Source: an uncultured Actinomycetes bacterium
GTDB lineage: Bacteria > Actinomycetota > Acidimicrobiia > Acidimicrobiales > Microtrichaceae
Length of the DNA stretch: 33,145 nucleotides
NCBI GenBank assembly: GCA_903852755.1
Contig: CAINRS010000137.1
Span: 1 to 33,145 of the forward strand
Direction: 5' to 3'
The notes beneath the pieces were generated by a model that saw only the letters and a list, made by a program, of their open reading frames with translations, made no database searches and was not told the DNA's origin. This document shows positions 1-33,145 of the stretch, piece by piece. Positions within the stretch are counted from its first letter, which is position 1; each line of letters begins with the position of its first letter. Position numbers and translations under genes: made by a program.

Positions 1-653
1 CCCTCGAATCCCGACGGCGACCGCCATCCGATGAGCGTGGCCGCCGGAGCGATGTTGAGCTCGTTCTCGGTCTGCCAGACCTCGATCGTCGGGGTCCCGG
101 CCGGGGCACCCACGCGCTGCGGACCGTAGCGACGGACGATCGCCCGGGCGACGAGCTCCTGGTTGGCCAGGTACGACTCGGTCCCCAGCACCGCCGGATC
201 GAGCGGTCGGCCGGCCAGGGTGGGCGGCGACGAGGCGCCGACGAACCCGACCACACGCAGTCCGAGACCGGCGGCGTGGGCGAGCACCCGGTCGGGCAAC
301 GACCAGTCCGCAGCAGCGACGAACTCGTCGACCAGTGCGGGACGCGCTGCGAGCTGCGACCGGGTCAGGGTGGGGGTCGAGGCCACCGTCGGCTGCAGGT
401 GGTTCCAGCGGATCGGGACGCGGACCCAGCGGTAACCGATGGCCGCAGCGGCCGTCATCGCATCGGTGCTCACGTCGGTGGCGGCGCTGCCGAACATGAA
501 CTCCGGGAGCGGGGCCGGGGCGAACCCTGCGCAGTCCGCCGGTGGCGGGGTGCACGCAGCGACCACCGCCCCGACGGCGAGGGCAACCGCAGCGACGCAC
601 CGGCCCCACCGCCGGCCGACCCGATGCGGAGCAGGGGAACGATCCAGTTGCAC
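1..653 (-). CDS. Secreted lipoprotein, clan GH-A glycosidase-like (3' end cut by window)
   Basis: 217 codons are visible; the C-terminus lies beyond base 1. The GTG start at 653 gives a basic N-terminus, a hydrophobic run and a lipobox VAAC with the acylated Cys at about residue 34, so the product is probably anchored outside the membrane. After the signal, GYRWVRVPIRWNHLQP (about residues 73-88) resembles the first barrel strand of clan GH-A TIM-barrel glycosidases. WQTENELN near residue 190 has the Asn-Glu pair expected for the acid/base residue. Both are motif resemblances; the second catalytic Glu would lie outside the window. A hexamer TACCCT ends 8 nt before the GTG, fitting a near-leaderless transcript. 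It diverges from the ion-channel gene at 741. A specific GH family or substrate cannot be assigned. Confidence 0.72.
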   Translation of the reverse strand, partial: MQLDRSPAPHRVGRRWGRCVAAVALAVGAVVAACTPPPADCAGFAPAPLPEFMFGSAATDVSTDAMTAAAAIGYRWVRVPIRWNHLQPTVASTPTLTRSQLAARPALVDEFVAAADWSLPDRVLAHAAGLGLRVVGFVGASSPPTLAGRPLDPAVLGTESYLANQELVARAIVRRYGPQRVGAPAGTPTIEVWQTENELNIAPAATLIGWRSPSGFE

Positions 654-661
654 GGTCGGTG

Positions 662-667
662 AGGGTA
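662..667 (-). promoter_or_regulatory. Putative -10 element (TACCCT) of the lipoprotein gene
   Basis: TACCCT read on the minus strand, 8 nt before the GTG at 653. Matches the TAnnnT -10 type of actinobacteria; no -35 was assigned. Confidence 0.4.
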
Positions 668-740
668 CCGCGACGCGGCGCGGACCGCCCGGGGACGCGG
701 CGGTCTGGAACGACAGGGCGGCCCGGCGCGAGAGTTGGGG

Positions 741-2639
741 GTGGACGGCCACGAGCACCACGTACCGAAACGGGGCCTGTGGGCCAGGATCCGCTACTGG
801 TTCGACTCCGGGCTGTCACGCGGCCCCGGGGTGGTGATCGGCTGGCTGGTGCTGCTGACCCTCGTCGTGATCGTCGTCGCTGCGGCCATCGACAACCTCG
901 TCGGTTTCGTCGGCGTCGACGACCGGGAGGAGGGTCTCGGCTTCGTCGAGTCGATGTGGCAGTCGCTGCTGCGGGTGATCGACCCCGGTACCTTCGCCGA
1001 GGACTCCGAGTGGTCCTCGCGATTCCTCGGCCTCACCGTGACCCTGATCGGCATCTTCCTCGCCGGCAGCCTGATCGGCCTGATCGCCAGCCTGGTCGAC
1101 CAGAAGGTCACCAACCTCCGCAAGGGCCGCAGCACCGTCATCGAGTCGGGCCACACGCTCATCCTGGGGTGGTCCGAGCGGGTCCCGGTGATCGTCCGGG
1201 AGCTGGTGCTCGCCAACGAGAGCCGTCGCCGCACAGCGGTCGTGGTCCTCGCGGACCACGACAAGACCGACATGGAGGATCGACTCCGTGAGGAGATCGA
1301 GGACGACCGCGCCACCCGGATCGTCTGCCGGAGCGGCAACACCAACCTGCCCGCCGACCTGGAGATCGTGAACGTCGGGGCCGCACGGTCGATCATCGTC
1401 ACCGGCGAGTCCGACGCCTCGGTCGTCAAGACCCTGCTGGCCGTCCGCACGATCGACCCGGAGTTCCGCAACGCCCACGTGGTGGCCGAGGTGAACTCCG
1501 AGGACGCCTCGGAGTCCATCCGGGCGCTGTTCGGGCCGCGCGTGCTCACCGTCGACTCCGACCTGGTCGTCGCCGAGCTCACCGCGCAGGCGTGCCGGCA
1601 GCGGGGCCTGGCCGCGGTGTTCCGGGAGCTGTTGAGCTTCGACCGCAACGAGATCTACTTCGCCCCGTTCGACCAGCTGACCGGCCGCACCTACGCCGAG
1701 GCGCAGCTCGCCTTCGAGGGCTGCTCGGTGATCGGACTGCTCCCCGCCGACGGCAGGGTCCAGCTCAACCCGCCGGGTGACACCTCGATCGGCGCCGGTG
1801 ACGAGTTGGTCGCCGTGGCGCTCGACGACTCGACGTTCACCTTCACCGGCCTGCCCGGGTCGGACGCCGACAGTGGCGGAGCGACCCCGGACCACGACCC
1901 GGCGCTCATCGGCGCCGGCCGCGTCATGGTCGTGGGGTGGTCCGAGATCGGTCCGCGCGTCGTACGGGAGCTGGACGACTTCGTCCACCCGGGCACCGTC
2001 ATCGAAGTGGTGGCCGACCCCAAGCTGGTCGACCCGACGACGATCGGTGCAGCGGGCGAGCTGGTGAACGCCACGCTCGACGTGCACCCCGCTGCACCGA
2101 GCGGACCCGAGAAGGTCGCGGCGATGGCGCTCGACGAGCACGTGTCCGAGGTCATCGTGATCGGCTACCGCCACCACCTCGACCCGGAGCGGGCCGACGC
2201 CCGCACGCTGCTCACGCTCATGGCGTTCGACAAGGTCGCCAGGGAACGGGGGCTCGACGGGTTCCGGGTGGTCGCCGAGGTGCTCGACCACCGCAACGCC
2301 GAACTGGCGCTCGCCACCGGGGTCGACGACTTCGTCGTCAGCGACGAGCTCGCCAGCCTCCTGATCGGACAACTGTCGGAACGGCACGAGATGTCGCAGG
2401 TGTTCGACGACCTCTTCCGACAGGAGGGCAACATCATCGAGTTCCGCCCGGTGTCGGCCTACGGGGTGGACCGGATCGGCTCGTACGCCGACGCCGTCCG
2501 GTTGGGGAGCAGGAGCGGACACTCCGTGTTCGGCTACCAGCGCGCCGACGAGGCCGACTGCACGCTGAACCCGGCGAAGTCGACCGGCCTGGATCTGGGA
2601 CCCGACGACCTGCTGCTCGTCGTCCGCCGCACCGCCTGA
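741..2639 (+). CDS. CASTOR/POLLUX-type ion channel with two RCK/TrkA-like domains
   Basis: About 632 aa. Hydrophobic segments near residues 31-52 and 96-120 flank a pore-like loop (FVESMWQSLLRVIDPGTF). They are followed by GHTLILGWSERV and a Rossmann-like regulatory domain with the acidic stretch after VVVLADHDKTDMEDRL that is typical of CASTOR/POLLUX-related putative ion channels. A second copy of the nucleotide-binding fold starts near residue 397 (VMVVGWSEIGPRVVREL). Family knowledge suggests a ligand-gated cation channel of the inner membrane; the ion is unknown. GTG at 741 is preferred because GAGAG/GGGG lies just upstream. TTG at 735 in the same frame is an alternative. The gene converges on the MBL hydrolase with a 36-bp gap. 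Confidence 0.85.
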   Translation: MDGHEHHVPKRGLWARIRYWFDSGLSRGPGVVIGWLVLLTLVVIVVAAAIDNLVGFVGVDDREEGLGFVESMWQSLLRVIDPGTFAEDSEWSSRFLGLTVTLIGIFLAGSLIGLIASLVDQKVTNLRKGRSTVIESGHTLILGWSERVPVIVRELVLANESRRRTAVVVLADHDKTDMEDRLREEIEDDRATRIVCRSGNTNLPADLEIVNVGAARSIIVTGESDASVVKTLLAVRTIDPEFRNAHVVAEVNSEDASESIRALFGPRVLTVDSDLVVAELTAQACRQRGLAAVFRELLSFDRNEIYFAPFDQLTGRTYAEAQLAFEGCSVIGLLPADGRVQLNPPGDTSIGAGDELVAVALDDSTFTFTGLPGSDADSGGATPDHDPALIGAGRVMVVGWSEIGPRVVRELDDFVHPGTVIEVVADPKLVDPTTIGAAGELVNATLDVHPAAPSGPEKVAAMALDEHVSEVIVIGYRHHLDPERADARTLLTLMAFDKVARERGLDGFRVVAEVLDHRNAELALATGVDDFVVSDELASLLIGQLSERHEMSQVFDDLFRQEGNIIEFRPVSAYGVDRIGSYADAVRLGSRSGHSVFGYQRADEADCTLNPAKSTGLDLGPDDLLLVVRRTA

Positions 2640-2675
2640 GGCCCTGCGGACCGGCCGGGTGCCGGCACCAGCGGA

Positions 2676-3512
2676 TCAGGCGACGACGAACCGGCCGTGG
2701 TCGCTGCGGCCGATGAGCGCCGAGTCGACCTGCGGATCGTGGGTGAACACCACCCGCACGCCGCGGTCGACCACGTCGGCCAGGAAGTCGGCCTTCTCCT
2801 GCACCACCAGCTCCGGGAAGCGGTCGTACCCCATCGTGATCGGCACGTGCACCCACGGGACACCCGGGACGAGGTCCGACGCGTAGACGACCGGGCCGTC
2901 GTCGGCGTCGAACTCGGTGAGCAGCAGGCCCGGGGTGTGCCCGTCGGAGACGCGGAACCGGTAGCCCGGCCCGAGCGTCGACGATGCTGCTCCATCGATC
3001 AGTTCGACCCGACCGGTCGCCTCCAGCAGCGCCGGGAGCTCGGTGATGAACGACGCCCGGTCCCTCGGGGTGGGAGCGACCGCACGACCCCAGGCGGTGC
3101 GGCCGACCACGTAGCTGGCGTTCGGGAAGGCGAGCTCCGGTGGCCGGTCGGGCGACCAGGCCGTGAGCACACCGCCGGCGTGGTCGAAGTGCAGGTGCGA
3201 GAGGACCACGACGTCCACGTCATCGGGACTGACCCCCTCGGAGGCGAGCCCGTCCACCAGCACGTGGCGGTCCTCGACGACACCGAAGCGCTCACGCAGC
3301 TCCGGAGGGAAGCAGGCACCGACGCCCGCCTCGAGGAGCACGACCCGTCCCGAGTCCTCACGGATCAGCACCGAGCGGGTGGCGAGGGGGATCCGGTTCA
3401 GGTCGTCGACATCGACCCAACGCTCCCAGAGCGCCTTCGGGGCGTTCCCGAACATGGCGCCGCCGTCGAGTCGCTGCGAGTTGCCCTCGACCGTCCGCCA
3501 CCGGGCGAGCAC
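2676..3512 (-). CDS. Metallo-beta-lactamase-fold hydrolase
   Basis: About 278 aa with a full MBL metal set: HLHFDHAGG (about residues 106-114), GHTPG with a metal His near 192, an Asp in YASDL near 213 and a His in FTHDP near 258. RLDGGAMFG near the N-terminus is typical of the lactonase/AttM-like branch, so a lactone or other ester is a reasonable but unproven substrate. A cytoplasmic zinc hydrolase is expected, with no signal peptide. The start at GTG 3512 is chosen because GAGG lies 5 nt upstream. GTG at 3596, a few bases from a predicted transcription start, would add 28 residues including a CAGC pair and cannot be excluded. The gene is divergent from the ADP-ribosylhydrolase fusion, with a 220-bp region holding inverted repeats between them. 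Confidence 0.85.
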
Positions 3513-3606
3513 CACGCCCTCAGCTCCACCGGCCGTCGAGATCCGATACAGCGAGCACCCCGCACAGCGAACCCACACCTCTGGACGCGGATTCACGCAC
3601 GAGGCC

Positions 3607-3612
3607 AACGTA
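3607..3612 (-). promoter_or_regulatory. Putative -10 element (TACGTT) of the MBL hydrolase gene
   Basis: TACGTT on the minus strand would place the transcript start near 3600. It touches the left arm of the 12-bp inverted repeat at 3612-3655, so a protein bound there could block or aid the promoter. Confidence 0.35.
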
Positions 3613-3655
3613 CCTCGGGACCGTCGCGACCGTACGGGCGCATCGGTCCCGAGGT
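3612..3655. repeat. 12-bp perfect inverted repeat (probable operator)
   Basis: ACCTCGGGACCG at 3612-3623 and its exact reverse complement CGGTCCCGAGGT at 3644-3655, with a 20-nt spacer that contains the palindromes TCGCGA (3624-3629) and CCGTACGG (3630-3637). It lies in the divergent promoter region of the MBL hydrolase and the ADP-ribosylhydrolase-phosphatase. The function as a regulator site is inferred from position. Confidence 0.55.
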
Positions 3656-3689
3656 GTCCCAGGACCGCGCGATGCTGCACGACGCAGGC

Positions 3690-3724
3690 CCGGCACCCGA
3701 GGAGTGCCGGTAGACCGCTACCGG
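3690..3724 (+). promoter_or_regulatory. Two overlapping hairpins just before the ribosome-binding site
   Basis: Hairpin A pairs CCGGCAC (3690-3696) with GTGCCGG (3704-3710). Hairpin B pairs CCGGTAG (3707-3713) with CTACCGG (3718-3724). They share 3707-3710, so they exclude each other. B takes the first two bases of the GGGAG ribosome-binding site at 3723-3727 of the gene starting at 3733. Confidence 0.4.
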
Positions 3725-3732
3725 GAGTTGCT

Positions 3733-5220
3733 GTGAACGAGACGAGTCGAACCACATCCGACCGCGTCGTGACCGACCGCCACGTCGGCGCCGTCCTCGC
3801 CGCTGCGGCCGGCGACGCCCTCGGCGCCGGCTACGAGTTCGGGCCGCCCCTCCCGGCCGACGAGCCGGTCCACCCCCGCGGCGGCGGATCGTTCAACTGG
3901 GCACCGGGCGAGTGGACCGATGACACCCAGATGGCGACCTGCATCCTGTCGGTCCTCGCCGACGGGAGCAGCGACGTCGAGCGCGTGGCCGGGAACTTCC
4001 GGACCTGGTACCGGCACGGCCCCGCCGACGTCGGCATCCAGACCAGCACCGTGTTGTCACAGACCGGCGACCTGCGGGCCATCGCGGTCGCGCACGCACG
4101 GGCGCACCCGTCCAACTCGGCGGGCAACGGTTCGCTCATGCGCACGGCACCGGTGGCACTCGCGGCCCCCGGTCGACCCGACGTCATCGCCGACCTCGCC
4201 GCCGAGATCTCGGCGCTGACCCACGCCGACCCCTCGTGTCAGGACGCGTGCGTGCTGTGGAGCGTGGCCATCGACCACCAGGTGCACCACGCCCCGCCGA
4301 GCGACCAGCCGTGGTCCTTCGCCGAGGCCGTCCGGGTCGGCCTCGACCACCTCCCCGTCGACCGGCGAGACGAGTGGGCCGTGCTGATCCACCAGGCCGA
4401 CGGCGCATCACCCCTCGAGTTCCCCAAGAACGGCTGGGTGGTGCACGCATTCCAGGCTGCACTCGCCGCCGCGACCAGCACGCCCGTTCCACCGGGGCCC
4501 GACTCCGGCCGCCACCTGCAGCTCGCACTCGAGCGCGCCGTTCGCGCCGGGGGCGACACCGACACGGTGGCGGCAATCACCGGGGCGCTCCTCGGCTCGC
4601 GCTGGGGTGCCTCCGCCGTGCCGATGGCGTGGCAACGGATCCTCCACGGACACGCCGCCGACCCCACACCGGTCCTGACCGCGGCCGACCTCGACGCGCA
4701 GGCGCGCCTGGCCGCCAACGGGGGCCGACCCGACCCCCACGGATGGCCCGGACGGTCCTCCATGGTCGACCACTACCGAGGTCTCCCGGTGCCCCCACGG
4801 GGTCGGGACGCCGAGTTCCACGGCGTCCGCTTCGGCGACGTGGTCACGCTCGACGCCGCCATCGCCGACGGGGCCCAGACCGTCGTGTCGTTGTGTCGCA
4901 TGGGGACCGAGGACATCCCCGCGCACGTCGACCACCTCGTGGTCGGCCTGCACGACACCAACCACGCCGACAACCCGAACCTGGTGCTCCTGCTCGAAGA
5001 GGTCGCCGACCACGTGCAGGACGCCCACCTGTCGGGACGCAGCACCTACGTGCACTGCGTCGCAGCCGAGAACCGCACCCCGACCGTCGCCGCGGCGTGG
5101 TTGATCCGCCACCACGGCTACGACGCCGACGAGGCCCTGGCCGTCACCGGCCGGGGCCTCAACCCACCTCAGTCGTTCCTGGTCGACGGGGTCCGGTCCG
5201 TCAGGCCCGCCGACGACTGA
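3733..5220 (+). CDS. ADP-ribosylglycohydrolase fused to a dual-specificity phosphatase domain
   Basis: 495 aa. Residues about 15-330 form a DraG-type ADP-ribosylhydrolase: TDDTQ (62-66), GNGSLMR (131-137) and GGDTDT with Asp 275 and 277 supply the expected dinuclear metal ligands. Residues about 350-490 form a DSP-like phosphatase with [10 protein letters not shown], a complete C(X5)R loop with Cys 442 and Arg 448, and a plausible general-acid Asp in GLHDTNHAD near 408-412. The enzyme may remove ADP-ribose from a target and dephosphorylate the same target or a phosphorylated ADP-ribose product; that link is inference. The GTG start has GGGAG 5 nt upstream. The longer reading frame upstream lies antisense to the MBL gene and is not used. 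The last 52 bp overlap the convergent membrane-protein gene. Confidence 0.88.
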
Positions 5221-5606
5221 GCCGGGGATCCCGCAGCAGCGGCGGCACGGTCGGACGACGCCACCAGCGCACCGCCGAGCAGCGCTGCTGCGGCCAGACC
5301 GAACGCGGTCACCCCGAGCGGGATGTGCCACGACGCAGCGAGCGCACTGTCGCGACCGACGTACCCGAGCCCCGTCTGGAAGAACAGCAGCAGTGCCAGC
5401 AGGGCGTTCAACGACAGCACCCACACCGGCACCTTGGCCACGAGCGCCACGAACGCGGCGACCACCGCGACGGCGAACGTCCCGTTGCCCACGAACCCGT
5501 GCACCGAGATCGAGGCACCCTCGAACAGGTGCTGTCCGGCGATCACGGCCTGCACGAGGATCAGGACGACGACCAGGACATCGAGGACGACCAGCACACG
5601 GCGCAC
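5169..5606 (-). CDS. Small four-helix membrane protein of unknown function
   Basis: 145 aa with hydrophobic segments near residues 5-25, 43-62, 64-80 and 95-118 and a polar Ala/Ser-rich tail. Conserved-looking features are an HGFVGN turn between helices 1 and 2, and the pair GLGYVGRD / SWHIPLGV, a pattern seen in small integral membrane proteins of unknown function. No catalytic motif is visible. The GTG at 5606 follows TAGGGT by 6 nt, which supports a leaderless transcript and fixes the start. The C-terminal 17 codons overlap the 3' end of the convergent ADP-ribosylhydrolase-phosphatase gene. Confidence 0.65.
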   Translation of the reverse strand: MRRVLVVLDVLVVVLILVQAVIAGQHLFEGASISVHGFVGNGTFAVAVVAAFVALVAKVPVWVLSLNALLALLLFFQTGLGYVGRDSALAASWHIPLGVTAFGLAAAALLGGALVASSDRAAAAAGSPAQSSAGLTDRTPSTRND

Positions 5607-5612
5607 GTCCGC

Positions 5613-5618
5613 ACCCTA
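5613..5618 (-). promoter_or_regulatory. -10 element (TAGGGT), leaderless type
   Basis: TAGGGT on the minus strand, followed by 6 nt and the GTG at 5606. Confidence 0.5.
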
Positions 5619-5656
5619 GCGATGCTCCGACTGCACGACCCGATCGCTCGGGTGGC

Positions 5657-5662
5657 TAGCGT
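5657..5662 (+). promoter_or_regulatory. -10 element (TAGCGT), leaderless type
   Basis: TAGCGT followed by 7 nt and the GTG at 5670. It decides that start over the in-frame ATG at 5622. Confidence 0.5.
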
Positions 5663-5669
5663 CTCCGGC

Positions 5670-6860
5670 GTGTCCGGCCCGGCTGCCTCCCGACCCACGG
5701 TGGCCGCCAGCCGACCGATCCCGGGAGACCGGGTGGTGGACGGACGCGACCGGTTCCTCGACCTCGTCAGGGTGGTGGCGATCGTCCGGGTGCTCGTCAT
5801 CCACGGTGCAGCGACGACCAGCACGCTCTGGTGGCCAGTCCCGTCGTGGATCCTGCCCGGCATGCCCCTCGTGTTCTTCACCGCCGGGGCCCTCGCCGAA
5901 CCGTCGTTGCGACGCACCGGTGCCGCCAGGTTCCACCGCGATCGCCTCCGGCGACTGCTCGTCCCCTACTGGGCGGTGCTCGCAGTCGGACTCGCGACGC
6001 TGGTCGTCGGCGCAGCGATCCGCGGAGGTGACCGGTGGACGCTCCGGCCGCACCGACTCCTCGATGCGGTGGTCCCCATCGTCCAACCCCGGGTCGCTCC
6101 GGTGCTCACCGATCTGGGGACGCACCTCTGGTTCGCGTCCACCTTCGTGGTGCTGATCGCGCTGACGCCCGCACTGGTGGCCCTCCACCGCCGTCGTCCG
6201 CTCCAGCCGATGTTCACCTGCGTCGCGCTGTTCGTGGTCCTCAACACCGTCGATCGCCTCTGGGTCCCCGTCCCCATCGAGGTGCTCCACATCCCGATGT
6301 ACGGGATCTTCCTGTGCGCCGGGTTCGGGTACTCCGACGGCACGCTCGTGGACCGACCGGACCGACCGACCGGAGGCCGGGTCGCGTGGCTCCGACCGTC
6401 GACCGCCGCGGTGGTGGTCGCCGTCGCCGTCGCCGTCGGCTGGACGGCATTCCTGCGGGGGACCCGGGACCTCAACCACGACCTGGTCGGACACACGTGT
6501 GTGGCCGCCGGATGGCTGGTGGCCGTCCTCGCCCTGCGGACGCCGCTGCGCCGGATCGGAACGACGTGGGCGCACCTCCTGGATCGCATCACACCTCGCA
6601 CCCTCACCCTGTACCTGTGGGGGGCGCCGGCCGGTGTCGTCGCCTGGCGCATCGCAGAGCACAACAGTGCTCCGGCCGGTCGGCTCGTTGTCTACATCAC
6701 GGCGACCGTGCTGCTCACCGCAGCGGCGCTGGCCGTCTTCGGCAGGCTCGAGGACCTCGCGGCCGGTCGGCGGGTCGTGACGGCGGACCGGCATCACACG
6801 TTGCGAAGCCCGCGATCCCGGGTTCGAGCGCCGACCGGCTTGATCGACCTGGGTCCCTGA
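5670..6860 (+). CDS. Acyltransferase family 3 membrane protein
   Basis: 396 aa of about ten hydrophobic segments. The N-terminal block DRFLDLVRVVAIVRVLVIHG carries the Arg and His typical of acyltransferase family 3. Further family-like parts are the FFTAGALAEPSLRR loop and the basic RFHRDRLRRLLVPY stretch after helix 2. The expected role is transfer of an acyl group to a cell-surface glycan or lipid at the inner membrane; donor and acceptor are unknown. Unlike the second acyltransferase at 28772 it has no SGNH domain. GTG 5670 is chosen for the leaderless promoter in front of it; ATG 5622 would add 16 residues without recognisable content. It ends 2 bp before a very strong hairpin shared with the convergent gene. 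Confidence 0.78.
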   Translation: MSGPAASRPTVAASRPIPGDRVVDGRDRFLDLVRVVAIVRVLVIHGAATTSTLWWPVPSWILPGMPLVFFTAGALAEPSLRRTGAARFHRDRLRRLLVPYWAVLAVGLATLVVGAAIRGGDRWTLRPHRLLDAVVPIVQPRVAPVLTDLGTHLWFASTFVVLIALTPALVALHRRRPLQPMFTCVALFVVLNTVDRLWVPVPIEVLHIPMYGIFLCAGFGYSDGTLVDRPDRPTGGRVAWLRPSTAAVVVAVAVAVGWTAFLRGTRDLNHDLVGHTCVAAGWLVAVLALRTPLRRIGTTWAHLLDRITPRTLTLYLWGAPAGVVAWRIAEHNSAPAGRLVVYITATVLLTAAALAVFGRLEDLAAGRRVVTADRHHTLRSPRSRVRAPTGLIDLGP

Positions 6861-6861
6861 C

Positions 6862-6902
6862 CGGTCCGGCCGGCGCACCCCGACGGTGCGCCGGCCGGAC
6901 CG
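6862..6902. terminator. Bidirectional hairpin, 18-bp perfect stem
   Basis: CGGTCCGGCCGGCGCACC (6862-6879), loop CCGAC, then the exact reverse complement to 6902. It fills the 52-bp gap between two convergent stop codons. There is no T-tract on either strand, so if it terminates it does so by stem strength alone. Confidence 0.75.
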
Positions 6903-6912
6903 CAGGACCCGA

Positions 6913-7401
6913 TCAGGCGTCGCCGTGCAGGTGCGCCTGGATCTCGGCCTCGGCCTCCTCCGACAGCGAGGTCTTGATGACGCTGCCGCCGAACTTCGAC
7001 AGGCCGTCGAGGGCCTTGTCGGTCGTCATCTGCTCCACGACCATGAACAGCGCCGAGGTCCCGGGCTGCATGTGCTCGCGCACCTGGTCCTGGAACTCCT
7101 TGCTGATCGAGTCCTTGGCGAGCTTGCCACCGAGTGCACCGAAGGCCGCACCGACGGCCATGCCGAAGATCGGCACGAAGAACAGGATCCCGAACAGCAG
7201 GCCCCAGAACATGCCCCAGGTGGCACCGGCGCCGACCTCGTGCTGGTTGGTCACGGTGCGGAACTTGCCGTCGTCGCTGCGGACGATGGCGGCCACGGCG
7301 TCCGGCTGGATCACCAGGTCCCGTGCGAGGACTCCGACCTCGTCCATCGCCTGCAGGGCGGTCGTGGTGTCGTCGTAGCCGATGGCGATCAGGTCGGGCA
7401 T
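6913..7401 (-). CDS. DUF1269-family membrane protein
   Basis: 162 aa. The N-terminal MPDLIAIGYDDTTTALQAMD, the FRTVTNQ segment, a glycine-rich double hydrophobic region at about residues 61-90 and the soluble tail with MQPGTSALFMVV match DUF1269 proteins. These are membrane-associated and have been linked to stress; their biochemical role is not established. ATG 7401 is fixed by GAGGAG 6 nt upstream. A TAGGGT at 7477-7482 on this strand could be the -10 of a promoter with a leader of about 70 nt, so this gene, unlike many neighbours, is led and uses a Shine-Dalgarno. Confidence 0.82.
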   Translation of the reverse strand: MPDLIAIGYDDTTTALQAMDEVGVLARDLVIQPDAVAAIVRSDDGKFRTVTNQHEVGAGATWGMFWGLLFGILFFVPIFGMAVGAAFGALGGKLAKDSISKEFQDQVREHMQPGTSALFMVVEQMTTDKALDGLSKFGGSVIKTSLSEEAEAEIQAHLHGDA

Positions 7402-7476
7402 GGGGTTCTCCTCGTTCGGTGGGGGCGGTCGTGGCCTGCACTGCCGCACCTCGGCCCGGCGGTCGGGCCGTTCGCC

Positions 7477-7482
7477 ACCCTA
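7477..7482 (-). promoter_or_regulatory. Putative -10 element (TAGGGT) of the DUF1269 gene
   Basis: TAGGGT on the minus strand, about 76 nt upstream of the ATG, leaving room for a leader that holds the GAGGAG site. Confidence 0.35.
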
Positions 7483-7625
7483 CCGGCGTCCCAACCGGCT
7501 GCGCGACGAGCACGGCGGGTGCGCCGGGACGGCGGCACGCCCCCGGCACGCAGGCTGACGACGACCCGCACCGGAGTTGCTCCTGGCGGACGGTGTCACC
7601 CGGATCAGCGACCACAGGAGCTCCG

Positions 7626-8105
7626 ATGGCACGACTGGACCTGCCCGACGGCGACGACGACGAACTGCTGCGGCTGTACGGCCTGTCGCCGTCCATGGGT
7701 GCGGCCGCGGGGAACTTCACCGCTGCGGTGTACGGGGACACCTCGCTCCCGACCAGGGTCCGCGAGGCGGCCCGGATCAGGATCGCCGAGTTGAACCAGT
7801 GCCCGGTCTGCCTGGACACCCGGACGACCTCGGACCCCGATGGGCTCACCGAGGACGAGTACCTGCGGATCGCCGACTGGCGGGACGTCGGGAGCTTCTC
7901 GGAGCGCGAGCGGATCGCCGTCGAGTTCGCCGAGCGGTTCACCTCCGACCACCTCGGACTCGACGACGAGTTCTGGGCCCGGGCCAGGGCGGCGTTCACC
8001 GACGTCGAGTTGTTCGAGCTCGGGGTGTGCTGCGCGAGCTGGCTCGGACTCGGCCGGATGACGCAGATCTTCGGGGCCGGCGTGTCGTGCCGGATCGAGC
8101 TCTGA
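7626..8105 (+). CDS. AhpD/carboxymuconolactone decarboxylase-like protein
   Basis: 159 aa, helical, with REAARIRIAELNQCPVCLDTRT around residues 45-67. The CPVC pair (Cys 59 and 62) is in the place of the AhpD-core CxxC, which can act as a peroxidase or disulfide redox site. The usual His four residues after the second Cys is replaced by Arg 66, as in some members of the family, so classical AhpD proton relay may not apply. The C-terminal half (ELGVCCASWLGLGRM) fits the second helical hairpin. The ATG has AGGAG 5 nt upstream. The gene stands alone between a divergent DUF1269 gene and the lipoprotein hydrolase, so its substrate cannot be inferred from context. Confidence 0.8.
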   Translation: MARLDLPDGDDDELLRLYGLSPSMGAAAGNFTAAVYGDTSLPTRVREAARIRIAELNQCPVCLDTRTTSDPDGLTEDEYLRIADWRDVGSFSERERIAVEFAERFTSDHLGLDDEFWARARAAFTDVELFELGVCCASWLGLGRMTQIFGAGVSCRIEL

Positions 8106-8144
8106 GGGACCCCGACTGAGAGGCCGCTCCGTTGGTGGCCGTCG

Positions 8145-8161
8145 CGCCCGGGCCGGGCGCT
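8145..8161 (+). terminator. Compact GC palindrome between two genes
   Basis: GCGCCCGG-G-CCGGGCGC. As RNA it can form a 6-bp stem with a 5-nt loop 40 bp after the AhpD-like stop codon. It also falls about 20 bp before the -10 at 8172, so an operator role is equally possible. Confidence 0.4.
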
Positions 8162-8171
8162 GCATCCTCGC

Positions 8172-8177
8172 TACCGT
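8172..8177 (+). promoter_or_regulatory. -10 element (TACCGT), leaderless type
   Basis: TACCGT, 7 nt, then GTG at 8185. It supports that start over the in-frame GTG at 8176. Confidence 0.45.
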
Positions 8178-8184
8178 GCCCGTC

Positions 8185-9966
8185 GTGCACCGACGCCTGA
8201 TCGCCGCCTGGAGTGTCCTGACCCTGCTCGGGCTGATCGCCGTCGGGTGCTCTGCCTCCTTCGAGGACCGGGCGGCCGGGCGCGACACCGGGCCGACGAC
8301 CACCGACGACCGGGCGACCGGCGGCGGATCCGCACCGGCGACCGGTGAGTCCGGTCCGATCGACTGGGCGGCGTGCGAGGACTCCGCTGCGTCGCTCTCC
8401 GGCCTCGAGTGCGCGACGCTCGAGGTGCCCGTCGACCCGAGCGAACCCGACGGACCGACCACGTCGATCGCACTGGCCCGCTCGCCCTCGACGGGTCGGC
8501 CCGACGAACGCATCGGCTCCCTCGTGCTCAACCCCGGCGGACCCGGCGGGTCGGGCATCGAGTTCCTGGCGTCCGTCGCACCGGCGTTCCCGGCCGGTGT
8601 GACCGACCGGTTCGACCTGGTGTCGTTCGATCCCCGCGGCGTCGGAGCGTCCGACCCGGTCCGGTGTCTCGACGACGACGAGAAGGACGAGGAGCTCGCC
8701 GTCGACCTGACCCCGGACGACCCGGCGGAGCAGGCAGCGGTCGATCGGCTCGCCGACCGGGTCCGCACCGAGTGCGAGCGCCGCAACCCTGAGCTGTCCC
8801 GCCACATGAGCACCGCCGACGTCGCCGCAGACGTCGACCGGATCCGTGCGGCGGTCGGCGACGAACAGCTGACCTACCTCGGCTTCTCCTACGGGTCGTC
8901 GATCGGGGCCGCCTACGCCACCCTCTACCCCGACCGGGTGCGGGCGGTGGTGCTCGACGGGTCGACCGACCCCAATGCGTCCACCGAGGACCAGGCGCTC
9001 ACCCAGGCCACCGGTTTCGAGCGGGCACTCGACCGGTTCGTGGCGGCCTGCGACGCCTCGACGGTGTGCCCGCTCGCCCCTGACGCGCGTCGCCGCATCG
9101 ACGAGGCGCGGGCATCACTCGAGGCCGAGCCGGTGCAGGTCGACGCGAACGGCATCCAGCGGACCCTCGGTCCGGACCTGTTCGACTTCGGTCTCGCCAC
9201 CGCCCTGTACGACACGGCGCTGTGGCAGTCGACGGCCAAGGCGGTCGCCGAGGTCCGGTCCAGCGGGGCCCAGAAGCTGCTCGCCCTGGTGGACCGTCAG
9301 GTCGGACGCAACGAGGACGGGACCTACGACAACTCCTCGGACGCACAGATCATGGTCAACTGCTCCGACGAGGTCGACCGCCTCGACGCCACGGCTGCCG
9401 CAGCGGCCGAGGCCCGGATCGTCGCCGCCGCGCCGCGCTTCGGTCGCCTGCTCGGCAGCGGACTCGACGACTGCAGCAGCTGGCCGGAGCCGGCCAACCC
9501 GATCCCGCGCATCTCGGCGCCGGATGCCCCGACGGTCCTGGTGGTCGGGACCGTGGGCGATCCGGCCACCCCCTACGAGTGGTCGCAGCGCATGGTCGAG
9601 GCGCTCGGCTCGGCCGAGCTCCTCACCTACGAGGGTGACGGGCACACGGCGTTCCTCACCGCCGGGCCGTGCATCTCCGACGCCGTGGTCGCCTACCTCG
9701 TCGACCTGCGTGTCCCCGCTGCGGGGACGAGGTGCCCGGCGGCGGCCGGGGCCGATCCGTTCGAGGGCCTCGCGGAGACCGTGATCGAGCAGCTCGCCGC
9801 CGGTGGACTCCCGCGTTCGCTCGCCGAGTGCATCGTGGGTCGGATCATCGACGAGGTCGGCGAGGACGAGTTCGAACGGATCATCCTGGAGAACGACGCC
9901 GAGGCGCTCACCAAGCTCGCCACCGCCCAGACGCTCGCCTGCGCCACCACCCAGCCCCGGGACTGA
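8185..9966 (+). CDS. Lipoprotein alpha/beta hydrolase, tripeptidyl-aminopeptidase (SlpD/SlpE) type
   Basis: 593 aa. A short signal ends in AVGC with lipid Cys 22, followed by a Thr/Gly/Asp linker. LNPGGPGGSG is the oxyanion-hole loop of this family. GFSYGSSIG carries the nucleophile Ser 235. Asp 459 in VGDPATP and His 487 in GDGHTAF lie in a TAP-like C-terminal part. An exported exopeptidase that trims peptides from the N-terminus is the likely role. The last 60 residues form an extra segment with LAECIVGRIIDEVG and a second Cys in TLACATT, probably a small disulfide-linked helical domain not needed for catalysis. The GTG at 8176 would add three residues. Confidence 0.85.
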   Translation: MHRRLIAAWSVLTLLGLIAVGCSASFEDRAAGRDTGPTTTDDRATGGGSAPATGESGPIDWAACEDSAASLSGLECATLEVPVDPSEPDGPTTSIALARSPSTGRPDERIGSLVLNPGGPGGSGIEFLASVAPAFPAGVTDRFDLVSFDPRGVGASDPVRCLDDDEKDEELAVDLTPDDPAEQAAVDRLADRVRTECERRNPELSRHMSTADVAADVDRIRAAVGDEQLTYLGFSYGSSIGAAYATLYPDRVRAVVLDGSTDPNASTEDQALTQATGFERALDRFVAACDASTVCPLAPDARRRIDEARASLEAEPVQVDANGIQRTLGPDLFDFGLATALYDTALWQSTAKAVAEVRSSGAQKLLALVDRQVGRNEDGTYDNSSDAQIMVNCSDEVDRLDATAAAAAEARIVAAAPRFGRLLGSGLDDCSSWPEPANPIPRISAPDAPTVLVVGTVGDPATPYEWSQRMVEALGSAELLTYEGDGHTAFLTAGPCISDAVVAYLVDLRVPAAGTRCPAAAGADPFEGLAETVIEQLAAGGLPRSLAECIVGRIIDEVGEDEFERIILENDAEALTKLATAQTLACATTQPRD

Positions 9967-9977
9967 TCGGCGCCACC

Positions 9978-9993
9978 GCGCGGCCGTCCGCGC
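9978..9993. terminator. Possible bidirectional hairpin between convergent genes
   Basis: GCGCGG-CCGT-CCGCGC, enclosed by the longer-range pair CCACCG (9973-9978) and CGGTGG (10013-10018), in the 53-bp gap between the hydrolase and livF stops. No T-tract. Confidence 0.4.
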
Positions 9994-10019
9994 CGTGACC
10001 GGGCCCGGCGGCCGGTGGT

Positions 10020-10760
10020 TCAGGTCCCGGGCGAGGGGTCCGGTGCGGAGGCGCCGCCTGCCGCCGACCCCAGGTAGCCCGCCACGACGGCGTCGTGGTC
10101 ACGGCGCACCGCCTCGGCGGTCCCGCTCAGTGCCACCTCACCGTGGACGAGCAGGACCGCGCGGTCGGCAACGGTCAGGACCAGGTCGGCGTGCTGCTCC
10201 ACGACCAGCACGGCACAGCCCTCCTCGTCGGCGATGCGCCGGATCACCGGGATGAGCGATCCGGCGACGATCGGGGCCAGCCCCATGGTCATCTCGTCGA
10301 TGAGCAGCACCCGGGGGTGGCGCACGAGGGCGAGGGCCAGGGCGAGCATCTGCTGCTCGCCACCCGAGAGCAACCCGCTGCGCCGGGCTCCGAGCGGAGC
10401 GAGCGCCGGGAACCACTCGTCGACCTGCGCCCGCTCGGCACGTCCCGCCCGCACCAGGTCGAGGTGCTCGGAGACGGTGAGCCCCGGGATCAACCCGCGG
10501 TCGTCGGGCACGTGGCACAGACCGTCCCTGGCCAGCCGGTCCGGGGCCCGGCCGAGGATCGACCGGCCGTCCAGGCGGACGTCCCCGGCGAGTGCCTGCA
10601 GCAGCCCCGAGACGGTGAGCAGCGTCGTTGTCTTCCCGGCGCCGTTCGCCCCGAGGAGTGCGACCACCTGCCCGGCTGCGACGTCGAGGCTCAGGTCGCG
10701 CACCACGGCCGAGCCGCCGTACCCCGCTGCGAGGGCGTCGAGCTCGAGCCGTGGTGTCAC
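10020..10760 (-). CDS. livF: Branched-chain amino acid-type ABC transporter ATPase LivF
   Basis: 246 aa with Walker A GANGAGKT (37-44), signature LSGGEQQ (131-137), Walker B VLLIDE (151-156) and the downstream MGLAPIV typical of LivF. It powers uptake by a Liv-type importer at the inner membrane together with LivG. The GTG start overlaps the livG stop by 4 bp (GTGA), so the two are translationally coupled. The likely cognate permease and binding protein are at 20409-23786, about 9 kb away and on the other strand. The substrate may be branched-chain amino acids, but Liv systems in this group also take up amides, urea or short organic acids. Confidence 0.9.
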   Translation of the reverse strand: MTPRLELDALAAGYGGSAVVRDLSLDVAAGQVVALLGANGAGKTTTLLTVSGLLQALAGDVRLDGRSILGRAPDRLARDGLCHVPDDRGLIPGLTVSEHLDLVRAGRAERAQVDEWFPALAPLGARRSGLLSGGEQQMLALALALVRHPRVLLIDEMTMGLAPIVAGSLIPVIRRIADEEGCAVLVVEQHADLVLTVADRAVLLVHGEVALSGTAEAVRRDHDAVVAGYLGSAAGGASAPDPSPGT

Positions 10761-11572
10761 CCGGGAGCTCCTCGGTCCTCGACGCCGATCGACCGGCCGA
10801 GGTACGCCTCCTGCACACGCAGGTCGTCGCGGATCTCCGCCGGCGGACCCGAGGCGATCACCGATCCGAAGTCGAGCACGACCACCCGGTCGCAGCTCGC
10901 CATGACGAGCTCCACGTCGTGGTCGACCAGCACGACCGCCCGGTCCCGTTCGGCGATGGAGCGCAGGTGCTCACCGAACCTCCGACTCTCGGTGGTGTCC
11001 AGGCCGGCCGCCGGCTCGTCGAGCAGCAGCACCCTGGGCCGACTGGCGAGCGCCCGGGCCACGCCGACCAGCTTCTGGGTCCCCTGGGGCAGGTCGGTCA
11101 CGAGCGACCCGGCGACACGGTCGAGCCCGAGGCCTGCGAGCAGCTCGGGGTCGGCTCCTCCGACCGGAGTCCCCCGGGCGGCGCGTCGGCGCGGCCGGAG
11201 GATGTCGGCCATCACGTCCCGCACGCCCGCCGACGGCTCGGCGACCTCCAGGTGCTCGGCCACGGTGAGGTCCTCGAAGAGCTCGACCGCCTGCCAGGTG
11301 CGGACCAGGCCGGCCCGCACCCGCTCGTGCGGGGGTCGACCGCTCACGTCGACCCCGTGGACACGCACGACCCCACGGTGGGGGACGAACCCCGTCAGGG
11401 CGTCGATCGTCGTGGTCTTGCCCGCACCGTTCGGCCCGATGAGCCCGAGGACCTCACCGGGCGCGACGGAGAAACTGACGTCGCTGACGGCGGCGATGCC
11501 GCCGTAGCTGACACCGAGCCCCACGACCTCGAGGGCCGGTGGGTGCTCCGGTCCTCCCCCGCCGTCCGCCAC
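10757..11572 (-). CDS. livG: Branched-chain amino acid-type ABC transporter ATPase LivG
   Basis: 271 aa with Walker A GPNGAGKT (46-53), Walker B VLLLDE (181-186) and a D-loop AAGLD. The ABC signature is unusual: LPQGTQ (161-166) takes the place of the LSxGQ-type sequence, and a stretch with RPRRRAARGTP precedes it. The GTG start follows TAGGGT by 6 nt, which supports a leaderless transcript starting the livG-livF operon. The small membrane-protein gene upstream ends 43 bp before and could be co-transcribed. Confidence 0.88.
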   Translation of the reverse strand: MADGGGGPEHPPALEVVGLGVSYGGIAAVSDVSFSVAPGEVLGLIGPNGAGKTTTIDALTGFVPHRGVVRVHGVDVSGRPPHERVRAGLVRTWQAVELFEDLTVAEHLEVAEPSAGVRDVMADILRPRRRAARGTPVGGADPELLAGLGLDRVAGSLVTDLPQGTQKLVGVARALASRPRVLLLDEPAAGLDTTESRRFGEHLRSIAERDRAVVLVDHDVELVMASCDRVVVLDFGSVIASGPPAEIRDDLRVQEAYLGRSIGVEDRGAPG

Positions 11573-11578
11573 GTGCGA

Positions 11579-11584
11579 ACCCTA
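11579..11584 (-). promoter_or_regulatory. -10 element (TAGGGT) of the livG-livF operon
   Basis: TAGGGT on the minus strand, 6 nt, then GTG at 11572. Identical hexamer and spacing to the element before 5606. Confidence 0.5.
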
Positions 11585-11615
11585 GCGACAACCCACCACC
11601 ACAGGGCCCGGCCCG

Positions 11616-11879
11616 TCAGCGCAGCAGGCTGGCGAATCCCCACACGGCGGCGACCAGGCCGACGAGCACGAACACGACCGCCCGGCCCACGGGGATCTCG
11701 GTGCCGGACCGGCCGGCACGGACCAGGGCCAGGCCGTTGCCGACCACCATGGCGGCACCGAGCGCCAGGATGATCCACGGGAAGAAGTCCTCGCCGAGCA
11801 GCAACGTGCCGTCGTTCTGGGCGAACAGCCCCTCGCCGGCGAGCCGAGCGACGGGAACGGTCACGGGGAGTGGGACCAC
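11616..11879 (-). CDS. Small membrane protein, two predicted helices
   Basis: 87 aa. Hydrophobic segments near residues 35-54 (WIILALGAAMVVGNGLALV) and 67-85 (AVVFVLVGLVAAVWGFASLL) with a charged loop between suggest a two-helix inner-membrane protein. The family is not recognised. The GTG at 11879 follows CAGATT by 6 nt in the same layout as neighbouring leaderless genes, which supports a real gene. GTG at 11864 is an alternative. It lies upstream of livG on the same strand; a link to the transporter is only positional. Confidence 0.55.
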   Translation of the reverse strand: MVPLPVTVPVARLAGEGLFAQNDGTLLLGEDFFPWIILALGAAMVVGNGLALVRAGRSGTEIPVGRAVVFVLVGLVAAVWGFASLLR

Positions 11880-11885
11880 GTCCTG

Positions 11886-11891
11886 AATCTG
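11886..11891 (-). promoter_or_regulatory. Putative -10 element (CAGATT) of the small membrane-protein gene
   Basis: CAGATT on the minus strand followed by 6 nt and the GTG at 11879. Confidence 0.35.
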
Positions 11892-12128
11892 CCACGCCGG
11901 GTGTGATCCGGGGCCGAATCCCGGGAGAATCTCCGAAAATCCGGAGAATCGCTACAGCCCACCACCGGACGTGACGATACTCCCCCTGTCGGTGGTTTCG
12001 CCCCCACCGGCCAACACAGCCGGGGCAATGGAGCGGGGGACACACATCTCCCTCCAACGCATCGCCAACCAGCGCCCTCGGGTGCTGGCGCCTCGTGGCC
12101 CTCGCTCCGCCCCGCTGCTGTGACCCTC

Positions 12129-12152
12129 CGGCCGAGCCGCCCGGCTCGGCCG
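12129..12152 (+). terminator. Perfect 10-bp hairpin, tetraloop GCCC
   Basis: CGGCCGAGCC-GCCC-GGCTCGGCCG. It ends about 50 bp before the mutase start, where no upstream coding gene needs termination, which suggests a short non-coding transcript or a leader structure. Confidence 0.5.
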
Positions 12153-12197
12153 TCGTCGCATCCGGGGCCGGACGTGACACCGTCGCGGACGAGCGCC

Positions 12198-12203
12198 GAG
12201 AAT
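12198..12203 (+). promoter_or_regulatory. Putative -10 element (GAGAAT) of the mutase gene
   Basis: GAGAAT, 6 nt, then ATG at 12210: the same geometry as other leaderless genes in the window, with a weaker hexamer. Confidence 0.35.
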
Positions 12204-12209
12204 GTCGGG

Positions 12210-14192
12210 ATGAGCGACGGATCCGGCACCGACCACGACGACGTCCGACTCGAGTCCAGGGACCGGCCGTGGATGATGCGGACCTACTCCGGACACTCGA
12301 CCGCAGCGGCCTCGAACGAGCTGTACCGGACCAACCTGGCCAAGGGCCAGACCGGGTTGTCCATCGCGTTCGACCTGCCCACCCAGACCGGGTACGACCC
12401 CGACGATCCGCTCGCCCGCGGCGAGGTCGGCAAGGTCGGCGTGCCCGTGGCGCACCTCGGCCACATGCGCACCCTGCTCGACGGGATCCCGCCCGGGACC
12501 ATGAACACGTCGATGACGATCAACGCCACCGCGGCGTGGCTGCTCGGCCTCTACGTCGCCAACGCCACCGAGCAGGGTGTCCCCACCGAGGACCTGCGCG
12601 GCACCACGCAGAACGACATCGTCAAGGAGTACCTCTCACGCGGGACCTACATCTTCCCGCCGGGGCCGAGCCGACGACTGATCGTCGACATGTTCGCCTA
12701 CTGCAACCGGCACATCCCGCACTGGAACCCCATGAACGTGTGCTCGTACCACCTGCAGGAGGCGGGGGCGACACCGGTCCAGGAGGTGGCGTACTCCCTG
12801 GCGTGCGCCATCGGCGTGCTCGACGCAGTCCGTGAGTCCGGTCAGGTGGCACCCGACGCCATGTCGTCGGTGGTCGCCTCGGTCAGCTTCTTCGTCAACG
12901 CAGGCATGCGGTTCGTCGAGGAGACGGCCAAGATGCGGGCGTTCACCCGCATGTGGGACCGGATCACCGCCGAGCGCTACGGCGTCACCGACCCCCGGGC
13001 GCGCCGCTTCCGCTACGGCGTCCAGGTCAACTCCCTGGGTCTCACCGAGGCCCAGCCCGAGAACAACGTCCCGCGGATCGTGCTCGAGACCCTGGGGGTC
13101 ACACTGTCCCGTGACGCCCGGGCGCGCTCCATCCAGCTCCCCGCCTGGAACGAGGCACTCGGCCTGCCCCGACCCTGGGACCAGCAGTGGTCGCTGCGGA
13201 TCCAGCAGGTGCTCGCCAACGAGACCGACCTGCTCGAGTACCCAGACCTGTTCGAGGGGTCCGTCGTCGTCGAGCGGCTCACCGACGAGATCGACGAGGC
13301 CGCCCAGGCCGAGCTCGACGAGGTGCTCGCCCTCGGGGGCGCCTTCGAGGCGATCGACGAGCTGAAGCGACGGCTCGTCGTGTCCCACACCGAGCGTGTC
13401 CGGCGGATCGAGTCCGGCGAACAGGTCGTCGTCGGGCTCAACTCGTTCACCGAGTCGGCGCCGTCACCCCTGGGCGGTCAGGACAACATCCTGGTCGTGG
13501 ACCCGGCGGTCCAGGAGCAGATGGTCGCCGACGTGCGTGCCTGGCGGGCGGAGCGGGACCAGGCCGCGGTCGACCGGGCGCTCGAGGAACTCGCCCGCGT
13601 CGCTGCGACCGACGAGAACATCATGCCGGCGACGATCGAACTGGCCCGGGTGGGTGGGACGACCGGCGAGTGGGCCGGCACCCTGCGCGGCGTCTTCGGC
13701 GAGTACCGGGCGCCCACCGGCGTGGGCGCGGCGACGATCGGTGGCACCTCGGAGCAACTCCGGGTGATCGCCGAACGGATGCGGGCGCTCCCCGGCGGTC
13801 CGCCGCGGATCCTGGTGGCCAAGCCCGGTCTCGACGGGCACTCGAACGGCGCGGAGCAGATCGCCGTCGCCGCGCGGGACGCCGGGATGGAGGTCATCTA
13901 CCAGGGGATCCGGCTGACACCCGAGCAGATCGTGGCTGCCGCCCGGGACGAGGACGTGGACCTGGTGGGACTCTCGATCCTGTCGGGGTCGCACATGGAG
14001 CTGATCCCCGAGGTCGTCCGGGGCCTGCGGGACGCCGGTGTGGACGTCCCGGTGGTCGCGGGCGGGATCATCCCCGAGGACGACCGTCCGACGCTGCTCG
14101 AGCTGGGGGTCGCCGCAGTGTTCACCCCGAAGGACTTCGAGATCAGCCGGATCATGGAGCAGATCGCCGACCTGGCGGTCGCTGCGAACTGA
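12210..14192 (+). CDS. ecm: Adenosylcobalamin-dependent acyl-CoA mutase, ethylmalonyl-CoA mutase (MeaA) type
   Basis: 660 aa with the catalytic barrel and the B12 domain in one chain. [17 protein letters not shown] and [13 protein letters not shown] match the MeaA/Ecm branch; classical methylmalonyl-CoA mutase has a different sequence at these places. [20 protein letters not shown] and [17 protein letters not shown] are shared family blocks. The C-terminal B12 domain has LDGHSNG with the cobalt-ligand His near residue 544, plus LSGSH and GGIIP. The predicted reaction converts ethylmalonyl-CoA to methylsuccinyl-CoA in the cytoplasm, a step of the ethylmalonyl-CoA pathway; an isobutyryl-CoA-type role is less likely. 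ATG 12210 is chosen because conserved sequence begins about 20 residues later and a -10-like element precedes it. Confidence 0.85.
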
Positions 14193-14282
14193 GGTCCCGT
14201 CGCTGCCCCACCCGGAGGGCGGAGGTTGCGATCCCGCAGGACCGGCGGCATCGTGGAGGCCCTGACGATCGGGGGGTCCACC

Positions 14283-15050
14283 GTGGACGGTCGCTTCATC
14301 TCGCTCGCATCCGGTCTGGTCGGCGCCGCGCTCGGTGCGGCGGGGGTCGTGACCGGATCGGCAGCGCTCGGGGCCGGAGCGGGTCTGGCCGCACTCGTGG
14401 CCGGTGTGGTCGCCCTCACCATCCGTCCGGCGAACTCCGGTGGGCCCGGCGACACGGTGGCGGGTTCCGCAGCAGTCGACGGTGAGCTCGATGCCACCCG
14501 GCGACAGGTGGCCGACCTCCAGTCCGAGGTGGCTGCGCTGCACGAGGCCCTCGACGCGAGCCGGGCGAGCGCCGATGGCGCCCAGCCCGGGCTGACCGAC
14601 CTCACCTCGGGCCTCTTCACCGAGGCGTACTTCCACGTGGCGCTCGAGTCACGGCTCGCGGCGGCTCGCCGTCACCTGCGACCCGTGGCGGTCAGCCTGT
14701 TGCGCGCCGTCGAGGGACCGCCCGGCGAGACGGTCGTCGCACCGCCACCCAACCGGCTGGCCGACGCGATCCGCGAGACGATCCGCGAGGCCGACATCGC
14801 CTGCAGGCTCGACGACGGGACCTTCGCCGTGGTGCTCGAGGACACGCCCGAGAACGGTGCGGTGTGGACCGCCGAGCGCATCCGCCGGAACCTGGTGAGC
14901 CGCCACGGCACCCACACGGTGTGGGCGGGCATCGCCTGCTACCCGGCCCACGCGTTCTCGAGCGACGAACTGTTCCGCCAGGCCGAGGCCGCCCTGGCCG
15001 CGGCGCAGGACTGGCGGCAGGACCGCATCGAGGTCGCCGTCAGCGAGTGA
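14283..15050 (+). CDS. Membrane-anchored protein with degenerate GGDEF domain
   Basis: 255 aa. A hydrophobic Gly/Ala-rich stretch near residues 5-45 probably makes a hairpin or two helices. A short heptad-like segment (LDATRRQVADLQSEVAAL) then leads to a GGDEF-like fold starting at DLTSGLFTEAYFHVALESRL. The catalytic signature is replaced by RLDDGTF, and the usual metal and GTP residues are missing, so diguanylate cyclase activity is unlikely; a sensory or scaffold role is possible. The GTG at 14283 is preceded by GGGGGG 6 nt upstream. GTG 14253 or TTG 14226 would extend the N-terminus. It follows ecm by 90 bp on the same strand. Its last 13 codons lie in the first unit of a 40-bp tandem duplication. 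Confidence 0.68.
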   Translation: MDGRFISLASGLVGAALGAAGVVTGSAALGAGAGLAALVAGVVALTIRPANSGGPGDTVAGSAAVDGELDATRRQVADLQSEVAALHEALDASRASADGAQPGLTDLTSGLFTEAYFHVALESRLAAARRHLRPVAVSLLRAVEGPPGETVVAPPPNRLADAIRETIREADIACRLDDGTFAVVLEDTPENGAVWTAERIRRNLVSRHGTHTVWAGIACYPAHAFSSDELFRQAEAALAAAQDWRQDRIEVAVSE

Positions 15051-15090
15051 CTGGCGGCAGGACCGCATCGAGGTCGCCGTCAGCGAGTGA
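15009..15090. repeat. Perfect 40-bp tandem duplication, each unit a hairpin
   Basis: 15011-15050 and 15051-15090 are identical. The first unit encodes the last 13 codons including the TGA of the GGDEF-like gene; the second lies after that stop. Each unit can fold into CTGGCGGC with GCCGTCAG (one G-U pair) enclosing GACC/GGTC and a 7-nt loop, so two hairpins stand in tandem before the convergent CoA-transferase stop at 15100. Confidence 0.95.
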
Positions 15091-15099
15091 CCCCTCCCC

Positions 15100-16281
15100 T
15101 CAGCCGTCCTCGGTGGGCAACGGCTGCCCGGCCCAGCGGAGCCTGCCGGGCGTGGCGGACAACCGGGCGATGAGCCCGGGCATCGGGACACCGTCGAGGA
15201 CCTGGATCGAGCCCCGCTCGAGGATGTGCGGGTCGGTGGAGATCCCGGCGACGTCGAGCACCGGTGCTGCGGCCGCACCCGCCCGCTCGAACTCGTCGAG
15301 GACCGCGTCCGCCGGTCGCGACCCGATCCACTCGGCGAGGTGGGCGTCGATCTCGTCGCGGTGCTCGAGCCGCCCGGTGAAGGTCGACAGTCGGGGGTCA
15401 CCGCCCAGGCCGACCAGGCCGAGCACGCGTGCCGCCACCGAGTCGGAGCTGCTGGACACGGCGATCCACACTCCGTCCGCCGACCGGTAGGTGTTCCGGG
15501 GAACGGTGCAGAAGATCCCGCCGCCGAGTCGCTCCTGACTCACGCCCTCCAGGCCGTAGCGGGTGATGAGCGGTCCCATGAGCTGGAGCATCGTCTCGAC
15601 CAGGTTGACGTCGACCACCTGACCGACACCGGAGTGCAGGGCCACCATCGTGGCGAACGCTGCGGCGAGCCCGGTGACCTCGTCGGTCAGGGCGATCGGC
15701 GGGAGCAACGGCGGTCCGTCGACCTCGCCGTTGAGCGCTGCGAAGCCCGACAGTGCCTCGGCCTGCGTGGCGAACCCCGGGCGATCCCGGTACGGACCGG
15801 TCTGCCCGTACCCGGTGACGCGGGTGACCACGAGTCGCGGGTTGCTCGCGATCAGGTCGGCCGGATCCAGTCCCAGCCGCTCGAGCGTGCCCGGGCGGAA
15901 GTTCTCCACCAGCACGTCGGCGTCGGCGCACAGGGCACGCATGGTCGCCAGGTCCTCGGGTTCCTTGAGGTCCAGGACGACCGACCGCTTGTTGCGGCTG
16001 ACGATGCGCCACCACATGGACGTGGTGCCGTCGGGCGAGGTCGGATCGTCCCAGCCGAGGCGGCGCAGGCTGTCACCGCCGTCGGGACGCTCGACCTTGA
16101 CCACGTCGGCGCCGAAGTCGGCCAGGTAGCGGGCGCAGTTGGGACCGGCGAGCACCGTCGAACAGTCCACGACCCGCACGTCGGCGAGCGGGCCGGGTGA
16201 CACCTCGGTCCCGTCGGGTTCGGCGGCGGTCGTGGCGGAGGTCGTGGCGGAGGTCGTGGCGGAGGTCGTGGGTTCGCTCAC
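15100..16281 (-). CDS. CaiB/BaiF family (class III) CoA-transferase
   Basis: 393 aa. DVRVVDCSTVLAGPNCARYLADFGADVVKVE, split as DVRVVDCSTVLAGPNCARY and LADFGADVVKVE, is the N-terminal block of formyl-CoA transferase/racemase-type enzymes. NKRSVVLDLK, LVENFRPGTLERLGL, VVTRVTGYGQTGPYRDRPGF and VDVNLVETML follow in the family order. It moves CoA between carboxylic acids, or acts as an alpha-methylacyl-CoA racemase; the substrate is unknown. The GTG start at 16281 follows CACGAT by 6 nt. The first 15 or so residues are a Ser/Ala-Thr-Thr repeat encoded by a 12-bp minisatellite and probably disordered. The gene sits among acyl-CoA genes, which supports a role in the same metabolism. Confidence 0.87.
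   Translation of the reverse strand: MSEPTTSATTSATTSATTAAEPDGTEVSPGPLADVRVVDCSTVLAGPNCARYLADFGADVVKVERPDGGDSLRRLGWDDPTSPDGTTSMWWRIVSRNKRSVVLDLKEPEDLATMRALCADADVLVENFRPGTLERLGLDPADLIASNPRLVVTRVTGYGQTGPYRDRPGFATQAEALSGFAALNGEVDGPPLLPPIALTDEVTGLAAAFATMVALHSGVGQVVDVNLVETMLQLMGPLITRYGLEGVSQERLGGGIFCTVPRNTYRSADGVWIAVSSSSDSVAARVLGLVGLGGDPRLSTFTGRLEHRDEIDAHLAEWIGSRPADAVLDEFERAGAAAAPVLDVAGISTDPHILERGSIQVLDGVPMPGLIARLSATPGRLRWAGQPLPTEDG
16229..16270. repeat. 12-bp minisatellite, about 3.5 copies
   Basis: GTCGTGGCGGAG repeats at 16229, 16241 and 16253, with a partial copy from 16265. On the minus strand it encodes a Ser-Ala-Thr-Thr type repeat at the N-terminus of the CoA-transferase; the unit length keeps the frame when copy number changes. 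Confidence 0.9.
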
Positions 16282-16287
16282 CCGGCC

Positions 16288-16293
16288 ATCGTG
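16288..16293 (-). promoter_or_regulatory. Putative -10 element (CACGAT) of the CoA-transferase gene
   Basis: CACGAT on the minus strand followed by 6 nt and the GTG at 16281. Confidence 0.3.
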
Positions 16294-16335
16294 CCCGGCG
16301 GCGAACCGGACCGGCCAACCGTGGGCCGCGGCCGC

Positions 16336-17352
16336 TCAGCGACGAACGGCCAGGTCGATCGCGAAGCAGCGGTCCGACGAGCGTCCCCGGGCGTAGGCCG
16401 GGTAGGCCCCTGCGAACATCCCCCGACAGCGCTCGCTCCAGGCCAGTGCATCAGGAGCGGTGATGCGCCGGTGCACCTGCAGGACCAGGTCCTCGTAGAC
16501 CCGGTACTCGGCCCACGAACCCGGGTAGTCCTTCACGCAGGCCACCTCGGCGAACGGAACGCCGGGTGCCTCGGGGAGCGCCACGACCGAGTTCCGGTGC
16601 GTGTGGCCTGCGAAGTACCCGGCGAGCATCGGGCGGCGGCCGAACACGGCGGCGAGGGCCTCGGACTGGTCGGGCACGATGCCGAAGCACCGGTCGGTCC
16701 GCTCCTCGACGGACGGGTCCCACACCGGGTGGTGGCCGAAGACCAGCACCGGCCGGTCGGCCCGGGCGCCGAGTTCGTCGAGCCAGTCGAGTTGCTCGGG
16801 CGAGATCCGGCCGTTGACGGTGGCCGTGCGGGACGTGTCGAGCACGGCCAGGGCCACCCCGTCGAGGGTCCGCTCCTGCGTGGGCAGGTTCGCCACGTCC
16901 AGACCGTGGTAGCTCTCGTGGTTGCCCCGGACGTGGAGGAGCCGGTCACCGAACGCCGAGCCGTAGACGTCGAGGAACCGCTCGTACTCGTCCACGGTCC
17001 CGTTCGAGGTCAGGTCGCCCTTGACCACGACGGCATCGGGCCCGAGCGACGAGATGTCGGCCACCGCGCCGGCGTTCATCACCTCGGGGTAGGGCGTCGC
17101 TCCGGGTTCCACCGAGAACGTCTCGACGTCGTCGTGTCCGTCGACGTGTCCGCACACGGTCTCACCGAAGTGCACGTCGTTGACCGTGGCCACCCGGGCG
17201 AGGAGCTCACCCCGGCGGGGCAGCGTCCGCACCACGTGGCCGTCGAGGTCGACCTCACTGTCGGGCGGCAGCGAGTCGAACACCCGCTGCGCCGCGCCGC
17301 GCCAGACGACCGCCTCGTCGTCGGCCAGGGTCAGCAGCTCGGGGTGCGCCAC
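16336..17352 (-). CDS. Calcineurin-like metallophosphoesterase (CpdA-like)
   Basis: 338 aa with the full dimetal set in order: NDVHFG (Asp 59, His 61), VVKGDLT (Asp 113), RGNHE (Asn 144, His 145), FGHHP (206-207) and AGHTH (250, 252). The order and spacing resemble cyclic-nucleotide phosphodiesterases of the CpdA group, but the substrate is not decided by sequence. The first 50 residues before the fold are not recognised. GTG 17352 follows TATCCT by 7 nt, supporting a leaderless transcript. It is downstream of the carboxylase genes on the same strand but appears to have its own promoter. Confidence 0.84.
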   Translation of the reverse strand: MAHPELLTLADDEAVVWRGAAQRVFDSLPPDSEVDLDGHVVRTLPRRGELLARVATVNDVHFGETVCGHVDGHDDVETFSVEPGATPYPEVMNAGAVADISSLGPDAVVVKGDLTSNGTVDEYERFLDVYGSAFGDRLLHVRGNHESYHGLDVANLPTQERTLDGVALAVLDTSRTATVNGRISPEQLDWLDELGARADRPVLVFGHHPVWDPSVEERTDRCFGIVPDQSEALAAVFGRRPMLAGYFAGHTHRNSVVALPEAPGVPFAEVACVKDYPGSWAEYRVYEDLVLQVHRRITAPDALAWSERCRGMFAGAYPAYARGRSSDRCFAIDLAVRR

Positions 17353-17359
17353 GCCGGTG

Positions 17360-17365
17360 AGGATA
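17360..17365 (-). promoter_or_regulatory. -10 element (TATCCT), leaderless type
   Basis: TATCCT on the minus strand, 7 nt, then GTG at 17352. Confidence 0.45.
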
Positions 17366-17413
17366 CGGGCGGTCGGACCCCCTGCGGGACCGGTACCGGT
17401 CGGCGGAACCGAC

Positions 17414-17599
17414 TCAGGCCGGACGGTCCCTGCGGGCCGGAACCGGTCGGGTCCACCAACGACCCGACCACCGCCAGCTCGACGTCCCGGTCACCGCCGG
17501 CGACACCGCCGCCGGTGCGAGCACCACCTCGAGCGCTGCAGCGATGGCCGCCGCCTCCTCGGCGGTCGGCTCGGGGTGGACGTGCGATCCGGTGCTCAC
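17414..17599 (-). CDS. Acyl-CoA carboxylase epsilon subunit
   Basis: 61 aa. PEPTAEEAAAIAAALEVVLA is the conserved helix of actinobacterial AccE/PccE epsilon subunits, and the Trp/Arg-rich tail (SSWRWSGRWWTRP) matches their C-terminal part. Epsilon stabilises and activates the alpha-beta carboxylase complex. The GTG start overlaps the beta-subunit stop by 4 bp (GTGA), exactly the coupling expected for a subunit made in ratio with beta. The gene is small enough to be missed by automatic annotation. No biotinylated alpha subunit is in the window. Confidence 0.82.
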   Translation of the reverse strand: MSTGSHVHPEPTAEEAAAIAAALEVVLAPAAVSPAVTGTSSWRWSGRWWTRPVPARRDRPA

Positions 17600-19146
17600 A
17601 ACGGGATGTTCCCGTGCTTGCGCTTGGGCAGCTCCTCGCGCTTGGTGCGCAGGACCTCGAGCGCGGCGATCAGCTCGCGTCGGGTGTCGGCCGGGTCGAT
17701 CACGGCATCGACGTAGCCCCGGTCGGTCGCCTCCCACGGGTTCAGGTACGTCTGCTCGTAGGTCTCGATCAGCTCGGCCCGCCGTGCGACCGGGTCCTCG
17801 GCGTCGGCGAGCTCCCGACGGTTGACGATCTCCACGGCTCCGGCGGCACCCATCACCGCCAGCTCGGCCGACGGCCAGGCGAACGCCAGGTCGGATCCGA
17901 TCGACTTGGAGTCCATCACCACGTAGGCACCGCCGTAGGCCTTGCGGGTGATGACCGAGATCCGCGGGACCGTCGCCTCGCAGTAGGCGTAGAGCAACTT
18001 GGCGCCGTGGCGGATGATGCCTCCGTGCTCCTGGTCGACACCCGGCAGGAACCCCGGGACGTCGACGAAGGTCACGAGCGGGACGTTGAACGCGTCGCAG
18101 GTCCGCACGAACCGGGCCGCCTTGGACGACGACTCGATGTCGAGCACCCCGGCGTACATGGCCGGCTGGTTGCCGACCACGCCGACCGGGCGGCCACCCA
18201 ACCGGGCGAACCCGCAGGTGATGGACCCGGCCCACGACGCTGCGTACTCCATGAACTCACCGTCGTCGACCACGGAGCGGATCACGTCGCGCATGTCGTA
18301 GGGCTGGTTGGCCGAGGCGGGGAGCAGGTCGTACAGCTCCTCACAGCGACGGTCCTCGGGGTCGTCGGTGAACTCCTCGGGCGGCTCCTCGAGGTTGTTC
18401 GACGGGAGGAACGACAGCAGGTACCGGACGTCGTCGAGACACGCCTTGTCGTCCGCCGAGATGAACTGGGCCACCCCGGAGGTGCCGGTGTGGATGCGCG
18501 CACCACCGAGCTGTTGCTGACTGACCTCCTCGCCCGTCACCTGCTTCACCACATCGGGGCCGGTGATGAACATGTAGGAGGTCTCGTCCACCATGAAGAT
18601 GAAGTCGGTCATGACCGGGCTGTAGACGGCACCCCCGGCGCACGGGCCCATGATCACGCTGATCTGCGGGGTGACGCCCGACGCCTTCACGTTCCGGTAG
18701 AAGATCCCGCCGTAGCTGGCGAGCGAGACCACACCTTCCTGGATGCGGGCACCAGCGCCGTCGTTCAGGCCGATCACCGGCGCGCCGACCTTGAGGGCCA
18801 GGTCCATCAGCTTGTGGATCTTCTCGGCGAACACCTCGCCGAGCGCCCCGCCGAACACGGTGAAGTCCTGCGAGAACACGAAGACCTTCCGGCCGTCGAC
18901 CGTCCCCCACCCGGTGACCACCCCGTCGCCGTACGGACGCTCGCCGAGGGCGTCCCCGGCCCGGTGCCTGGCCAGCATGTCGAGTTCGTGGAACGACCCC
19001 TCGTCGAGCAGGTAGTCCAGACGCTCCCGGGCGAGGAGCTTCCCCCGCTCGTGCTGTCGGTCGATCGAGCGCTGCGAGCCGGGTGTCAGCGCCGCCCCCT
19101 GGCGCTCGACGAGGTCGTCGACGAGGCCGCGAATCGGTCGGTCCAT
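17596..19146 (-). CDS. pccB: Acyl-CoA carboxylase carboxyltransferase (beta) subunit, propionyl-CoA type
   Basis: 516 aa, the normal length for AccD5/PccB. The two crotonase-like halves are visible: FSQDFTVFGGALGE, GLNDGAGARIQEGV and MGPCAGGAVYSP in the first; PGFLPGVDQEHGGIIRHGAK, RKAYGGAYVVM and FAWPSAELAVMGAAGAV in the second. With a biotin-carrying alpha subunit it carboxylates propionyl-CoA or a related short-chain acyl-CoA in the cytoplasm, feeding methylmalonyl-CoA. ATG 19146 is preferred: TACCGT lies 7 nt upstream and conserved sequence starts at once; a longer in-frame start has no conserved content. Epsilon is coupled downstream. It diverges from the ligase gene with 116 bp between them. 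Confidence 0.92.
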   Translation of the reverse strand: MDRPIRGLVDDLVERQGAALTPGSQRSIDRQHERGKLLARERLDYLLDEGSFHELDMLARHRAGDALGERPYGDGVVTGWGTVDGRKVFVFSQDFTVFGGALGEVFAEKIHKLMDLALKVGAPVIGLNDGAGARIQEGVVSLASYGGIFYRNVKASGVTPQISVIMGPCAGGAVYSPVMTDFIFMVDETSYMFITGPDVVKQVTGEEVSQQQLGGARIHTGTSGVAQFISADDKACLDDVRYLLSFLPSNNLEEPPEEFTDDPEDRRCEELYDLLPASANQPYDMRDVIRSVVDDGEFMEYAASWAGSITCGFARLGGRPVGVVGNQPAMYAGVLDIESSSKAARFVRTCDAFNVPLVTFVDVPGFLPGVDQEHGGIIRHGAKLLYAYCEATVPRISVITRKAYGGAYVVMDSKSIGSDLAFAWPSAELAVMGAAGAVEIVNRRELADAEDPVARRAELIETYEQTYLNPWEATDRGYVDAVIDPADTRRELIAALEVLRTKREELPKRKHGNIPL

Positions 19147-19153
19147 GCACGAC

Positions 19154-19159
19154 ACGGTA
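19154..19159 (-). promoter_or_regulatory. -10 element (TACCGT) of the pccB-epsilon operon
   Basis: TACCGT on the minus strand, 7 nt, then ATG at 19146. Confidence 0.5.
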
Positions 19160-19202
19160 GTGGTGGCCTGCCGCAGCGCCCAAAGGCGCGCACGAGTGCG
19201 GT

Positions 19203-19222
19203 CCCACCCTGATCCGGGTGGG
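19203..19222. repeat. 20-bp palindrome in the pccB/ligase promoter region
   Basis: CCCACCC, spacer TGATCC, then GGGTGGG. It lies between the two divergent starts, about 57-76 bp upstream of the pccB start, and could be an operator. Confidence 0.4.
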
Positions 19223-19262
19223 GTCGTGACCGGGAGCATCCGTGGGGTGTAGAGAAGGGCCC

Positions 19263-20279
19263 GTGGACCTCCCGGTGCCGAACCCGCTCAAGCCCATGCT
19301 GGCCCGGGCCGAGCGCGAGGTGCCCGAGGGTGACCTGCTGTACGAACCCAAGTGGGACGGGTTCCGCTGCCTGGTGTTCCGGGACGGAGCGGAGCTGCTC
19401 CTGCAGAGCCGGAACGGACGTCGGCTCACCCGGTACTTCCCCGAGCTCGTCGACCCACTGCTCGAACAGCTCCCGGACCGCTGCGTGCTCGACGGCGAGC
19501 TCGTCGTGGTCGGACCCGCCGGGCTGGACTTCGAACTGCTCTCCGACCGGATCCAGCCGTCCGCCGGTCAGATCGCACGACGCTCGGGCGTGTCGCCTGC
19601 GAGCTACGTCGCGTTCGACCTGATCGCGCTCGACGACCGGGACCTGCGTGACGATCCGCTACGGGAGCGACGGGCACTGCTCGCCGACCTGCTCGCCGAG
19701 GCGCGCGCCCCGCTCCACCTGACGCCGTCGACGGACGATCCCGATCGTGCCCGTGCGTGGTTCGACCGGTTCGTCGGTGCCGGGTTCGACGGCGTGGTCG
19801 CCAAACCCCTCGACGGGACCTACGTGTCCGACAAGCGTGTGCAGATCAAGGTGAAGCACCACCGCACGATCGAGTGCGTCGTCGGCGGGTACGTCCCCCA
19901 CAAGGACGGCGGGGTCGGCTCGCTCCTGCTCGGACTGCTCGGTGGCGCCCCGCCGACGCTCCGGCGCACGGGCGCCTGCAGTGCCTTCTCGAGCGCCAAG
20001 CGGCGCACGATGGCCGCCGAGCTGTCGAGCCACGTGGTCGACGAGGTGGACCACCCTTGGTCCGCCGGCGACGACGCCCCCGACGCCGGGTGGGTCCCGC
20101 TCGACTGCTCGCTCGTCGTCGAGGTGACGTGCGAGAACGCCGACGACGGCGTGCTGCGCCACCCCGCACGGTTCGTCCGGTGGCGGCCCGACCGGTCCCC
20201 CGGGTCCTGCTCGGTCGACCAACTCGACGCCCCGACGCCGGTGGAGTTCACCGAGCTGTTCGGCCAGAGCGACGCGTAG
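19263..20279 (+). CDS. ligC: ATP-dependent DNA ligase, LigC type
   Basis: 338 aa. The start VDLPVPNPLKPMLAR followed by EPKWDGFR is close to mycobacterial LigC. The adenylated Lys is residue 30 in KWDGF. Other nucleotidyltransferase motifs are SRNGRRLTRYFPEL (III region), VLDGELVV, FDGVVAKPLDGTYVSDKR (IV) and IKVKHHRT (V). The C-terminal OB-fold includes LVVEVTCENA and RHPARFVRWRPD. It seals nicks with ATP and probably works in DNA repair beside the NAD-dependent replicative ligase. GTG 19263 is chosen over GTG 19242 because homologous sequence begins there and AGAAGGG lies just upstream. No Ku or LigD-type polymerase gene is nearby. Confidence 0.88.
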   Translation: MDLPVPNPLKPMLARAEREVPEGDLLYEPKWDGFRCLVFRDGAELLLQSRNGRRLTRYFPELVDPLLEQLPDRCVLDGELVVVGPAGLDFELLSDRIQPSAGQIARRSGVSPASYVAFDLIALDDRDLRDDPLRERRALLADLLAEARAPLHLTPSTDDPDRARAWFDRFVGAGFDGVVAKPLDGTYVSDKRVQIKVKHHRTIECVVGGYVPHKDGGVGSLLLGLLGGAPPTLRRTGACSAFSSAKRRTMAAELSSHVVDEVDHPWSAGDDAPDAGWVPLDCSLVVEVTCENADDGVLRHPARFVRWRPDRSPGSCSVDQLDAPTPVEFTELFGQSDA

Positions 20280-20408
20280 GCCCCACCGCCCGCACCGCCC
20301 CGATCGGTGGTGGCATGATGGCCGGGCCCGCACGCAGCTGCGCCGACACCGGGGGAACGATCGGTCGGTGACGCCGTACGTCGGGCACGGACGACGGTGA
20401 GGGGGGAC

Positions 20409-21803
20409 ATGCGACGATCAGCCAGTCCGACTCCACGACGCACCACGACGGTGCTCGCCGCTGTGGCCGGGGTACTGGCGCTGTTCGGCGCAGCGTGCAG
20501 CGAACCGGAGCCGACCGCGGCGACGAGCACCACGGCGCTCCCGATCGCCACCGACTCGGTGGAACCCTCGGCCGGTGACGGCACCACGGTGCTCTCCAGG
20601 TTCCAGGGGTCGTCGTGGTTCACCGGAGCGGTACCGGCTCCGGCCGCAGCCGACACCGGAGCCGCGCCGATCAGGATCGGCTTCACCAACGTCGACTCGG
20701 GTCCGATCGGCGCGTTGCCCGAGCTGCACGCAGCCGCCGATGCCGCCGTCGCGCTCATCAACGGTGAGCTCGGCGGCGTGGGCGGGCGGCCCGTCGAGCT
20801 CGTCCCGTGCATCCTGTCGAACCCACTCTCGGCCGACGAGTCGCAGGCGTGCGGGCGACAGTTCGCCGACAGCGGTGTCGTGGCCGTCCTCGGGGGCATC
20901 GGGTTGTCCAACGGCCCCATGATCGACGTGCTCGAGCAGAACGGGATCCCCTACGTGGGCGGCATCCCACTCAACAGCCCCGAGATGACGAACCCGCAGT
21001 CCTTCCAGTTCTCCGGAGGGAGCCCCGGGGCGTTCGTCGCCTTCGCACAGGACGCCGTGGAACGGGTCGGGGCGGAGCGGATCGCGATCCTCTTCGCCGA
21101 GTACCCGGCCATCCAGGACGCCGCGCTGAACTACGGCGCGGCCGTCGCCCGGGCCCTCGGGGCAGAGGTCGTCGAGGTGCCGTTCCCGATGGTCAGCCAG
21201 GACTACTCCGCCGCCGCCCAGAAGGCGGCCGAGTCCAACCCGGACGCGATCTTCGTCGGCGCCGCCGACCTGGCGTGCGCCCCGATCATGCAGGCCCTCG
21301 CGGACCTCGGCTCGACGGCCGAGGTCTACATGGTCGGCGCCTGCGCCGATGCCAAGCAGATCGACAAGGTCGGCGTCGACCGGGTGCTCGGCTACCTGTT
21401 CAACGTCGAGGGGCGGATCGACCAGGGGGACGGGCTGGCCGACACCGAGATCTACACCCTCACCATGGAGCGGTACGCGCCAGGCACCAACGCCCGGTCG
21501 GCGGCGACGGTCGGGTTCCGCTCCGCCATGAACCTCTGGGCGGTGCTCGACCGGCTCGGGCCCGACGCGACGTCCGCTCAGGTGACCGAGGCCTTCCGCT
21601 CCGCCCGCGACGTCCCGAGCTTCGACGGCCACCCGTACTCCTGCGGCGGGTCGCTCATCCCCGCCCTGCCGTCGATGTGCGCACCGCAGGAGGTCATCGC
21701 CGAGCTCACGGGCCCGTCGCAGTTCGTCGAGGCCTCGGACGGGTGGATCGACGTCCCCGGTGTGCTCGAGCGCCTCGGGATCGCCGCCCAGCCGCCCGGC
21801 TGA
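20409..21803 (+). CDS. livK: Liv-type ABC transporter substrate-binding lipoprotein
   Basis: 464 aa. Arg-rich N-terminus, hydrophobic core and lipobox GAAC with lipid Cys at residue 30, then a long Ala/Thr/Pro linker. The mature domain (from IRIGFTNVDSGPIGALPEL) has the type I periplasmic-binding fold with AADAAVALINGELGGVGGRPVEL, shown here only as AADAAVALINGELGGV and GGRPVEL, and ends in a segment with two Cys pairs. It captures the solute for the permease encoded directly downstream. Ligand unknown; Liv-family members bind amino acids, amides or organic acids. ATG 20409 has GAGGGGGG just before it. The stop is in the same frame as the permease, with only 18 nt between stop and the presumed permease start. 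Confidence 0.87.
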   Translation: MRRSASPTPRRTTTVLAAVAGVLALFGAACSEPEPTAATSTTALPIATDSVEPSAGDGTTVLSRFQGSSWFTGAVPAPAAADTGAAPIRIGFTNVDSGPIGALPELHAAADAAVALINGELGGVGGRPVELVPCILSNPLSADESQACGRQFADSGVVAVLGGIGLSNGPMIDVLEQNGIPYVGGIPLNSPEMTNPQSFQFSGGSPGAFVAFAQDAVERVGAERIAILFAEYPAIQDAALNYGAAVARALGAEVVEVPFPMVSQDYSAAAQKAAESNPDAIFVGAADLACAPIMQALADLGSTAEVYMVGACADAKQIDKVGVDRVLGYLFNVEGRIDQGDGLADTEIYTLTMERYAPGTNARSAATVGFRSAMNLWAVLDRLGPDATSAQVTEAFRSARDVPSFDGHPYSCGGSLIPALPSMCAPQEVIAELTGPSQFVEASDGWIDVPGVLERLGIAAQPPG

Positions 21804-21821
21804 TCCCGACCGGAGCCGACC

Positions 21822-23786
21822 ATCACCTCCACGCTCGCCTACCTGATCCTCGGTCTCGGCGGCGGCGCCGTGATCGCCGCCCTGGGGCTCGGGGTGGTCG
21901 TCACCTACCGCAGCGACGGCGTGGTGAACCTGGCGCACGCGGCGATCGGCTCGTTCCTGGCGTTCGCGTTCTACGAGTTCCGGGAGACGGGCGACCTCGT
22001 CCTGCCGCTCGTGGGACTGCCCAACCGGATCCCCGTGATCCCCCGTCCGACGGTCGCCACCGCTCTGGCCGTGATCGTGGTCTACGGCGCGGCGATCGGA
22101 CTGCTGCTGCACGCGCTCGTGTTCCGGCGGCTCCAGCGGGCCCCGTCACTGGCGCGGGTGGTGGCGTCGATCGGACTGTTCCTCTACGCGTGGTCCGTCA
22201 TCGGCCTGGAGTGGCCGCTGTCGCCGAACGTCCGACCGCTCCTGCCCCGGGACAACGTCGTCGTGCTCGATCGACTGGTGGGGGTCGACCGACTCGCGCT
22301 GGCCGGCATCGTCGTGGTCGCGACGGCACTCCTGTGGCTGGTGAGCACCCGGACCCGGTTCGGCACCGCCACCACAGCGGCCGCGGAGAACCGCAAGGGG
22401 GCGGTGCTGCTCGGCATCAACCCCGACCGACTGGCGGCGTGGAACTGGATGCTCGCAACCGTGTCGGCGGGACTCGTCATGGTGCTCGCCGCCCAGGTCA
22501 TCTCGCTCGACCCGCTCAACAACTCGCTGCTGATCGTGCCGGCGGTCGCAGCGGCACTCCTCGGCGGGTTCCGTTCCTACCCGCTCGTCGCTGCGGCGGG
22601 GCTGGGCATCGGCATGCTCCAGTCCCTGCTGCTGAGCATCCAGGCCGACGTCGACTGGCTGCCCGACATCGGGCTCCAGCAGGGGCTCCCGTTCCTCATC
22701 ATCGTCGTCGTCATGGCCGTGCGGGGCGACAGCCTGCCGACCCGCGGGGCGGTCCGTGAGGGCCGGTTCCCGGCGGCGCCCGAGCCGACCGGCGTGGTGC
22801 CCGTGACCGTCGCGCTCACCGCCGTCGCGACGGGAATCCTGGTGTGGGGGGCATCGGACCTGCGGGCGGCGGTGATCACCTCGTCGATCTTCGCCCTGTT
22901 CGCGCTGTCGGTGATCGTGCTCACCGGGTTCGTCGGCCAGATCTCGCTGGCGAGCTACGCCTTCGCCGGAGTGGCGGCGTTCACCATGGTCAGGTTGTCC
23001 GACGCCGGGGTGCCGTTCCCCCTCGCACCGGGTCTGGCCGTCGTCGCAACCTGCGGTCTCGGGGTGCTGGTCGGGATCCCGGCCGTCAAGGTCCGCGGGC
23101 TCAACCTGGCGATCGTCACGCTGGGCGCCGCCGTGGCCATCGGTGAGCTCCTGTTCAAGTGGGAGTGGTTCGTCGGGTCGATCACCGCGACCGAGGTGCC
23201 GGAACCCGGGATCGGACCGCTCGACCTGGGGATCAGCGCCCCCGGCGACGCCTACCCCCGGGCCGCGTTCGGTCTGATGTGCCTGGTGGTCGTGGTGGTG
23301 GCGGGGCTCGCCGTGGCCAACCTGCGCCGGAGTCGCACCGGGCTGCGGTGGCTCGCCGTGCGCGCCAACGAACAGGCGGCGGCCGCAGCCGGGATCGACG
23401 TCGGGTGGGCCAAGCTCACGGCGTTCTCGGTCTCCGCGACGCTCGCGGGTGCGGCCGGGACGCTGCTCGCCTACCAGCGGTCGTCGATCTCGGCCGACAG
23501 CTTCGGGGTGTTCAACTCGCTGTCGCTGCTCGCGCTCACGTTCCTGGCCGGCATCGCCGTCATGTCCGGCAGCGTGGTGGCGGGTGTCCTCGCGCCGGTC
23601 GGCGTGCTGGCGATCGCGCTCGGACAGGACGTCGGGAAGCCGTCGCCGTACCAGTTCGCCATCTCGGGGATCCTGCTGGTCCTGGTCACGGTGCTCTACC
23701 CCGACGGCATCACCGGACTCGTGCGAGCGGGCGGGCGCCGCCTCCGGGCGCGTGGGCGTCCGGAGACGGCACCGGCGACGGCCTGA
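21822..23786 (+). CDS. livHM: Fused LivH-LivM permease with a non-canonical start
   Basis: About 654 aa. The LivH half (to about residue 300) has VVNLAHAAIGSF and the ENRKGAVLLGINPDRLAAW loop; the LivM half (from about 345) has LTGFVGQISLASYAFAG, the VRGLNLAIVTLGAAV helix and the ANEQAAAAAGIDV loop. One chain thus supplies both membrane subunits of the importer. No ATG, GTG or TTG exists between the upstream TGA and GTG 21870, yet codons 21822-21869 (ITSTLAYLILGLGGGA) make the expected first half of helix 1. AUC at 21822 has GGAG 6 nt upstream and is used here. Starting at GTG 21870 would cut the helix. CTG 21843 is another option. Confidence 0.82.
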   Translation: MTSTLAYLILGLGGGAVIAALGLGVVVTYRSDGVVNLAHAAIGSFLAFAFYEFRETGDLVLPLVGLPNRIPVIPRPTVATALAVIVVYGAAIGLLLHALVFRRLQRAPSLARVVASIGLFLYAWSVIGLEWPLSPNVRPLLPRDNVVVLDRLVGVDRLALAGIVVVATALLWLVSTRTRFGTATTAAAENRKGAVLLGINPDRLAAWNWMLATVSAGLVMVLAAQVISLDPLNNSLLIVPAVAAALLGGFRSYPLVAAAGLGIGMLQSLLLSIQADVDWLPDIGLQQGLPFLIIVVVMAVRGDSLPTRGAVREGRFPAAPEPTGVVPVTVALTAVATGILVWGASDLRAAVITSSIFALFALSVIVLTGFVGQISLASYAFAGVAAFTMVRLSDAGVPFPLAPGLAVVATCGLGVLVGIPAVKVRGLNLAIVTLGAAVAIGELLFKWEWFVGSITATEVPEPGIGPLDLGISAPGDAYPRAAFGLMCLVVVVVAGLAVANLRRSRTGLRWLAVRANEQAAAAAGIDVGWAKLTAFSVSATLAGAAGTLLAYQRSSISADSFGVFNSLSLLALTFLAGIAVMSGSVVAGVLAPVGVLAIALGQDVGKPSPYQFAISGILLVLVTVLYPDGITGLVRAGGRRLRARGRPETAPATA

Positions 23787-23804
23787 GTCGACCGGGCCGA
23801 GCGG

Positions 23805-24533
23805 TCACTGCCGCTCGAGCTCCTCCCAGTTCACGGCCAACGGGAGTCCGTCGGGTGTCTCGGCCAGGACGACGACGACGTGGACCCCGACCGGCACCGG
23901 ACCCTCGAGCCGTCGGATCCGACCCCGCTCGACCACGAGCGAGGCCCGGACCGGGAACCGGTCGAACGGATCGAACAACCGCGTCCTGACCGAGTGGATC
24001 TCCGTCGTCGTCAGCAGTGAGTTCCTCGTGGAGAAGCTGCCGCGACGTCGCCGCCGCATCTGCATCTCGATCGCCCGCTCACCCGCCGTCCCGAACTCCC
24101 GGAGGACGTAGCAGTTCCCGCAGGGACAGGTGCACGGGGGTCCGTCGGGGAAGATCCGGGGCAGGTTCGTCCAGGTCGGCTCGTCGACCTCGTCCTCCCA
24201 GTCACCGTCCTCCCAGTCACCCGGGTCACGGTCCTCTGGTCCACGGTCCTCTGGTTCACGGAGCGCCGCCTCGGCGGCCCAGGCCTCCACCTCCTCCGGG
24301 GGGACCGGGCGGTGGTCGGTCACGGCACAGCCGCACTCGCAGACGATCTCGAACTGGTCGTCGAGCATCTCGAAGTCGGTGCAGCCGCAGGAGCACTCGA
24401 TGTCGTGCTCGTGGACGTGCCACCCCTCACACTCCGAGTCCTCCTCCTCGCACTCCTCGGTGCACGGGATCTCCACCGGTTGGTGGTCGATGTCCGCACA
24501 CCCACAGTTGGCACAACGTTCGACTTCCCACAC
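23805..24533 (-). CDS. Cysteine-rich, probably metal-binding protein of unknown function
   Basis: 242 aa with 16 Cys. Repeated CxCGC units occur at residues 10-12 (with Cys 7), 47-51 and 65-69; the first and third are followed by DHQPV and DHRPV, so the unit C-x-C-G-C-x(4)-H-x-P-V is duplicated. An acidic Trp/Asp/Glu repeat (about 93-121) leads to CTCPCGNC (134-141) and then an Arg-rich run QMRRRRRG. The C-terminal 60 residues look like a beta-rich domain. Zinc or iron binding is likely; nucleic-acid contact is possible from the basic run. The family is not recognised. GTG 24533 is chosen because AGAGGAG stands 5 nt upstream; ATG 24548 is the alternative. A TACGGT on this strand at 24646-24651 could drive a leader of about 100 nt. 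Confidence 0.7.
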   Translation of the reverse strand: MWEVERCANCGCADIDHQPVEIPCTEECEEEDSECEGWHVHEHDIECSCGCTDFEMLDDQFEIVCECGCAVTDHRPVPPEEVEAWAAEAALREPEDRGPEDRDPGDWEDGDWEDEVDEPTWTNLPRIFPDGPPCTCPCGNCYVLREFGTAGERAIEMQMRRRRRGSFSTRNSLLTTTEIHSVRTRLFDPFDRFPVRASLVVERGRIRRLEGPVPVGVHVVVVLAETPDGLPLAVNWEELERQ

Positions 24534-24645
24534 AGGGACTCCTCTCATCGCACCTGGCAGTGCCACCGTGCCGCTCCGAGGAGCCGGTCGGTTGGCGGAT
24601 CGTCACAGGGCCAGGTCCCTCAGATCCTCTGGATGAATCACCCGT

Positions 24646-24651
24646 ACCGTA
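24646..24651 (-). promoter_or_regulatory. Putative -10 element (TACGGT) of the cysteine-rich gene
   Basis: TACGGT on the minus strand, inside the stem-loop pair TCACCC (24638-24643) and GGGTGA (24660-24665). It would give a leader of about 105 nt before the Shine-Dalgarno. The rest of 24567-24726 shows no gene. Confidence 0.35.
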
Positions 24652-24726
24652 GCACGAGTGGGTGACAGCGTGCGGCCGATCCCGTCGCGATGTTCCGTCG
24701 CGCGACGCTGACTGCCGGGGTGCGGG

Positions 24727-25608
24727 TCAGGACCGCTCGGCGAGGGCGCGACCGACGGTGCGCAGGACGTCGGGGGCGTCGAGCCGCTCGCACCACTCGT
24801 CGAGGGCGTCGGTCGGTCCGCTCCAGCGCCACCCGTCGACCGTGCCGACGTCGACGTCGGTCACCAGCGTGGCGAGCGTGCGGAACAACTCGGCGTCCGC
24901 ACGGGACGCAGCGAGCGTGCCGGCGAGCTTGGCGGCGCCCCGCAGTCCCGGGACGTCCCACTGCCCCGGCGCGGCGGGGATGGCGTCGAGGTGGCCGTAG
25001 ACGCGCAGCACCGCCGCAGCGGACTTGGCGCCCCAGCCGGGCAGGCCGGGGAAGCCGTCGGCGGTGTCGCCGACGAGCGCCAACCAGTCGGGGATGGACT
25101 CCGGTGGCACGCCGTACTTGTCGAGCACCCCGTCGGCGTCCCGGAGTTCCTCCCGGCGGCGGTCCAGTTGGACGACCCGATCACCGACCACGCACTGGGC
25201 CAGGTCCTTGTCGGGGGTGCAGATCAGCACTCGCTGCACCCGGTCGTCCGTTGCAGCCACGGCGGCGGCCGCAGCGAGCGCGTCGTCGGCCTCGAGTTCG
25301 ACCATCGGCCAGACGGTCACCCCGAGCGCAGTGAGCGCATCCTCGACCCACGGGAACTGGGCGGAGAGCTCCGGGTCGATCCCGTCACCGGTCTTGTAGC
25401 CGTCCCACAGGTCGTTGCGGAACGACTCGACGGTGTGGTCCGTGGCCACCCCGAGGTGCGTCGCTCCGTCGCGGAGCATCGCCGCCACCGACCGCAGCAC
25501 CCCCCGTGTCGCCCCGACCTCGTCCCCGGCGGCGTTCGTGTGGCCACCGCGGGGTGAGTAGAAGTAGCGGAACAACTCGTAGGTGCCGTCGACGAGGTGG
25601 ACCTGCAT
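24727..25608 (-). CDS. 5'-3' exonuclease / flap endonuclease-like protein
   Basis: 293 aa. The start MQVHLVDGTYELFRYFYSP, the ESFRNDLWDGYKTG block, VELEADDALAAAA with clustered acidic metal ligands, CTPDKDLAQ and the helix-hairpin-helix region LVGDTADGFPGLPGWGAKSA match stand-alone homologues of the polymerase I 5'-3' exonuclease domain. It likely processes 5' flaps in DNA repair with divalent metals. ATG 25608 follows CAGGCT by 6 nt and begins exactly at the conserved strand. Longer in-frame starts run into the divergent TetR gene and are rejected. The gene pairs divergently with that regulator across 187 bp. Confidence 0.88.
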   Translation of the reverse strand: MQVHLVDGTYELFRYFYSPRGGHTNAAGDEVGATRGVLRSVAAMLRDGATHLGVATDHTVESFRNDLWDGYKTGDGIDPELSAQFPWVEDALTALGVTVWPMVELEADDALAAAAAVAATDDRVQRVLICTPDKDLAQCVVGDRVVQLDRRREELRDADGVLDKYGVPPESIPDWLALVGDTADGFPGLPGWGAKSAAAVLRVYGHLDAIPAAPGQWDVPGLRGAAKLAGTLAASRADAELFRTLATLVTDVDVGTVDGWRWSGPTDALDEWCERLDAPDVLRTVGRALAERS

Positions 25609-25614
25609 GCGAGC

Positions 25615-25620
25615 AGCCTG
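25615..25620 (-). promoter_or_regulatory. Putative -10 element (CAGGCT) of the exonuclease gene
   Basis: CAGGCT on the minus strand, 6 nt, then ATG at 25608. Confidence 0.35.
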
Positions 25621-25766
25621 ACACGACGGAACGGGCAGCGCCTCCGGGGTCGGCCCGTGGTCTCGGGCACGGACTCCCGTCACGACCACCGACGGGTCGA
25701 GGCGGATCCGACTCCGGCGGCTGCTCCCCAGTGGCGCGGACCCGGCCGATCGAGGAACGGGTTGCG

Positions 25767-25785
25767 TACCTACAGAACGTAGGTA
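25767..25785. promoter_or_regulatory. Palindromic operator of the TetR regulator
   Basis: TACCTAC-AGAAC-GTAGGTA, perfect 7-bp arms and a 5-bp spacer. Its right arm overlaps the -10 TAGAGT (25784-25789) by two bases, so a bound repressor would block transcription of the regulator and the coupled esterase. Confidence 0.7.
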
Positions 25786-25789
25786 GAGT
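25784..25789 (+). promoter_or_regulatory. -10 element (TAGAGT), leaderless type
   Basis: TAGAGT, 6 nt, then GTG at 25796. Confidence 0.5.
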
Positions 25790-25795
25790 GCAGGG

Positions 25796-26434
25796 GTGCA
25801 GCAGCTCCAGCAGCGGACCCCGGGAGCCGGACGCACCAGGGCGCCGCGCACACCCCCGGCGGAGCGACGTGAACTGCTGCTCGTCGCAGCTGAGCGGCTG
25901 CTCGAGGAGGGCGGATCCGACGCCCTGCGCATGGACGCACTGGCCCGTGCCGGCGGGGTGACGCGTCCCGTCGTCTACGAGCACTTCGGTGGTCGCGACG
26001 CGCTGGTGGTCGCACTGCTCGAACGACACGCCGAGCGGGTGCGGACGCACGTCGCTGCGGCAGTGGCGACGAGCACGTCGTTCGAGGACGAACTGCGGGC
26101 CGCCACCCGCGCCTACCTGGAGGTGGCCCGACGCCACGGACCGGCGATGCGGGCGCTGGTCTCGGCATCGCACCTCTCACCCACCATCGAGGCCGTCCGC
26201 AGGAGCAACTGGGACGCCGCAGTGGAGCACTGGTCCGACCGCTACCGGGAGCGCGCCGGACTGTCCCGCCGAGATGCGGAGGCACTGGTCACGGCGCACG
26301 TCGCTGCGCTCGCTGCGCTCGCCGGATCCTGCATCGAGGGCCGGATCGGCATCGCCCGGGCCACCGACCTGCACGTCACCGCCACGCTGGCCGCGCTCGA
26401 CTCCCTGTCCATCCGCCGGGTGGGGCACCCGTGA
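25796..26434 (+). CDS. TetR-family transcriptional regulator
   Basis: 212 aa. After a basic, Pro-rich N-terminal tail, RRELLLVAAERLLEEGG and MDALARAGGVTRPVVYEHFG form the three-helix DNA-binding domain with the recognition helix at VTRPVVYEHF. The C-terminal helices (from about residue 75) would bind a small molecule, not identifiable here. A 19-bp palindrome overlaps its own -10, which suggests autorepression. The stop overlaps the GTG start of the esterase gene (GTGA), so regulator and esterase form a coupled operon; the esterase substrate or product may be the ligand. The divergent exonuclease gene could also be affected. Confidence 0.88.
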   Translation: MQQLQQRTPGAGRTRAPRTPPAERRELLLVAAERLLEEGGSDALRMDALARAGGVTRPVVYEHFGGRDALVVALLERHAERVRTHVAAAVATSTSFEDELRAATRAYLEVARRHGPAMRALVSASHLSPTIEAVRRSNWDAAVEHWSDRYRERAGLSRRDAEALVTAHVAALAALAGSCIEGRIGIARATDLHVTATLAALDSLSIRRVGHP

Positions 26435-27552
26435 CCGTCCGGCTCGACGGTCACCTGCGCCGACTCACCGGGGTCCTGATGGTGACCCTGGGGTGTGTGT
26501 CGTGCTCGTGCGTGCCGCTCCCCGACCGGGACGCTCCCCCGGCGCCACCTCCCACCACGGCACCCCCCACCACGGCACCCCCTGTCACGGCAGCCCCGAC
26601 GACCGTCACCCCGAGCCCGTCGACGACCGCCCCCGTCCCGACGATCTACGAGCCCTACGCCGGCACCGTCCCGGCCGTCGAACCGGTCGGACAGCGTTCG
26701 GTCGGACAACTCCGGACCGCCGACGGCCGCATCCGCACCTACCGTCTCTACGTCCCCAACTCGATCGACCCCACGACACCGGCCCCGTTGCTGATCGCCC
26801 TCCACGGCGGGCTCGGGACGTCGGAGCAGTTCGAGGCGAACTCGGGCTTCGACGGCCTCGCCGAGTCGAACGGATTCGTGGTCGTCCACCCGGACGGCAT
26901 CGGCGCACGGGCCGACGGCACGGGACCGCGGACCTGGAACGGTGGCTACTGCTGCGGACCTGCCGCTCGAGCCGACGTCGACGACGTCGGCTTCGTGCGC
27001 CAACTCATCGACCGCCTCGACACCGAACGCCCCATCGATCCGTCCCGCATCTTCGTTGCCGGACACTCCAACGGAGCGATCCTGGCCTACCGGGTGGCCT
27101 GCGAGCTCTCCGACCGCATCGCGGCGATCGGGGTCCAGGCCGGCAGCCTCGGTGTCGACACGTGCACACCAGCCCGTCCGGTGTCGGTCATCCACCTGCA
27201 CGGCACCGCGGACACGAACCACCCCATCGACGGTGGCGTCGGCAGCGGCGTGGCCGGGGTGGCGTTCCGGCCGGCCCGGGACGCGGTGGAGACGCTCGCA
27301 GCAGCGGACGGCTGCTCCCCGACCCCGGTCCCCGGCGCCGATCCGACGAACCCCGACCTGACCGTCACCACCTGGACACCGTGCAGGGAGGCTGCGACCG
27401 TGCGCTACGTCGTGGTCGACGGCGCCACCCACGCGTGGATGGGCCACCCGGCGTTCTCCGAACTGGCGTCGTCGTTCGTGGGCGAGCCCTACACGGACCT
27501 CGATGCCAGCCGGGCGATCTGGTCCTTCCTCACCGCCCACCCGAGACGCTGA
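26431..27552 (+). CDS. Secreted PHB-depolymerase/feruloyl-esterase-like hydrolase
   Basis: 373 aa. An N-terminal hydrophobic stretch ending in a Cys-rich VTLGCVSCSC may be a lipoprotein signal, though the lipobox is imperfect. A Pro/Thr-rich linker of about 45 residues follows. The esterase domain has LLIALHGGLGTSEQF, WNGGYCCGPA (the CCG motif of LpqC/PHB-depolymerase esterases), GHSNG with nucleophile Ser 213, an Asp in HGTADTNHPI and a His in DGATHAWMG. It should cleave esters of polyhydroxyalkanoates, short esters or plant phenolic esters outside the cell. Translation is coupled to the TetR regulator through a 4-bp overlap. Confidence 0.83.
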   Translation: MTVRLDGHLRRLTGVLMVTLGCVSCSCVPLPDRDAPPAPPPTTAPPTTAPPVTAAPTTVTPSPSTTAPVPTIYEPYAGTVPAVEPVGQRSVGQLRTADGRIRTYRLYVPNSIDPTTPAPLLIALHGGLGTSEQFEANSGFDGLAESNGFVVVHPDGIGARADGTGPRTWNGGYCCGPAARADVDDVGFVRQLIDRLDTERPIDPSRIFVAGHSNGAILAYRVACELSDRIAAIGVQAGSLGVDTCTPARPVSVIHLHGTADTNHPIDGGVGSGVAGVAFRPARDAVETLAAADGCSPTPVPGADPTNPDLTVTTWTPCREAATVRYVVVDGATHAWMGHPAFSELASSFVGEPYTDLDASRAIWSFLTAHPRR

Positions 27553-27572
27553 GCCGCCCGGCGGGCGCAACC

Positions 27573-27621
27573 CCTCCGGTCCGACCACCACGCGCGTACG
27601 ATCCGACCGGACGCCCGGAGG
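27573..27621. repeat. 7-bp inverted repeat around the dehydrogenase promoter
   Basis: CCTCCGG (27573-27579) and CCGGAGG (27615-27621) flank the -10-like TACGAT at 27598-27603. Between them TCCGACC occurs twice as a direct repeat. Possible regulator site; arms are short and GC-rich, so chance is not excluded. Confidence 0.25.
27598..27603 (+). promoter_or_regulatory. Putative -10 element (TACGAT) of the dehydrogenase gene
   Basis: TACGAT about 40 nt before the GTG at 27644, leaving a short leader with a GGGGGG ribosome-binding stretch. Confidence 0.35.
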
Positions 27622-27643
27622 CCGGGGCGACCCGGGGGGCAGG

Positions 27644-28708
27644 GTGGACGACGCCACGGAGACGACGACCGGCACCGCCCTGGTCTGGACCGGTGGGTCG
27701 GACTTCGAGCTCCGGTCGTTCGAGCAGCCCCGCCCGGACGCCGGTGAGCTGCTCGTCGAGGTGCACCTGGCCACGGTGTGCGGCAGCGACCTCCACACGG
27801 TCTCGGGTCGCCGACCCGGTCCCTGTCCCGGGATCCTGGGCCACGAGGCCGTCGGTGTCGTCGTCGCCTCGGGGGCGGACGGACGGTCGACGGTCGACGG
27901 TCGGCCGGTGGAGGTCGGCGACCGGATCGTCTGGGGGGTGACGGCGACGTGCGGCGCGTGCGACCGGTGCCGCAGCGGTCGGACCGCCAAGTGCCGGAAC
28001 CTGCGCAAGGTCGGTCACGAACCGTTCGAGGGGCCGTGGCCGCTGTCGGGTGACATGAGCACGCACGTGATCCTCCCGCCGGGCGTGGCGGTGGTCGGGG
28101 TGCCCGACGGAGTCGCCGATGCCGCAGCGGCGCCCGCCGGCTGCGCGCTCGCCACCGCCGTCGCCGCCGTGGAGGCGCTCGGCGACGTCCGGGGGGCCCG
28201 GGCCGTGGTCTGGGGGCTGGGGCTCGTCGGCCTGTCGGCGTGTGTGGCGCTCCTCGCTGCGGGCGCAGCCACCGTCACCGGTGTCGACCCGGACCCCGGC
28301 CGACACGGGGTGGCGGTCGCGTTCGGTGCCGACGCCGCAGCTCTGCCCGACGACACCACCGCCGCCGGTCCCGTCGACGTGGCGGTGGAGGCGTCGGGCG
28401 ACCCCGCTGCGGTCGCCGCGGCCATCGAGCGACTCGACGTGGGGGGTCGCATCGTCCTGGTCGGATCGGTCGCACCGCTCGGGACGGTCACCCTGGACCC
28501 CGAGTCCGTGGTGCGGAGGCTCCTCACCATCACCGGCGTCCACAACTACGAGCCCCGCCACCTGCTCCGGGCCGTCGAGCTGCTCACCACGCACGGCGAC
28601 CGTCTCGCCGAGCTGGTCGCCCCACCGGTGGGTCTCGGCGAGCTCCCGCAGCTGCTCACCACGCCGCCCGCCGGTCACCTCCGTCGCTCGGTCGACCCCC
28701 GGCGCTGA
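27644..28708 (+). CDS. Zinc-dependent alcohol dehydrogenase, phosphonate-catabolism-associated type
   Basis: 354 aa MDR-family enzyme. TVCGSDLH (Cys 46) and GHE (67-68) are catalytic-zinc residues; CGACDRCRSGRTAKC holds the four structural-zinc cysteines; GLGLVGLSA is the NAD(P) Rossmann loop. HEPFEGPWPLSGDMSTHV, PAGCALATAVAAVEA and TGVHNYEPRHLLRAVELL resemble the family proposed as phosphonate-catabolism-associated dehydrogenases. No phosphonate gene is in the window, so the substrate stays open. GTG 27644 is preceded by GGGGGGC. It is downstream of the esterase on the same strand with a 91-bp gap that contains its own promoter-like element. Confidence 0.83.
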   Translation: MDDATETTTGTALVWTGGSDFELRSFEQPRPDAGELLVEVHLATVCGSDLHTVSGRRPGPCPGILGHEAVGVVVASGADGRSTVDGRPVEVGDRIVWGVTATCGACDRCRSGRTAKCRNLRKVGHEPFEGPWPLSGDMSTHVILPPGVAVVGVPDGVADAAAAPAGCALATAVAAVEALGDVRGARAVVWGLGLVGLSACVALLAAGAATVTGVDPDPGRHGVAVAFGADAAALPDDTTAAGPVDVAVEASGDPAAVAAAIERLDVGGRIVLVGSVAPLGTVTLDPESVVRRLLTITGVHNYEPRHLLRAVELLTTHGDRLAELVAPPVGLGELPQLLTTPPAGHLRRSVDPRR

Positions 28709-28718
28709 GCGGTTCCCG

Positions 28719-28744
28719 GACCGACGGAAACGCGACCGACGGAA
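28719..28744 (+). repeat. Direct repeat GACCGACGGAA x2 upstream of the acyltransferase
   Basis: Copies at 28719-28729 and 28734-28744, 15 bp apart. The GGAA of the second copy is at the -35 position relative to the -10 at 28760. Confidence 0.6.
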
Positions 28745-28766
28745 TCCACCCGACACGCGTAGCGTC
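28741..28766 (+). promoter_or_regulatory. Promoter, possibly ECF-sigma type (GGAAT-N17-CGTC)
   Basis: GGAAT at 28741-28745, 17 nt, CGTC at 28763-28766, then 5 nt to the GTG at 28772. The overlapping TAGCGT (28760-28765) with 6 nt to the GTG fits the leaderless -10 pattern of the window. Either reading puts transcription start at or next to the start codon. Confidence 0.45.
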
Positions 28767-28771
28767 GAAAC

Positions 28772-30856
28772 GTGTCCTCCGTCGCCCCGAGGGCCACCGA
28801 CGATGCCGTCGCCACGGTCACCGACACGCGCCCGACCGGCACCGCAGGAGGCCGGATCCCCCACCTGCCGGCACTCGACGGACTGCGCGGACTCGCCGTG
28901 ATCGCCGTGATCGCCTACCACTGCGACGTGCTGCCCGGGGGGTTCCTGGGTGTGGACCTGTTCTTCGTCCTGTCGGGATTCCTGATCACGTCCCTGCTGC
29001 TCGCCGAGCACCGCGACAGCGGACGGATCTCGCTCCGCACCTTCTGGGCCCGTCGGTTCCGGCGACTGCTGCCGGCGCTGCTCCTGTTCATCGCCGCGGC
29101 GACGCTCTGGGGGGCGTTCCTGGCCGACCCCGAGGTACGGACCACGATCCGCAACGACGCCCTGGCCGGACTGGCCTACGTCACCAACTGGTGGTTCGTG
29201 GCGTCAGGGGTGTCCTACGCCGGGTCGTTCAGCGCCCCGTCACCGTTCCGGCACCTGTGGTCGCTCGCCGTGGAGGAGCAGTACTACCTGCTCTGGCCCC
29301 TCGTGGTCGTCGCCTGCACGGCGCTGGGCGCCGTCGGGGCCGGGCTCCACCGTCGCCGGCTCGTCGTCGTGTCCGTCATCGGCTTCGTGGCCTCGGCCGG
29401 GTGGATGGCCCTCCTCGCCGCCACGGGGACCGGTACGGACCGCATGTACTTCGGCACCGACACCCGGGCCGCCACGATCCTGGCGGGAGTCGTACTCGCC
29501 CTCGTGCTCGAACGTCACCTCACCGGGAGCGGAGGCGACACCGCCACGACGTCGCGGCGACGGTGGCCGGTGGCCGTCGTCGCAGGCCTCGGACTCATCG
29601 GACTGATCACCGCCGTCGTGGTCGCCGAGCAACAGGACCGCTGGCTCTACCAGTTCGGGTTCCCGCTCGTGGCGGTGTGCGCAGCGGCGGTGATCGCCGG
29701 CGCCGTACTGCTCGAGGCACCGGCCCGGGTGCTGTCGGCGCGCTGGCTCCGCTGGACCGGCGAACGCAGCTACGGCCTGTACCTGTGGCACTGGTTGGTG
29801 CTCGTGGCGCTGCTCGGCCTGTGGCCCGGGGCCGGCACGCTCACCCGGCTCGTCGTCGTCTGCGTGGTCGCGGGCGCGGCCGCCGAGGTGTCGTACCGAC
29901 TCGTCGAACGGCCGATCCGCACCCACGGGGTGCCCGCCCGACGACCGGTGCTCGCCGCCGTGGGCGCCACCGCGGCCGTCGCAGCGCTCGCACTGTTCAC
30001 CGGCTTCCGGGCCGCACCACCACCGGAGTACCTCACGACCCGCCCGCCCGACGACCTCGAGATGCGGCCACCACCGGCGGGGCCCACCACCACGGCCGCT
30101 CCGGACACACCCGTCGCCGCACCGACGACCCTGCCGACGACCCCGCAGGCCCCTCCACCGACGCTCCCCGGACCGACCCGGGTCCTCCTGGTGGGAGACA
30201 GCGTGGCGGCGTCGCTCGCCGACGCGCTCGGCACCTCGCTCGGCGACCGTGGTGTGGCCTACGCCAGCGCCGCCTACGCAGGCTGCGGGCTGCTCGAGGG
30301 CGACCCGGCCGTTGACGACGGGAGCGTCTACCCGGCGACCGCCGCCTGCAGCGACGCCATCCCGCGGAACCAACGGGACGCAGTCGCCCGGACCGGACCG
30401 GACCTGGTCGTCGCACTCAGCTCGTGGGAGGCGGCGACCCGCAACCTGGACGGCGTCTGGTACCCGTTCGCCACACCCGAGTCGGACCGGATGATCCTGG
30501 ACCTGTACCGCCGCGCCGTCGACCGACTGACCGCCGGCGGTGCCCGCGTCGCCCTGGTGAGGGTCCCCGACCCGGTACCGAGCGACCGGGGCCCGGTGGA
30601 CCCCGAGCAGCTCGAACGAATCCGGCACATGAACGAGCTCATCGACAGCGTCGCCGCCGACGACCCGATCCGGGTCAGCGTCGTCCACCTCGACGAGATC
30701 GTCTGTCCCGGCACCGGGGACTGCCCGACCGAGGTCGACGGCCTGGAGCTCCGGGGACGCGACGGCGCCCACTTCGCGGAGCCCGCGACGGCAGCGTGGG
30801 TGGCGGAGCGCCTCGCGGAGCGGATCGTGACCGTGCCCCGCGGCGACTTCCGTTGA
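28772..30856 (+). CDS. OafA-type acyltransferase with C-terminal SGNH domain
   Basis: 694 aa. LPALDGLRGLAVIAVIAYHC, GGFLGVDLFFVLSGFLITSL and FWARRFRRLLPALLL are the acyltransferase-3 blocks with the catalytic His; HLWSLAVEEQYYLLWP and RSYGLYLWHWLV follow. About ten membrane helices end near residue 410. A Pro/Thr-rich linker leads to an SGNH hydrolase-like domain: LVGDSVAASLADAL with the Ser, AYAGCGLLEG with the Gly block, and RDGAHF with Asp-His. This two-domain form O-acetylates surface polysaccharide, with the SGNH part finishing transfer outside the membrane. The product is the cell-wall or capsule acylation enzyme most likely; the glycan is unknown. Confidence 0.9.
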   Translation: MSSVAPRATDDAVATVTDTRPTGTAGGRIPHLPALDGLRGLAVIAVIAYHCDVLPGGFLGVDLFFVLSGFLITSLLLAEHRDSGRISLRTFWARRFRRLLPALLLFIAAATLWGAFLADPEVRTTIRNDALAGLAYVTNWWFVASGVSYAGSFSAPSPFRHLWSLAVEEQYYLLWPLVVVACTALGAVGAGLHRRRLVVVSVIGFVASAGWMALLAATGTGTDRMYFGTDTRAATILAGVVLALVLERHLTGSGGDTATTSRRRWPVAVVAGLGLIGLITAVVVAEQQDRWLYQFGFPLVAVCAAAVIAGAVLLEAPARVLSARWLRWTGERSYGLYLWHWLVLVALLGLWPGAGTLTRLVVVCVVAGAAAEVSYRLVERPIRTHGVPARRPVLAAVGATAAVAALALFTGFRAAPPPEYLTTRPPDDLEMRPPPAGPTTTAAPDTPVAAPTTLPTTPQAPPPTLPGPTRVLLVGDSVAASLADALGTSLGDRGVAYASAAYAGCGLLEGDPAVDDGSVYPATAACSDAIPRNQRDAVARTGPDLVVALSSWEAATRNLDGVWYPFATPESDRMILDLYRRAVDRLTAGGARVALVRVPDPVPSDRGPVDPEQLERIRHMNELIDSVAADDPIRVSVVHLDEIVCPGTGDCPTEVDGLELRGRDGAHFAEPATAAWVAERLAERIVTVPRGDFR

Positions 30857-30879
30857 CCGGGCTGCGGACGCCGAACGGG

Positions 30880-30885
30880 CAGACT
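30880..30885 (+). promoter_or_regulatory. Putative -10 element (CAGACT) of the hydrolase gene
   Basis: CAGACT, 6 nt, then GTG at 30892; decides that start within a longer open frame. Confidence 0.35.
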
Positions 30886-30891
30886 CTGGGC

Positions 30892-31926
30892 GTGGAGCGG
30901 AACTTCTCCCCCTGGGCCTACTGGCGACGGCGTCAGGACGAGACACCCCGGACCGGCCGGCCCACCGACGCCGACCCGTCCACGTGGCTCGCCGGGGTCC
31001 GCTCCGCGCTCGACTCGATGGTGGGGATGTGGCCCGAACCAGTCGACCTGCGCACCGAGTCCGGGCCGGTCGTCGACGAGCCGTACGGTCGGCGGACCCG
31101 GGTGGTGTTCGACACCGAACGACACATGTCGGTCCCGGCGTGGTTGCTCGAACCCGCCGATCGAGCAGCCGGAGCCCCGGCGGTGCTCGCCGTCCACGGA
31201 CACGGCCTCGACAAGGACTCGGTGTGCGGGGTCACCGAGTCGCCCGACGGGATCGTCCCCTACGCCCGACGACTCGCCGAGGCCGGGTTCGTGGTCCTGG
31301 CCCCGGACCTGCGAGGGTTCGGCGAACGTGCGGACCGGATGCTCCCGGTGGAACCGGCGGAGGAGCTCGCAGAGCAGATCCTCCGGCACCAGGGGGACTG
31401 CGGGTGGGAGCTCGTGTGCGCCCTGGTCGCCGGGACGACCCCGCTGACCCTCAACCTCTGGGACCTGCGGCGGTCGGTCGACGTGCTGTGTTCGACCACG
31501 GCCGGGGCCGGCCGATCGGTCGCCGTGGTCGGCTGGTCCTACGGCGCGCTGCTGGCGATGCTGCTCACGGCACTCGACGACCGGGTCGCCGGAGCGGTGC
31601 TGTCGGGCTGCTTCTCGTCGTGGCGGGCGGCGCACCGCTCGCCGTGGAACCTGTGTGGGCGTCAGGTGTGGTCCGGACTGCTGGGGCCGGTCGAGCACGA
31701 AGACGTTGCTGCGCTCATCGCACCCCGGCCGTTGCTCGTCGAGTCCGGGTTGGACGACCTGTTGTTCCCCGCCGACGACGCCGTCGCTGCGGTCGACGCC
31801 CTGCGTCGCACCTACGCGCTGCTCGGGGCCGACCCCGAGGACGTCGAGCACCACGTGTTCGTCGGCGGACACGAGTGGTGCGGTGATGGAGTGGTGGAGT
31901 TCCTCACGGAGCGGATCACGGGCTGA
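30892..31926 (+). CDS. Alpha/beta hydrolase (dienelactone-hydrolase/acetyl-xylan-esterase-like)
   Basis: 344 aa, no signal peptide. AVLAVHGHGLDKDSV is the oxyanion-hole strand and loop; DLRGFGER follows a long excursion; GWSYG has nucleophile Ser 216; LVESGLDDLLFP provides an Asp and VGGHEWCG the His. The N-terminal 80 residues form a cap-like helical part (DPSTWLAGVRSALDSMVGMW) seen in large cytoplasmic esterases. The ester it cleaves is not known. The start at GTG 30892 follows a -10-like hexamer by 6 nt; the longer frame upstream overlaps the acyltransferase gene and lacks conserved sequence. It may be transcribed on into the SRPBCC and sulfatase genes. Confidence 0.8.
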   Translation: MERNFSPWAYWRRRQDETPRTGRPTDADPSTWLAGVRSALDSMVGMWPEPVDLRTESGPVVDEPYGRRTRVVFDTERHMSVPAWLLEPADRAAGAPAVLAVHGHGLDKDSVCGVTESPDGIVPYARRLAEAGFVVLAPDLRGFGERADRMLPVEPAEELAEQILRHQGDCGWELVCALVAGTTPLTLNLWDLRRSVDVLCSTTAGAGRSVAVVGWSYGALLAMLLTALDDRVAGAVLSGCFSSWRAAHRSPWNLCGRQVWSGLLGPVEHEDVAALIAPRPLLVESGLDDLLFPADDAVAAVDALRRTYALLGADPEDVEHHVFVGGHEWCGDGVVEFLTERITG

Positions 31927-31954
31927 CCGGAGCGCGTCGGGCCGCCACGACTGC

Positions 31955-31960
31955 AACACT
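31955..31960 (+). promoter_or_regulatory. Weak -10-like element (AACACT) before the SRPBCC gene
   Basis: AACACT, 6 nt, then GTG at 31967. Same geometry as other leaderless genes, but the first base departs from consensus. Confidence 0.25.
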
Positions 31961-31966
31961 CTCCCC

Positions 31967-32386
31967 GTGGCCTCCATCCGACGCTCGCAGCACATCGCCG
32001 CCCCGGCGGCCCGGGTCTGGGACCTGGTCGGGGATCCGGCCCGGATCGCCGAGTGGTTCCCGGGCATCGTCGACGCCGTCGTGGACGGTGACGAACGGAC
32101 CATCACCCTGGGCTCGGGGATCACGCTCCCCGAACGGATCATCACGACCGACCCGATCACCCGACGGTTCCAGTACGAGGTGACCGGCGGGTTGTTCCGT
32201 CACCACCTGGGGACCATCGACGTGTTCGACCTCGGCGACGGGACGAGCCTGGTGTCGTACTCGACCGACGCCGAGCCCGCCGTCATGGCGCTCGTGATCG
32301 GTGGCGCTGCAGGCGCCGGACTGCGGGCCGTGAAGGAACGACTCGAGGCGAGCACCGGAAGCACGACGACGGACGGAGCCGACTGA
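31967..32386 (+). CDS. SRPBCC (START-like) family protein
   Basis: 139 aa with the fold pattern of polyketide-cyclase/START-like proteins: RRSQHIAAPAARVWDLVGDP, WFPGIVDAVVDGDERTITLG, an RFQYEVTGGLF strand and the C-terminal helix GGAAGAGLRAVKERLEA. Such proteins bind small hydrophobic molecules; no ligand can be read from the sequence. GTG 31967 is the first start in the conserved region. The stop overlaps the ATG of the sulfatase (TGATG), so the two are translationally coupled. Confidence 0.8.
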   Translation: MASIRRSQHIAAPAARVWDLVGDPARIAEWFPGIVDAVVDGDERTITLGSGITLPERIITTDPITRRFQYEVTGGLFRHHLGTIDVFDLGDGTSLVSYSTDAEPAVMALVIGGAAGAGLRAVKERLEASTGSTTTDGAD

Positions 32387-33145
32387 TGGGACGACGCATC
32401 CTGTTCATCACGACCGACCAGCAGCGTTACGACACGCTCGGGTGCAACGGCGGGACCGTCGGTCGGACACCGGTCGTCGACCGGCTCGCCGCCGACGGCA
32501 TCCGCTACGAGCGGGCCGTCCCGCAGTCGGTGGTGTGCATGCCGTCGAGGTCCACCATGCTCACCGGCCAGCACCAGGCGACCCACGGCGTCTGGATGAA
32601 CGGCGTGCCGCTCCCCGTCGATGCGCCGTCGGTCGCCGCGCTGCTGCGTGACGCCGGCTACCGCACGGCCCTGATCGGCAAGGCGCACTTCGAGCCCTTC
32701 ATGGACCCCTTCGAGCGCTTCAACGAGAACCGGCTCGCCACGCTGGGCACCGACACGGTCGAGGCCCCGCAGTTCGGGGGCGGCACCGGTCCGCACCGGG
32801 GGTTCGACCACCTGCGCTTCGCCACCCACGGTGCGACCGGTTGGCTGCACTACGCCCGGTGGATCGGTGCCGAGCACCCCGAGGTGGCCGGGGACTTCTA
32901 CTCGGTCGTCGACGCCGACCTGGAGGTCAACGCCGCCGGGTTCGGCGACACCGGCGCCCCGCAGGTCAAGCACAACGCGATCCCGCGGGACTGGTACCAC
33001 ACCGACTGGGTGGCCGAGCGCACGATCGAATGGCTCGGCGGCCTGGACGCGGACGACGACTGGTTCTGCTGGATGAGCTTCCCGGACCCGCACCACCCCT
33101 GGGACCCACCGCAGTCGGAGCTCCACCGGGTCCCGTGGCGCGACG
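32386..33145 (+). CDS. Sulfatase, formylglycine-dependent (3' end cut by window)
   Basis: 253 codons are visible. ITTDQQRYDTLGCNG has the first metal-binding Asp 11. CMPSRSTMLTG (Cys 51) is a CxPxR motif, where Cys is converted to the catalytic formylglycine. LIGKAHFEPF carries the conserved Lys and His, and SFPDPHHPWDPP has the family's His region. It should hydrolyse sulfate or phosphonate monoesters; the order resembles arylsulfatase and choline-sulfatase relatives. No signal peptide is visible, so a cytoplasmic place is likely. The ATG shares its A with the SRPBCC stop codon. No formylglycine-generating enzyme gene is in the window. Confidence 0.87.
   Translation, partial: MGRRILFITTDQQRYDTLGCNGGTVGRTPVVDRLAADGIRYERAVPQSVVCMPSRSTMLTGQHQATHGVWMNGVPLPVDAPSVAALLRDAGYRTALIGKAHFEPFMDPFERFNENRLATLGTDTVEAPQFGGGTGPHRGFDHLRFATHGATGWLHYARWIGAEHPEVAGDFYSVVDADLEVNAAGFGDTGAPQVKHNAIPRDWYHTDWVAERTIEWLGGLDADDDWFCWMSFPDPHHPWDPPQSELHRVPWRD

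Follow-up and report, generated by a model that had tools for sequence, protein, structure and literature searches.

AUC is a start codon of very rare use in bacteria, and IF3 discriminates against start codons with a poor match. In E. coli, infC and pcnB begin with AUU, an inefficient third-base mismatch that limits the gene, according to the accessible parts of the reports (PMC1780047; also PMC13009471, PMC9845219). In staphylococci, the conserved starts of infC (AUA), cvfC1 (AUU), and ccpN (AUA) are accompanied by an extended Shine-Dalgarno sequence. The accessible text of that study gives about 10% of AUG output for the AUU and AUA starts in poor medium, and as much as 30% for ccpN when the medium is rich (PMC13009471). 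AUC is mentioned in passing among annotated bacterial starts, with no conserved gene named in the accessible portion of that source (PMC9845219). A literature search, with most subscription papers outside its reach, found no report of a bacterial transporter whose AUC start is conserved.

The locus described here lies on the forward strand of the window, which is the whole stretch of 33,145 nucleotides analyzed from an uncultured Actinomycetes bacterium. A Pfam scan of the window found an SBP gene (20409..21803; Peripla_BP_6, PF13458, E 2.2e-37; N-terminus lipoprotein-like by eye) that adjoins a permease gene on the same strand (21822..23786, 654 aa). The permease carries BPD_transp_2 (PF02653) twice in one chain (E 3.1e-48). 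This fused two-domain protein is named LivHM-type here, as we take it to belong to the branched-chain-amino-acid-type ABC importers. Two BPD_transp_2 stretches with a neighboring Peripla_BP_6 SBP are shared with such importers, whereas the AUC start is the point of difference. The SBP start was placed at ATG 20409, with AGGGGGG ahead of it at 20400-20406, in preference to GTG 20397, the first start in the ORF list. The SBP stop TGA (21801-21803) ends 18 nt before the permease start codon ATC (21822..21824). The Shine-Dalgarno GGAG (21812..21815; computed duplex energy -5.8 kcal/mol) is separated from this codon by CCGACC. The first-pass annotation had reported that no ATG, GTG, or TTG precedes GTG 21870 (21870..21872, codon 17) in the permease, that GGAG stands 6 nt ahead of ATC, and that the frame stays open from the TGA into the permease; all three observations hold in the window. 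We put at about 90% the probability that translation of the permease begins at AUC 21822 with fMet, inefficiently, and that this start probably holds its level below that of SBP.

ATC stands at the putative permease start in all six species of the genus that were compared (the window genome and five others), and it occupies the aligned start place in 27 of the 70 homologues counted. The 11 ATC rows nearest to the window form a single clade with a support of 100, in which no other codon occurs. On the tree, 10 changes account for the ATC label, shuffled labels required 21.8 on average, and 0 of 500 shuffles were as low; ATC was swapped with ATG, GTG, or CTG several times. The set of 70 leaves out other matches below about 46% identity and three sequences dropped as N-terminally too short (G013, G434, and L173). 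In 11 of its rows, the counted codon was moved by hand to a standard start inside the aligned place, by one codon in G073, G347, G316, G281, G142, G193, G263, G107, G244, and G435 and by three codons in G037. None of 14 opened homologues outside the 70 (L048, L049, L050, L051, L164 to L172, and L174) has ATC at the aligned place. Among the 38 rows with ATG, GTG, or TTG, the standard codon lies one codon further in 10, three codons further in 1, and exactly at the place in 27. The expectation that homologues would carry ATG or GTG at this codon thus held for distant relatives, whereas close relatives keep ATC. Fifteen LivHM paralogues of the genus were also opened, and 10 have a GTG or ATG start while 4 have no clear start. 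A paralogue in G004 (L018) does carry ATC at this position, but with GTG three and six codons above it.

In 20 of the 27 ATC rows, the stretch that runs from the last in-frame stop to ATC contains no standard start at all. These 20 rows span 12 genera and 5 families and include a one-contig genome from outside the order (G455). The upstream in-frame standard codon found in the other 7 lies at least 34 codons above ATC in G003, G004, and G005 and 13 to 77 codons above it in three genomes of one genus (G144, G264, and G060). In G377 it lies only 5 codons above, and this row is ambiguous. Across ten clade members, six columns hold Ile without exception, codon 0 being one of them, and each is written ATC throughout. 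An unchanging third base is therefore not in itself evidence that the codon is selected as a start. The case for ATC as the putative start rests on the missing alternatives and on the coding boundary.

Coding-type conservation starts at ATC. In the six species of the genus, pairwise differences in codons 2-16 are 16%, 2.2%, and 38% at positions 1, 2, and 3, respectively, and ATC itself shows no difference. Upstream, they reach 60-69% at each phase from -60 to -16 and 44-49% from -15 to -1. Shine-Dalgarno-like runs similar to GGAG precede ATC in most orthologues, and two ATC rows have a weak one (G069, -2.4; G401, -3.9). The median Shine-Dalgarno energy is -6.3 kcal/mol in the 27 ATC rows and -3.2 kcal/mol in the 38 standard rows (Mann-Whitney p 4.7e-5, a value that overstates independence because the rows are related). 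Shine-Dalgarno sequences were not demonstrably in excess before gene-start ATC codons, which had one in 20 of 67 cases, compared with a 24% background. Six sequences folded around the start gave 18 pairs with one two-sided change and a covariation term of +0.2, and no RNA structure is claimed.

A start at GTG 21870 is what a simple ORF finder chooses; restricted to ATG, GTG, and TTG, such a program truncates the permease, and the mechanical ORF list accordingly gives 638 aa, 16 residues fewer. Only 6 of the 27 ATC rows have a standard codon at codon 17, and the window is one of these. In the other 21 rows, the first standard codon is scattered elsewhere (range codon 6 to codon 44), so there is no shared alternative start. 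Codons 2-16 evolve as coding sequence, and most standard-start homologues begin at codon 0, which makes the shorter protein very improbable. CUG 21843 (in-frame, codon 8), also suggested by the first-pass annotation, is present in all six species and was rejected, with no Shine-Dalgarno visible ahead by eye and with coding-type codons above it. Coupled re-initiation deserves more weight, though it is doubtful: ribosomes finishing SBP would restart at the nearby Shine-Dalgarno with relaxed codon choice, and AUC would work only when coupled. It is consistent with the short spacer in the window. Of the 23 ATC rows in which the distance was measured, most also have a long upstream ORF, presumed to be SBP, whose end lies 9 to 81 nt ahead of ATC. 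In the relatives G010 and G325, CTG at the start place even overlaps the upstream stop as CTGA. However, the distance from stop to ATC varies widely, and frames 0, 1, and 2 all occur. The long upstream ORF of G008 reaches 25 nt beyond the point where ATC begins, and this ORF is short in G030, G371, and G069 (347, 228, and 171 codons). The distances for G002, G003, and G004 were taken from the genus comparison, as the scripted ORF pick was wrong there. Near-cognate starts also occur in family genes that have no such neighbor, namely infC with AUA and an AI-2E-like gene preceded by a promoter-like box of its own.

The varying distance and frame exclude a shared readthrough, which bears on the proposal that TGA readthrough or a frameshift yields an SBP-permease fusion. 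The open frame after the TGA in the window would permit such a chain, but two TGAs stand in frame in G002 and the spacer shows no conservation as protein, so a fusion is highly improbable. The smallest probability of all falls to ATG as the true codon, misread or misassembled at base 21824. The genome behind the window is indeed a draft in 168 contigs, but the same base stands in the five other species of the genus, in other genera, and in other families, and the record titles of the genus genomes point to separate assemblies from different bins and sampling series. Because relatives in many genera keep ATC, the codon appears to be no sequencing error but an on-switch of low efficiency that has been retained. 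Of the four options raised for this start (AUC, CUG, readthrough, and base error), AUC initiation is the one that appears to survive, given the conserved codon, the coding boundary, and the missing alternatives.

What the sequence shows is that AUC is conserved, that a Shine-Dalgarno precedes it, that the coding boundary falls there, and that no other start is available; actual initiation at AUC 21822, the use of fMet, the brake, and sensitivity to IF3 are inferences. The ordinary CAU initiator tRNA would decode AUC as fMet, and the well-spaced Shine-Dalgarno would assist initiation. Because AUC is a poor start, it would probably act as a fixed brake, by which one mRNA yields much SBP and little polytopic permease; the permease is probably needed in a smaller amount than its partner SBP. 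Since IF3 counters poorly matched starts, permease output may also follow IF3 activity, as that of infC with its AUA start presumably does. An initiator tRNA that reads AUC was considered and rejected: when the initiator-arm pattern was left open to either CAU or GAU, 9 of 13 genomes yielded 11 matches, every one with CAU and none with GAU. The pattern had no match in G000, G001, G002, and G025. In G000, 46 tRNA places were found and all were typed; the sole Met tRNA is presumably elongator-like, and the initiator tRNA gene was not seen among the 46, perhaps because of a draft gap.

Other near-cognate starts were found in the lineage. infC starts with AUA in all 21 family genomes opened, of 28 with a match. 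In 8 of the 9 genomes opened for it, the AI-2E-like gene has an ATC start that looks leaderless (G012 is the exception), with TAGGCT or TAGGAT exactly 6 nt ahead of the first codon. Fourteen genomes matched this gene, G013 to G017 and a second G010 match being outside the nine opened, and an order-wide search at E 1e-50 revealed no further genus. Genes with leaderless mRNA carry TANNNT 6-7 nt before the start. The AI-2E-like gene shares this box spacing, but its first codon is ATC, whereas LivHM does not look leaderless. The AI-2E-like gene may be a second gene of this kind, combining AUC with leaderless initiation. ATC-type starts are otherwise very rare here. In G000, the window genome, 761,211 bases with 645 predicted genes were screened, and 11 of these genes had some coding signal at least 6 codons above the first ATG, GTG, or TTG; above 5 log units, a limit set after the list was seen, there were only the permease (8.0) and one other gene (22.5). 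A stricter filter for ATC with TANNNT left only the AI-2E-like gene of G000, and two G025 ATC codons with a TANNNT box failed it. In the G025 screen, an ORF on C23 (score 7.6) lay antisense to the LivHM gene and was discarded as an artefact. A weak candidate in G000 (C63:13677, score 2.3) has ATC at the boundary and a standard start with a strong Shine-Dalgarno seven codons on.

It can be tentatively suggested that AUC forms a recurrent selected class of starts that restrains particular membrane transporters in this lineage, with a Shine-Dalgarno in LivHM and leaderless in the AI-2E-like gene, and tied to IF3; this wider reading is doubtful. The retention of AUC over many genera makes it possible to test directly whether poor starts are selected to set operon stoichiometry. 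As in infC, pcnB, and ccpN, the permease has no AUG, GUG, or UUG at the N-terminus, a conserved near-cognate codon, and a strong, well-spaced Shine-Dalgarno. AUC as an annotated start is common to the locus and to the passing mention in the accessible part of PMC9845219, whereas that mention names no conserved gene. A start with a third-base mismatch limits E. coli infC and pcnB in the portions available of those reports, as is proposed for the permease. In contrast, the permease gene product is a transporter, and autoregulation is without evidence at the locus. The staphylococcal starts, as far as the available text of that study describes them, share with the permease a near-cognate third-base codon, conservation across species, and a strong Shine-Dalgarno (PMC13009471). 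The permease differs from them in having AUC, in being a fused ABC permease that stands second in its operon, and in belonging to another phylum, where the AUC extends over several families and many genera.

The permease gene follows a binding-protein gene that has a Peripla_BP_6 domain match and ends at TGA 21801-21803. Domain matches identify its product as a fused LivHM-type permease with two BPD_transp_2 stretches, which runs from ATC 21822 to 23786 and is 654 residues long when translated from this codon. GGAG at 21812-21815 stands 6 nt ahead of the candidate start codon ATC (21822-21824). No ATG, GTG or TTG occurs in the permease frame from the TGA to GTG 21870, and the ORF finder places the start at this GTG, 16 codons past the ATC. 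Re-reading the TGA, GGAG, ATC and GTG 21870 confirmed the coordinates of the first-pass annotation. The GGAG can also pair with CTCC at 21827-21830 (codons 2-3), leaving the AUC in a loop, and this pairing is retained in only some genus members. The permease start reads ATCACCTCC, which is also similar to the 3' tail of 16S rRNA.

Comparison among relatives points firmly to ATC 21822 as the start of the permease. The permease orthologue was found in all six species of the genus, at 79-91% identity for the five besides that of the window. In codons 2-16, pairwise differences among these species are 16%, 2.2% and 38% at positions 1, 2 and 3, whereas they are 44-49% at all phases from -15 to -1 and 60-69% at all phases from -60 to -16. 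The ATC codon itself shows no differences. All 6 always-isoleucine columns of ten full-length clade members, codon 0 included, are ATC in every row, so third-base constancy at this codon has little weight alone. Among 152 columns with an invariant four-fold amino acid, by contrast, just 3 keep a single codon. The first-pass annotation proposed that ATG or GTG at this codon in close homologues would fix the site. The six genus species all keep ATC, and the proposal held only further away: among the 38 homologues that have a standard first codon (ATG, GTG or TTG), 27 carry it exactly at this place, 10 one codon inside it and 1 three codons inside. Across the 27 ATC homologues, the first downstream standard codon is scattered from codon 6 to codon 44 (codon 17 in six of them), indicating that there is no shared alternative start. 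Computed anti-Shine-Dalgarno pairing is stronger in ATC homologues (median -6.3, n=27) than in standard ones (-3.2, n=38), with p 4.7e-5, a value that overstates independence because the rows are related.

A sequencing error for ATG, suggested earlier, is ruled out by the same codon in all six genus species. The window belongs to a draft genome that totals 3,156,556 bases over 168 contigs, and the assemblies of the five other species and of G007, a further relative, come from different bins and sampling series. Readthrough of the TGA into an SBP-permease chain had also been proposed. The distance from the upstream stop to the ATC varies among relatives, all three relative frames occur, and two in-frame TGA codons precede the ATC in genus member G002; therefore, a shared readthrough or frameshift joining the two proteins is excluded. 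Coupled re-initiation, in which ribosomes ending the binding protein restart at the AUC through the nearby Shine-Dalgarno, is a live variant of the AUC start.

The ATC start is widespread among homologues. A family search of 33 genomes gave 23 with a match, and the aligned first codon was ATC in 12 genomes of six genera. Additional ATC homologues came from other searches: 95 of 397 genomes drawn from the order matched at 1e-100, two more family-level searches matched in 8 of 24 and 11 of 37 genomes, and 14 of 396 genomes drawn from the phylum matched. The first codon of the 70 counted homologues was ATC in 27, GTG in 19, ATG in 18, ATT in 3, CTG in 2 and TTG in 1, and each of the three ATT rows has GTG just upstream. 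Fourteen more opened homologues, excluded from the 70, lack ATC at this place. Loci L038-L040 and L048 of genus g6 read GTG ATT GGC, with GTG one codon up and ATT in place of the ATC of others. The CTG of homologues L043 (genome G010) and L056 (G325) overlaps the upstream stop as CTGA.

Twenty of the 27 ATC homologues lack any standard start in the stretch from the last in-frame stop to the ATC. These 20 span 12 genera and 5 families, including G455, a one-contig genome outside the order. Upstream standard codons occur no closer than 34 codons up in genus members G003, G004 and G005, and 13 to 77 codons up in G144, G264 and G060, which share one genus. G377, with ATG 5 codons up, is ambiguous. 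A tree of the 70 proteins, built by a quick method, unites the 11 ATC homologues nearest the window (five genera) in one clade with support 100. The ATC label changes 10 times on this tree, against a shuffled mean of 21.8, and none of 500 shuffles was as low. On this tree the ATC state is old and was swapped with ATG, GTG and CTG several times.

Initiation would use fMet-tRNA with the ordinary CAU anticodon, pairing with AUC despite the third-base mismatch. A CAU initiator arm was found in 9 of 13 genomes and a GAU arm in none; the window's genome itself gave neither match. Starts with such a mismatch are poorly decoded in the P site, a process that IF3 modulates, and permease output may respond to IF3. 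If both genes lie on one mRNA, the cell would produce more of the binding protein, which has an ATG and Shine-Dalgarno of its own, than of the permease. In S. aureus, AUU and AUA starts yielded about 10% of the output from AUG when the medium was poor (PMC13009471). The infC start is AUA in all 21 opened family genomes, out of 28 with a match (contig C134 of the window's genome, about 42595, and 20 of loci L175-L202); in G028, standard codons also occur upstream in frame.

Similar starts are rare in the window's genome. A coding-signal screen of 761,211 of its bases (645 predicted genes) found strong signal, above 5 log units (a limit chosen once the scores were known), upstream of the first standard start in only two genes, the LivHM permease and an AI-2E-like transporter (PF01594; minus strand, contig C43, 60676). 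The same screen covered 389,000 bases of G018 (333 genes), where LivHM ranks first at 9.9 and the next gene scores 4.2, and 386,000 bases of G025 (315 genes), where the LivHM gene is cut by the end of the screened stretch and the sole ORF scoring over 5 runs antisense to it. The first codon of the AI-2E-like gene is also ATC. TAGGCT or TAGGAT, exactly 6 nt and then ATC occur in 8 of 9 opened genomes from three genera (the C43 gene of the window's genome; loci L223-L230), namely the six of the genus, G007 and G010, and are absent in G012. The TAG of the box is an in-frame stop 4 codons upstream of the ATC, and the N-terminus reads I-D-[DE]-x-R in five of the eight. In gene-start zones of 379 genes (430 kb of the window's genome), TANNNT precedes 69 ATG or GTG codons by 5-7 nt against about 5.5 expected, so leaderless starts seem common in this lineage. 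The AI-2E-like gene is therefore likely to have a leaderless AUC start, a case that rests on conservation since TANNNT shows no excess before ATC in the same count (1 against 1.5 expected).

Conserved near-cognate starts are known. PMC1780047 cites E. coli infC and pcnB as such cases, PMC13009471 describes infC, ccpN and cvfC1 as having conserved near-cognate starts with strong Shine-Dalgarno sequences, and AUC is named among annotated bacterial starts in PMC9845219. In the literature searched, which included few subscription papers, no transporter permease with a conserved AUC start turned up. Such a start is what the LivHM permease would add to these known systems.
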